Positions 1-64,000 of a stretch of 64,000 nucleotides of DNA are shown here, piece after piece (position 1 is the first letter of the stretch; each line of letters starts with the position of its first letter). This stretch comes from Hymenopellis radicata (lineage: Eukaryota > Basidiomycota > Agaricomycetes > Agaricales > Physalacriaceae): positions 59,229-123,228 of the forward strand of contig JADNRX010000151.1 of NCBI GenBank assembly GCA_015501595.1. The letters run 5' to 3'. The notes below the pieces were generated by a model. It worked only from the letters and a program-made list of their open reading frames with translations. It searched no databases and was not told where the DNA came from. A program made the position numbers and the translations under genes.

Positions 1-71
1 ATTTAGTCTGGCTAATAAACTACAGTGGACTGCACGGAGGGTGAACACCTGTGAGCGTAATGAATTGACAA

Positions 72-156
72 GCCTGCTTGGCTCAGTTGGTAAGAGCACC
101 GGATTCAGATGTTGCTCTGCATCTGGGGTGATGCGGGTTCGAGTCCGCAGTAGGCA
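72..156 (+). tRNA. tRNA-like gene with putative 11-nt intron, degenerate
   Basis: The sequence folds as a tRNA: acceptor GCCTGCT (72-78) pairs with AGTAGGC (149-155) with A as discriminator. The D stem is GCTC/GAGC, and the anticodon stem CCGGA/TCTGG encloses an 18-nt loop. A normal 7-nt loop plus an 11-nt intron one base after the anticodon gives anticodon CAG. That reads Leu, but the short variable loop is not of the Leu type, and the acceptor resembles elongator Met tRNA. The T arm is one base short (GCGGGTTCGAGTCCGC). It is therefore either a decayed tRNA or a tRNA-derived repeat. A covariance-model search would decide. The fold is seen in the sequence; the identity is uncertain. Confidence 0.6.
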
Positions 157-304
157 TGACTCCAAAGTTCACATTTTTTTACAAAGTGTAATATGATCTT
201 GATCTGAAAGTCTTTTTGCAAAGTGTAATAATTATTAACTACTGGAGACACTCTAACTGATGCTGCAACTTCAACCATCCAGCACTTGCCTTCAAGCATA
301 TATA

Positions 305-540
305 GTAATGTGGACTGTGGCACAGTGGCGAGCACCACCAATCCATTCCGGTCCTGTAATATGTGCCGTGGCGCAGTGGCAGGCACTGCCAATCCCTACC
401 GGTCCTGACAGCTGGTGTGGCATTATATAAATGTGTGCTGTGGTGCAGTGGTGGGCACCGCCAATCCATTCCGGTCCTGTAATATGTGCTGTGGCGCAGT
501 GGCGGGCACTGCCAATCCCTACCGGTGTGGCATTATATAA
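305..540 (+). repeat. Tandem array of four ~50-70 bp units with tRNA A-box-like cores
   Basis: Four related units start near 309, 360, 430 and 484. Each carries a core like GTGGCGCAGTGGCGGGCAC followed by CCAATCC and CCGGT. They alternate as A-B-A-B: A units end in CCATTCCGGTCCTGTAATATG, and B units end in CCCTACCGGT followed by GGTGTGGCATTATATAA. The core resembles the internal A box of tRNA genes (TGGCNNAGTGG), which suggests a tRNA-derived SINE-like origin. No protein is supported here. Confidence 0.7.
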
Positions 541-549
541 TTAGTAACA

Positions 550-844
550 TGCCAAATAGTGGGTCCGTGAACAGTATAGTCAATAGACACATATTTGGCA
601 AATTTGCCAAATGCCTGCTTATCGACACAACAGTCAATGGGCATGATATTTGGCAAATGGAATATTATCGGCTAGCCCAGTTTCATGTATATGCTTTCAT
701 TAGGGAGCAGTATTTAGTAGTAATTTGTCAAATAGATGCTGAGGCACGTTACTGATAATTTGCCAAACAGTGTCTATGGACTGACAGTCGTTGGATAACA
801 TGTTTGCCAAACCAATGTTTGTCCTCAGACTAGGCTATTTGGCA
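550..844. mobile_element. MITE-like element with 10-bp terminal inverted repeats
   Basis: TGCCAAATAG at 550-559 is matched exactly in inverted orientation by CTATTTGGCA at 835-844, giving a 295 bp element without a credible transposase. The interior is rich in the same TTTGGCAAA motif, including the near-perfect palindrome ATTTGGCAAATTTGCCAAAT around 591-610. A 2-bp CA repeat flanks both ends, but this is too short to prove a target-site duplication. It is probably a non-autonomous DNA transposon; other genomic copies would confirm that. Confidence 0.55.
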
Positions 845-1343
845 CAAAACGTATTTTTGGCCTGGTAAACGAGCGGGATCGCTGGGGCGCTTGTTGGTTG
901 CTGCAGCACTGTGACTTGTCCGTTCGAGATTGTTGTAGCCTGGTGGACATTCCTCTGCCCCTCGCGGTAGTCTAATCGACCAGCCGCTGGTCCTTGAGAC
1001 GAGGCTCCGGTCTCAAGCGCTTTCATGCGACGAGCGACAGCGGTCGCCATAGTTGTCTGGCAGCGACGGGGAACGACAGCTGATGGTAGTGGTGAGAGGA
1101 GGAACAATGGAGTAAGATGGGATAGCATACCATTATTATTTGAACAAACAAAGGACATAGCGTGGTCCTTTGTGTGGCAATCGCGCGTCATCGTATATCC
1201 CGACCCTATCCATTGTTGCTGTCCACATGTCCTAAATAGGTAATGTACTGCGCGGGGCATGTGTGGCGCATTAAATACCGTCGTCAAGTATGTACAGGTA
1301 ATATATTCACTATAACGTAGAACAGTGTTACTTGTATGGGTAG
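845..1343. other. Intergenic, no supported gene
   Basis: Open frames occur on both strands but none shows a signal peptide, domain or consistent splice structure. I see nothing further. Confidence 0.5.
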
Positions 1344-1846
1344 CTACAATGGTTCAAGAAATTGTCCAATATCGACCATCCAATCCTCCGGCAACGCGTC
1401 GTTGGTAGCATGCACGAATACAGGTTTGTTCGGGTTGCGGGGAACCGGAATTAAACCTCCTGTCCACATGATGGTGCGCCAGGAGTCTGCGGCCAGTACC
1501 GACAGTCCTTCAGTCGGTAGGATCCTAACGTTTGGGCGTGGTAGGATATGGTGTTGAAAAAGCTCGATCCAATGATCCCCCAGAGTCACGTATCGGCCGA
1601 CGTTCGCCAGATGTACAGTACGTCGCGCGTGATGCTGAGACTAGGTTTAGTCTTTGTTTGAAGTGACCGGAGGCGTGGACTCACTGCAAGGTAAAATATG
1701 AGAGTTACGGTCCGGTTACTCTCTATGTTCGCTCGTAGTTGCTTCCCCTTGCTTTTAAACTGCAGCCGGGATTGGAAGGGTTCACCGGAGTCTGTCAGCC
1801 TTGACTTGGACGCCTTCGTCGATTTGCGTTTGGCACTACGTCCCAT
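1344..1846 (-). CDS. Small hypothetical protein, two exons
   Basis: I do not recognise this protein. On the minus strand an ATG at 1846 opens a lysine/serine-rich exon (1846-1709, starting MGRSAKRKSTKASKSR). A 74-nt intron (1708-1635, GTAACT...CTCAG) joins it in phase 0 to exon 1634-1344, for about 142 residues. The second exon is less charged and includes the stretch VGRYVTLGDHWIELF. The basic N-terminus could act as a nuclear or nucleolar signal (inference). A TATA-like TTATAAG lies about 100 bp upstream on the plus-strand map near 1945. The splice phase fits exactly, but without a homologue the gene remains tentative. Confidence 0.45.
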
Positions 1847-2247
1847 GGCTAGAGAAATGAGGTTCAGTTGTCTCGTTCCGAAGGACTTGACACACCGACG
1901 TATTTGAATGATACGAGAGTTTGGGGACTCTGTAGGGCCAGACTTTTATAAGTCGAGAGTGAGATGAGATGAGGACAAAGAAGACTAACCTTCCATGTTT
2001 GTATCTTGTTTGCCCAGCACGTGGTATCTCATTGTTCGTTGGAGTGTGGACTGTTACTAGGAGATATCGGTTAGCTATACGCCCCCAAAAAGAACAATAA
2101 AGATAGAAACGGACCTCCGGTTGAACGCTTTAGACCATGTCAATGCCTTGGGACCGGTATAAGGGAGGTACTACAACAAAAAAAGAACCGCTAATTCATC
2201 GCCACAGATCCAAAAGTACATAATAAGTAATGCGTCTGCGTCCAATC
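1847..2247. other. Intergenic between two minus-strand genes
   Basis: Probably contains the promoter of the 1344-1846 gene (TATA-like element near 1945 on the opposite strand) and the 3' end of the gene that stops at 2248. No other feature seen. Confidence 0.4.
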
Positions 2248-3085
2248 CTACAAATGGTCAAACAACTGAACAAGGATTAGCCGAAGAATAGCAAGATGCA
2301 TAGAAACACCAACCTTGTAGTAACATCCCGGAACGAAGAAGTGCTTCGCCTCACGCAAATCCTCCTCAACGTCCCAGCACGCCCAACGGTACTTGTTAAC
2401 CGTCTCCTCGTCGTACACCCATCTCTTCGACTTCTCCCTCTCCGGTCCCGCCCATTCCACGCAGCCTATGGCGAAGCCATCGGCGCCGTAGACACGAATG
2501 GTCAAATGCTTGAGGGGCAGCGAATCCGTCGACTCGGCAGGGGAATAATGAAAGTACGAGGGCCTGAGACGCGATAACGAAATCTGCGCTCCAAAGAATA
2601 AAAACAACGCACATCAGAGCGAAGATGCGGGCCCGTCCACCGAAATCGGCCTCGTACTGCGCCGCCGCGTCTCGTAGCGCTACGCCGCCTATGGTGGTCT
2701 TGGAATCCCCCTTCCAATGACCCCAGATCCTGGCCGTAATAGTGTGGTTGTAGTAGAGTTTGGCGGTTGACGTGGTGAGGGCGGTAGATGTGGTATCGGC
2801 GGCGGACATGGTGTCGGCGGTGGACATGGTGTCGGGGAAAGCGTGCGCGTGGATATTGTCGAGGGAGGCGTAGAATAAGCGCCCGCCAGCGCTGATCGGT
2901 AGCAATGCAGGCGGCAAATCCACGCGATCGGCGGGATCGGTCCGACTACCGGGGCTGGACTCGAGCACAGTTTTGCATACGCGATCGGCGGGATCGGTCC
3001 GAGTACCGGGGCTGCACTCGAGCACAGTTTTTTTGCGTGCATGGGCAAATGCGAGCACGTGAGGGGTCCAGTCAACGTGCACCAC
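2248..3085 (-). CDS. Hypothetical protein, three exons, with internal tandem peptide repeat
   Basis: No family is recognised. Exon 1 (3085-2613) starts MVHVDWTPHV. A 49-nt intron (2612-2564, GTGCGT...TCTCAG) joins exon 2 (2563-2314) in phase 2, and a probable 48-nt intron (2313-2266) leads to a short last exon ending at 2248. All phases add up, giving about 246 residues. Near the N-terminus the peptide KTVLE(C/S)SPG(T/S)RTDPADRV occurs twice in tandem, matching a ~52 bp DNA repeat at about 2930-3030. A threonine/serine repeat (TMSTADTMSAADT) follows. The C-terminal half is rich in Trp and Tyr and looks globular. The second intron is read-through compatible, so it may be retained as coding. 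Confidence 0.5.
2929..3030. repeat. Tandem duplication of ~52 bp inside a coding region
   Basis: GCGATCGGCGGGATCGGTCC begins at about 2926 and again at about 2981. Each copy is followed by GACTACCGGGGCTG or GAGTACCGGGGCTG, then CTCGAGCACAGTTTT. It encodes the repeated KTVLE-type peptide of the overlapping minus-strand gene. Confidence 0.75.
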
Positions 3086-3088
3086 CGT

Positions 3089-3245
3089 GGGTTGGCTTCC
3101 TCAGGATGAAAATGCGAGTACATCTTGGGCCACGTAGAGGCCACACATCCCCACGATGTACTCGCCTACCACCACGCGTCTGTTGGCTTCCTCAGGATGC
3201 AAACCCGAGTACTAGTCCCTTGGGCCACGTAGAGGCCAGACGCCG
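3089..3245. repeat. Direct repeat ~60 bp, two copies ~92 bp apart
   Basis: GTTGGCTTCCTCAGGATG followed by GCGAGTAC or CCGAGTAC, and then TTGGGCCACGTAGAGGCC, occurs at about 3090-3150 and again at about 3182-3236. It lies upstream of the 3085 gene start and may be a duplicated promoter segment (inference). Confidence 0.7.
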
Positions 3246-3411
3246 GACTTCCCTCCACCCGTAGGGCAGTCCTATTCCAAGGGATAAATCCTAGCCAGAA
3301 TCATCAGCACATTTATAACTATTTAGCAGACGTACATGTTTTCGGCCCGTGAAATACTCACATTCAAGGCGGGCTAGCATAAGTAGACAATCATATTACA
3401 TATAAAATACA

Positions 3412-6400
3412 TTATAAGCGTCGAGTCTCTCCATACCTGCCTCGGCCGCCATCACGAGAGCCCTCTTTCCTTGTGGAGTATTCAACGTTTGCAGCGAGTG
3501 TTGCCTCATCGTCAGCCATAACAACCAGGTCCTCATCATTAGCCGACAGTTGATCTGGTAACTCGACATCCTTTTCCCCTCGACGTGGTGTCACCACTAA
3601 ACTGTACCAGTTGAAGACGTCCTCTGACAAAATCTGAAACGGTGTTGTTTCTACCCGATGTTCCACCCGAATGCCGCGGACGAATGTACCTTGGTGCTGA
3701 CCACGATAGCAAACCCAACGACACTTTATATTCGGAAACTTGCCCGGGTGAACAGGAAGGTAGTCCTCGCCGTTGAGGGGTTTGCTTTGAACACCATGCG
3801 CCGTCGTTCTGAAGAGTTCAATTTCACCAGAAGGTAATCGTTGAACTCGAACGGAAATGGCTTCTGGTCGTTTGGCTTTCGATTTCGAATTGAGGACGCG
3901 CAAGTCCCACCCAACCAAGAAATCTTTCGCATACCAAGCTCCATCGGGGGCCGGTGGCGTCGGGCTAGGAGATGGTGCTGGCGTCGTTTGGCGAGGAGAA
4001 GACGTAGACGCTGTTTGTTGAGATCGAAGGACTTGTAACGCAGTTGCCGGACGAGTCTTTTTGACCTTGAGGACTTGTCCAGCCAATTCAGAAGCTTCCT
4101 TGACGTAGTATGCCCGGTTTCCGATATATCCAGCTTGGACATGAAGAGCCGTAAGTGGTCGTGCTATGCGTAATGGAGCCAAAGTTCTACAGTACCAGTT
4201 AGTCAAACACACATCAGTCAACTAGCGAACATCACACCTTTCGTCGGCGACATGCTCGTATTTGACAATAACAACATGCTTGTTGAACTGTCCACCCGTA
4301 TGCAGAGTGACGTGCACCCACAGCCAACTCTCGTTCCTTTTCATTGACCCCTGGTCTGCCCGAACCAAACTGTTACTGTTCGCCTTTAACGCCGATGCCG
4401 CGTTCGAATGCCAATTGTGAAGGGTGACAGCGGAAACATTCCCTTTTCGACCTTTAAATTCCCCCCGCTGAATGACTACTGGGCGGTTGAGCCAAGGCTC
4501 ACGGCCGGTGTAGTAGCCCGGGCTAAGGACAAACTTGGGGAAACTTCTCACAACGGTCGGCGGGGCACCGACTTTGTCCGAATTGGGATACTTGAGACCA
4601 GAGCTAGCATCCTCAGCTTGTGCTTTCAGAAAGCGCATTTGGAGCTGTGTTCCCAAACATATCTCCGGTGGCCGTGCCAACGACTTGACCTCTTTGTCTG
4701 CAGCGCCGTGTGACGCAAATGTAGACGACGGTTTGAAGATGTCGGGTTGGATTTTGGTGCATGAGTTTTTGTGAACGTAGAAGAACTAGTACTTCGGATG
4801 AGACTTGAACCATCGACGGAAAGTTCAACTGACTTACTTCGGTAGAAGTTTCACCACTGTGATGTCTCTGATGGCACAGGATGTGTAGAGACTTTTGGCG
4901 AAGCCTGATGACCCGTTGCTGCTGTTGGTCGGTCCAGATATAACTCGGTTTGAACTCTTGCGGCCTTTGGGCAACCAGAGCCTTTTGGCGTGAAACGACA
5001 GCAGCGACATCCTCTTTGATCTCTTCCTCTGTGCCAGCCGAAATCACCCACCCCGTCTTGGAGCTCTCCAGCGCTGATGATATTGAGACGAAGTCACCGA
5101 CATCGAAAACCTTGTAGACTTGTTGCCAGCGAACATCTACGAGGTGTTCCTGCCCGTCCGGGATGTAACATTGATGGCGATTTTGCCCATAGGTAGGACT
5201 GCCACGACTCGGCCTTGAAGCCCAGTAACACGGTCTCGCACTAATTCTGACGCCTCCAGAGACCAGTGGCTGACGGGAGGTAGAACGGGGTGATCGGGAT
5301 ACGTGGCCGTGGGTTTGCGAACACAATATTCCGCTATAGGATGATTGGCAGAGAGAAATAGATGGCGAATGTCTGCGCGTATAGTTGCCGCTTTTGTGAG
5401 CGTGTCACGTCTGCAAGCTAGTAGAAGGAAGGGACCAGCGAAGCGGATATTGGGGAATTCGCGATAGTACTGAGCTTTAAGTGTCTTGACATTGAGCGAG
5501 GGCTTGGTATGAGATACAGTAAATTCTGTCCAGGGGAAAAGTTTTAGAGGAGGGCGATGGTTGGATGAGAAGCGTGGAAGTGTGCGTGGTAGAACACGCT
5601 TGCCGTTCTCGTTCAGTTTTGAAGTGGATTTGAGCAGTTGCCAATCGACGTCTAGACGAGGAACTACCATAACATCGACCCACAGCCCACGCCCCATCAT
5701 GAGGCCTGCGTCTCCGTTATATCGTCCCCCCTTGATGGTAACCCAATCTGTAGTGCGTTGACGGCGCGGGGAACCATAGAAGTTGGCGAGGAGGGTTTTT
5801 CTTTCCGAAAAATCTTCGATGAAGTGAGGCTCATTCGTGAGAAGTAAATGGGGGAGATGGTCATTGAACCAGCGCAGAACAACAGCGACCTGGGGGGCAG
5901 TGGTGAAAACGTAAAGACTGTGAAATTTTGCTGTATCCTTGTTGATCCAGACGGCGTCGATGAAGTGTTCAGGACGACACTGCTCCACCACTGTGTGACG
6001 AGCGGCTTCAAATGTGTCTTCGAGGTCAATATCTTCGGCGGGGTGAGGAGATGGTATGGCCATCTCGGCCAGTTTGTTCTTTGCAATGTTGGCCATACCA
6101 TACTGCCAAAGACATGTCAATGAAACTATCCAGATTAAATAGCGAAGAATACATACTTGGGCGTGATAACGAAGGATGTGGCATCCGGGATTCAGTGCTA
6201 TACCGGTGATCTCCTCTTCGTCGGGGATGATGGAGAGTAAGGAGAAGCCTTCGACTGAACTATTGGGCTGTGGCGGATGGGAATAACAGCTTTTCGCCTG
6301 CACATGGAGTTCTGGAGATGAATGGCGAGGCGGCGTTGGCGATGAATGGACAGCAGCGGGGGATGAAGGAGATCGTTCCCTGGCAGCTCTCCGCAACAGA

Positions 6401-6689
6401 ATACGCGACTCTATGCGATCAAAGTCGTCGAGCAACCTTGGGCGTTTGATGGGTGGACCTTCATCATCCCCAATGCTACGGTGTGCGCTATCGTCCCGTC
6501 GATTTCATCGTCGTCGTCAAGGAAACCTAGATAATGGTAAGTGCTTGGACTGCATAGTGGTTATTCGGACGTACTTTCCAGAACGTCAGCGCTGCCTTCC
6601 AACTCGGCGGCTTCGAGATCCTCTTCGTCGTCATCATCTTGGGCCTCCAGATCGAGGAATCGAGACGGTCCCGCTGGTGCGACCGACAT
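3412..6689 (-). CDS. Spt5-like protein with NGN and KOW domains, frameshifted
   Basis: Spt5/NusG family proteins ride on RNA polymerase II and control elongation. An acidic start exon (6689-6575, MSVAPAGPSRFLDLEAQ) resembles the Spt5 N-terminus. The long exon 6435-6157 continues after a 54-nt intron (6156-6103). A NusG N-terminal-like region follows (DAVWINKDTAKFHSLYVFTT). KOW-like stretches appear at GGRYNGDAGLMMGRG, DRVTGLQGRVVAVL and best at RGEFKGRKGNVSAV. Introns 4837-4786 and 4237-4187 join in phase to a C-terminal domain ending at 3412. Two frame breaks are visible, one near 6470-6526 and one near 5160-5170, where the neighbouring frame continues with EHLVDVRWQQVYKV. It could be a decaying paralogue of true Spt5 or an assembly indel. 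The canonical C-terminal repeats are absent, so this is a divergent family member. Confidence 0.72.
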
Positions 6690-6699
6690 GGCGGGTCCC

Positions 6700-7723
6700 T
6701 ACATTTTCATCGTAAGCGCGCGTTTTTCTTACTTGCACAAAATTTTGTGCACTTGCAAATGGATTTACTTTAATATGTGATTATTCTAGACTACGTTGAC
6801 TACAATATACGGGAGTGCAGGACTTACCAACCAGCGGGCCACACAGCCAATCTTGCGGGTGGTGGTCACTTGCGAAGATGGAAAAATTGTCATCTTGCTC
6901 GGGACCGCCAGATCAGGCAGTCCGGACCGTGTCCCGCTGTCGAAATGATGGCTCGGAATTGCCCGGTGTCGATTTCGGCGCTGCGTAAGTGCTGCAGCCA
7001 AATGATGACGCAATTTTTTTCACCTTCATCCTGACCACCACAGTGTCTTGCTGCTGGCTGGCCAGGACGAAGGTCATGCATACGAGTGCCCCGTAGGATA
7101 GTCGTAGATACTTTTGACAATGCGTAGAGTATGTTAGACAAGAATTATACTATTAAGAAAGCGAATGAAAATGTTGGGGCATAGAGTGGAGAAAAAAAAG
7201 CAGGGAGAGTCCAGGCAGGTCGGCTTCGCGTCTTGATGGGCGGTATGGCGCGACAAGGGTTTGTTGGGCGGTGGGGGTAGCAGCGCTTTCGGCGGGTACG
7301 TAGCCGCCCGTGACGAGTTACGTCCATGTGTGGCGCAGAGTCGTCCGCATTGTCGATCGAGATATGGAATTCCAGGCGTTACTGGGGTCTTGTCTTGAAA
7401 GGTATATTCATTGTTCACACTATTTGATTAACTTGATCAGTCCACGGACATTATTTTGTCAAGATCTGTTGCGATCGAGAGTGATTGTTCGTGATACCGA
7501 ATCAAGACAAGACTGCGGCGTCCACTCGGCTCTGTATGTATTCCATTGTCTTATTCACGGCCAACTCATCTCGTTTTAGCTAACAATGATATCGAATTCA
7601 GGATCGTACATGAGTACCGATTTTGGACATCCTGGGCCACCCGCTATATAAGAGGCAGCTCCAGCGCGCAAGATTCTCATCGACTCATCCCATCGCATTG
7701 ACTTCACCCATCTCCCTTCCTCT
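6700..7723. other. Intergenic spacer between divergent genes
   Basis: Holds the upstream region of the Spt5-like gene (minus) and of the 7724 gene (plus). A TATA box, CTATATAAGAGG, lies at about 7643-7654, some 75 bp before the plus-strand start. No additional gene is supported. Confidence 0.5.
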
Positions 7724-8890
7724 ATGACTACGTGCACCATGCGCTCGCCGAAATCTACTCCCAAGGCCAAAGGCAAAGGCAAAGGCAAAGCTAAAGCGAC
7801 GCCAACACCACCTAAGACTCCTGGCAGGGGCAAGACCGAACAAATCAAAGGTGTCAACGAGCTCGTTACGCGTCGTTGTAAGCAAATTCGCCAGGAGTTG
7901 AGCTTGTCTGGGGCGCCGAGGAATTCGTATGGAATGTTTAATGGTGCTACGCACCAATTGCTACCTGGCGATGGAGGATTCGAAGACATTGGGAGATACT
8001 ACACGATGGTGAGATTCATGGCCGAGGTCCGACACTATTTTTCTTAACGCAGAACTTGTAGACAAACAGCAAACCCAACCCCAACGGTGACCGAATTCCC
8101 ATTCATATCCTTAACACGGATCATGTCTTAAAGTCCTGCTGGGCAATCCGCGCCATGTTGAACAAGGTGTCTACGGTTCGGGCAGATGAAGATTCCGCCT
8201 CTTCCACTCCTGCCCGCTCTTCCCCTACTCCAGCCCAACGCCTTGCCCAACGCACTACCGTGAAGGCGTCTACTGCCCCCAAGCGATCGCGTTCCGACGA
8301 GTCCTCGGACGATGAGGAGGTCGCCCCAGTTACGAAGAAGACTCGCCTTGGCCGCGCACGCCTCGAAGTCATTGACATCTCCGACGATGATGAAGATCCG
8401 GAAGAGAAGTCTGTCGCTGGTCCATCCTCAGAGCGCGAGTGGGGTAATGACGAATGGGAGGTGTTCTTCGACGGTGTTCCCGTGGCCGACGTGACGAAAA
8501 GCGTTCCCCAGCGCTGGGTGACTTTGCTGGTGTGGGCCGCAGTTCGTACCATTAGCTTTTCCAATGACCACTTACTAACTATTGCTTGTTTAGGTGTCGC
8601 GCCCTCCCGTTGCCGTCGTAGTGGCAGTAAAAGAAGACGGCGGCATTCACCTTGCAGAACCCGCCAATCGTCGCAGGATGGGTTGCGCCGGACTGTTCAA
8701 CCACGGAGTTTATCGCGCTTATGACGTCGAGCGGGACCGCTGGGTTGCGTGTGCTTGGGAAGTCGCTTTTCCATTGTCTGCCGATCGCAACCTCTTCGCC
8801 GTAAAGATTGACGGTGTTGATATTGAGGAAGCAGGGTGCAATTGGGATCTCTACCAAGCTCTCTTTACGAAGGATGCCGACGACGAGTAG
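7724..8890 (+). CDS. Lysine/acidic-rich hypothetical protein, probably nuclear
   Basis: Three exons: 7724-8008, 8062-8541 and 8594-8890. Introns of 53 and 52 nt (GTGAGA...TGTAG; GTTCGT...TTTAG with branch TTACTAAC) are both phase 0, giving 353 residues. The N-terminus is a lysine/proline tail with repeated KGKGKAK, as in chromatin-associated proteins. The middle is Ser/Thr-rich and ends in an acidic run (VIDISDDDEDPEE), next to a basic KKTRLGR stretch that could be a nuclear signal. The C-terminal ~100 residues look globular (RRRMGCAGLFNHGVYRAYD). No domain is recognised. A TATA box is well placed at about 7645. An alternative start is the ATG at 7739. The gene lies tandem to the similarly built 9318 gene. 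Confidence 0.7.
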
Positions 8891-9317
8891 AGCTATATCT
8901 GACTGGGAACCTTTGCTACATACACGATTAAGCACTTTGTATTACCACCAATGATATTGTACATAGAAAATACTTGAATTCAAAGACATCTGGGTCGAAT
9001 AACTTCGTACAACATATACTTAATATGTGACGGACTACATAGTACCAAATATCAATATTTACTCTGTAGCCCCCGTCCGAATCCTTCGTGAGGGGGCAAG
9101 GCCTTGTTCGGGCATGACAGTACGTCAAAAAGAAAAAGGCTCTGACCTGGTGTTAATGTTGATTTAGGATGCAGAGCCTGCGGGCGAGCTTCCGCCATTG
9201 TTACCAGATCGGCAATATCCGCAGACACACGTGATCAATGGAATTGTGGACGCCATTGTTCTTTGTTTACAAGTCAAGACGATCGCTCCTTCCATCACCT
9301 ATCCTGTTACCACTACC
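8891..9317. other. Intergenic, 3' end and promoter
   Basis: Contains the 3' flank of the preceding gene and the promoter of the next. Nothing else is seen. Confidence 0.4.
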
Positions 9318-11937
9318 ATGCCATCCACCACTGCCAGTCCGCCTGCCTCGCCTGATGGCCAGGACAAGACGACGCCACCTAGCACCACGACGAATCCCCC
9401 CCAGCCTGAAGCATCCAAACAAGCTCCTGCTCCGAAGCAGCCTGCTCCACCTGAAAAGTCTGCTGTGCAGAAGACTGTTCTCACGGATTTCAGTCTGGAG
9501 GTCCTCGAAAAGTACGGCACCGATATTTGGGATCGGGACTCTTGGTCATTCAACATGGTCCCGGAGTCGCAGCGCGTGAAGCCGAGCGCACATCGCAAGA
9601 CGCACCTCGTGTCTTCGGAGGAATTGACCTTGCTGCAGAGGTTCAAGCCTACGCTGCGGGACCTGGTGGCTGAATACGCCGACGATACGAAGAAGGAGCG
9701 GGACCGGAAGCTGCGAGAGTGGAAGAACGCCGCCGCCGACGCTATACTTGCACATCCCATTTGGCTGAGGAAAGTGAAGGAGGGGACGTCAGACTTTGGA
9801 GATTGGAAGACAGTGAGTTCACATCGGGTACTTTAACAGTGGGCAAACTAACGATTTCTTGCAGTGGATGGTCAAGGAGTTTGCGAACGAGAAAGACCAA
9901 CGGATTGGCAAGGCTGCGAAGACCGACAAGAAGGCGGGCAAGAAGCCTGCGTTGCAGAAACTCGAAACCGATGAGTTTGACGCCAAGAAGCTCCTCTCCC
10001 AAAGCGACTCCTCCACCAAGCTCACGTATTCAACGGACTCATTGACCGACGCCGGCGTCAGAGTCCTCCGCCAATTCCTCAAGTTCCCGTTTCTCTTGGA
10101 AGGGAAACAGATCTTCGAGGAAGAGCACCGTGACGCGGTTCAAGTTAGGATGAAGGAGTTGCTTGCGTGCGACGCCGTAAAAAGTGATAATGTTGGAGCC
10201 GCTGAGAGAAAGGCGGCGGGGCAGTTGTGGGGCGAGCTGAGCGACGACGAGCGGAAGGGATACGGGGAGAGGGCCAGGAAGGATTTCAAAACAACAGAAC
10301 TGTAAGCTTGTTTGTTTAATGAGTCTCGATCTGTCTACTAACATTTTGCGTGATGTAGAATTACCAGTTCGTTGCCGTTTGTTATTAACGAGCTGATGAA
10401 GTTCCTTGGTGGTCTACTCCCGGCGATGTCGATGGCATGCATCGTAGGCCTTCACACAAAGGAAGGCGGGACCAAAACCAACATGTACGTACCCTTTGGC
10501 AAGTTGATAATTCGTCAAGGTTGATGAGGGATCGATAGTGTTGACATTAACACCATCGACGAGCACCCGTCCATCGCATCGCTGCTACCAGCAGATATTC
10601 ATGCGCAGATCGAAGAGTGGCTCTTACTTCACAAGCCGGGTTTGTGCTCCTCGATGATAGCCTCTGTACCGACTAACGACTTTGCAGATGACTGCCGGCA
10701 ATTGAACTTCTCATTCGAAAGTCATTCAAAGGGCGTGCCGGCCTTTCCATCCGGTGATTTGTCGAAGAATGGACATGCCCAGCTCCAGGTGCTATTGGAA
10801 GAGTACCTGTTGGTTACGTGGCGTACGTGACATCTACTTTTTCTTGTATTTTACTCTAACTTTATTAAATCTGCAGAATACGCACACAAGGACTTCAAAA
10901 AGGTTCCCCGGCTATCATACGAGCAGCTCGCGCAAGAGGGCGAACGATTTTACGACACGAAGAAGTGGGAGAAACTGCTGCCAATCTTCAAAGGACCCAG
11001 CAACTTGACGTGGATGGAGTGCGTCTGTTTAATAGCCTTCCTCCAGGATTCCTCAACGACGGCGTGCGCTGAGCCGTTTGAGTTCTTTCCCGTTCCTATC
11101 TCCGTCCAGCCGCCAGCTCCTCCTGCGAAGTCACCGACGCCAGCGCCTCCTCCTGCGAAGTCACCGACGCCAGCGCCTCCTCCTGCGAAGTCACCGACGC
11201 CAGCGCCCCCTCCTCCGAAGTCCCCGACGCCTCCTTCTCCTCCTCCAAAGTCACCGGCGCCAGCTGCGCCTGAGAAAGGCCGAAAGTCATCTCGAACTCG
11301 TCGATCTCCACTGCCGCCAACTCGTCCAACAGAGACGACGACTCGACCGACGTTGTTGAACGTAGAGAACCAAGTAGAGGGCGAGGATGAGGAGACACTT
11401 ATCAACAATCAATTGGCTCAGTTGGAAGCGATGATGGACGAGGACGAGGACGAGGACGAAGACCCCGACCACAGCGGCGACAAGATTATGGAGGATGATC
11501 TCGAGCAGGCACAAGACGACGACGAGGAACGAGATGAGGACGAGGAAGGAGATGAGGAGGAAGGAGATGAGGAGGAAGGAGATGAGGACGAGGAACAAGA
11601 TGAGGAGGAACGAGATGAGGAGCCGGAGCCCAAGCAGAAGGAACAGCCGCGGAGGCGCAAGGGCAGGCCTCCTCCCGTGGCGAGGTCGCCAGTAAAGACT
11701 CGAACATCAACGAAAGGCCGTGGCGCAGCTCCATCGGTGCCAACACGCGCGTCGACCCGTCAGAAGAAGAAGGTTGAGGAGAAGCAGGTTGTGGAGTCCA
11801 GACCGAACAAGCGCAAGGCAGTCGAGGAGCCTAAAGTGCAAGGCGCGGCTTCCGTCCCGAAGAAGAGGTATGCTGAATGTTACAACATCTTATCTTATTG
11901 GCTGATCCGTGCTTTCAGACTTCGCCGCAGGAGGTGA
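9318..11937 (+). CDS. Large hypothetical protein with HMG-like segment, Pro/Lys repeats, acidic tract and AT-hook-like motif
   Basis: Seven exons: 9318-9812, 9865-10301, 10359-10484, 10539-10639, 10688-10822, 10877-11867 and 11919-11937. Introns are 48-57 nt and all phases add up, giving 767 residues. The N-terminus is Pro/Thr-rich. The segment AGQLWGELSDDERKGYGERA recalls the last helix of an HMG box, but the rest of that fold is unclear. The C-terminal third holds a KSPTPAPPPA repeat (about five units, from 11110), a Glu/Asp tract (11440-11630) and a basic RRRKGRPPPVARSP stretch like an AT-hook. This suggests a nuclear, DNA- or chromatin-bound protein (inference). The last exon encodes only LRRRR. 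The start is placed at 9318 because the more upstream in-frame ATG at 9198 would add a poorly conserved-looking leader. The family is not recognised. Confidence 0.72.
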
Positions 11938-11997
11938 TATCTTGAAATGTTGAAGTATCTCATTCTCATACTGCATATCTTATTTATTGCTTGAGGA

Positions 11998-12052
11998 CTT
12001 TTGCGATCTTGTTATGTTTGCGATCTTGTTATGTTTGCGATCTTGTTATGTT
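11998..12052. repeat. Three tandem 18-bp units in a 3' flank
   Basis: TGCGATCTTGTTATGTTT repeats three times just downstream of the 9318-11937 gene. It probably lies in the 3' UTR. Confidence 0.85.
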
Positions 12053-12237
12053 TTCATCTTGTATATCTGTGATATGTAGCTTGTATATAACTTGTCTTGA
12101 TCTCATTCATCAGCTAATAAGATAAGATGAGATACAGATATGGGTTACAGTGACTCTGAGTGAGCCCTCTGCCTCTCCGAGGACAGGGCGATCTCATCTC
12201 ATCTCATCTCAAAATCGATCGCACCCGGCCATCTTAA

Positions 12238-13684
12238 GATAAGGCGGTCAGTTTTCATCACTGGTTCGCATCCAGCTTTCCACGCCCCATCCCAAACCGG
12301 ACTCCGCGCCCCGTCCCGACGTTTGGCTTCCACGCACAGAGACCGCGCGATATAGGATGGGAATGGACTGCCGCCAATATCGTGCGACCAATTCCGTATC
12401 TAGTCGGCCTTGACTTCGTTCCCGGCTGCCAGCTTGACACGGTTTATCCGGTTAAGCGCTCCCAGCTCCCTCGATGTTGAACCACAGGTGCTCCGCTCGT
12501 GCCCCCAGTGCTTCGGTCGTCTTCTTCGGTCGGGTTGAAACATTCATGTTTACGCAAGGCTAATAATCGAGTGAGCGCAGTTCTTTACACTGTCTTTTCC
12601 TGTCCTCACCAGTACCTAAAGTAATGGGTCCGTCCCACCTGTTGATCACAGCAGGTTTATTTCGGTACGTGATATCTCGTGTCCGCACGGCGTCACTCAC
12701 GCAGGGCTCTCGCAGGTCGCAACGGGTATATCCCACCTGTGCGCTACGCTTACCTACTGTACACTTTCAATCAATTCGTCGGACCATGTGACCTGTGACC
12801 GGTCCGACGAAATTTTCGTTTCGTCGACTTACCATATATGGTAATTGCCGCCGCGGCGGAGCTGCGGCGGGAGGTCGGCGGGGGCCCCGCCACGGACTTT
12901 TTCGCAAATTTTGCTGTGACTCTTGTGACTTTTCGTCGATTTCGGATCCTCTGTGACCCGTGACCGACGAATTGAATTAAAGTCTACAGTATACTTCATT
13001 TACTTTCCACGCCCCATCCCAAACCGGACTAAGCGCCCCGCCCACAACGATTCGCTTCCGCGCACAAAGCTTTTTCGCGCGCTATAGGATGGGAATGGAC
13101 TGCCGCCAATATTGTGCGACCAATTCCATATCTGGTCGGCCTCGACTTCGTTCACGAGCGCCAGCTTGACATGGCTCATCCGGTCGACACCAAGTGCTCC
13201 CCTTGTCCCATCGTCACTAGTGCTTTGGACATCTCCTTTAGACGAAGGATATTGGACACACGATGGACGACATTACTGCCAGACCAGACCTGAATATTCC
13301 CCACGCCGACAGCGGAGACCGTTCGCGCGATGTGTTAAATGCCGGCGTCGTCGTTTATGCTCAGGCATTCCAATGGACTTAGGACCGAGTCCGCTGTACA
13401 ATGCGACCGCGCATACCGTAAAAGCCCTCGTATTGTTGCGTTCCTGAAAGAGGATGTTTCGTGCAGTTGCGAAGGTCTGCTAGTACCCGTGTCGCGATCC
13501 GGCTGGCCCGTAGTATCAACATGTCCTGGGCCTTCGATGTTGGTATGAGCTCCATTTTCCGCGATGCATGCCGCCTTCGGTCATGGACGGCTACTGAGAC
13601 TTTCTCAAGTCTCGCAATGTCGCAGTCAAAGTGCAACCCCTTTCCAGACGCCCTCGACCGCTTCCTCTTCCATCCACGTACACC
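12238..13684. repeat. Spacer with dispersed F-box-unit repeats
   Basis: A 1.4 kb non-coding stretch. CCACGCCCCATCCCAAACCGGACT occurs at about 12278 and 13009 and again, slightly changed, near 29229. Both local copies are followed by a block containing AGGATGGGAATGGACTGCCG and GCGACCAATTCC. The module TCGCGATCCGGCTGGCCCGTAG at about 13491 recurs at 15298 and 17063. These are the upstream spacers of the F-box array. No gene is supported. 12840-12900 is a GC-rich palindrome-like patch (GCCGCCGCGGCGG). Confidence 0.75.
13596..13622 (+). promoter_or_regulatory. GAGACTT/AAGTCTC palindrome plus AATGTCG box, F-box copy 1
   Basis: GAGACTTTCTCAAGTCTC (13596-13613), then AATGTCG, about 65 bp before the copy-1 ATG. 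The same arrangement precedes other copies. Likely a transcription factor site (inference from conservation and symmetry). Confidence 0.6.
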
Positions 13685-14790
13685 ATGGCATTCAACACCA
13701 TCCACAACATCATTAACCAGCTTACCCCCTTTTGCCGCGCCTCTGCTAGCACAGGCCCATTCGGGCTTGTACCGCAAGAGCTTTTGGACGTTGTTATTTT
13801 CCACCTCGCCGACGACAGAAGCACCCTTCTATCGTGTGCACTCGTCCACTCCACTTGGAATAGCATCAGCCGGTATCACCTCCGGCCTCTCATTCCTGTC
13901 GTCTCCTCAAGTTCATCTCGTGCCACGGAGCTTACGGAGCTTATGGAGCTCCTACGCCCATCGTGTGAGACGCTTTCCTCCTCGATCACCGGCATTACGC
14001 TTGTCGGCTACGCGAACGACAAATTTCCGAGCCCTGTGGCGTTTTATAGCCTTAGTAGCAAGCTGCTCCACCTTCTCAAAGCGAAGCACCTTACGCTCTG
14101 CTCGGGGACAGTCGCGAACGATCCTTCGCTCGTCTGGAGCCTGGCGCAATATTTCCCAGATCTCACCGACCTCAAAGTGACCGCACGCCGTACCTGGATA
14201 TCATGAGTTTCATGCGCGCGCTTTCCGGCTCTTTCCCGCGGCTCGCCGAACTTACAATCGAGCTTGGTGCGGTTGGCTTGAATTTACCGGACATTTCACT
14301 ATTTGGGTTGCACAACCTCAGACTGGCTATGCCGTGCTTACGCACTCTACGCGTGGTCGGGTGGAATAATGATCTCGTACGCTGGTTGGGAGATAACATC
14401 GTGGGGATGCTGGAGCGTCTGGATTTGGAGAATGCCAGCGTTTGGTCGACATGTCGTATCGAGGAGGCGATTCCGCTTCTTCAAAGGAATAAGGAAACAT
14501 TGCAGGATCTGAGGCTATGCTTTTTGAAGAGCAATGGTCCGTGCTTTCGTTCTTCTCCTTTCCTGACGATGCTTATGTGTTATCTAGTTGCGTTTGATTT
14601 ATCGAATTTATTGCGTTTGGAAACTTTGGAGGTTACGAGTACGGTGGGTGATATAGAGATGGCGTGGCAGCTGCCGAGGTCCTTGAAGAGGGTATACTTA
14701 CGCGACGCGTTTTGTGAGCCGATTGGCCCAGAAGGTATGAGGGTTACTTGGATCCCGAGGGGGACACTTCTATTGAGGGCGAGGACTTGA
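13685..14790 (+). pseudogene. F-box-like/LRR family copy 1, frameshifted
   Basis: F-box proteins are adaptors that link substrates to SCF ubiquitin ligases. The N-terminus MAFNTIHNIINQL precedes an F-box-like helix set (GLVPQELLDVVIFHLADD, then SCALVHSTW). LRR-like segments follow. At about 14172-14180 one base is missing relative to the paralogues (GTGACCGCAC against GTGACCTGCGC), and the reading stops at 14206. The other frame continues from 14203 with FMRALSGSFPRLAEL to a stop at 14790. The family intron is at 14537-14587 (GTCCGT...CTAG, weak donor), phase 1. It could be translated as a truncated 174-residue protein. The broken state is seen by comparison with six sister copies in this window. 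Confidence 0.8.
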
Positions 14791-15535
14791 AAGGAGCACG
14801 CAGAAAATCTTTCAGCATTTTGTCACTGTTCGGTATATTTCCAATGTCATTATTGAAGTTCATTCGTAGAATACAAGTACATGTTGTGTTCCGCAAGTCG
14901 CGCGTCGAATTCTGAAACTAGTTGTGCTCACTAGTCTGCTGACCTTTTTGAATTCATGGACTTCGAGACAAAAGTGGTTACCTTGTATATGAAATCAAGC
15001 GAGTTGGAAGGTGATTGCCTATATAGGACCCAGCCAATCAGCAGGTCGGGTTCGGTAGCGCACAAGGCCTACTTCTTTCTTTCCCATCATCTCCGCACAG
15101 GGCTTATCTGACCACTGCGCGCCAGTGTGTTGCACGCGCTCCGCTCTCGTCTCAGTGCTCCAACTGGATGCAGCCCTTCCGTGCAATTACATCGTTGGTC
15201 TACTTATCTACAAGGAGCTCTACGGAGTCCGTCAATCGCGCGCGCCACGCCCAACGACTCATTGGCGGTAATTTTTCGCGCGCCGTACGGGATAAGTGTC
15301 GCGATCCGGCTGGCCTGTAGTATCGTGGACACACACGTCCCGGAGGAGGACGTGGATGGATAAACCCACGTCTTGTGGGCAAGACGCCACGCTTTCGGAG
15401 CCCATCTCATCCGCGCCCAACCTCTCCCCCGCGCTGTGCACTACCCCGTTCGTGCTCCATTTGGCTTTAGATATCAGTCTGACTAACATGAGACTTCCTC
15501 ATTTCTCTTCTAGACGTCTTCCAGCCATGTACACC
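14791..15535. repeat. Spacer with F-box-unit repeats
   Basis: Contains TTGGAAGGTGATTGCCTATA (about 15003), a block shared with 16788, 25788, 28722, 41860 and 48832, and the CGCGATCCGGCTGGCC module (about 15300). The palindromic GAGACTT promoter is absent here. No gene is seen. Confidence 0.65.
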
Positions 15536-16602
15536 ATGGCATTCAACACCATCCAAAACATCTTAACCAAGCATGCCCACACTCGCCGCTCCTCTGCTTG
15601 TACCGGTTCATTCGGGCTTGTACCGCAGGAGCTTCTTGACCTTGTCATTTTCTTCCTCACCGATGACCAGGCCACCCTCTTATCCTGTGCACTTGTCCAC
15701 CCCACTTGGACCAGCATTAGCCGATACCATCTCCCGCCTCTCAGTCTTGTCATCTCTCCATCCCGTGTCAAGGAGCTCATAAAGCTATTACGCTCATCGC
15801 GTGAGACGCTTTCCTCCTCCATAACCGGCATAACGCTCGTCGGCGACATACCCTTTGACGACATGCTCGCGAACAGCAAATCTCCCCGTGCGCGGTCCTA
15901 TAGCAAGTTGCTCCACGTCCTTAAAGCCAAGAATATCATGCTTCGCTCGGTAGTCGAGAATGAACCACCACTCGTCGGACTCTTCGCCCAGTACTTCTCG
16001 GATCTTGTCAGGCTTAAGGTTATTTGCGCATCGTACCAGGAGCTCACGAGCTTCATGCGCGCGCTTTCCGGCTCTTTCCCGCGGCTCGCCGAGCTCAGCA
16101 TCGAGCTTGGATCGGGTGGAATGGATATACCGGATGCATCGCTCACTGGGTTGCGCGGGGCGGTGCCGTGCTTACGCACCCTGCGCGTGGTCGGGTGGAA
16201 TAACGATCTTATGCGCTGGTTGGGAGATTACGTCGTGGGGACACTGGAGCGTCTGGATTTGGAGAGTGGCAGCGTTTGGTCGACATGTCGTGTCGAGGCG
16301 GTGATTCTGCTTCTTCACAGGAATAAGGAAACATTGCAGGATGTGAGGCTATATTTTGTGAAGCGCGATGGTCTGTGCTTTCGTTCTTCTCTTTGCGTGA
16401 CGATGTGCTTATGTGTTATCTAGTGGCGTTCGATTTATCGAGTTTATTGCGTTTGGAAGCTTTCGAGCTTATGGGTGGGATCGGGGATATGGAGATAGTG
16501 TTGAATGGGTGGCAGCTGCCGAGGTCCTTGAAGAGGGCATATTTACGGGCGAGTGGTATGAGAATTTGGATACGGAGACCTCCATTGAGGGAGAGGACTT
16601 GA
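15536..16602 (+). CDS. F-box-like/LRR family copy 2
   Basis: Intact copy: exon 1 15536-16370, intron 16371-16423 (GTCTGT...TCTAG, phase 1), exon 2 16424-16602, 337 residues. The F-box-like segment is GLVPQELLDLVIFFLTDD followed by SCALVHPTW and SRYHL. LRR-like signatures include FMRALSGSFPRLAEL and PCLRTLRVVGWNNDL. The C-terminus is shorter than in copies 7 and 8, lacking the final EGEELQRALGM-type tail. A second in-frame ATG at 15527 would add three residues. This copy lacks the shared palindromic promoter, so it may be regulated differently or silent. F-box function is inferred; no Skp1 contact can be tested here. Confidence 0.8.
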
Positions 16603-17240
16603 CAAGACGTATCAAGTCTTTCAGCATTTTGTCACGGTCCGATATACTTCTAATGACATTGAATATTGAAGTTCATTCGTGGAATACATCTTGTGTTCTG
16701 CAAGTCGCGCGGCGAATCCTCAGACTATTTCTGCTCACTAGTCAGCTTCGCATGGAACTCGAGACAAAAGTGGTTACCTTCGCCGCTGGAAGGTGATTGC
16801 CTGTATAGGATCCAGCCAACCTCCCGATTGGTCGGGTTCGGTCGCGCGCACACGGCTTACTGTTTTCTAAAATTCTTCCCATCATCTCAGGACCACTGCG
16901 CCCTTTAGCAGTGTGTTGCACGCGCAGTGGACGCGCTCCACTCTCGTCTCAGGCCCCAAGTGGATACAGCCCATCCCTGCAATTACATCGTTCGGAGTCT
17001 ACTCTACGGAGTTCATCAATACTAGTGATTTTTCGCGCGCGGGGCGAGGAATCTGCTACCCGTGTCGCGATCCGGCTGGCCCGTAGTATCGTCCCGGACC
17101 TTCGATGTTGGTATGAGCTTGGTCCGCGATGCATCGTTGCCGCCTTTGATTTAGATTTCACATGGACGGCTACTGAGACTTTCTCAAGTCTCGCAATTTC
17201 CAGACGCCCTCGAACGCTTCCTCTTCCATCCATGTACATC
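16603..17240. repeat. Spacer with F-box-unit repeats
   Basis: Holds GGAAGGTGATTGCCTGTATA (about 16788), the CGCGATCCGGCTGGCCCG module (about 17066), and the promoter palindrome GAGACTTTCTCAAGTCTC at 17175-17192. No other gene. Confidence 0.65.
17175..17192 (+). promoter_or_regulatory. GAGACTT/AAGTCTC palindrome, F-box copy 3
   Basis: Identical to the copy-1 element. The following AATGTCG box is changed to AATTTCC. It lies about 50 bp before the ATG. Confidence 0.55.
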
Positions 17241-18375
17241 ATGGCGTCCAACATCATCCACAGTACCTTAAATAAGCTTACCCACTTTCGCCGCGCCTCT
17301 GCTAGTACAGGCCCGACTGTACCGCAAGAGCTTTTGGATCTTGTTATTTCACACCTCGCCGACGATAGAACCACCCTTCTATCGTGTGCACTCGTCCACC
17401 CCACTTGGACTAGCATCAGCCGGTATCACCTCCGGCCTCTCATTCTTGTCGTCTCCTCTTCATATCGTGCCACGGAGCTTACGGCGCTTATGGAGCTCTT
17501 ACGCCCATCGTGTGAGACGCTTTCCGCCTCTATCACCGCCATTTCGCTTGTCCGCCACGCGCCGTTTCACCACATCCCCCCGAACGACATATTTCCGGGC
17601 CCTGTGGTGCTTAGTAGCGAGCTGCTCCCTGTTTTGAAAGCGAAGTACGTTACGCTCCGCTCCGGGATAGTCAAGAACGATCCATCACTCGTCCGAATCC
17701 TGGCGCAATATTTCCCAGATCTCACCGACCTCAAAGTGACCTGCGCGTCGTACGTGGATATCACGAGTTTCATGCGCGCCATTTCCTCTTTCCCGCGGCT
17801 TGCTGAACTCGGCGTCGAGCTCGTTGCGCGCGATTTCGAAACACCGGACGCACCGCTACCTGCATTGCGCGATCTGAGACTTGGGCTGCCGTGTTTACGC
17901 AGTCTGCGTGTAGTCGGGTGGAACATTGACTTCGTGCGCTGGTTAGGGGATAACATTGTGAGCATCTGGATTTGGAGAGTGCCTGCATTTGGTCGATATG
18001 TCGTGCCGAGGATCCGATTACGTTGATCCATTGAAGGAAATAAGGACACGTTGAGGGATCTGAGGTTGAGTTTTGTATTGAATGGTTAGTGTTTTTGTTC
18101 TTCTCTGTGTTCGCGATGTGCTCATGTCTTGCGCAGCAGTGCCACCATTTGATTTATCGGGTTTCATCTGTTTGGAAAACCTCGAAGTTACAAGTGGAGA
18201 GATTGATATGGTGTTGGTGTTGGAGGGCTGGAGGTTGCCCAGGTCGTTGAGGAGGGTATATGTAAGGATAGTGGATTGTGTAGTGCGTTTCATTGGTACG
18301 AGAGTTTATACGCAGGGGGAGGTTCTTTTAGAAGGAGAGGACCTAAAAAGAGCTCTGAGGATGTACTATTATTAA
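17241..18375 (+). pseudogene. F-box-like/LRR family copy 3, deletion-truncated
   Basis: Starts MASNIIHSTLNKL with the family F-box (TVPQELLDLVISHLADD), lacking the usual GPFGL lead. It is collinear with sisters to VRWLGDNIV. There a deletion of about 14 bp, relative to the GGGACGCTGGAGCGT of sister copies, shifts the frame, and translation stops at 18026. The family intron (about 18085-18138, GTTAGT...CGCAG) and second exon are still recognisable to 18375 (LPRSLRRVYVR). The remaining open protein would be about 261 residues, without the last LRR-like region. An upstream ATG at 17232 is in frame. Confidence 0.8.
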
Positions 18376-18941
18376 AAGTTTCTCTTGTCTGATCTGCTTT
18401 CAATGATATTGATTCTTCTCTTTCTTACAGTTAAATTACGGTACTTGGAGCAGAATCTATATCCAAGCGAGCGTGGTGTTGCGTTCTCTTTATATTTATG
18501 GGGAGGAGGACGCGACGACATGATTAACTCGGATCCGGCAAGGCAAAGCCGGTATTTTCAAATCGGACACTATCACGTGCACGCTGTGGGTTGAACGCTT
18601 CCTTGACCTTTGCTATTTATGACCCTGCAATAGCCGCATGCGACTCTTCTCATCATGGAGAATAGCCATCAAAGTGAAATCCTTGGTCCTCGAGAGTCTA
18701 TCCTCGCTGGACGCCTTCTTGCAGAACTAAGCAAGGCTCAACGTGGTTTCCACTTGTTCTTTTCCTGAACACGCGACCTTGATCTCGATGTCGTTGACTA
18801 TTGTTGTTCCCTAGAGGGATGAACAACAAAAAGGTGAATGCCTCACTTATTTTTAATAGTCTTCGAGTAGTGATATATAAAGACAGACGATTGTGATGTC
18901 GAGCCACAAAACCAGAGCCGCCTCTGCTACCAGTCATCCTA
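18376..18941. other. Intergenic with TATA box for the DUF6699-type gene
   Basis: TATATAAAG at 18874-18882, about 60 bp upstream of the next ATG. No gene is seen. Confidence 0.5.
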
Positions 18942-20192
18942 ATGTCTTCTCACTCCAGTGGGCATCCCCACCTCGTATACCCGACACCTCCATCGACGGC
19001 CTCTACTGGCAGAAGTCGTCGGACGGCGGGCGACAATCATCCATACACAGGCACGCCGCCTATCATACCACACCTTTCATCTTCCTTCAGTCCGCCACCT
19101 ACAAGCAGAGTCGCAGAACCAAATGTCATGCACTATCCCTCACTGAGCACATCGTCAACACCCTCGCATACGAGCTCCCAACCATATATTAGCAGCAGCT
19201 CTTTGGGTCGAGCTGTCATTCCACTCCCGTCTGGTGGTTCACCTCCCGTTGGACGGGCCTCTATTCCATCAAGCGCTCATGGAAGCGCCGGTGGACCGCG
19301 CGCGCAGGTAAACTTCGCGCCCGCGCCGGAACGACGTCGTGCACACGAGTCGTCTGCAAGAACTCTTGGGGCAACACAGTCTCTTCACCCCGTTGTTCCT
19401 CATCGACATCTTCCTGCCTCGTGGCGTACGACCCAGAAATCTCCCTCACGTCCGAGGAAGCAGCATATACGCAGCACTCCGTGCCAACTTCTGAATCACG
19501 TATTTTCCTCTAACTCGGTAGGAGCCCATCACACTCTGGGCCCGCCTTCCCTCCACCACGAACTCCTTCGCAAAGCCCGCTTCAACAGCCCAGACGGTAC
19601 TACCACCCGCTTCGCATGTCTCCGATGGGACATGCGTTTCCCGCCCTCACACTCATTCGGTCGGGATCGATGTCGGTACTCCGTCTTGCATTGCAGCAAC
19701 GCACTAGCACCTATCTTTACGCTTTACCGGCCCGACTACTACGCAAACACTTTCACCATCCAGCCTTCGACCCAGCTGTTGAAACTGAAGTCGAGCGACA
19801 ATACGGTCCAGCGTCTCCTGAACGTGAGCCCGCTTGTGATCAAATGGGAGCGAGGCACAGTGCTCACTGTGCAGGTGCTCTTGAAGAAGCTATTCGAGTA
19901 TCTTAATACGCCTCTTTCATCTGTGGAGAGGCGGAGGCTTGTCCATCCCGCAGATGACGTTCATTTACAGAGAACATGTGCAAGGAGGGTGCACGATGTT
20001 GAGATGGCAGCGCTGAGGTATGGACAGAGTTTGCCGAAGAATTTGGCGGAGACGTATAGGGTTGATTTGCTGGGTGTTAATTATGGTTTCTATGGGTTCG
20101 AGTTGAAGTATGACTCGAAGACGCAGGTGGAGCTTGTTTTGAGTGTTCGAAGCTATGATACGAACATGGCCATTATGAGAACTAGAGATTAG
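18942..20192 (+). CDS. DUF6699-type protein
   Basis: A single open frame of 416 residues with a good TATA box upstream. The first ~200 residues are low-complexity Ser/Pro/Thr (typical disordered leader). The C-terminal ~170 residues match the pattern of DUF6699, a domain common in Agaricomycetes: WDMRFPPS, then a beta-rich VSPLVIKWERGTVLTVQVLL, a helical FEYLNTPLSSVERRR and the ending YRVDLLGVNYGFYGFEL. The function of this domain is not known. I see no intron that is required, although a branch-like CTAAC followed by GGTAG near 19515 could mark an unused or alternative one. It lies between F-box copies but is unrelated to them. Confidence 0.75.
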   Translation: MSSHSSGHPHLVYPTPPSTASTGRSRRTAGDNHPYTGTPPIIPHLSSSFSPPPTSRVAEPNVMHYPSLSTSSTPSHTSSQPYISSSSLGRAVIPLPSGGSPPVGRASIPSSAHGSAGGPRAQVNFAPAPERRRAHESSARTLGATQSLHPVVPHRHLPASWRTTQKSPSRPRKQHIRSTPCQLLNHVFSSNSVGAHHTLGPPSLHHELLRKARFNSPDGTTTRFACLRWDMRFPPSHSFGRDRCRYSVLHCSNALAPIFTLYRPDYYANTFTIQPSTQLLKLKSSDNTVQRLLNVSPLVIKWERGTVLTVQVLLKKLFEYLNTPLSSVERRRLVHPADDVHLQRTCARRVHDVEMAALRYGQSLPKNLAETYRVDLLGVNYGFYGFELKYDSKTQVELVLSVRSYDTNMAIMRTRD

Positions 20193-20337
20193 ATTGTCCT
20201 TGTCCGTTTATTACACCGGTAACTCTTCGTAGAAGTATCATTGTATACTGTCAGATACAAAGGAGCAGAAAGCGTAACAAAGCCCTGAGCAGATACTGAA
20301 CGATGAGCGTCAAAGGTCTTCCTCTGAACGACCTCTA

Positions 20338-22657
20338 TCAGTTAGACATTGTTCCGTCAGCGCCATCGACGACGCTCACATCCGCATTAGCGATACGTTC
20401 CTGGATATCGGAGGGCATATCATTAGAACTTCCTATGATAGAATCTCTATCAACAAACTCGCCCTCGAGGAAGCGCGCCAATCGTTCGAATTCTCTGGCG
20501 AGATCCTCCTCGGAAGCCTTGAAGCTAGCGCGATCGAAATCTATAATGAAGACTTCGCCGTGTCCATTGTACATCATGTTCCAAGAGCGCAGATCACGAT
20601 GAAGGACACCTGCCGAGTGAATGTTCTTGAGGGTCTTCTTCAGAGACAACCTGAAAAGCTCGTTAGTGACTGCCTTTACATTAGAAACCGACGTGCTTCT
20701 CAGTAGCAGAGAACTTGATCTTCCTGTCACCGTCCATGCGCCGACCGAGGGGATTTCCGACATTGTGCATGACCAGAGCGCCGAGCCCACGGGTGTCATC
20801 CTGATAATAGCCGAAGACATATGGTATGCCGGTAACGCCGGCGGCCTGGAGGTGGCAGTACACGTCGTATTCGTGGCGGAGAGACATGAGGGTCTCTCTG
20901 GTGTCGGCTATTTTAGCAACCAAACGGCTACACGGCACCCTCTCATGGCCTGGTCCCAATACTGCTGTATACGCTTTCCCCGTCGCGCCGCGCCCTAGTT
21001 TGGCAGTAAGGATCAAGGGAAGGCAGTTCTTCGCTTTGTAGATTTTGGAACGGGGATAGTCTGGTGAGAGAAGGACCTCTGGCGTGGGGGAGTTGTACGT
21101 TCCGTATCGAATATACAGCGCGAGTACAGGATGCGTCTTGAAGTATTTATGTGTTCGCTGCAGTCAAATATGTTAGAATGGCGTGTTAACGCAAGCAGTA
21201 GACGTACCAGGCGTAAATCTTTCGGGACCTTCTTCTTCTCGTCCTTGGCGTCGCGTATCAGATCATGTAGTCGTGATGAAGGGCGCTAATTTGAAGTTAA
21301 CCATCTACCTGAACAGCAAAGTGAGAATTCGCACAGAAGCGGGTGGAGAACTTGGTGCTGCAGTGCGACGACGTTTGGATGGTGACTCTTCTGAAAGATG
21401 GTCGCCGCTTCGTTTTCTAGAGCTGTTAGAGCCTTCTGAAGGACTCTGCTCGTCCGGTGGTGGCGTACTGAATGAGCTCACACGTTCAAAGACGTCATGG
21501 AATATGCACAGATGCATACCAAGCATCAGCTTACTATAGAACGAATAAGGATCACCGACATCAACAATAGGCGTCAAGTAAAGCGTTTGGGTCTGCCTGT
21601 GGCGGATACCGATTCGGAGCAGATTTCCACAATCAAAGAGGATAACAGAAACATCATAGCGGACGGCTTTAAACCACGCCTAACAGGATTTCAGGATGCA
21701 AGTTCATGACGGTTTAAGAAATCTCACCCTTTGAAGAAGATCTCTCGCGGAAGGCGGACGTCGAGGCGGCGCTGGACGAATATCTTTCGGCCTGAAGTGC
21801 GTTGGCGCCAGTTGTTTAGCGCCTGAAGCCTCAGACGGCAGGTCTTTATGTCGAGAATTATGTGGTCTTTTCGACGTACGAAGTGCGGATGTCGTTGGGG
21901 GAGCGGTTTCGGGTAAGTGCCATAATGGGTTTTCGGCATCCGGGGGACGTACGGCGCTGGGCGTAGGAGGGTGTCCTGCTGGGTACGAATTAACAAGCCA
22001 AGGGAAGTCGACAATTTGATCGTCCGCATCAGGAGCAGGAACGAGCTCATCCATCTCTTCCAAGCACCATTCGCCATTCGGGCAGAGAAGCATTCCCAGT
22101 GCGAATACTGGAAACTGATCCATGATGGGTCGAATTCGTTCCTGCGATGTAGGAGAGAATCCCCCGAAGTCCTTTTCAGCGTAAGGCATCGTTTTCAGGA
22201 CAAAATCCTCATCGTGGAATGGCGTATTGCGATTGGTGTGCGGATATGGGTTTCGCTGCCAACCAACGATCCGGTCCATGTAGGGGTCGTTTGGGTGTAT
22301 AATGATGCCAGAGACAAGCTGCAACGACGCCGATGCAATCCCAGCCGTGTAGGGATTCCGGACGTCCTGTGTCTTGTAGTTGTCGTCGCTTTTTGGATAG
22401 GGCATGCGGGAGAAATGGTACATTGCATCCTCGAAAGCCAGTTGAGCTGCGACAGGGAAGAGAGTATCGACAGAGGTGAAGATATCGTCAATGAGGGACG
22501 GCAGGACACAAATACGCTTTAAGATGAGATTTTCGTCCAGGTGCGTGTCGGGAAAGTGCAGGAATGATTCCGGTGGAGGGAAAGGCGGGTCGCGGAGGGC
22601 ATACGGAGGTGGAATGAAACTAAAGAACTCTTGTGCGCAGGTCTCTTCGGGTGGCAT
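20338..22657 (-). CDS. Atypical protein kinase with long N-terminal region
   Basis: Five exons: 22657-21728, 21679-21335, 21285-21208, 21157-20697 and 20650-20338. Phases add up to 708 residues. Introns 1-3 are GT-AG; intron 4 (20696-20651) fits only as GC-AG. The first ~430 residues are a Pro-rich and unknown region, with a basic SKRRRT patch that may be nuclear. The kinase part begins with a glycine loop (LGRGATGKAY), a VAK lysine (LVAKIADTRE) and a central-lobe VHN-type hinge (LVMHNVGNPL). The catalytic loop is HRDLRSWNMM, but the metal-binding DFG is DFD (IIDFDRAS). The shape, with a short C-lobe, matches the large Agaricomycete families of small atypical kinases. Substrate and role are unknown. 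It is convergent with the DUF6699-type gene, 145 bp apart. Confidence 0.78.
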
Positions 22658-24361
22658 ACTGGATTGTGGCGGTAGTTGGTTAAGGGGTGATGGTTGGCAT
22701 CAAAGGACCATTCAACCCAATTTAGGCAGCGTGACCATCAACCTCCGTGATGGTCCATTGTAGCACAACTGACCTGGAGTGCCAGGAGTGGCCAGGACCA
22801 CTTTAAAAGGCCTATTAGTATTTGCCCGTAAGCGCCATGATCAAGAGGAAACGTGATCGCGTGCCATCTTTATTTGACCATGTATGTCTACTACTTCCTC
22901 TCTTGCACCACGATGAGCTCGACCGACGACGATAATGTCCAGCATTGACGTCCTCCACCATGATGGCGCCCCATGCACATCGAGTCGAACGCTCTGTTCG
23001 GCGACGTTCATTCTATTGACCAGCATACACGCCCGGAGACTCTTGACATGGGCGATATTGGCAGCGGAACATAAGTAAAGAGGATTCGTCAGTCATCTAG
23101 GCGTACGTGAGGTTTTTTTTTTTTCATTTCTATTATGTGGTCGTCTTACCGTTGTACGACTAGTCCCGCTTGCGCCGCAAGATGACTCGCTTTCTTTCCT
23201 TGGCTGTCGGCCGGTGCTTTCTGCCCATCAACCGCGTTCTCAAAAGGCGCGATAGGTGCCTTCTTTTGTGTATTCGCACCACGATGTGCGCTGCCCCGCA
23301 TAATGCCCGACGCACCCGCTACGGTCAGCTCTGCATGTGGTAGACGAGATGGGACGGCAGTCACACTGCGCAGGCGTTGTGCTCGTTGGAGGTCAAGGTA
23401 TTCACTTCCTTGGTTCCTTGTGTCCTGGTCTCACTATCCAATCAGTATATCCAACGATCTTTGGCGCGCTAATGCCCTTGCTTTTGTACGGCACAGCTCC
23501 TTCTCCGGCGATAGCATGATGCTAATGGACGAGTCGCCAGTGGACCTATCGTCTTCCTCGTTCTCCATATCGATGTCGTAACTTCCGTGCCCCAGCACAC
23601 ATTCCAACTACTCTTCGACTTCGAGCCCAATCCTTACGCGGCTACCACCTTTACCTCCCGCGCCGACATTTGTCGTGAAGGCGCCGCCCCAACACGCTCC
23701 ATACATGCGCGTGTACTTGCCCGCCTTACTCCTCGAGAGTCGTTCCGGTATAACGGGCGCTGAATGGCTTGCCGTAGAGACAAATGGTTACCCATTTGGT
23801 TCTACAAGGTTCGAAGAAGAAGGGTTTGAATACGGCTTTAGTACTTGGACATAGGCACGCCCAGCCAACGTGCATCGAATTACAGGACGTTATTAATTGC
23901 TACGTTCAAAGAGCCTTCTCATTTTCCCGTTTCCACCTTTCCTATACGCTTTTCGTCTTATTCTTCTACTACTACTGCAAGGACTATTATGTATCGCCTT
24001 TGTACAGGCTTTCGGGTTTTCACGATTTCCTGATTTATTTACACTTTTTATTTCGTTTCAAAAACACTTCCTAGCGTTCATGTCATTCTATATTTTAATT
24101 AGTCGTCCAGGCTCTGCGCTCAACGTTCATCTCTCCTCAACGCAACCGCGTGTTCAGAGTCCATTTCGCTATCACAAGGTGCGTGTCTCAATTGTCTAGA
24201 CTTGTTGTACTGAAGCTATTGAAAGCGGGTGCCATCCACGCGATAGTAGCGGCGCGGCTGTATGTGTTACAGTCGCGGCAAGCGCGATCTTGTGGCGGTG
24301 AAACAAGATCAGCCTTAGATTTCACATGGACGGCTACTGTTTCTCAGCCTCCTTGTACATT
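22658..24361. other. Long spacer with decayed repeats, no supported gene
   Basis: Contains a T12 run near 23110 and short open frames without domain signal. GTGATCGCGTGCC with CACCACGATGAGC (about 22852-22920) resembles blocks near 31270, 36760 and 45650. The end, from about 24318 (CACATGGACGGCTACTG), is the F-box promoter border, with the GAGACTT palindrome lost. Confidence 0.5.
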
Positions 24362-25493
24362 ATGGCGTTCAACATTATCCACAACATCTTAAATACGCTT
24401 ACCCACTTCTGCCGCCCCTCTGCTAGTACAGGCCTATTCGGGCCTGTACCGCAAGAGCTTTTGGACCTTGTTATTTTCCACCTCGCCGACGATAGAACCA
24501 CCCTTCTATCGTGTGCACTCGTCCACTCCACTTGGACTAGCATCAGCCGGTATCACCTCCGGCCTCTCATTCTTGTCGTCTCCTCTTCATCTCGTGCCAC
24601 GGAGCTCCTGAACCTCTTATGCTCATCGCGTGAGACACTTTCCTTGTCCATCACTGGCATAGCACTTGTCGGCAACCCGCCCGTCAACGACATCATCACG
24701 AGCGCAAAACTTATCTGTGCGCGGTCTCTGTATAGCAAGCTGCTCCATGTTCTCAAAGCCAAGCACATTACGCTTTGCTCGGGGATAGTCGAGAACGATC
24801 CCTTGCTCGTCCGTACCCTGGCGCAATATTTTCCAGGGCTCACCGACCTCAGAGTGACCTGCGCATCGTGGCTGGACATTACGAGTTTTATGCGCGCCCT
24901 TGCTGGCTCTTTCCCGCGCCTCGCCAAGCTCTGTATCGAGCTTGGATCGGGTGGACTGGCTTTACCGGAGGCATCGCTGTCTGGGGAGTTGCGAGTTCTG
25001 AAACTGGACATGCCTTGCTTACGCAGTCTGCGTGTAGTCGGGTGGAACAATGAGCTGATGCGTTGCTTACGGGATAGCATCGTGGGGACGCTGGAGCGTC
25101 TGGAGATGGAGAGTGCCAACGTGTGGTCGACATGTCGTGTCGAGGAGGCGACTTTGCTGATTCAAAGGAACAAGGAAACGTTGAGGGATGTTCGGTTGAG
25201 CTTCTTGAAGACAGATGGTGGGTGCTTTCTCTCTTCTACATTGCGATGTGCTTATGTCTTCCGCAGTGGCATTTGATTTATCCGGTTTAATGTGTTTGGA
25301 AAACCTCGAAGTTACGCGTGGCATGAGTGATATGGAGGTGTTGGAGGGGTGGAGGTTGCCGAGGTCGTTGAAGAGGTTATATACACGGATTTTGGTTGGT
25401 GCATGGGATTGCACTGGTATTGGGAGAGTTAGTACAGAGGGGGATGTTCTTTTAGAAGGAGAGGAACTAGAAAGAGCTCTGAGGATGTATTAG
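24362..25493 (+). CDS. F-box-like/LRR family copy 4
   Basis: Intact: exon 1 24362-25217, intron 25218-25266 (GTGGGT...CGCAG, phase 1), exon 2 25267-25493, 360 residues. F-box-like GPVPQELLDLVIFHLADD, then SCALVHSTW. LRR-like CLRSLRVVGWNNELM and LIQRNKETLRDVRL. The full family C-terminus LLEGEELERALRMY is present. It is most like copies 1 and 3 in the N-terminal half. The promoter palindrome is deleted (CTACTG joins TTTCTCAG), so expression may differ. Confidence 0.82.
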
Positions 25494-26966
25494 TATCTTG
25501 TCACGAATCAATGATAGTATCATATCGTTCGCACTTAGAGCTCTTGTGTATGGTGCCCCAATAACTTGAAGTGCTGTGCGGATGCAACACAGAGAGTAAC
25601 GTGGTCGCGTCTCCGATGTCAATCTTGACGTCAAGCCAGACGGCCGTCAATGAAAACGGACTAGAAAAGCTAATCACACTTTGAATTTTTTCCATAAACC
25701 GATTCATCCTGCTTCTGTTTAGTATTGCTCACAAACGTGTTTGTCCATTTGCCCTTGAGACGCCGGCGCGAACTACATCAAGCGTTGAAGTTGATTGCCT
25801 AAATGGGATGCAGCGAATCGGAGGTCGGAATTTGGTCGCATCCTTCCTTCCTTACAACCATCACCACCGTCCTGTTCGCGGCACAGGACTTTCTTCGCCT
25901 ATTGGACCCGTTATGGACGCCGTCTCGCGACTCATGGTCAAGCGAGTTTGCTCGCAGGAAATACCCGGTGGGATGGGATGCATGTTCATGGTACGCGTTC
26001 ACGTCATTTCCGAGTCGCTATGCCCTGAACTCCACTGTCATCGACAGGCTTGCATCAGTGGTGTAGTCTTGCGCGCTACGTGAATTATACTAGTTCCTAG
26101 GAACTATCTGCTGCGACTCCTACGACCAATTGTTTCCTCCGTAGGGTATACACGGTTCTTGTCATATAGTGCTTACACTAAGCAGCGTTACCTCCTCCCA
26201 GCCTCTCAAACCGTCTAGCAATCCCTCTGTCACCATTGTCTACGTGCGGTTGAACGTTGATTTCTTATTGTACGCGTCTTCTCCGTCAAGGCAGCTAAGT
26301 AATATGCCTTGGTTGGTTTGATTTTTACATCCATTTTCGTCTTCCTAATATCTTCTTTCTAGAGCCAGCGGAATTTAGAGGACCAGGTTCAAACATCCGC
26401 GACCGTCTATAGCACTTCATTGCAGGTTCCATCTGCTTGACTGCCGTACAACATGTCGATGGCTCATTCGGTTCGCAAAGACCGTCGCCCGCCCAGCTCC
26501 CTTGACATCGAGACGCCAAGGACTCCATGTCGCCACTACATAGTGCCTCGGCCAGCTAGAAGGATGTTGGACGCACGATGAACGAACCAGAGCTCAGTAT
26601 GCGCGACGGCGGGGACCATCCACGCCGTAGGTTAAATGCCGGCGTGGTCGTCTGTGTCAATCACAGAGTTGGTGATCGAGTTGTCGCAGATATTCTTGGA
26701 AGTGCACAAGCTTCGGATTTTTCGTGTTGCTGATGGTAGGAGCTCTTTTCGTCGATATGTATTGTTTCTAAATGCTAAATGTCTTCTTTGGCTTAGGTGC
26801 TGGAGGTCTCGCGAAAACGAATCGTCCAACCACCAACCAACGAGGACTTGTCAAGTCTTTCAATGTCGAGTGCACTTTGCTTCGATCTGAAGGCTGTGCG
26901 CACATGACACACTTCCAAAAGTTTCTGTTTATATAATGAACACCCGGTCCTTCATCCACGTTCACG
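25494..26966. repeat. Spacer with F-box-unit repeats and composite promoter
   Basis: TTGATTGCCTAAATGGGATG (about 25790), and GATGGTAGGAGCTCTTTTCGTC (about 26734, shared with 29579, 37811, 46993 and 49907). The promoter elements at 26843-26936 follow. No gene is supported. Confidence 0.65.
26843..26936 (+). promoter_or_regulatory. Composite promoter of F-box copy 5
   Basis: GAGGACTTGTCAAGTCTTTCAATGTCG-type element (26843-26867), palindrome TGTGCGCACA (26895-26904), CTTCCAAAAG, and TATA box TTTATATAA (26928-26936). The ATG follows at 26967. The order is the same as in copies 6 and 7. Confidence 0.65.
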
Positions 26967-28169
26967 ATGATATTCAGCATTCTCGACAACATCTTGAATA
27001 TGTTGACAGGCCTGAGCGAAATCCATCACAGTGCTGCAGCATCGAGCAATACGCTCCCCACGGCACCATCTTCACCGAACCCCAATCCCCTGATAGACCC
27101 GCCGTCGCCACTTTACATATGTCGGCCATCTAACGACGCCCTTCGCCATCAATATCAATCCACACCTTCCCCCACACATTGCCCCCGCTCCTCGGTTAGT
27201 ACAGGCCCATTCAGGCTTCTACCGCCTGAGCTTCTGGACCTCATTATTTCCCACCTCGCCCACGATAGAGCCACCCTCTTATTGTGTGCACTTGTCCATC
27301 CCACTTGGACCAGCATCAGCCGCTATCATCTCACTCTCACTTTGACCATCGCACCTCTCTCTCGTGCCCGGGAGCTCACGAACCTCTTACTCTCATCGGG
27401 TGAGACACTTTCCTTGTCCATCACTGGCATAGTACTTGTCGGCGTCGGCGGCATACTTCCCCCCAGGAATTGGAGCGAAGAGTCGCCCCTTGCGCGCTCT
27501 TACGACGAATTGCTGCATGCCCTTAAAGCCAAGGGAACCATGCTGCGCTCGGGCTCGGTGAAAAACGACCCGTCACTCGTCGGGATCTTCGCCCAATATT
27601 TCCCGGATCTTACCACTTTCCAAGTAGCCCCCGCATGTGGCCCGGACATTAAGATCTTCATGCGGGCCCTTTCCGGCTCGTTCCCCCGGGTCGTCGAACT
27701 CGATATCGACCTTATTATGTTTCTAATTGATGTGCCAAACGCATCTCTCTCTGGGTTCCGTGATGTCAGACTGGCTATGCCGTGTTTACGCACTCTGCGC
27801 GTGATCTCGTGGAGTAACGAGCTTGTGCGCTGGTTGGGAGATAATGTCGTGGGGACGTTGGAGCGGTTGGAGCTGGAGAGCCGGAGTAGGCAGTTGGCGT
27901 GTCGTTTGGGAGAGGCGATTACGTTGATTGAAAGGAACAAGGGAACGTTGAGGGATTTGCGGTTGATTTTTGTGAAGCGCGATGGTGAGCAGCCTCTGCT
28001 TTCTATGTTTGCGATGTGCTCATCTCGTCTGTTGGTAGTGACTTTTGATTTGTCGGGTTTAGTGCGTTTGGAGCACCTCGAAGTTGCGAGTCGGGAATGG
28101 GAAATGGACGTGGCGTTGAATGGGTGGAAGCTGCCAACATGCTTACGGGGGTACATCTACGGAATGTGA
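26967..28169 (+). CDS. F-box-like/LRR family copy 5, divergent, C-terminal frameshift
   Basis: Exon 1 26967-27984, intron 27985-28038 (GTGAGC...GGTAG, phase 1), exon 2 28039-28169, 382 residues. It has an extra ~50-residue insert before the F-box (LLPPELLDLIISHLAHD). The LRR-like part is diverged (CGPDIKIFMRAL; CLRTLRVISWSNELV). In exon 2 the frame ends early at 28169. Shifting by one base near 28150 would restore the family tail down to a TGA near 28273 (LEGAVLQRALGM). The protein therefore lacks about 35 C-terminal residues. It may still be functional; it is the most divergent copy. Confidence 0.75.
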   Translation: MIFSILDNILNMLTGLSEIHHSAAASSNTLPTAPSSPNPNPLIDPPSPLYICRPSNDALRHQYQSTPSPTHCPRSSVSTGPFRLLPPELLDLIISHLAHDRATLLLCALVHPTWTSISRYHLTLTLTIAPLSRARELTNLLLSSGETLSLSITGIVLVGVGGILPPRNWSEESPLARSYDELLHALKAKGTMLRSGSVKNDPSLVGIFAQYFPDLTTFQVAPACGPDIKIFMRALSGSFPRVVELDIDLIMFLIDVPNASLSGFRDVRLAMPCLRTLRVISWSNELVRWLGDNVVGTLERLELESRSRQLACRLGEAITLIERNKGTLRDLRLIFVKRDGEQPLLSMFAMCSSRLLVVTFDLSGLVRLEHLEVASREWEMDVALNGWKLPTCLRGYIYGM

Positions 28170-29780
28170 TTCCTAAGTATGGGCATTGTGGTATTAGGGA
28201 TACGGGTCGGGTTGATATGGGGCCGGGTATCTTTCTTGAGGGTGCGGTTCTGCAGAGGGCGTTGGGAATGTGAACAATGTCCGTTGTTCAAGTTGTGTAA
28301 TTGTATTCATACTTTCAATGAGAGTGATTTGAGTCTATGTAGTGATGATAGATAGATGTGTTTTGACCTGCATCTAACCTGTAAAGAATACAGCAGGGCC
28401 CGTACTCTACGATAACTGTAATGCTACGTATTTGACTCTACTAGATAGCATCGATTCTGAAACCGTTGTCCTTCGTCTTGTTTTACTCTGCTATCCACTA
28501 CGCAGTATTTGACGTGAGGCTACGGTTACTTAGTATTGAGGCCTCCAAATGTGTTCATGAAAGCCTAGGAGATGTAGTATGAAACTCGGAATCGTCCATC
28601 GCAGACGCCACTTGGCAGGGTTTGACATTGCTTTTTTGGAGTGTTTAAATACAGATAAAATAATGGCTCTTGCATAAGCGGATCGTTCATCCAATTCCGA
28701 ATGAAATCAAGCGAGTTGGAAGTTGATTGCCTAAATAGATCAAGCCAATCAGAAGGTCGGGAGTCAGTCGCTTTCTTCTACCACCATCACGACGCCCCCG
28801 CTATCGTCGCTGGGCAGGACGTACTCGGCGTTATGGACAGTGTCAAGCGGTTGACAGCCAGTCGACTATCATCGTCATTCTTGCCAATCATTGGGTGAGA
28901 CATGCCCTAACGCTTTCCGTCGCGCTATCCTTTGAACGTACGCTTAGCTGCCCCTGCCACGACGCTCCGACACCATTAGTCGCAGAAGGATGTGCTGGCT
29001 CTGGCGCGCGCTACCGGATACCAATATGCAGCCCGTGATGAAGATAGCCTGGCTACTGCACAATCGATTCCGCGCTTCGAGATGTGTCGTACACCGCATT
29101 CCACTCTCATCATAGTGCTCAAACTGGCTGCAGCGTTTCGATGCTACGACGACTAAGGACGTACATGTTGTCACGCTATGCCCCGCACATGGGCTGGTTC
29201 GCTTTGCATCCAGGCCTCCAGCTTTCCACGCCCCGTCCCAAACCGGACTCCGCGCCCCGCCCCCAACGATTCGCAAAGATTTTTCGCGCGGTACATGATT
29301 GGAATCGACTGCCGCCCATGGCCATATCGTGCAACCAATTACATATCTGGTCGGCGTCGACTTCGTTCACGACCGCCAGCTTGACAAGGTTTATCCGGTT
29401 AACAAAACCGTCGCGCTCCCAGCTCCCTCGATATCGAAACACCAAGTGCTCCCCTCGTGCCCCAGTGCTTTGGTTGTCTCCTTTGGACAAAGGATCTTGG
29501 ACGCACTACACGATATTATCGCGGATATGGGTGCCGAGGTTCTTGGAAATGCACGCGTCTCGGATTTTTCGTGTTGCTGATGGTAGGAGCTCTTTTCGTC
29601 CGTGATGTACTGTTTCTAAATGTCGTAGATCCCGGACGCGAGGACGATGAGACTTTTTAAGTCTCAGAATGTCGCAATCGTTCTGGAGGCTGTGCGCCAA
29701 CTGTGCGCACATGACCCCTTTCCAAATGTTTGGTTTATAAGGAGCGCCCTCGACTGTTCCGTCCTTCATTCACATACATC
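28170..29780. repeat. Spacer with F-box-unit repeats and composite promoter
   Basis: Contains TTGGAAGTTGATTGCCTAAA (about 28718), CCACGCCCCGTCCCAAACCGGAC (about 29228), and GCTGATGGTAGGAGCTCTTTTCG (about 29577). The promoter of copy 6 follows. No gene is supported. Confidence 0.65.
29649..29740 (+). promoter_or_regulatory. Composite promoter of F-box copy 6
   Basis: GAGACTTTTTAAGTCTC (29649-29665), AATGTCG (29668-29674), TGTGCGCACA (29702-29711), TTTCCAAA, and TATA box TTTATAAG (about 29733). The ATG is at 29781. Confidence 0.7.
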
Positions 29781-30845
29781 ATGGCCGTCCAAAGCATCTT
29801 AGCCAAGCTTACCCACACTCGCCGCTCCTCTGCTTGTACCGGCCCATTCGGGCTTGTACCGCAGGAGCTTCTTGACCTTGTCATTTTCTTCCTCGCCGAC
29901 GACAAGGCCACCCTCTTATTCTGTGCACTTGTCCACCCCACCTGGACCAGCATTAGCCGGCACCATCTCCCGTCTCTCAGTCTTGTCATCTCCTCTCCAT
30001 CCCGTGCCAAGGAGCTCAGAAATCTATTACACTCATCGTGTGAGACGCTTTCCTCGTGTATAACCGGCATTACGCTCGTCGGCGGCATACCCTTTGACGA
30101 CATCCTCGCAAACGGCAAATCTCCCCGTGCGCGGTCCTATAGCAAGTTGCTCGACATCCTTAAAGCCAAGCATGTCATGCTTCGCTCGGGGGTGGTCGAG
30201 AATGAGGCGTCACTCGTCACACTCGTCGCCCAGTACTTCCCGGATCTTCCCAGTGTTAAGGTTATCTGCGCATCGTACCAGGACATCACGAGCTTCATGC
30301 GCACGCTTTCCAGTTCTTTCCCGCGCCTTGTCGAACTCAGTATAGAGCTTGCATCGAGTGGATTGGATATACCGGATGCATCGCTATCTGGGTTGCACGA
30401 TTTCAGACTGGCTAAGCCGTGCTTACGCACCCTGCGCGTGGTCGGGTGGAATAATGATCTCGTGCGCTGGTTGGGGGATAACATTGCGGGGACGCTGGAG
30501 CGTCTGGATTTGGAGAGTGCCAGCGTTTGGTCGACATGTCATGTCGAGGAGGCGATTCCGCTTCTTCAAAGGAATAAGGAAACATTGCAGGATGTGAGGC
30601 TGAGCTTTGTGAAACGCAATGGTTAGTGGTTTCCTCCTTCTCTATGCTCGAGATGTGCTTATCTGTCTGTAGTGGCTTTCGATCTATCGAGCCTAACGCG
30701 TTTGGAAACTTTGGAGTTTGCGGGTGCGGCGGGTGATATGGAGATGGCGCTGAATGGGTGGCGGCTGCCGAGGTCCTTGAAGAAGGTATATTTACGGGAT
30801 GCGATTTCTGTGTTGACTCGGCAGTGTGGTATGAGTGTTGCTTGA
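29781..30845 (+). CDS. F-box-like/LRR family copy 6
   Basis: Intact: exon 1 29781-30621, intron 30622-30672 (GTTAGT...TGTAG, phase 1), exon 2 30673-30845, 337 residues. The start MAVQSILAKLTHTRRSS is a shortened version of the family leader. F-box-like GLVPQELLDLVIFFLADD, then CALVHPTW and SRHHL. LRR-like YQDITSFMRTL and PCLRTLRVVGWNNDL. The tail stops at QCGMSVA, before the EGEEL motif. It is closest to copies 2 and 7. The full composite promoter lies upstream. Confidence 0.83.
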
Positions 30846-32522
30846 ATACCGAGGGGGACACTTCATTGAGGGAGAGAATATGCAAACAGCTCTCAGACTG
30901 TTTTTCAGCATTTTGTCACTGTCTGATATACTTCTAATGTCATTGATATCCGAATCCAACTTGGTCTAATTCTTTGACTATTTGTGCATGCACTCTTACC
31001 TTTTCTTCGCCCTTTTCTTGACTATGCTTCGTTGCCTAGTAACGACGGCGTTAGTGGGTTCATGTAGCCGTGTTCATGGTAAAGAGTTCATTGGAAGGTG
31101 AACTAGTGGTGAACTACTAGTCGCCAAGGGCCTGTCGTTTCATTAGCAGGAGCCGCATAGTGTTCGAAGGAACGCACACTGCTTCCCGAGCGCATGTAGG
31201 ACAATCTAAAGTGGTCCACGCTCCTCCAAAGGCTTAAGAATGCATCTGTGTAGAGAGCGATGAGCCCGTGATCGCGTTTAATTGTTTGACTGTGTGTGGC
31301 AAAGCAGTCCTCCTCATTCCCCACCACGATGAGCGCGGCGGCGCGTAATGCTCTCATCGCTAGCGCGCACGACGACGACGACGACCCAGCTACTAAGACA
31401 CTTGAATCGGCTCGCGCTGCTGCTTCTCCGGGCTTTCCCAATCCCCATCGCCCTCGTCGGGACCAGGCATGGGCGACGTTGAGGACAACCAAAGCGTAGC
31501 CTCCAATCATCTTCGCTGCTTCGACTATACCCTGTCTGTGTCTCCGAGACCAGCGTACGCGCCTTGAACAAGGCTCCGACTCCATCGGCCACGCGCATCG
31601 TGCACGACATATTCGCTTCATTCAACCCCATCCATCACCTGGCCTCTCTATGCACGATGTAGCGCTGGTTTCACATCGTACGCGTCTTGTCCATCAAGGC
31701 GCCTTGTATGCCCTGGTAGATCTTGCTTTTACGTCCATTTTGTCTACTTAGCATCATGTTTTAGAGCAAGCCCAAGACTACGTCTACGAAAAGTCAGCCG
31801 ATTCAAACATCTTCAACTGTCGACCTGGTGCGTCCTTCCGTCCATCACCACTTTGTTGATATCTCATTCTGTATTGGATTCAGCCCCTACAGCCGTGAAA
31901 CTGTAAAACTACTCGCCAGTTCGATATGGCTCATCTGGTCCACAAAGTCGTCGCGCTGCCAGCTCCCGCGATGTCGAGACACCAAGCACTCCCCTTGTCC
32001 CCCGTATCGCCACTAGTGCCTTGGTCGGCTACTTTGGAGGAAGGGATTTGGACGTACGATGGAGGACATCACTGCCCTCAATATTCCCCACACCGACAGG
32101 GGGACCATCCGCGCGATAGATTAAATGCCGGAGTGGCACTAGGTCCTGCCGTCGATGATGAGTCCCGAGCGACTAGGACGAGAAGCGACGTGCGAATCCG
32201 CTGTACGACGCGACCGCGTACGGTGATGGAGTTGTCTTCTACTATGCTTGGGTTCAACGGCTCTTGATCGCGATATCGAGACGGAGAAACAAAATACGGG
32301 ACCTTTGGTGGTATGGGTCTGCGATGTAATGTTTCTGAACGCCTTCTTTGGTTTTGGTTTAGAAGCCGGACGTCTCGGGGCGTTAATTCGGACTAATGAG
32401 ACTTTTCAAGTCTTACAATGTCGTAGTGGCTTCGATCTCGTGCGGTGCGCACACGACCCCTATAACAAGTTTTGTTTATAAAGAACGATTTCGACCGTTC
32501 TCTCTCGATGATCACTTCTATC
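30846..32522. repeat. Spacer carrying copy A of a ~1.2 kb segmental duplication
   Basis: About 31106-32290 is nearly identical to 36593-37765. It includes the open start MSAAARNALIASAHDDDDD (31328 onward), which soon loses frame, so I do not call a gene. The upstream F-box module GAAGCCGGACGTCTCGGGG lies near 32362. Confidence 0.75.
32398..32483 (+). promoter_or_regulatory. Composite promoter of F-box copy 7
   Basis: GAGACTTTTCAAGTCTT (32398-32414), AATGTCG (32417-32423), GTGCGCAC (32445-32452), TATA box TTTATAAAG (32475-32483). The ATG is at 32508 or 32523. Confidence 0.7.
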
Positions 32523-33658
32523 ATGGCTCTCAACATCGTCCGCAAGCTCATCAATAAACTCACTCACACCCACCGCTCCTCTGCTAGTACAGGTCCATTC
32601 GGGCTTGTACCGCAGGAGCTCCTTGATCTTATCATTGCCTACCTGGCCGACGACAAAGCCACCCTTTTATCGTGTGCACTCGTTCACCCCACTTGGAACA
32701 GCATCAGCCGCCATCATCTCCCGTCTCTCAGTCTTGTCATCTCCTCTCCATCCCGTGCCAAGGAGCTCAGAAAGCTATTACGCTCATCGCGTGAGACGCT
32801 TTCCTCGTCTATAACCGGCATTACGCTCGTCGGCGACATACCCTTTGACGACTTCCTCGCGAACGGAAAATCTCCCCATGCGCGGTCCTACAGCAAGTTA
32901 CTCCACGTCCTTAAAGCCAAGCATGTCATGCTTCGCTCGGGGGTGGTCGAGAATGAGCCATCGCTCGTTGGACTCTTCGCCCAGTATTTCCCGGATCTTC
33001 CCAGTGTTAAGGTTATCTGCGCATCATACCAGGACATCACGAGCTTCATGCGCGCGCTTTCCGGCTCTTTCCCGCGCCTCGCCGAACTCAATATTGAGCT
33101 TGCATCGGGTGGATTGGATTTGCCGGACGCGTCGCTATCTGGATTGCACCAGCTCAGACTGGTAATGCCGTGCTTACGCATCCTGCGCGTGGTCGGGTGG
33201 AATAATGATCTCGTGCGCTGGTTGGGGGATAACGCCGCGGGGACGCTGGAGAGTCTGGAGTTGGAGAGCGCCAGCGTTCTGTCGACATGTCGTGCCGGAG
33301 AAGCGACTCCGCTTATTCAAAGGAATATGGAAACTTTGAAGGATGTCAGGCTGAGCTTTGTGAAACGCAATGGTTAGTCTGGTTTCCTTCTTTCTATGCG
33401 CGAGACGTACTCATCTGTTTTGTAGTGGCTTTCGATCTATCGGGCCTAACGCGTTTGGAAAATTTGGAGGTTACGAGTGGGATGGGTGATATGGAGATGG
33501 CGCTGAATGGGTGGCGGCTGCCGAGGTCCTTGAGAAGGGTATATATACGGGACGCGGTTTGTGTGCTGACTAGGCGTTATAGTGCGCTGTGTGGGGATGA
33601 TACGGATGAGGGTATTATTTTGGAGGGAGCAACTTTGCGGAGGGCTTTGCAGATGTAA
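32523..33658 (+). CDS. F-box-like/LRR family copy 7
   Basis: Intact reference copy: exon 1 32523-33372, intron 33373-33425 (GTTAGT...TGTAG, phase 1), exon 2 33426-33658, 360 residues. F-box-like GLVPQELLDLIIAYLADD, then SCALVHPTW and SRHHL near residues 20-60. LRR-like repeats run from about residue 150 (YQDITSFMRALSGSFPRL; CLRILRVVGWNNDL; LTRLENLEVTSGMGDM). The C-terminus is EGIILEGATLRRALQM. An in-frame ATG at 32508 would add five residues. If the F-box fold is real, the protein would bind Skp1 in a ubiquitin ligase and recruit targets through its repeats (inference). Confidence 0.85.
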
Positions 33659-34498
33659 CCGCAAGCCCTTGACTTTCCTGTAACCGATCGTCATACCATA
33701 CTTTCAATCTTTATTACGGTTTCACGTTCTGTTCCATTCCTCGTCAAATATTGTGTGCGTGTCCTTGCGCAAGATGATCTAGTCCGAGGCTTTAAGAATA
33801 AGCCAGGAGTTCATTTGAAAACTTGGGTGGCTTGGCACGGCGTCACATAAGTACAATCGTTAAATGCTTGTAGTATATAAGGATAGTAAACTACTCGGCC
33901 CTTGAGAGTCGAGACCATAACCGTAAATCGCCAACTTCAGACTCGGCGATCTTACTTCTTTGGATTCAGTGCTCCTTTTCAAAAACGGAGTCCAATACCA
34001 ACCCGCCCACTACGAATTGTCCGCCGAATCTATCCCACTGCCATTCAGGGAATCCTTCATTATGTCTGCCCTTTCATAGAGCAGTTATCTTATGCCGTCG
34101 GGCGAAGCAATGATCTATTGCGCCACACTGCTTTTCATGCTAGCTCTACGGACACTGTAGCTGAGAGAAGAGTACGACTAGGCCCCGACATGCCGTAACT
34201 CGCTACAGATGTTGGGGTACGGTGAGTCACGTCGTGCGATTCGAATTCCACCCAACAGAAGTTCTCCCGTAGGATCTCCGGGAGATATCAAGATGCCACA
34301 CTACGCGGCGTATCTTTTGAAGATAGTGCGGATTATGGTTTAGAGCTCGTCGTATCCCATCTACCTTTCCATTGACCGTGTCACAACGTTAATGTGCCGC
34401 CCGACATTTTTCAAACCCTATCGCTAACTTCCTTGTGGGTGGTGTAAACCACGAGGGCTAGACGAGACCCATGTTGTCATCAACACCAACCAATACTA
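33659..34498. other. Intergenic between convergent genes, nothing recognised
   Basis: No repeats of the F-box unit type and no coding signal seen. Confidence 0.45.
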
Positions 34499-36452
34499 CT
34501 AAGCAATGTAACTCGATGGATCAGGATTTAGCGAGGACATCCACATTATGCAATTCTCTGCTTCAAGCCCCGCCCAAGGAACTCGCCACTGGATAATGAC
34601 CATGCCTTCCCTAGACAAGCGGAGGTACTTCTCATCCGAGTCTTCGTCCAGCGGAAAAACATGAACTTTCCTTGGTACATGTGAAAGATCAATGACATAG
34701 CCCACATCACGAAGAGCATATGCTGGGTGGCGATCCACAAACTCCTGCTGCAACCGGGCATACCACTCCTTTCGGTCGCCCTTCTTCACCTCGTAGAGAA
34801 GCATCGACTCGATGATGAGTAACTCCCAACCTCGATGTTCTGGTAAGTCTGGTAATGTAGGTTCTGCGCCTGGCATGCTGTTTTCAGCGATGCTATGACA
34901 CGCAAAGGAACTGCTTGCTTACGAGCAAACTTCTTGGCATAAGTTGAGCATTTTGTGCGGTGAGTCTGCCAATCGTTTTTCTGACACTGCGGCGAGCAAT
35001 ACAAGACCTGCCGGCAACCTGTACAAGCTCTTCTGGCACCTAGATTCCCGCACTGTAAAGATATTAGCGTGGCAAAGATGTCCGCCTTCGTTGACCCACT
35101 TACCGTTGACAGAGAACAATCTCGAAAGACATCCTTGTCTATGACGTTCATGAAGGGGCTCAGGTTCGACATCTCGCTTTGAAGTAAGTCCCAAGCCTCC
35201 GCGACACAGCGGACAGATGACCGCCAGCCCTCCGGAATTACTCTTTTGATGGAGGTCTGAATCCGATAAAATATAGTAGCGTGCACGGCATATATCGATA
35301 TCATTTTGAGGATCTCCGTGATACAGGAAGCGCGGCGTGTGTACAGTTCGAAGGTATGGAAAAGGGTGTCCATTTTCCACAGATAATCGATGATGCGCAT
35401 CTTGAGCGCATCAGCAATCCATCGGCGGCCTTCAGTCGCGAGAAAAGTGCTGATATAACCCAGACACGTACACAGAAGGTTTAGGACGGTGTCCGCAACG
35501 CCTATGTTCCGGGCAGTTTGCGAGGCGCAACGACGAAGAAGGGTTTTTATGATATCCATCGTCCAATACAAGGAGCGTCCGGCCAGAAGAGTGCGACGAA
35601 ATACAGGAGATAGGTTACTGACGCAATCCAGGAAGCCAAATGTCATTGCGAATCTGTGACTGCTGCGCAGAGGATCGTCTGCAAAGGAGATGACGATGGA
35701 CTCTACACATGATTCCATGATGCGACGAGGGAGTGTATCGAAGAATTCAATCGTCAAAGAGTGTCTTTCGGTTTTGGGCAAAAGGTAGCAATCGCTTAGA
35801 GATAAAGGGAGACGCGAAAAGATCTGAAAAACGTCACGATATTCGGGAACCGCGGCAGTATGCACCCATAATCGTAGAATAAGTTTCAAGAACGAAGGCG
35901 AGCTGATGCGCGCGCGGAAGTATCCACGTGAGTTGGGGAGGCGGGGATTGTCGAATGCGACGGGGTCCGCCAAACCGAGCAAGAGCCCTTCAACATGCTG
36001 TAGTACCTTCTCGACATGCTCGATATCATCGGACGCCGGCCCCTCAATATCGATGATATTCTCGAACAACCGCCGGATCCATTTCGAGACGACAGGCCAT
36101 AGCTCTGTCATGGCCACGAATCGCTTGTTCATCCAGGGAACGGACAGCGATGGCTGTTTAATGACCATCCCAAGCACATAGACACAAGTGGCTTGGACAC
36201 TGAAAGTATCCGATATGCGCGCAAATGAGGGCTCGCGTTGAAGCCAGAACTTGATGACATCAAATACGTGTGTATACGCGTCGGGGGATGATGCAACGAT
36301 TCCAGTAAGACTTCTGAGAGCCTTGATACAGGTGGTCGGATCAGAGGAGGTCGCGAGATTCTGCAGTGCGATCGTTAAACATGATGATACTGATAGAAGG
36401 AGACGCGAACCTTTAGTGTGGATATAGAATCGCGACTGAGGGGGCTAGGCAT
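34499..36452 (-). CDS. MYND-type zinc finger protein
   Basis: Four exons: 36452-36411, 36360-35104, 35052-34923 and 34863-34499. Introns of 50, 51 and 59 nt join in consistent phases, giving 597 residues. The first ~420 residues are helical with many Leu/Ile, as in the armadillo-like regions of fungal MYND proteins. The zinc finger is formed across the second intron, bringing CSLST next to CGN, then RRACTGC, YCSPQC, NDW and THRTKC. The C-terminal ~120 residues (LLYEVKKGDRKEWYARL) form a tail typical of Agaricomycete MYND families. MYND fingers bind proteins; the partner here is unknown. The third acceptor was chosen because the nearer one would end the protein early. Confidence 0.82.
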
Positions 36453-38022
36453 TGTTGCAAGGGGCGATGGAGAGTAGCGACTAAGCTGCGTACTACGCTA
36501 CTAGCACTACTGCTGCATGATGGCAAGAAGACTGAACAGATAAGCATTACGTCATCGCTCTGCCCGACGTGTCGCCGACGAGTGCAGACTCAGGTGAACT
36601 AGTCGAGTAGTCGCCGCCAAGGCCTGTCGTTTCATTAGCAGGAGCCGCATAGTGTTCGAAGGAACGCACACTGCTTCCCGAGCGCATGTAGGACAATCTG
36701 AAGTGGTCCACGCTCCTCCAAGGCTTAAGAATGCATCTGTGTAGAGAGCGATGAGCCCGTGATCGCGTTTAATTGTTTGACTGTGTGTGGCAAAGCAGTC
36801 CTCCTCATTCCCCACCACGATGAGCGCGGCGGCGCGTAATGCTCTCATCGCTAGCGCGCACGACGACGACGACGACCCAGCTACCAAGACACTTGAATCG
36901 GTTGGAAGAGCTTGCGCTGCAACTTCCCTGGGCTTTCCCAATCCCCATCGCCCTCGTCGGCAGGCATGGGCGACGGAACCAAACCGTAGCCTCCAATCAT
37001 CTTCGCTGCTTCGACTATACCCTGTCTGTGTCTCCGAGACCAGTGTACGCTTTTCAAAGTCATTCAGGAGTCGCCTTGAACAAGGCTCCGACTCCATCGG
37101 CCACGCGCATCGTGCACGACACATATACGCTTCATTCAACCCCATCCATCACCGGGCTCTCTATGCACGATGTAGCGCTGGTTTTACATCGTACGCGTCT
37201 TGTCCATCAAGGCGGCTTGTTATGCCCTGGTAGATTTTGCTTTTACGTCCATTTTGTCTACTTAGCATCATTTTTTTAGAGCAAGCCCAAGACTACGTCT
37301 ACGAAAAGTCAGCCGATTCAAACATCCTCAACCGTCAGCCTAGTGCGTCCTTCCGTCCATCACCACTTTGTTGAAATCTCATTCTGTATTGGATTTAGAC
37401 CCTACATCTGCATGACTGCCGTAAACTCATCTGGTCCACAAAGTCGTCGCGCTTCCAGCTCCCGCGACGTCGAGACACCAAGCACTTCCCTTGTCCCCCA
37501 TATCGCCACTAGTGCCTTGGTCGGCTACTTTGGAGGAAGGGATCTGGGCGCACGATGGACGAATCACTGCCGAACCAGACCTCAATATTCCCCACCGACA
37601 GCGGGACTATCCACGCGATAGATTAAATGCCAGAGTGGAGTCCCGAGCGAGTAGGACGACGTGCAAGTCCGCAGTACGACGCGACCGCGTACAGTGATGG
37701 AGTTGTCTTCTACTATGCTTGGGTTCAAAAGCTCTTGATCGCGATATCGAGACGGAGAAACAGGGCCAGTGTTTATAGAAGTTCACACGTCTCGGATTTT
37801 TCGTGTTCTAATGGTAGGAGCTCTTTTCGTGACTCGTCCTGATGTATTGTTTCTAAATGTCTTCTTTGGTTTAGTCGCGGGACGTCTCGGGGATACAATC
37901 ACCGACGTACGAGGATGATGTCTATCTATAGACGCGATTCCGCGCTCTGCGCCCGAGAGGGCTGTGCAAACCGCGTCACGACTAGTACTTATATGGTGCA
38001 CCACTCCAAAGTCCAACTAACC
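36453..38022. repeat. Spacer with copy B of the ~1.2 kb duplication, leading into an oxidase gene
   Basis: 36593-37765 duplicates 31106-32290. It is followed by F-box-type upstream modules (TGGTAGGAGCTCTTTTCGTG near 37812; CGCGGGACGTCTCGGGG near 37876). After the modules comes the berberine-bridge oxidase at 38023 instead of an F-box copy. No gene lies inside the spacer. Confidence 0.75.
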
Positions 38023-40394
38023 ATGATATCTACCCTTCTTCTGACGCTCATCTCCCTAAATCATGTGGACGCAGCCCCCGCCTCCAAGTTTGCCTCTCTA
38101 AACGCGACTTTGGGTGGTCGTCTCGGCGAAACACGTCCCATTTCAGAACCGTGCTACCAGGATAGCACCTTGAACGCGTGCAAGTACGTTCAGGAGAACT
38201 ATGTCAACTCGACGTTCCGTGGAGACGTCTACGGGGCGACGATGTATGTGAGTAGCCTGTTCGTTCTCCCTTGTCGTGTGCCTATGCTTACTAGTGTCTT
38301 AAGCCTGTCTGGGAAACGTGTTTTGCTACCGACCAAGGTTGCGTTCTCAACTACAAGGATCCTGCAGATCCCTACGCCTTGGACGACTCAAAAGTGCGAG
38401 ATAGGGAGCCTTTCTTCGGCATATGTAAGTGGATTCCAGCTCACTATCGAAAAATTTCCTCATTCCTCTTGAAAGCTCGCCGTTGAAAGTGCTGAAGACG
38501 TCCAGCACGCGTTCGCATTCGCCAATTCTACTGGGACTCTGCTTTCAATCAAAAACACTGGTCATGACTTCATCGGGCGCTCTGTTTTGAAGAACTCTTT
38601 GGCCCTCTGGGTACGGTTGCTTCTCTTGCAATTTTTTCAGAGACTTACGAATCTGTACAGACACATAATCTGAACAATGTTCGTACGCACTCTTGGTATC
38701 TTCGAGCTGAGCGCTAAACATTCCGATAGATTTCATATAATCCGACGTTCGTTCCGGAAGGCGGGCAGGCTGATGTCAATTACACTGCAATTACTCTCGG
38801 GGTATGTTTCTTCCATCTCTCAACGTGTTCTTGGACTGATTTCTATCTCTGAAGGCCGGTGCTCAATGGTACGACGTGTACAAATTTGCCGATGAACATA
38901 ATGTCACCGTTGTGGGCGGGTACCATCCCACCGTTGGTGCAAGTGGCGGCTGGCTTATGGTATTACCCCCCTCTGATTTTCCATTACTAGCGGCACTGAC
39001 TCATTTCAAGGGCGCAGGATATAGTGTCCTGACACCTACCCTTGGGCTCGGTGTTGACCGTGCAGTAAGATACACTTGTTTCTTAAGGCTCTTCTGCTTA
39101 CGCACGGTTTCCTACCAGCTACAATTCAAGATCGTGACCCTAGATGGTGTCTACCGAACCGCCAACGAGTACCAGAATACGGACCTTTTCTGGGCCTTGC
39201 GAGGCGGAGGAGGTGGGACCTTTGGTGTGGTCCTCGAGTCGACGACGCTTGCCAGTCCACAGCTGACGCTTCAGGTGTAAGTTTATTGAAGCCAGAGTCT
39301 CAAGTCAATGTAATGCTCATATGCACCAGGGCGTCGGTATCGTTCAATAGCACCGAGGAAACGGCACGGAACTTCCTCAAGTTACTTATTGACAATGGCG
39401 TAGAATGGAGTGAGGCTGGTTGGGGCGGACACATGTACCAAAACAGCTTCATCAGCGTTAATCCGCTCCTCACACACGAAGAAGCCCTGGCGTCAATGAA
39501 GAACGCATCTGATTATGCACACACGCTCAATGGCAGCGTCGTGATCGAGGAACTGCCGTCGTTCTTTGCCTTCTTCGAAAAATATGTCCCTGCAGCTGAA
39601 GCGGTCAGTCTACAAGCCGTACTGTACGTGTCCTGCGTTTGCTGATCTTCATCTCCTGCCAGGTCGTCGGAGTACACCCCGTTCTGGGGACCCGACTCAT
39701 ACCCACGAGTATCTTCTCCAACGAAACTGCAAAGGCGCAGCTTCTGGACGCATTTGCCGCCATGGTCCCTTTTGCAACTGTCGATCCGCAAATCAACGCC
39801 GTCACGCCCCTCCTATACAATCATACGGAAGGCGCTACTAGTGTACTTCCGGCTTGGAGAAAGGCTTTGTGGCAGGTACACGACCTTTCCTTTTCCCGAG
39901 GAGAAAGAAAAGTTATCGCTTCCGCATAGGTTGTCTTCGCGGCGGAGACCTCGTGGAATGCCACTGAAGCGGAGAAGCAGGAGGTCTTCAGCTTGGTGGA
40001 TAGCCTTACCCAGCCTCTGAGAGATGTCGCCCCAGACTCTGGGGCTTACATGGTACGACCTTTCATGTTCTCCGCCCAAGACAATGCTAATGTTGAGCCG
40101 TAGAATGAGGTCTTCATCTACGAGCCAGACTTCGAGACCGCGTTCTGGGGTGATAACTACCCCCGTTTGTTGGCTCTCAAGCATAAATAGTGAGCGGGGT
40201 TCAAGTGTTTGGTTCGAGAATCAGGACTGATTGGCTTTTTTTTCTCCAGTGATCCTAATGGCTTGCTGGATTGCTGGCACTGCGGTACGCTCCACTGACG
40301 CTGTTGTTGATTGCATTTCTCATATGCCATTATAGTTGGATGGCAGGGCGCTCAGGATGAGCGATACAGCTGTTACCCGGACTTTTCTTCTTAA
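38023..40394 (+). CDS. Secreted berberine-bridge-type FAD oxidoreductase, one frameshift
   Basis: A signal peptide (MISTLLLTLISLNHVDA) starts a flavoprotein of the PCMH/BBE type, which oxidises carbohydrates or alkaloid-like substrates via covalent FAD. Fourteen exons with 50-60 nt introns: 38023-38247, 38304-38424, 38476-38610, 38661-38678 (18 nt), 38730-38801, 38855-38959, 39011-39064, 39119-39276, 39330-39603, 39663-39875, 39930-40052, 40104-40189, 40250-40284 and 40336-40394. Key parts: SIKNTGHDFIGRS, where the His is the usual FAD attachment; VVGGYHPTVGASGGW; LRGGGGGTFGVVLES; and the BBE tail DPNGLLDCWHC ending WQGAQ. Exon 2 has one extra A in an AAAA run near 38390, breaking the frame. 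Otherwise it encodes about 558 residues. The break may be an assembly indel. The upstream DNA is of F-box type. Confidence 0.85.
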
Positions 40395-40472
40395 TAGCGA
40401 CTTTGCACACAAGTTCTGAATGATTTGTGTGTGGCTATGTCGGGGCGTCTCGATCGTTGATTACTGAGTACT

Positions 40473-40499
40473 GAGACTTGACCATGTCTCTCAATGTCG
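40473..40499 (+). promoter_or_regulatory. GAGACTT-type inverted repeat plus AATGTCG box, F-box copy 8
   Basis: GAGACTTGACCATGTCTC (imperfect, 40473-40490), then AATGTCG (40493-40499), 44 bp before the ATG. The TGTGCGCACA and TATA parts are missing, so the promoter is shortened. Confidence 0.55.
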
Positions 40500-40542
40500 C
40501 GTCCGAGCACCTTCGACTGTTCCCTCCTTCATCGCATCCATC

Positions 40543-41646
40543 ATGGCCTTCAGCACCATTTACAACATCTTCAACCAACTTACTCACTCTCGTCGCTCCT
40601 CTGCGAGTACCGGCCCATTCGGGCTTGTACCGCAAGAGCTCCTGGACCACATTATTTATTACCTCGCCGACGATAGAGCCTCCCTTTTATCGTGTGCCCT
40701 CGTCCACCCCACGTGGACTAGCATCAGTCGGTATCATCTCCCGCCTCTCACACTTGTCGTCACCTGTCCATTCCGTGCCAAGGAGCTTACGAAGCTCTTA
40801 CGCTCATCGCGTGAGATGCTCTCATCGTCTGTTAGCGGTGTAATGCTCGTCGGCGGTATACCCTTTGATCATGCGCGGTCCTACCGCCAATTGCTGCATG
40901 CCCTTAGCGCCAAGGGAATCATGCTTCGCTCGGGCGCTGTGAACACTGATCCATCACTCGTCGGACTCTTCGCCCAGTATTTCCCGGCTCTCACCGACCT
41001 CAAAGTGACCTGCGCATCGTACCAGGACATCACGAGTTTTATTCGCGCACTTTCAGGCTCTTTCCCGCACCTCGCCGCATTCAGTATCGAATTATGGCGT
41101 GGACTGGATTCACCAAACGCGTCGCTATTTGGGTTGAGCGACCTCAGGCTGTATGCGCCGTGCTTACGCACTCTGCGTCTTATTGGGTGGAATAATGAGC
41201 TCGTGCGCTGGTTGGGAGATAATGTCGTGGGGACGCTGGAGCGATTGGAGCTGGAGAGCACTAGCTTTCTGTGGACATGTCGTGTTGAGGAGGCGACTCC
41301 GCTTATTCAAAGGAATATGGAAACTTTGAAGGATGTGAGGCTGAGCTTTATGCAACGCAATGGTTAGTGGTTTCCTCCTTCTCTAGGCTCGAGATGTGCT
41401 CATCTGTTTGTAGTGGCTTTCGATCTATCGGGCCTAACGCGTTTGGAAAATTTGGAGGTTACGAGTGCGATGGGCGACGCACACTTGGCGTTGGATGGGT
41501 GGAGGCTGTCGAGGTCGTTGAAGAGGGTATACATACGAGATGAGGTTCATATGCTTGTTCGCCGTTGCCACATGGGGGCCGGGCCTGGCACGGCGGGCGA
41601 GATTCTTCTCGAGGGAGAGGAATTGCAGAGGACACTGGGAATGTAA
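40543..41646 (+). CDS. F-box-like/LRR family copy 8
   Basis: Intact: exon 1 40543-41362, intron 41363-41413 (GTTAGT...TGTAG, phase 1), exon 2 41414-41646, 350 residues. F-box-like GLVPQELLDHIIYYLADD, then SCALVHPTW and SRYHL. A deletion of about ten residues lies after VGGIPFD relative to copy 7. LRR-like PCLRTLRLIGWNNELV. The C-terminus is EILLEGEELQRTLGM. A near-copy of its second exon lies at 48550-48762, downstream of the PLC-like gene. It starts only 148 bp after the oxidase stop codon, so transcription read-through is possible. Confidence 0.84.
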
Positions 41647-42910
41647 TCGGAGTGCCTGATTAGAGTTGTCTATCTGTCCCTTTGAATAGCATTAATTCTT
41701 CTTCTTCGTTGCACTGGTCAGTCGCGATTGTGTATGAATTTCGGATTAGAGATAAAGACAAGACCAGGGAATCTTTGGGGAATCTTCTGTCTTTTCTATG
41801 CTCCCATATACAGACGTGTTTGTCCTTCTGCTTGTTTTGCCAATTCTTGAACCGTCAGAAGTTGATTGCCTAAACGGGATGTAGCAAATCGAGACTTCCT
41901 TCTTTTACATCTACCACCACCACCACCGCCGTCCATTGCAACCCCACCGTCGCCTCTTTGCTGAACAGGACCTTTTCCAATAACTGGACACCGTTTAGCT
42001 GCCTAGCCAGTCGGCACCGCTTCAAAACGATACCCCAACGCACTAGCATTGGCGTGCTGCGGGATGCTGCCCGTGTCGTGTGCTGCGCCATTTCCCATGA
42101 TGGATTCCAAGTTTAGTACGACGCTCCGACTTTATAAGTTGCGCGGCTTCCGGGATATGGGATGACAAGATGGGCGCGACCGAATCCACGCATATCGGGT
42201 ACGTGAATCTGCTTTCTTTGACTGGCTCGATGCTAAGTCTATCACCGTCAAGGCCCCCCGTGTCAACTTCCTGCTCATCGCCGTCGAGCTCATCGACCGT
42301 TCTGGCCGGGATACTTGAATTCTGATAAAAGGACGACATTCCACTGGCCCCCAGAAATCCACTGTTCAACGGCAACTTGAAGCAATCTTTCTGGTTCATC
42401 GACCACGGTGCATGCGACATCGGAGCGCACACTCGCGCCCAGATCGCAAACGCCGCGCTCGCTTTTAGCGACCGCCAGGATGTCGCACCCCCTGTACTAC
42501 CGTTAATGCCTTCTTGCGCACCAACCAATTTGGACTTTGGAGCTAGTCTCGACTCCCATGTGTGGTACGATTCTCTCCGAGACGGAGTCCTTGGCGTAAC
42601 ACGTTGAGGATGATAGAAGTCATCAGGGCGACGTGGTGGGAAATGGATGTGGCGCCTCAAAGTTACGCCTGGAGGAGGTCGTGCGTCTGATGATGACGAC
42701 GGATTCGCATAGGTGGTTGAGCTCCATGGTGGAGGAGACTATGCCAGCTAAACTCGAGACATGGTCTGGGCGGAGAGTTGTGTGGGAGTTAGCTGCTATA
42801 GGTCTAGACCCCGAACCGAGATCGCGTTAGTCGCGGTCAGCGATTGATCAGCTGGAGAGACTATAAACGCTGGCTTGCACGGTTAAAGACAACAACTAGT
42901 CTTACTTGTC
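41647..42910. repeat. Spacer with dispersed repeat, duplicated at 48.8 kb
   Basis: CCGTCAGAAGTTGATTGCCT (about 41853), followed by CACCACCACCACC and CTGAACAGGACCTTTTCC, recurs at 48828-48990. A TATA box, TATAAA, lies at 42862-42867 before the next gene. Open frames at 42043-42660 on both strands show no domain. Confidence 0.65.
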
Positions 42911-43621
42911 ATGGACCATTCCATTTCGACATCCGAGTCGCTGTCCACGGCACCGCTACCACAGGAATTACTCGACGCCTGCGTCGATGCATTGGCCGCC
43001 GACCATGATCTCACCAATAGGACACTCATGGCGTGTGCTGCTGCCAGTCGACGGCTCCGCTATCGCGCACAGCACCATCTCTTCGCCACGGTGTCCATTT
43101 CGCAGTCACCCAGCCGTCATGATTGGCACCGCACGCCAGCGCGCTTACTTTCACTCCTCAAATCCAGCCCACATCTTGCCACGCATATACGCACACTGCG
43201 CATCCTGGGCTCGCGATTGCAGTACTTGTACGGCGGAGAGGAGCAGTGTTTGGCGTTTCACGCGCTCCTCGACGTTATCCCCCTTCTTCCAAATCTCACC
43301 GGGCTGTCCATGTCCTTTGTTGGGAACAAGTGGTTCCTCTCTGTGTTTCCCTCGAATGTGTTTGCGTGTCATCGTATAGCGCGTGTTGCGCTGAGGGAAT
43401 GTGTCGTGCATTTTGATGGGGGACGGTTGGAGCGGTTTCTGAATCGCTTTCCGGAGTTGCGGGAGGTGGAGGCGGTGAACTGTGTTTATCGTGGTGTTAG
43501 TGAGGTGGATGGGGATGGGTGTTGGGGGGAGGACTGGATGGTGTGCTTGGAAAGGGACTGGTGTGGTCGGTTTGAGCGGCTTTTGTTGAGGAATGTGAGG
43601 GAGGAGGTTGGTGATCGTTGA
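42911..43621 (+). CDS. Second, unrelated F-box-like protein
   Basis: Single exon, 236 residues. An F-box-like start (PLPQELLDACVDALAADHDL, then CAAASRRLRYRAQHHLF) is followed by an LRR-like region (IRTLRILGSRL; LLPNLTGLSMSF; ELREVEAVNCVYR). It differs in sequence and intron structure from the tandem family and has its own TATA box at 42862. It resembles the general Agaricomycete F-box class that lists leucine-rich lines after an RRLR motif. It is short, but the stop at 43619-43621 seems natural. No sign of decay. Confidence 0.68.
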   Translation: MDHSISTSESLSTAPLPQELLDACVDALAADHDLTNRTLMACAAASRRLRYRAQHHLFATVSISQSPSRHDWHRTPARLLSLLKSSPHLATHIRTLRILGSRLQYLYGGEEQCLAFHALLDVIPLLPNLTGLSMSFVGNKWFLSVFPSNVFACHRIARVALRECVVHFDGGRLERFLNRFPELREVEAVNCVYRGVSEVDGDGCWGEDWMVCLERDWCGRFERLLLRNVREEVGDR

Positions 43622-44407
43622 GGGTGCGTTGGAACGGGCTTTCCGTGCGGAGCAGCAAAAGGTACGGGGTGTTTAGATGAGGTGTGAATGATAATCTCAT
43701 GCTTCTTTGATATAGCTCCTTTCCGTCTTAACATTCATGCTAGTCTCTCAAGTAGCACCCTCGTAATGGCTGAGCATGCCTTGTCCTGGACAAACAACAC
43801 GAATTAATGTCGTGCATCCCGGCATATGTTTACAGCGAAAGGTTCTCGCCAACATGATCTCGTGACAAACCTGTCGACGCGTCAGTTGTCCCGTCGTTCA
43901 TGACATTGACAGTCTTCGCCGACTGGAGAAACTCTGTCACGATGGTCCTTCGCTAGGTTAGTGCTTAGTTTGTTATTCCTGTGTTTTATTCTGAGGCTTG
44001 ATCCAGGCTACTCCTGCTCAGCATCCTTGTTTGTCCATATTCCAAGAGAGCAGCCAAAGACGAGCGTTATGGCTGAGGCATATATGCCTCAGCGTACCCG
44101 ATAATGCCGCAGGTCAATTGAAACGGCTTCTCGTCGGTTCATCAGGCGGTCGTCCATTAAACGTATGGGGAATAAACTCGTTCAACTGTCGTGCCTTCTC
44201 TGCTTAGGTGGGTAATGATTGGCTTACCACCCACAAACGGCTCATATTCGGTTTTAGGTGGATCTGTCTGTCCGCGCTACATGCTACGACGACTCTTGTC
44301 GGGCTGATGACGCCCCTTTGGCCAATCGAAAACGGCTGAAAATCGGATTTAGACCGTGACTCTCCACTTCAAAAGCGATTTGACAGCCCAATTTCCTCGC
44401 AGTTCTC
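43622..44407. repeat. Spacer with direct repeat A flanking the LPMO gene
   Basis: 43856-44170 (GATCTCGTGACAAACCTGTC onward) is repeated at 46321-46645 with about 90% identity by eye. Short open frames overlap it, but nothing is supported. Confidence 0.75.
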
Positions 44408-45411
44408 ATGTTGTTCACCCTTTTGTTGGCGATTACGGGTGTCGCCGCCCATGGATACGTCCCTCAGATCAAGATCGGGAACGAATACATTCCTGGATGG
44501 GATATCACGAAAGATCCCTACACGAAGCCACAGGTAAAGTCGTTTTTGTAAATGTGAATAGTGCGTTACTCATTCTGAGTCATTCATCGTGATATAGCCT
44601 CTTCGCGTCGTTCGTGGGACGAAGCTGGTATGGAATGCGTTCTGGATGTTGTTTGGTCCTAAATAAGACGTGCAGGACTCTGGCTTCATTTCAGATGTAA
44701 CGTCGCACGACATAACGTGTTCCATCGGGAACTCTGCGCTTCCTCCTGTAAGCTTTTTTAATTTTCGTCTTAACACTCTCTGACCTTGAGATAGGGCCCC
44801 ATCTCAGCCACCGTCGCTGCTGGTCAAACAGTGACTATGTTATGGAACACCTGGCCTATCGGTCACTACGGTCCCGTCCTCAACTATATGGCGAAATGCC
44901 CCACCAGTGACTGCTCGACGTACAAGGGCGATACGGGCTCTCCTTGGTTCAAGGTTCGTTTTCCTTTCCACGGCGATATCCGTCTTATTCAACTATTGTA
45001 TGTGTAGATCCAGCAGAACGTGTTTGAGAACGGCGAATGGGCATCCGACACATTAGCGAAGAGCAACTTCACGTATGTCGTGCGCATCCCGAGCAATATC
45101 GCGCCTGGGAGCTATCTTCTCCGGCATGAGAACCTTGCGTTGCATGGGGCCACCAATGTTGGTGGGGCGCAGTTCTATCCCGGTAAGCTGTTCTTATACA
45201 TGTTTCGGTCCTGACGTAGGCTGACTTTCAATGCGCAGTGTGCGTGCAGTTGAATGTGACTGGGGGAGGCTCCCTCACGCCGTCTGGGCTGTCGTTCCCT
45301 GGGGCGTATTCGGCGCAGGACCCGGGGATCCATTTTAATGTGTACCAGGGTGATGCGGCGAATGAGGCGTATATTGCGCCGGGTGGGCATGTTTATCCGG
45401 GGTTGACTTGA
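44408..45411 (+). CDS. AA9 lytic polysaccharide monooxygenase
   Basis: AA9 enzymes are secreted copper oxidases that cleave cellulose. Six exons: 44408-44533, 44598-44627, 44676-44747, 44795-44953, 45008-45182 and 45239-45411. Introns are 47-64 nt, phases fit, 244 residues. The signal peptide MLFTLLLAITGVAA is followed directly by the His-Gly (HGYV) that provides the copper-binding N-terminal histidine. The second copper His is in WPIGHYGPV, and the Gln and Tyr of the active site in GGAQFYPVC. Cysteines for the usual disulfides are present (DITCSIG, MAKCPTSDC). It lacks a cellulose-binding module. The ~244-residue length is normal for catalytic domain only. A pair of ~315 bp direct repeats lies on either side. 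Confidence 0.9.
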
Positions 45412-47392
45412 TGCTCAGTATAATTGTCATGTTTTCGAGTAAACGGAATGAGACCTTATGTACAACTTCATTTGTGAAAGAGGCAGATGTTTAGGAGGAA
45501 GATTTTTCAGAACTGTATGGCCGCCTGGAAGCGAACCAAAGGTCATAGCTATTTGTTAAATGTTTAAATAGTAAGGAAACGCAGGATGCAGTCTGCATTC
45601 GCCCAAGACGACTCCAAAGCCATCTTCGTTGCCTTGCGTCATTGTGGCACGTGATCGCGTCCTCCTTTTTCTCTTGCCACCATGATCACTGGAGAACAAA
45701 CTTGAATTTCTCGATGCCGTTGCAAGAGCAACTCACAGGAATCGCCACACCTCTTGGCTACTGTCACGGACTGGTGCAACGAAGCTGACGGACAAAGCTG
45801 AACAAATTCCACTCGACGGAATACAAAGCGCCCGGCTCTTCACTTTTTTCTAATGTGTATTTCAACCGATATTGGCAACTTTTCCTTCTTTCTGCGAGCT
45901 AGCTGGTTTACGCTCCATTCATACTCGAAAAAAAACTCTGTGAGCGCATTCGGAATTTCCTCTTTTCACTCAGGTCGGATCTTCGCACTGTTCCCCGGAG
46001 GGTATCGTCTACTAAATCGTGACCTCCATGTCTTGGGAGTAAAGTCCATGAACGGAGATTGTCGTCCGTTCAGGTAAACTATCATCGGAAACGACTCAAT
46101 CAATGTTAACTAGAGAGCATCAATCACCATGCCACAAAACTTGCGCGGCGAACCGAGGGCACGCATCATCGTCCATGCGACTCTAGAGGCATGTCTTGCT
46201 AGGCTAGTCAAGATCTCGAGAGCTTGAAAGAGACTAGAGGCTCAAACGATCGACAAATATCAAACATCTGAGTTGGTGGGCATTCCTCTCTTACTTACTA
46301 TCGTTTGTGGTCTATAGCAAGATCTCGTGACAAACCTGTCGACGCGTCAGTTGTCCCATCGTTCATGGCATGACTTTGACAGTCTTCGCTGAATGGAGAA
46401 ACTCTGTCACGATGGTCCTTCGCCCGGTTAGTGCTTAGTTTGTTATTCCTGTGTTTTATTGCTGAGGCTTGATCCAGGCTACTCCTGCCCAGCATCCTTG
46501 TTTGTCCATATTCCAAGAGACCGGCCAAAGATGAGCGCTACCGAGATCTTAAGCGTGTTGAAGCTGTATGCCGATAATGTCCCGGAGTCAATTGAAGCGA
46601 CCTCTCGTCGGTTCATCAGGTGGTCGTCCATCGAACGTACGGGGGAGCTCGAGAAGATTGATTGATGTAACGACTCAAATGAAGTCCTGTCTGCTGAGAG
46701 ATTTTTCGCGCGGTACAGTACAGGATGGGAATCTACTGCACAACAGCTGCCCCATGTCGTGCGACCGATTCCATATCTGGTCGGCCTTGACTTCCTTCAG
46801 CCAGCTTGATATGATTCATCCGGTTAACAAAACCGTCGCGCTCCTCGATATCGAAACACCAGGTGCTCCCCTCGTGCCCAGTGCTTTGGTCGTTTCCTTT
46901 GGATGAACGTTATTGGACGCACTGCACGATATCATCGCGCAGATGGAGCAGAGGTGCCGAGGTCCTTGGAAATGCACCTGTATCGGGTTTTTTGGTAGGA
47001 GCTCTTTTCGTCTGTGATGTATTGTTTCTAAATGTCCTCTTTGGTTGGTTCAGCGTGCGGGACGTCTTGGGGGTACGTACGGCGTGGGAGTGAGAGGTTT
47101 CTTGAAACGGACAGGTTGCGGATGCTCGCAGTGAGGTTATGGTTACCGATCATGAAAAGCATGTGGCCTTGCATGTGGCGTTGTGCACGTTGGCCACTAT
47201 GTGCACATGCTGCAGAAGGTTCACTTGGAGCTTGATCAGCGATAAGCAACGCACTTTCACTTAAATTAACGACTCTCTCATGTCTGTTCGAGTGAGTCCT
47301 TGCTCCCCATCCCCTTGGTCCTCCCTCTCTCGAGTCTGAGCGTCGTTGCCCTTCCTGCCTATCGATTATTCCGTCGTAGCGCTCTACCCACT
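45412..47392. repeat. Spacer with direct repeat B and F-box-type upstream modules
   Basis: 46321-46645 duplicates 43856-44170. From about 46700 the DNA is of F-box-unit type: TTTTTCGCGCGGTACAGTAC, ATATCTGGTCGGCC, TGGTAGGAGCTCTTTTCGTC (about 46995), and a decayed promoter (GTGAGAGGTTTCTTGAAACG, about 47090; TGTGCACATGC, about 47199). The PLC-like gene follows instead of an F-box copy. Short frame 46531-46665 (MSATEILSVLKLYADN) is not supported as a gene. Confidence 0.7.
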
Positions 47393-48474
47393 ATGATTGC
47401 CCCACTATTCTTGCTAGCGCTCTCGAGCGTTCTCTCGGCCATTCCAGTCAAAAGGTGTGTTGCGATCTACAACCCAACCGCATAAATGCTAACTGCATCT
47501 CGCCACGCAGGGCGCAGCCTACCGACTGGATGCAAGCCAACATCGGCACCTTGGGCTCCCGTCCCCTCAGGCACATCTGCATCCCAGGAAGCCACGACGC
47601 GGGAATGTCCGAGATCAATGGCGGCACCGCATTCTCTGATGCTGCCAACACCCAGACTCAGACCCTCAGCATAGGCGGCCAGCTCACAGCCGGTTCACGG
47701 TACTTCGACATTCGGCCCGTCATCACAGCTGGGACATATTCGACCGGCCACTACTCCGACATTACTGCGATCGACAGCTGGCAGGGGAGCAACGGACAAA
47801 GCATCGCCGACGTGATCAGCGACATCAACTCGTTTACGAGCGCGAACAAAGAGTTAGTCATCATCAATTTGTCCCATGCGTACGACACCGACGCTGGGAA
47901 CTCGGATTATCCTATATTCACCCAGGGCCAGTGGGACGCGCTGTTCGACCAGCTCACGGGTATCAACCACCTCTACGTCGACCCGAATCCGACCGACGTC
48001 GACCCGAATCCGACCGCCGTCGATTTGTCCACAGTGACACTTTCCACTTTCATCGCTTCCTCGCCCGCTGTCGTTGTCATCGTCCAGCCCGACGATACCA
48101 TCGATCTTGGCGACTACGCCTCCCAGGGCTTCTACCACTACTCGCAGCTCAACGCGTACAACGAGTATGCGGACACCAGTACGCTGAGCACGATGGAGAG
48201 CGACCAGCTCGCAAAGATGGCTGCGCAGCGGGGCACGCCCGATCAGAGCTACTTCCTTCTCAGCTGGACGCTTACGCAGAGCACCCTAGACGTGCTCGGC
48301 TTTGGCGATTCGATTCTCGAACTCGCTGACAAGGCCGACCCTGCTCTGTATACCGCTCTGCCTCCCAAGCTGAGCACGAGCACATACCCGAACATCCTCT
48401 TCATCGACAACTTCCAGAATGATGGAAAGATGGTCGACCTTGCTATGACTATAAACACCAACTATGCGTCGTAG
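47393..48474 (+). CDS. Secreted PI-PLC X-domain-like protein
   Basis: Two exons: 47393-47454 and 47511-48474. The intron of 56 nt (GTGTGT...CGCAG) is phase 2, giving 341 residues. A signal peptide (MIAPLFLLALSSVLSAIP) precedes a PLC-X-like TIM barrel: the first catalytic-His motif is CIPGSHDAGMS, then RYFDIRPVI, with a second His in YSTGHYSD. Members of this extracellular group resemble bacterial PI-PLCs and are often of unknown substrate. A seven-residue repeat, VDPNPT(D/A), occurs twice (47980-48022). It lies between F-box-type promoter DNA and an orphan F-box exon in the same orientation, an unusual position discussed as a finding. Confidence 0.8.
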
Positions 48475-48543
48475 TTGTTGATGGTCTGTTGGCGGCTTTG
48501 TATTACCATAGGCAATGAATGGTTTTGGAAAAGAAAATCACTC

Positions 48544-48762
48544 ACGGGCCTAGCACGTTTGGAAAATTCGGAGGTTACGAGTGATGGGCGACGCACACTT
48601 GGCATTGGATGGGTGGAGGCTGTCGAGGTCGTTGAAGAGAGTATATGTACGAGGTTCGTGTGTTTGTTCGCCAGTGCGGCATGGGGGGTGGGCCTGACAC
48701 AACGGGCGAGATTCTTCTCGAGGGTGAGGAATTGCAGAGGGCGCTCAGAGTCCCTTATTAGT
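48544..48762 (+). pseudogene. Orphan second exon of the F-box-like family
   Basis: CGGGCCTAGCACGTTTGGAAAATTCGGAGG matches exon 2 of copy 8 (GGGCCTAACGCGTTTGG), through GGTGGAGGCTGTCGAGGTCG to CTCGAGGGTGAGGAATTGCAGAGG. Small deletions break the frame. No F-box exon 1 lies upstream; the PLC-like gene sits there instead. Confidence 0.82.
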
Positions 48763-49999
48763 TGTCTGTCTGGCCCTTTGAATAGCATTGATTCTTGTTC
48801 GTGTTTGTCCTTTTGTCATCCATGAACCGTCAGAAGTTGATTGCCTAAACGGGATGTAGCAAATCACTTCCTTCTTTACCTCCACCACCACCACCACCAC
48901 CGTCCATTGCAACCCCGCCGTCGCCTCTTTGCTGAACAGGACCTTTTCCAAATACTGGACACCATCTAACGGCCTAGCCAGTCGGCACCGCTTCAAAGCC
49001 ATATATAACCTCCGTGGATTTCCGTATCATTCGTAAGGTCGCGGCGAAGATGTCAGTTCGAGTATGGTGTCGAAACCGAGGGCGGTAGTTTCATATCCAG
49101 AGCGTTGCCTCGTTCCCACCGGCGCGAAGCCAAATGGGAAGAGGAACCATAAGACAATGAATTAACGCGTACAACACACCTCGAATTTCGAAATAACTGA
49201 AAAAACCGTGGATTCGGTCGCCCGCATCTTGTCATCCCATATCCTTCCAGTGCAAGCTAGTCCTTGTTCGCGTCCCACGTCGTTGCAGCCGTAAACTTGG
49301 AATCCATCACGGGCAGCCGTAGCGCGGCGATGCCAGTGCATCGCGGTATCGTTCAAACCAACATTAACTATAAAGGAGCTTAGGGCATAGCGATGAAGAA
49401 ACGACTCGGAAAGCGTACCGTCTTGAAGACCATGTGCTCACACTGGACGCAGGCTTTCCTGAAATTACGAGTTTAGACGTATGGCACAACATCTCCATTT
49501 GAGAACGCATATAGGCTACTCGGCACCCTCGATCTGCTGCTTTTCCATACCTCTTGGGCCTAGCCTCCTTCGCGCTCGCCTCAAACCGTTGTGTTCCCTA
49601 GACCTGAAGACACAAAGCCCCCACCCCCTCGTTCCCCATACCGCGGTGCCTTGATCAGTTGCTCTGGACGAAGGATATGGGGCCAACTTTTGGACGGCGT
49701 CACAGCCTGACCATGCCATCCACGCGATACGCTAAATGCTGCCGTGGTTGTACGCGCTGCAGTGGATGCGAATTCGGATTGCCTGACGAGGAGCGTACAA
49801 GTATGCGCCCTCACACTGGTACATCACCATAGGCCCTTAATCGCGAAATTGTGGAGAACATTTGAGTGCTGACGTTCTTAGACTTCTCGGACTTTTGGCG
49901 TTAGTGATGGTAGGCGCTCCTCTTGGTCTGTGCTGTACTGTTTCTGAATGCTTCTTTCGTTTGGGTTTAGAAGCCGAACGTCTCGGGACGCTCACCACT

Positions 50000-50060
50000 G
50001 AGACTAAGTCTCTAAATGACTGTGGAGGCTGTGCGCACGTAGCCCCTTTCCAAAGTTTTG
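50000..50060 (+). promoter_or_regulatory. Degenerate composite promoter of F-box copy 9
   Basis: A shortened inverted repeat, GAGACTAAGTCTCT (50000-50013), then TGTGCGCACG (50030-50039) and TTTCCAAAG. The TATA is changed to TTAAAAGG. Confidence 0.55.
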
Positions 50061-50106
50061 TTAAAAGGACACCCTCGAGCTCTCTCCCTCCCCCATCACT
50101 TCTATC

Positions 50107-51191
50107 ATGGCGTCCAGTACTGGTCATTCAGACTCTTAGCGCAAGAACTTGTTGACCTCATCATTTTCTGCCTCAATGACGATAAACCCAGTCTTCTGTC
50201 GTGCGCCCTCGTCCACTCCTCATGGACCAACATCAGTCGCCACCATCTCCCGTATCTGACGCTCCTCGTCTCGTCCCCTTTCCGCGCCAACGAGCTTACC
50301 AACTCGTGCGTTCGTCGCATGAAACTCTTTCCTCGTCCATCACCGGCATTACGCTCGTCGGCGACATACCCTTTGATGGCATCCTCGCCAACGGCAAACC
50401 GCCCGTGCGCGGTCCTATAGCAAGTTGCTCCACGTCCTTAAAGTCAAGCCTGTCATACTTCGCTCGGGGTGGTCGAGAATGAGCCATTACTCGTCGGACT
50501 CTTCGCGCAGTACTTCTCGGATCTTGCCAGTCTCAAAGTGATCTGCGCATCGTACCGGGACATTACGAGCTTCATGCGCGCGCTTGCCGGCTCTTTCCCG
50601 CGGCTTGTCGAACTTACAATTGAGCTTGGTGCGGGTGGATTGGATTTACCGGATGCAACGCTATCTGGGTTGTACGATCTGAAACTGGCTGTGCCTTGTC
50701 TACGAATGCTTCGGGTGGTCGGGTGGAATAATGAGTTTGTTCGCTGGTTGGGGGATAACATTTCGGGGACACTGGAGCGCCTGGAGTTAGATTGTACTAG
50801 GGTGCGGTCGACGTGTCGCGTCCAGGAAGCGGATGCGCTGATACAAGGGAACAAGGAAACGTTGCGCGACCTCAGACTAGGTTATGTGGAGCGCCGCGAC
50901 AGTGGTTAGTGTTTTATACTCTCTTTTTGTGACAATGTACTTATCATTCGCGTTTCAGTGATATTCGATTTAACAGGTGTCAAGGGCTTGAAGAATCTCG
51001 AAGTCGTGAGTTGGATGGGTGCTCCGGACTTGGTGTTGAATATGTGGAGGCTGCCGAGGTTGCTGGAAAGGATCTATTTACAGGATGCGGTTCGATTGTT
51101 GGATTGGCGTTGTGGCATGCCGGGTGCTGATGGAAACGGGGGTACTGTCATTGAAGGAGAGACGCTTCGGAGATCAATCATCGTGTATTAA
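50107..51191 (+). pseudogene. F-box-like/LRR family copy 9, multiply frameshifted
   Basis: Starts MASSTG at 50107 but stops after ten codons. Shifted frames carry on the family sequence: RLLAQELVDLIIFCLNDD from about 50139, then a second shift near 50305, then a frame from 50469 running through YRDITSFMRALAGSFPRL and CLRMLRVVGWNNEFV. The family intron (near 50905-50958) and exon 2 ending at 51191 remain open. At least two frame breaks make it a pseudogene, although a shorter protein from 50469 could still be made. Judged by its sisters, the decay is restricted to the F-box half. Confidence 0.8.
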
Positions 51192-51666
51192 AAGTCTTTC
51201 ACCATTCTGTTACTCATTAGCATGCTTTCAATGACATCCATTCATCTTTAATCCTCGCTGCAGTTGAATCAATGCTCTTTGCCGACGGCTTCAGACATCG
51301 ATAACGTTGTGCGGGAGAACTCTGACTACGACTGAGGTGCTCCTATACTGCATGCTTGCCTGTTCAGGTATCGCTACTTAAGCGCAGCCTCCGCCGCGTA
51401 CTAGGCGCGTTACATGCTCGGAGGTGTTCTGCTTGGGACTGGTTCGATTTTCATTTACAGTTAAATTATTCCTTGATTGACTCTTTCATGTTCCCAGGCA
51501 TTACTTGCATTCTAAACCTCAGCTCGTACTTTCAACATATCAGAGCTCGTGGCCGGGTTCTAAAAATTGAGTTGAAGCAATTATGACGCCACACAAGTAT
51601 CATCGCCGTTAATTCTTCACGAATCACACCTGGTCCGTTCAGGCTGCCCTCCGCCTTCGAGTTTAC
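51192..51666. other. Intergenic, nothing recognised
   Basis: No coding or repeat signal was found in this stretch. Confidence 0.4.
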
Positions 51667-52107
51667 GCCGGCTGGGAAATGGCGAACACGTCGCTGAAGT
51701 CCAAGGCCCAGTCCACGTTACTGTGATAGGAACATAGTAAACATATCAGCCTCGCTTCTCGTCGAATTGTCAGCCCCACTCACTCAGCGCGCACGGCCTT
51801 GAGCACATAATCGTAAGTCGTCACCTCCGGGACAACAGGCAGCATAACCGCGATGCGCTGCGGCGGATGGCTTTCAGCCCAAAGGCGGTGTCGTCGGTGC
51901 TCACGAGGAAGATGCTCTAGTCGTTCGCGCCGTTGACCCAGGTGATGTTTGTGAGCTGGCCGGAGACGGGGTTACTCGGGACGGAGATGGTCAGTCCGAG
52001 GACGGCGGGGGGGACGATGAGGAGCGTGCTGGGGAGTTCGGCGTGGGTGGGGACGAAAGCCTGGGGAAGGGGGGAGAACGTACCTGAGCAAGGCTGTGAA
52101 CTTCATG
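51667..52107 (-). pseudogene. Decayed small secreted protein with Kre9/Knh1-like N-terminus, copy A
   Basis: Read from about 52107 on the minus strand: a signal-peptide exon (MKFTALL), then an intron (GTACGT...CCCAG). The next exon has TISVPSNPVSGQLTNITWVN, the Ig-like start seen in Kre9/Knh1-type surface proteins. A TAG stop interrupts after NGAND, and one base shift separates STDDTAFGLKAI from RIAVMLPVVPEV. A further intron leads to the natural end DWALDFSDVFAISQPA. Splice sites are good, so the loss is recent or an assembly error. The expected length is about 130 residues. Confidence 0.6.
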
Positions 52108-52504
52108 GTGTACAAGGATGAGTTCAGGGACACGTTAGTGTTGAAGTCGCTTCTTATATTTTTTTGAAATTCTCATCATCAGCTTCCCAGTGTATGCCTG
52201 GACCAGGCGCGACGCTGAAACGTTGCTATAAGTAATTCAGTTGTTACGAGTGTTTTCGGCGAAGATTGCCCACCCATGGTTGGGGGTAGATGACTGCCAA
52301 AGACTCAAGAGTCATGAGATGAAGGGAAGCGGCGGAATGAATGCATGACGACGCCCATCACTGAGCGCTTCCTTGGCGGAGTACACGGTACCCAGGGAGC
52401 ACGGTCGACGTCTCCTTGCTTCAGTCATCAATCATCCGACTATGCAAAGAGCACGCTGAACAACTGTTGAAAGATGGATTGCGTTGATATAAAACAGGAT
52501 CGGC

Positions 52505-54223
52505 TTATGTATGTCCGTACACAGGCTGAGGCGTATAAGGCTCCTCGAGGTACCGCACCTCTTCCTCCGACAATTTGACCTGAATTGCGTCTGTATAATC
52601 GTCAGTCATCTGCTACACTATCGCATGACCGCTCACCGATAGCCTCCATCATGTTCTCTATCGACGTCGTTCCAACAATCGGCGCAGAGACGCTCTCCTT
52701 GCTCAAGATCCAAGCAAGCGCGACTTGAGCCATCTTCAAGCCCTTCTTCGTCGCCAGTTCCTCGACCCTGCAGTGTTGTATCAGAATGTAGCTGGTCATC
52801 TGAGCACATATTATAGTCACCTAGAGATGACCTCGTCTTGGCTGCCATAGCCGTTGATCATCCTTTACATACTTTCATTAGTATAGGAAGTCCAGACAGA
52901 TTGGTAGACTTACCGATCGGCGCCGGCTCTCTTCGTCACCTTCTGCTCTGCGAGCGGACGAGCGAGCTTTCCGCGTGCCAGGGGAGACCATGGGATCGAC
53001 GTGACACCGAAGTGCTATACAGTACAATGAGTATGGGCACAGGGAAGGGAGTATTTAATGGACGTTACCTTGAGAGTCGGGTACATTTCACGTTCCTCCT
53101 CCCTATAGAGTAAGCTATAATGATTCTGCATAGAAATGAAGGGCGTGAGGTTGTGCTGTGTGGCGTAGTCTGCAGCTTCATATGAGGATGGGGAGCGCAA
53201 ATATAATGCAGGCGCGTACTTTGCATGATATGAACTGAGACCATGAGGTTGAGAATATGTTCGGACACGAAGGTAGGACCGATTCGACGTACACTGATAC
53301 GCATGGCAAGATGACATGCCGAGGTAGCGAACAAAGCCGGCTTGTACGACGTCGTGTAAGGCGTGCATCTACATTCAAGCAAAAAGTTAGAAGGTGCAAG
53401 GCAAAGTCTACATTGTAGATCATACCGTTTCTTCGACAGGAGTGTCGTAATCGAAGCGATGGCCTAGACGACGATGAGAACGAGATTTTTCAATCATACA
53501 AAGTTGCTTACATTGAAGAACATCGATATAATCGAGTTGGAGCCTCTGCAGACTGGCCTTTACCGCGTCGAAGATATGCTGAGCCATCAACTTAGAAGTC
53601 TGACAAGCGCAGTCATTCATCGGCTCATGCTTACCTTGCGGCTCAGCCCATGCTGGTTCACGTACCCAAGCTTATCCAAAGCATCCCCAGAAAGGTGAGA
53701 TATCTGCGCGTTGGCAGTATCCGGAGAGACAGCGCAGTAAATCTAGTGCCGCACATTCAGTTATTTCGTAACAGGCAACAAAGGTAAGCGTACCTTGGTC
53801 ATGACAACAATCTTCTCGCGAACAAAATTATGTTGTTTGATAGCTTTCCCGAGGATGATTTCCGATTCGCCGTGAGAGTAGGCCTACAATACAACACTCG
53901 GGTCAGACACGCGCACTGAAGGAGACGGGAACACTTACATTAGCCGTGTCAAAGGTATTGATACCGGCGTCGTATCTGAAGAAACCTGTTAGATACAATA
54001 TAAGAATCGTAAGAACAACTGCTTACGCTGCCTTGATGTGCGCTATGCCCTCTTGCTCCGGGAGAACCCACGAATACCAGTCTGGATTGCCATACGACAT
54101 GCAGCCCAAGATGATCTTAGAGACTCTCAGTCCCGAGGACCCAAGTCGAACTAGAAAAGTTTTCGTACGAAATTTAGCACTGAATGTATCGGGTAGCGTA
54201 CCATATTCCATTGGGACAGGCAT
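52505..54223 (-). CDS. Aldo/keto reductase, 14 exons
   Basis: NADPH-dependent reductase of aldehydes and ketones, close to the aryl-alcohol dehydrogenase-like group. Thirteen introns of 46-58 nt; exons 54223-54202, 54150-54027, 53975-53939, 53883-53794, 53742-53635, 53578-53512, 53463-53426, 53368-53293, 53234-53220 (15 nt), 53169-53069, 53014-52914, 52862-52821, 52767-52637 and 52590-52505. Phases add up exactly to 345 residues. The catalytic tetrad is visible: Asp and Tyr in FDTANAYSHGE, Lys in VVMTK, His in DVLQCHRFD. Other family marks: LGSSGLRVSKIILGCMSYG, SMQNHYSLLYREEE, SIPWSPLARGKL and SAPIVGTTSIENM near the cofactor site. The start is placed at 54223; an ATG at 54211 is also in frame. 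No pathway is evident from its neighbours. Confidence 0.9.
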
Positions 54224-55630
54224 GACACGTTGTAATATTTCGAGTTCATGGTGTTCATCGCGGCTTATATAGTAGAAACAACGCTTCCGTGGATGAAAAG
54301 GCGCGGAGTGAGATACTCGTTTTGGACGACATTTCCGAGATTCCGGCGTGCGATTGCGATGGAGGTCGGACAAATGCACGTGAGGAGGAATAGGAATCGC
54401 GCAGTCGCGCAAAGCTTCAAATACAGTACACGTTTTCCGGGCTGGATGGTGAGGTTGCAGCTAAGTTGGGGGCTTTCCAAGTCTGCTATTACTTGCAGGT
54501 GGTACGGCAGAAGACGGCAGATCATGTGACTCGATTTCGAGATCGCGTGTTTGAAACTCCGCTCGGCCTTTTCCGGTGCGCACTGTTTCCTACCCTCCTA
54601 TTCGAGCCTTATGGACTGTGACTATGCATTTTAGTTGCAAAGAAGTCACTCGGAAGCGCCCGCTTTGCGTGAGTGAGCCCTTTCTCTCCTTTCACACCCC
54701 GACATGCTAAATTTTTCTCCTTCAAGCTGCGTTCTGCACTCGATCTCCCTTTGAGAACCTCATTATACTGAAATAGTGTCCAATAATGGACTGGCAAGGG
54801 GCCACTCCCTTCGCCGCCGTCACGATGCATCAAGTTCTGGCAGCCCGCTCAGTGTGAAAGAGAGGTCGAGGTTCTTGTTGAATGAACAATCATCGTTCTT
54901 GATATTTCACGAAGACTTCCCGGTGTCAACAGCTTCTTGCACGCTTCACATGAACGTGTGAGACTTTATTGGATGGCATCTACACTGTAGCGCCAGTCTG
55001 TCGTTACATTCTCATCGCCGATTCCCTACTGCGCATTCGCAGCTGGTACATACTTCCTACCCTTGCACTTCGCGCTTAAATTATGCTTATGGATGGCTCG
55101 CCGACGGGTGAAGTGCACAACTTGGGGTTTAGGGTTCCTGGATTGAATGGAACTACGGGTCTTGGTGAAGAGAGCTGCTTCTGTCTGTGGTCAGTCGGCC
55201 TTTTCTCGTCGCATTCCAGCCTAGAGGTGCTAATGTGAAGTATGGTATAGTATAGATTTGACGCCAGACAGACTTCCTTCCTTAACTACACTTCACGGAA
55301 CGCTGGATTCACATACATTCCCGCGCGCATGATCAGGCGCTTAAGAGAAGCTTCCTGAGATGAGGAGATCTTCCACCGACCTCTTATTACGACCGCGTCA
55401 CTTCTCAGTCTCACCCAACTGCTCGGACACTCTCATCATCTGGTGTCTGTCTAGCCAGGCTCTCTGCAAGACGCTTTGTAGACAGGTGAGTGATTCTCCA
55501 TCATTCTCATTCGTTCAGTTGATATTTGTTCAGCCTTGACATTGCAGTACTCGGCACATCGTAGAGTATGTGTATTACTCTTTTTGCCAACAGTCTCCCT
55601 CTCATGGTGTGTTGAAACTGCAGATCTTCG
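54224..55630. other. Intergenic, promoter of two divergent genes
   Basis: Upstream region of the reductase (minus) and the IRG-like GTPase (plus). CTGCAG at 55618-55623 just before the GTPase ATG could be the acceptor of a 5' UTR intron. No gene is supported. Confidence 0.4.
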
Positions 55631-56827
55631 ATGGGAGGTTGTGCATCCAGAGAAAACCCGACAATGCAGGAAATCCGTGAACGTCTGGAGAGGGAGAGGG
55701 ACGCCGCGCAGAGATCCGCTGCTGAGAGTGCAGAACGTGCCCAAAGGGTCGAACGCGAAAGACAGGCCGCTGCGCAGCATGCGCGCCAATGTCAGGAGGA
55801 TGCTCGAAGGCGAGAGGAGGAGGCTCGACGAGCCCGCGAAAGGACGAAGGCAGCGGAGCGCGAAAAGCAGGCCTCTGACGAAAATGCACGCCGCTTCCAG
55901 CAGGAGGCAAACCAACGAGCCGAAGAAGCGCGGATAGCTCGCGAGAGGGCGGACAAGGCAGCTCAGGAGAAACGTGGAGCCGAGGAGCATGCACGCCGCT
56001 TCCGGGAGGAGGCAGAGCGGCAGAAGCAGGAGGCTCAGAAGGCACGCGACGACCTGAGGCGCGGAGCTCATCCCGACGTTTGGCCTACCCTAGAGCAGTT
56101 CGAGTCTACGAAGGAACGCTATGGCTACACGCCAGACATGGTCCATATTGCCATAGCCGGTATATCCGGCTGTGGGAAGTCCTCCCTCGTCAACTCCTTC
56201 CGCGGGCTGACCCCCAAGGACGCCAAGGCTGCCAAAACCGGTATCGTCGAGACGACGACGGAGGTTACCAGCTACCCTGACCCCGATTCCTCCAAGCCCA
56301 TCCTGTGGTTCGATGTTCCTGGCGCAGGAACCCTCAATGTCTCCGATTGGGAGTATTTCAACGACCAAGGGCTTTTCATATTCGACGCCATAGTCGTGGT
56401 GTTTGCAGACCGGTTCTGCGCCACCGACGTTGCGATACTCAAGGCGGCCAAGAAGTACTGCATCCCTGCATACATCGTCAGATCGAAGTCGGACCAGTAC
56501 ATCAGGAATATGATGGAAGAGGATGAAGATGAGGACGAGGACGAGGAAGTTCGTCTGGAGAGTGCATGCGTAGAATATGCAGAGACGACGCGGCGCAACG
56601 TTAAAGACAACCTTGCACGAGCTGGGCTCGCCGATCAAGACATTTTCCTCATTTCCAGGGCAGCGTTGTTGACAATCGTCGCGAAGAAGAGAAAGGCGCC
56701 CAATGCTGTTATTCTTGATGAAGCAAGATTGGTGAAAGAGATGGTTGGAGATGGAATCAGGCGTCGCTTCAGACAGACGTCTGCCTTGGCTTCGGTGTTG
56801 AGCCAGATCCGTAGTTTGACAAACTAG
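55631..56827 (+). CDS. IRG-like GTPase with N-terminal lipidation motif and coiled coil
   Basis: Single exon, 398 residues. The N-terminus MGGCASREN has the glycine-2 myristoylation context and a Cys-4 suitable for palmitoylation, pointing to membrane anchoring (inference). Residues about 12-145 are a charged coiled coil (repeats such as ERERQAAAQHARQ; ARRFREEAERQKQE). The C-terminal GTPase resembles immunity-related GTPases: G1 GISGCGKSS (177-185), a Thr-rich switch (GIVETTTEVTSY), G3 DVPGAG (228-233), G4 SKSD (285-288). A Glu/Asp run (DEDEDEDEE) follows G4. In animals, IRG proteins act at pathogen and autophagy membranes. Fungal relatives exist in Agaricomycetes, but their role is not known to me. 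No frame break. Confidence 0.82.
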   Translation: MGGCASRENPTMQEIRERLERERDAAQRSAAESAERAQRVERERQAAAQHARQCQEDARRREEEARRARERTKAAEREKQASDENARRFQQEANQRAEEARIARERADKAAQEKRGAEEHARRFREEAERQKQEAQKARDDLRRGAHPDVWPTLEQFESTKERYGYTPDMVHIAIAGISGCGKSSLVNSFRGLTPKDAKAAKTGIVETTTEVTSYPDPDSSKPILWFDVPGAGTLNVSDWEYFNDQGLFIFDAIVVVFADRFCATDVAILKAAKKYCIPAYIVRSKSDQYIRNMMEEDEDEDEDEEVRLESACVEYAETTRRNVKDNLARAGLADQDIFLISRAALLTIVAKKRKAPNAVILDEARLVKEMVGDGIRRRFRQTSALASVLSQIRSLTN

Positions 56828-57631
56828 TTTTCGTATGATCATGATCCTGTGTACTATCTTTCTACTTTTCCCCCTTATCTACTGGCTTCTTTTCGAGTAT
56901 ATCCTCCAGAATCTACTGCACTCACACTTATCAACTGCTTGCGAAACGTGCAAGTCTAAGTTCGTACGACATGTTCCCAGCCTGGACGGACACAGTTATA
57001 CTCTACCTCATCGGAGCAAGTACAGGCAACGTAACCTCACTCCGCTGGGGCGGCCCAGGGTCGACGTATTCCGCCAAAATGCCCGTCAAGCCAAAAGCTG
57101 TCTCGCTGGGCGCTAGGCGTTCATCAGGAAAATGCGTCAAGGAAGGCCGTTGTTTTCGCCGTTCACCCAGGTGATTGTATTGAGCTCTCCAGAAACGGGA
57201 TTGGACGGAGTCGAGAGGGTATTGAAGTCCAAGTGTGGCGCAGGGACTAAACGGATGAGTGAGTGTGGTGAGAACTGCATTTCTCTACAAAAATCAATAG
57301 ACGAGGGGGACGATTAAGTTGTTACCTGAAGAACAGCTTCACGAAGGAATTTAGAGGAAAGTCATTTGTAGATCTTATAGATTCGCGTCGGCTTTACTTG
57401 CCCGTGGATTTACGTTCGATGTAACTTCGGATGAACAAAGAGCACGCACGTCAGATGGTAGGACTCCATACAACTGCATACTACCATGATACCTTTGAAA
57501 GTATCCAAACGCTGCACAGAATCTCGCCCGGGACAACTGAAAGATATGAAAATCATCTCGAGTTCTCGTGTACATACATCATGCATACAACTTCTGAAGT
57601 AAGATAAATAGTACAACAACAACGAGGGGCA
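56828..57631 (-). pseudogene. Decayed Knh1-like secreted protein, copy B, with spacer
   Basis: On the minus strand about 57320-57000 carries STPSNPVSGELNTITWVNGE, then stop codons, and later ETAFGLTGILAEYVDPG in another frame. This is clearly related to copy A at 51.7-52.1 kb (shared SNPVSG, TITWVNG and TAFGL). It has several breaks and no continuous gene. The remaining spacer to 57631 shows nothing else. Confidence 0.55.
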
Positions 57632-60600
57632 TCAACGCCTCATGAGCAATATAGATGTCGTCAAAACACCTAGGAGACCTCCAAGGACACCAACGACAGT
57701 CCAACTGGTATACTCCTGGAACCGATGCTCAAGAACAGCGGTATTCGTGAGGGTGAGTCCCCGGAAAGAATAAAGGACTAGACCAGCTATGAATCCGATG
57801 ATGGCATATGATAGAAAAACAAGTGGCAGTGAAAACACAACATGCCGGCGCTGGAGAAGTCCACATCGTCAGAAGGATGATTCGTTGACTGAAATGAGAC
57901 AGCTTACCGATACCATTAAAAACCCTTCAGCGCCTACCACAGATACAGCCCGCTCCGCGTCCGCCTTGTACTTGAATAGCGCAACGACTGTGGACGCCAT
58001 GGAGAAGGCAGAAAAGAGAACAGCGATGAGCCCCGCAACGCGCGCGATATTATCCAGCCCTGGCAAGGAAAGGAACGTCACCGATGCGCTCAAAACGATG
58101 GCGGCCTTTCACAAAGGGTCCTAAGGACGAACGCGCAAATGTAGAAAGGAACTAGTGGGACTTACCACAAGGCAGGTGCAGGCACCTATGATGAGCATCG
58201 GACCGGCGCTGCGGATACCGCCCTCCTCGTCCATGCGGTGGAAGTGTGAGCGCGTGTAGAATAGATATGGGATTCCGAGACAGAGACAGGAGATGAAGAA
58301 GTCGACCATGACCTTGCGTATGGGGTTCCGGCGAGCAGGTAGGGGCGGCGTGTTGGATGAAACCTTTGGGAGCGGTTTGTTAGGCCGGAAGTTCATTTGA
58401 CGCCAGTGCACTGATGAAGCATGAACATCAGACCTAGAAGCACAGGAAAACGGTCATGATGTACGTACGGACGCGAAGGAGAATACGAGCGATGATCCTG
58501 GTCTGAATCACACCTTGCATCCCGGCGTTTCCTTGGTTGTCTAAATTGACGGATTAGATACGACGTTTTGTTCCCTTGGCTGTGACGCGTACCACCGAAA
58601 GAACGAATGAGGGTCATAAGCTCTTGACATTCGTCTTGAGAGAAAGGAGCTGGAATAGTACGCTGCGATGGGAGTAGCCGTTCTAAGCAATATCATTTAG
58701 TAACTTGCAAGGGTATTAATTGAAATAAAACGAACCGGTCCACGCCCATGTCAAGACATCCATTGCCTCCGCCTTGACGTGCGCCGGAATCGTTTCATGT
58801 GCAGGATGCGACTCCATAAACGACCAATACCGGTACTCCATATCCATAGCTAAAACCCAACATTAGCACAACATTCTTCCGTTGCCACCTAACTCACCAT
58901 CATCGCCACCTTTGACCTTCAGCCTCTCCCCGGGTCGCTCGCTCGACACGCTCCTCTTTCCATGATCCACCCACCATTCCACTAGGGCGGTATCCCTCTT
59001 CTTTCCCTTGTCCTGCTTCTCGCACAACCACAATTCCAAGCCGACGGGAGCCCCATCCTTGTATCTCTCGAAGTAGCCTGACACGGCTGTCAGCTTCTTG
59101 GAGTTGCGCAAGTCGATATCAGTCGTGACGCGGAGCGTGGGATGGACATAATAGAACGACGCGTCAGGGAGCAGGTATTCAAGCCACCCAAGCTCGTGCA
59201 GACGGGGCGACGATGGTGCTGGCCAATCCGTCGGGGACCGACCAGTGACAGGGGAAACGTTGACACGGGTTGGGTGAGGAGTGTCGAGGTAGGACCCGTT
59301 TCCGGTAACTGTCGCCTTGGGAGTAGAGGTCGTGTTTCGCTGAGAAAGAAGTAAGTAACTTGTTTCGTATAATGAGAAAGAAATTCGCACTCTGTATCAA
59401 CGACTTGGGTCTGGGTATTGGGACCCCAGCTCTGCATAGACGGGACGGTCCGAATAGACCTGCGATACATTTTAGAAACGACAATGGGTTTAGGGAAGGA
59501 TTGACATACCTTTGAGGAATAACGTCTTGGATTTCAGAGAAAGGCATGACAACAACAGGCGTTTCCTCTGCTTGCGGAGCTTCCTTGTGAACTTGAGGTC
59601 TTCAAGCAGAAACGTTGTCAATAAAGAATAAGATCCATGATGAGGAACGCACTCTGGCATTGAAGGATGGAAAACGCCTCCTCAGCCGTGATAGTGATGG
59701 GCGGAATTGGATCAGCAAAGGGGTCTTCGGCGGGCATCCTATACCATTCATTTAGATAACATTTGAAGGAAATGAGTGTCACACATACCGAACGGAGGGT
59801 GCGGGCTCGTGAGCAAGCGCATCGCCATTCGAGCTCGCAGCCTTACCATAGTCGGAGGACGCGTCAGTAGAATGGCCCCAAACCGACTGTGTTTGGTCAA
59901 GGTCGTACGACGGCATCGTGACTGGGACCTCATGAGGCTGGGGCACGGGCATCGCAGAGAAGGTCTGCGACTCCTCCTCGTGCGCCACGTTGGGTCGCGG
60001 GGTGGTCTGGTTGGACAACTGCTCGTCCGCCTCGTCTTGCTCGACCCTGACCGACCGAGTCTCGGGCTTGACGTCGAAGTAGGAGTTGGTCGTGTACTCG
60101 GCCGCAGGCGGTGGGGGAGGGGACAAGATGGATTCGTCGTCGGACATGACTGCTGCGTCGATGATTTGGGTGTGAACAGAGGGCTTGTCTGCCTCTGGAG
60201 CGACACCGTTCGCCTCTTGAGCGTCGCCATTAGCCCCGGAAGAGGCTGTGGTTGTTTCATCGACTGCGGGTCGTGCTTCGTCGACTCGGGGGGCCTCCTC
60301 GACGCGCGAATCCTCGACTGCTACCTCCGTGGTAGGTGGGGCTTCGTCGACTTTGGGTACTTCGATCGGTGCCTCCTCGAGCTTGGGTGCTTCATCTGGC
60401 TTTCACAACCTCCTCCACAACCGACGCTGGGCGAGCTTCATGTGGATGCATGTCATCGGGTTCGTCGTGGACGATGGTCTGGGCAAGGGGAGATGGACCC
60501 GTAGGCACGGGGGCGGGGGCGGAAGATTCCGCAGCCTCTCGAGCAGGCGACTCTGGTATGGGACTAGGGGCGGCATGTTCAGCGGGGGGAGCAGGCGGAA

Positions 60601-60754
60601 GAACAAGTTGGGATGGAGCGTCAAGGTGCTTTACGGAGCCCGAATCAGAATGCACCGACGGCGTGCCGGGGCGCGCGATGGAAAGGATGGACGACGTCTT
60701 GCGGACAGCGCTGCCCATACGGGAGCGGAAGGATCTTGGGCTTGGAGAACTCAT
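57632..60754 (-). CDS. Multi-pass membrane protein with long disordered N-terminus and WW-like segment
   Basis: Starts MSSPSPRSFRSRMGSAVRKT at 60754. A ~330-residue Pro/Glu/Ser-rich leader with repeated EEAP/DEAP units follows. One extra A in an AAA run near 60398 shifts the frame there. Introns 59788-59739, 59652-59592 and 59509-59460 join in phase. Next comes a WW-like stretch (GWLEYLLPDASFYYVHPTLR). From about 58300 to 57640 there are at least five hydrophobic segments (FFISCLCLGIPYLFY; MLIIGACTCLVV; VAGLIAVLFSAFSMAST; LVFLSYAIIGFIAGLVLY; VVGVLGGLLGVLTTSILL), split by short introns. I do not know its function. A WW-like part on the cytosolic side and a tail ending LLMRR suggest an internal-membrane protein. 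Some inner exon borders (near 59390-59420) could not be fixed. Confidence 0.65.
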
Positions 60755-62056
60755 CGCGCTTCACCAGTGAGAGCGGATACTGACTGAGCAAAGTGAAACG
60801 AACGTATGAGTAGATGGAAGTAGAGGCTCCAAGCGCGGTGATGGCTTTAATATCATGGAAACAAAGTTTGCCTGGTGGTAACATCGAGGCGGAGTTAAAA
60901 CAGATGCAGCGTGTTCTTGGTGGCCTATGATAAGACCGGATGTCGTAAATGAAGCGAACACGTTTTCGACATACGATGAGCTGCAGCTTGGTGGCCAGGT
61001 AATCGCACATTTTATCCGGATGATACTGATAGACGGGTATCAGTGCTGGTTATGACATGTTACGTTCGCCCAGATAAAAGCGCCCTGTTTCATTGACCAC
61101 TAACAAAAGAGGTGAATCATAATCGCGGTATCTGATTCCGACGTAACTTGCCTCATTTCAACGGGCAGGTAGTTGGAAAAGGACCGAGTAAACATATCGG
61201 GAAATGTAAATCTACCGCTCTGATGCGGTCAAGTTCCCAGTTAATTTGCGCAGGCGAACAAGCTGCATGGTTCAATGAATCACTTAGAAGCAAGAGGAAG
61301 TAAGGCTGTGTGCTTAAATTAACCAGTCAGCGTATACTAACATAGTCAATAAAATTATTACAACGAGGACATGGCGCGCCACTGCCATTGTCGCCTCTCC
61401 GTATAGAGCTGGTCAAGGATGTTGGAGAACATGGTCAGTGATGATGGTGGTGAAAAGTCAAGTGTCGGAGTTCCAAATCGTTCCGCCCTGGTGCCGCCTA
61501 TTCCGCCTATCCCTTCCTACTGTCATGATCAAAATGCATTGCACCCTGTCGCCTCTGTTCCGCTAAAAATGCCGCTATTCGCGCCCTACCTGCCTCACAA
61601 TCTGAAAAAGCAGCCAGGAAATCGCGTCTTTAGGGCCAGAAGTCATACTTTTACAAGTTTAATTAATGATTCAGCCGTTTTGAGCTGACTGCAACCCCAG
61701 TGGACTGACCTAGAGCCTTTTCGTCTTCTTATTACGCTCCTTACTTAATGCTTTACTGGCCCAATCGACTCCCTTCCAAACGCGATGACCACCCAGTGTA
61801 GACAATCACTGCCAAGCTGCTAGCAGACTTGACCACCTCACAAGCCCATCACTCTTGTTGCTCCAATGGTATGCCTGCTTATTGTTCCTTCAGCATGAAC
61901 AAGAACGCGTCGCTTTGTCGCTTTTTTGGAAAACAATAACGACGCTTTTCAGAACAATTGCAGAGCGGTGCGTGATGGCATCAATTTCCTTCTCTTGTTC
62001 TAAAATCACGCTTATTTAAGTCAACAGCTTGTTAACCTCCGACCATTTCCCAAACA
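60755..62056. other. Intergenic, nothing recognised
   Basis: Promoter region of the minus-strand membrane-protein gene and of the plus-strand kinase gene. Open frames at 61419-61688 have no recognisable content. Confidence 0.4.
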
Positions 62057-64000
62057 ATGCGCTCTCTCCTAGCGCCTACACTGCTGGGGCTGTACACGGG
62101 ATGGTCGGTTTCCAGTCAACCTCACCTTCGACTGTCGACGCCTACTCCCAGTTGGTGGCGCTGGAACGACTCTGATAGGAATGTATCTATGATCCAGATT
62201 CGCGCTCCTCCGCACTGTCGCCACTCGCCATCAGACAGCTTCCGTCTCCGAAACCCGAGTCGTCGAATCCTAAATCCGTCTCCCAGTCCATCCCGAGTCC
62301 TATGCGCCATAATAGCCGCCAACCAGGCGCTGCGCCACCTTGCACACATCGTCGCCCGCCTGTATCATTTCGCTGTACATGTTCTAGCTTCTGCTCCTCG
62401 TCCTCAGGTATCCGAGTCGATACCTCCGTCGCCTGTTGTTGCCCCAATCGACTGTGATGCTCCTTGCGACGCCAAAGAAGAGCCCGAACACCCCCTTCAT
62501 CTATTGCCGTGCTCCGAAATTGAATCGCACCACACTCTTCGACGTCTCAACGATGCACCATCCAGTGATCACGACGCTGAGAGCCCCATTTCTCCTGGGC
62601 GGCCCACCGACTTTGACAGCATCGACCTGCCGATTATTCTCTTGCAAGGATCTGCGCAGAGTCTCGAGGAACAATCCCCCATTCTCCAGTGTGCTGCGAC
62701 TCAGCTCCTCCATCTGGTAGCCTCACAATCGACCGGCTTGTCGTCGACTACTATCCCAGCCCTCCTGACTCGACACTCGCTCGGCCCACTCGCCACTCCC
62801 TCAAATCACGAACCAGCGCCGACTACAGCGAAGAACCTGGACGTCCTCCCGTCGAACTCGAAGTAACCTGCAGCACCGATGGCCTCGTCGTATTCACCCT
62901 AGGAAACATCGTCTACCGTCAGATCCGTGGCGTCATGCCATTCAGGAGCTGTGTTACCGTGTACTCGGCGAAGAACGATGCCACGAGCCAGGTGGTGGCC
63001 ATAAAGCTTTTCAAGGCGGGTGAGCCTTATCGCAGGCAGGAACAGGTGGCGTTAAGGTTTCTCTCGAATCAGCGGAAGAAGAAAGAGGGCTATAATTTTG
63101 TTATTGAGCTGTTGAGCTCTGCTGAGAGGAAGGCTGAGCAGAAGTTTTTCATTACTGTGAGCAGCTTGCGCAATTCCGGTTGATTGAATAAGTGCTAATT
63201 GTCTTTCGATAGCCCTTGTATAAACAGGATCTCTACAGATTCCTTTGTGATGTTACTGAAGACATGGACATCGACGTTGCCAGAATCTGGACCGCCGAAC
63301 TTGTATGCACGAACTTTCTCCACGTCCTGCAGCACTAATGCTACCTCTCAGCTCTCTCCGGGCTCAAGTTCATCCATGAATGCGCATGGGCACACCGCGA
63401 CCTCAAACCCGACAACGTCCTCATCTCCAACCTCCACCACATCTGCATAACGGACTTTGGCCTGGCCATGCGCATGACGAACGAGAATGGCCACAGCGTC
63501 GAGATTAAGGGAAACGACTACGTGGGCACCCCGGGGTATTATTGTCCTGAAATGACAGACACCTCAGAGGCAAAGAAGGTTATCAAGTTGGAGGCAGCTG
63601 ACGTTTGGGGTTTCGGTGTGGTCGCTTTGCAGATTCTGATGGGGAATTTATGTGTTAGTGTTTCTGGAAAGTTTGTCGCAATTGGGCTTACTGTTATGCC
63701 AGGATCTGGATAGAGCAGAACGAAATGGGTGGAGGATTATTCTAGAAGATCATCGTGAAGCGATAATGGAGAAAGAGGCTGCCGCGTACGATCTTCTCAG
63801 CAAGGCACGTATTCCTTGAACGATGTTTGTTGTAGTTGTACCTAACATGGCCCCACAGATCCTCGTTAACAATCCCTCCATTCGCCTCGAAATCAAAGAC
63901 ATCAGAGACCACGAATTCTTCGAAACGATGTCAGTTCTATGTCTATGTAACAGCCACAATAGTCTAATCCCTATATCACAGCGTCTGGGAAACCCTCGAT
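62057..64000 (+). CDS. Protein kinase, 3' end outside the window
   Basis: The N-terminal part (62057 onward, MRSLLAPTLLGLYTGWS) is Pro/Ser-rich with a hydrophobic start. The kinase domain opens near 62890 (TLGNIVYRQIRGVMPFRSCV, then VVAIKLF with the ATP-site Lys). It continues with an intron near 63157-63212 to LYKQDLYRFLCDVTEDMD. The catalytic loop is HRDLKPDN, the metal site DFGLAM, and activation-segment end GTPGYYCPEM, then DVWGFGVVALQ. These mark a canonical Ser/Thr kinase, active by its motifs. Two joins are unclear: between the frames at about 62690 and 62866, and near 63345, where a one-base mismatch of phase remains. The last exons (ILVNNPSIRLEIKDI) run off the end. Confidence 0.72.

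Follow-up and report, generated by a model that had tools for sequence, protein, structure and literature searches.

Where DNA resembling the upstream region of F-box genes runs up to the gene of a secreted-type enzyme, has that gene come under an F-box promoter, or has a piece of F-box flank come to lie beside it? The question is raised by a 64,000-nucleotide stretch of the Hymenopellis radicata genome (the window), which is part of contig C465 and was compared with the genome searched (75.5 Mb, 1405 contigs). An earlier note, made from the letters of the window, had described near copies of a 1.2-kb spacer at 31106-32290 and 36593-37765, the first leading to an F-box gene and the second to an oxidase, and had read this arrangement as a secreted enzyme placed behind an F-box-type promoter cassette.

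The duplication is real, and the coordinates given for it were right to about 10 bp (Table 1). Copies A and B form the highest-scoring repeat pair within the window (86.9% over 1240 columns); 1067 of 1127 aligned bases are identical (94.7%), with 37 transitions and 23 transversions, and the copies differ further by 18 indels of 1-24 bp. Copy A does lead to F-box copy 7, whose ATG lies at 32523 and which is the seventh of nine near-full F-box-like copies in the window (13685, in two frames, 15536, 17241, 24362, ~26967, 29781, 32523, 40543 and 50088); a weak tenth match lies at 42935. Of these copies only copy 7 was scanned from its ATG; its PF12937 score of 20.3 bits falls short of the Pfam cut-off (24.3). 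F-box copies 6 and 7 are identical at 920 of 1065 positions (86.4%), less than spacers A and B, so the spacer pair probably goes back to a separate, more recent event or to a conversion tract. Among the protein-ubiquitination genes in orthogroups that are specific to complex multicellularity, one published report lists F-box proteins (PMC8893723).

Table 1. Features of the window around the duplicated spacer and the oxidase gene
Feature	Positions	Strand	Remarks
Spacer copy A	31096-32291	+	upstream of F-box copy 7; from repeat-pair alignment
F-box copy 7, core promoter	32397-32522	+	palindrome 32400-32412; two TATA-like boxes, -62 and -46; no equivalent before the oxidase
F-box copy 7, first exon	32523-33374	+	F-box-like by sequence
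MYND-finger gene	34490-36477	-	between F-box 7 and spacer B
Spacer copy B	36592-37762	+	near copy of spacer A; from repeat-pair alignment
Left piece of spacer	36750-37042	+	also at C514 and C654, with no F-box gene in the downstream stretch covered
Middle piece of spacer	37147-37504	+	also at C535 and C591, with no F-box gene in the stretch covered
Distal module of F-box upstream regions	37770-37919	+	17-mer core 37814-37830; intron-like GT...AG 37814-37874
Breakpoint, where similarity to F-box upstream DNA stops	37919-37920	+	from genome matches, query to 38100
Oxidase proximal region	37920-38022	+	103 bp; TATAT at -33
Secreted-type FAD-binding/BBE-domain oxidase	38023-40394	+	14 exons, the second not in one frame as assembled
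Shorter module copy	46993-47076	+	upstream of PLC-like gene (ATG 47393)

The spacer query returned 29 rows of genome matches, and 16 stretches were enlarged. Downstream of twelve of the 16 lies F-box sequence that reads the same way, several of these copies being frame-changed or split, and there the right-hand part of the spacer travels with the F-box gene as a colinear unit. The other four (L030-L033) have no F-box downstream (tblastn, E up to 1; 2.3 to 4.7 kb downstream covered) and carry inner pieces only, with differing edges: the left piece is common to L030 and L032, the middle piece to L031 and L033. A stretch overlapping the latter piece, 37151-37561, precedes an F-box gene at C874 (L036), and a row on C291, outside the enlarged stretches, has an F-box core-promoter match 417 bp downstream. 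The leftmost ~0.48 kb (36592-37072) was found at no F-box locus besides copy A. Since this left part was not found at other F-box loci and the pieces lie at separate loci, the 1.2-kb spacer is composite and not one cassette.

L030 and L032 each also carry a copy of window 19243-22772 or of its end. This sequence of ~3.5 kb is repeated beside spacer fragments at C514 (83%), and its end lies beside spacer fragments at C654 as well (86%, cut by the limit of the stretch covered); at L030 a DUF7587 ORF follows further on. A protein gene within the spacer was considered and rejected. Two spacer ORFs scanned had no Pfam match, a 77-residue reading of the plus strand matches only A, B and the fragments at C514 and C654 and yields no intact gene, and translated matches are scattered over many frames of both strands, with no frame or strand standing out.

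What decides how the oxidase is placed is the point at which similarity to F-box upstream DNA ends. Beyond 37763 copy B departs from copy A and follows other F-box upstream regions up to 37919; copy A has an internal deletion beyond the matching point, and the same deletion is present at L020. Several changes between L020 and copy A look like G-to-A when read by eye, such as a RIP- or methylation-like process would leave. When the query extended to 38100, the exact end of five matches (C661, C465:10.4 kb, C489 and two on C1251) was 37919, which is position -104 from the oxidase ATG (38023). The module and core-promoter matches abut, with no base between them, at C661, C489, C465:10.4 kb, C1251:84.6 kb and C696, and a gap of two bases separates them at C1251:65.7 kb; the module query of this search was itself cut at 37919, but the query to 38100 puts the end of five of these matches at the same base. 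At the five matched loci the junction is followed by TGAGACTTTTCAAGTCTC or a close variant, then by TATA-like boxes and the ATG. At the oxidase no F-box core promoter follows, though one is due directly after 37919.

The proximal region that stands in its place has no copy found elsewhere in the genome. A diverged F-box core promoter within it was also rejected, as comparison with five F-box core promoters gave no reliable similarity: shuffle p values were 0.034, 0.048, 0.17, 0.26 and 0.95, uncorrected, and the two lowest are both due to one 12-bp stretch that the region has in common with two of the five. All nine module-bearing F-box loci measured have a palindrome, GACTT-N(2-4)-AAGTC, and a TATA-like box, the latter mostly at -45/-46 and often also at -62 (at F-box 5, ~-37). 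Within 420 bp of the oxidase ATG the palindrome is absent, and no TATA-like box lies near -45, only TATAT at -33. In the window scan the palindrome precedes five of the nine F-box copies, a sixth match, at 1941, lying elsewhere; F-box 8 and the locus at C465:26.6 kb (L039b) also lack the exact palindrome, and no TATA-like box was found at either. An inverted repeat at the breakpoint (37919-37933, GTCTAT-CT-ATAGAC), near the place of the F-box palindrome, was discounted as evidence, a repeat with 6-bp arms being present in 8.4% of 2000 shuffles.

The earlier claim that copy B reaches modules equivalent to those of F-box genes (37795-37895) is borne out, in that F-box upstream DNA is present here from 37770, but it ends at 37919. 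The earlier interpretation is thus supported in part: F-box upstream DNA extends to -104 with a module at a comparable distance. An F-box promoter in front of the oxidase is not supported, since the core promoter is missing. Against its own reading the earlier note had set an oxidase promoter of independent origin with similarity ending far upstream; the core promoter does appear to belong to the oxidase, but the similarity breaks off close to it, which answers half of that condition.

A distal module of 110-150 bp is retained before the oxidase, and its core lies at -209 from the ATG, within the range of -186 to -237 at nine F-box loci (L029, L034, L035, L037, L038, L043, L044, F-box 5 and F-box 6), which have the core or a near match there and, in each case, the palindrome at -111 to -130. 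The 17-mer GTAGGAGCTCTTTTCGT has four exact copies in the window, one each upstream of F-box 5, F-box 6, the oxidase and the PLC-like gene, where 0.13 matches would be expected by chance at up to three mismatches. The module has an intron-like form, GT...CTAAAT...AG, in all four window copies. Genome-wide there are at least 13 module places, the oxidase's included. A search for other genes behind the same cassette, which the earlier note had proposed, thus leads to the oxidase and the PLC-like gene, and at the remaining 11 of the 13 an F-box gene lies downstream; both exceptions are in this window and both have secreted-type products. These 11 are made up of the nine loci above, a copy at C465:33.4 kb and a weak copy at C465:26.6 kb, the last with neither module core nor palindrome by strict patterns. 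At F-box 7 the module is degraded, and its core is missing from F-box 8 and L039a, so the module is not indispensable to F-box genes.

The PLC-like gene (47393-48474) had been put forward, as a PLC-X enzyme, as a second secreted enzyme behind the cassette. It does have a module copy upstream, but the case is the weaker one: the copy is shorter and stands at -398, outside the F-box range. The gene has no Pfam match and is weakly similar to bacterial PI-specific phospholipase C structures (best E 0.0016). By eye, it has a hydrophobic N-terminus and a probable short intron.

As to the oxidase itself, the description as a 14-exon secreted FAD oxidase stands as far as the exon number and the hydrophobic N-terminus are concerned, in a model whose splice sites were chosen by hand, but exon 2 is not in one frame and the gene is interrupted as assembled. 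Midway through this exon (38304-38424) the frame shifts relative to six Mycena proteins (P0001-P0006) and one of Hymenopellis. Exons 3-14 are open, without a stop, which leaves either a sequencing error or a recent lesion. These exons score above the Pfam cut-offs for PF01565 and PF08031 (44.6 against 26.4 bits and 37.6 against 20.6 bits), the domains also found in fungal VAO/BBE-type oxidases, and their six best protein matches, 90-96% identical, are all named from Mycena species. In bicovalent flavoproteins the Cys of a GG-x-C-P-T-V-G stretch binds FAD. In this stretch the oxidase and seven aligned relatives have His, whereas MtVAO615 (6f72), the nearest solved structure by sequence, has Cys; an NTGHD stretch is common to the oxidase and MtVAO615, and the alcohol oxidase 6f74 ranks alongside. 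A genome-wide search for a second copy of the oxidase gave no close one. The longest other match has 65% DNA identity over 0.7 kb on C796, two shorter ones lie on C224, and 36 exon-level matches represent distant members of the FAD-binding family; none is close enough to serve as an empty-site control.

The identities along copy B are those of a mosaic history. Left of 37763 it is closest to A (93.8% over 37603-37763, where identity to L020, L011, L016 and L018 is 82-85% for the two copies and 83-85% for B), and in the module it is closest to other loci: 89-90% to L011, L016, L017, L018 and L021 (on C661, C489, C465 and C1251). Three more distant F-box loci, L025, F-box 5 and F-box 6, match the module of B at 81-88%. 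The block of F-box 7 and the MYND gene, which precedes spacer B, has an inverted copy at C465:5.5-15 kb (MYND part 96.9%) and is also found at C489, as far as covered (MYND 91%). At C465 the similarity of the block stops at 36568, 24 bp before the start of spacer B, and at the threshold used no further window sequence follows in C465:1-5500.

We consider it probable that spacer B is what remains of the 5' flank of an F-box unit, cut short and brought next to an oxidase gene already resident there by duplication together with ectopic recombination or gene conversion. This reading is supported by the F-box genes behind most module places, from the lack of a core promoter after the module at the oxidase, and from the mosaic make-up, the occurrence of the F-box 7 and MYND block elsewhere, and the lack of a close second oxidase or a gene in the spacer. 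The repeat-rich F-box cluster would have been the setting of the exchange; the F-box gene and its core promoter may never have been copied here or may have been deleted later, and the oxidase would be driven by a short core promoter of its own, with TATAT at -33. Spacer pieces at over a dozen places, four of them without an F-box gene found, might also suggest a mobile element that inserts ahead of genes, which we regard as very improbable: no terminal inverted repeats or target-site duplications were seen at the edges of A and B, in an alignment read by eye, and both the colinear travel with the F-box gene and the differing edges of the inner pieces speak against it. It is scarcely credible that the F-box flank was joined to the oxidase by the assembly. 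The region is highly repetitive and the frame change in exon 2 could be a sequencing error, but copy B has substitutions and indels of its own and continues, on one contig, into DNA without a close second copy.

Some observations do count against a mere remnant. The F-box-like distance of the module, the exact 17-mer in all four window copies and the position of both exceptions before secreted-type genes are how a working upstream element would look as well, and the palindrome is lacking at some F-box copies too. The oxidase and the PLC-like gene might therefore have been captured functionally, the distal module acting as an upstream activating element that places both under the F-box expression programme. 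We think this unlikely. The spacing and the recurrence of the 17-mer favour it, as does the identity of the module between B and three F-box loci (89-90%, against 83-84% in the adjoining flank), but this excess is not significant (Fisher p 0.13, 0.14 and 0.08), the core promoter of module-bearing F-box loci is missing, not all F-box genes need the module, the PLC-like copy lies too far upstream for the F-box range, and the oxidase frame is interrupted as assembled. It is quite improbable that an expanding fungal F-box family has, in this module, a portable upstream element whose action depends on distance, and that segmental duplication has dealt it to secreted enzyme genes and so linked their expression to that of the F-box genes; both exceptions lie inside one F-box array with dense F-box flanks and so say little for a general cassette. 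On the preferred reading of a truncated flank, the inherited module could still modulate the oxidase as an upstream element, and shared regulation of oxidase and F-box genes is possible.

The arrangement is reminiscent of the orphan 5' flanks known from tandem gene clusters, which likewise show colinear flank-plus-gene copies of different ages, mosaics and neighbours carried along, as the MYND gene is here; it differs in that the flank stops close to a different gene, 103 bp short of its start, and that this gene has the orientation of the flank. It also recalls promoter capture, or regulatory hijacking by duplication, where upstream DNA of a gene family similarly comes to lie directly before an unrelated gene, but here the core promoter was not transferred. 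In the literature on Mycena genomes, F-box expansion and promoter capture, searched by title, no title pointed to a cassette of this kind. If the module works on the oxidase, the locus would be a natural case of cluster duplication that rewires a neighbouring gene while the core promoter stays in place. For F-box-rich mushroom genomes in general, the breakpoint should be placed before upstream similarity is taken as shared regulation. Elsewhere in the window, an ORF at 55631-56827 has an IIGP-type (interferon-inducible GTPase) domain (E 6e-27).
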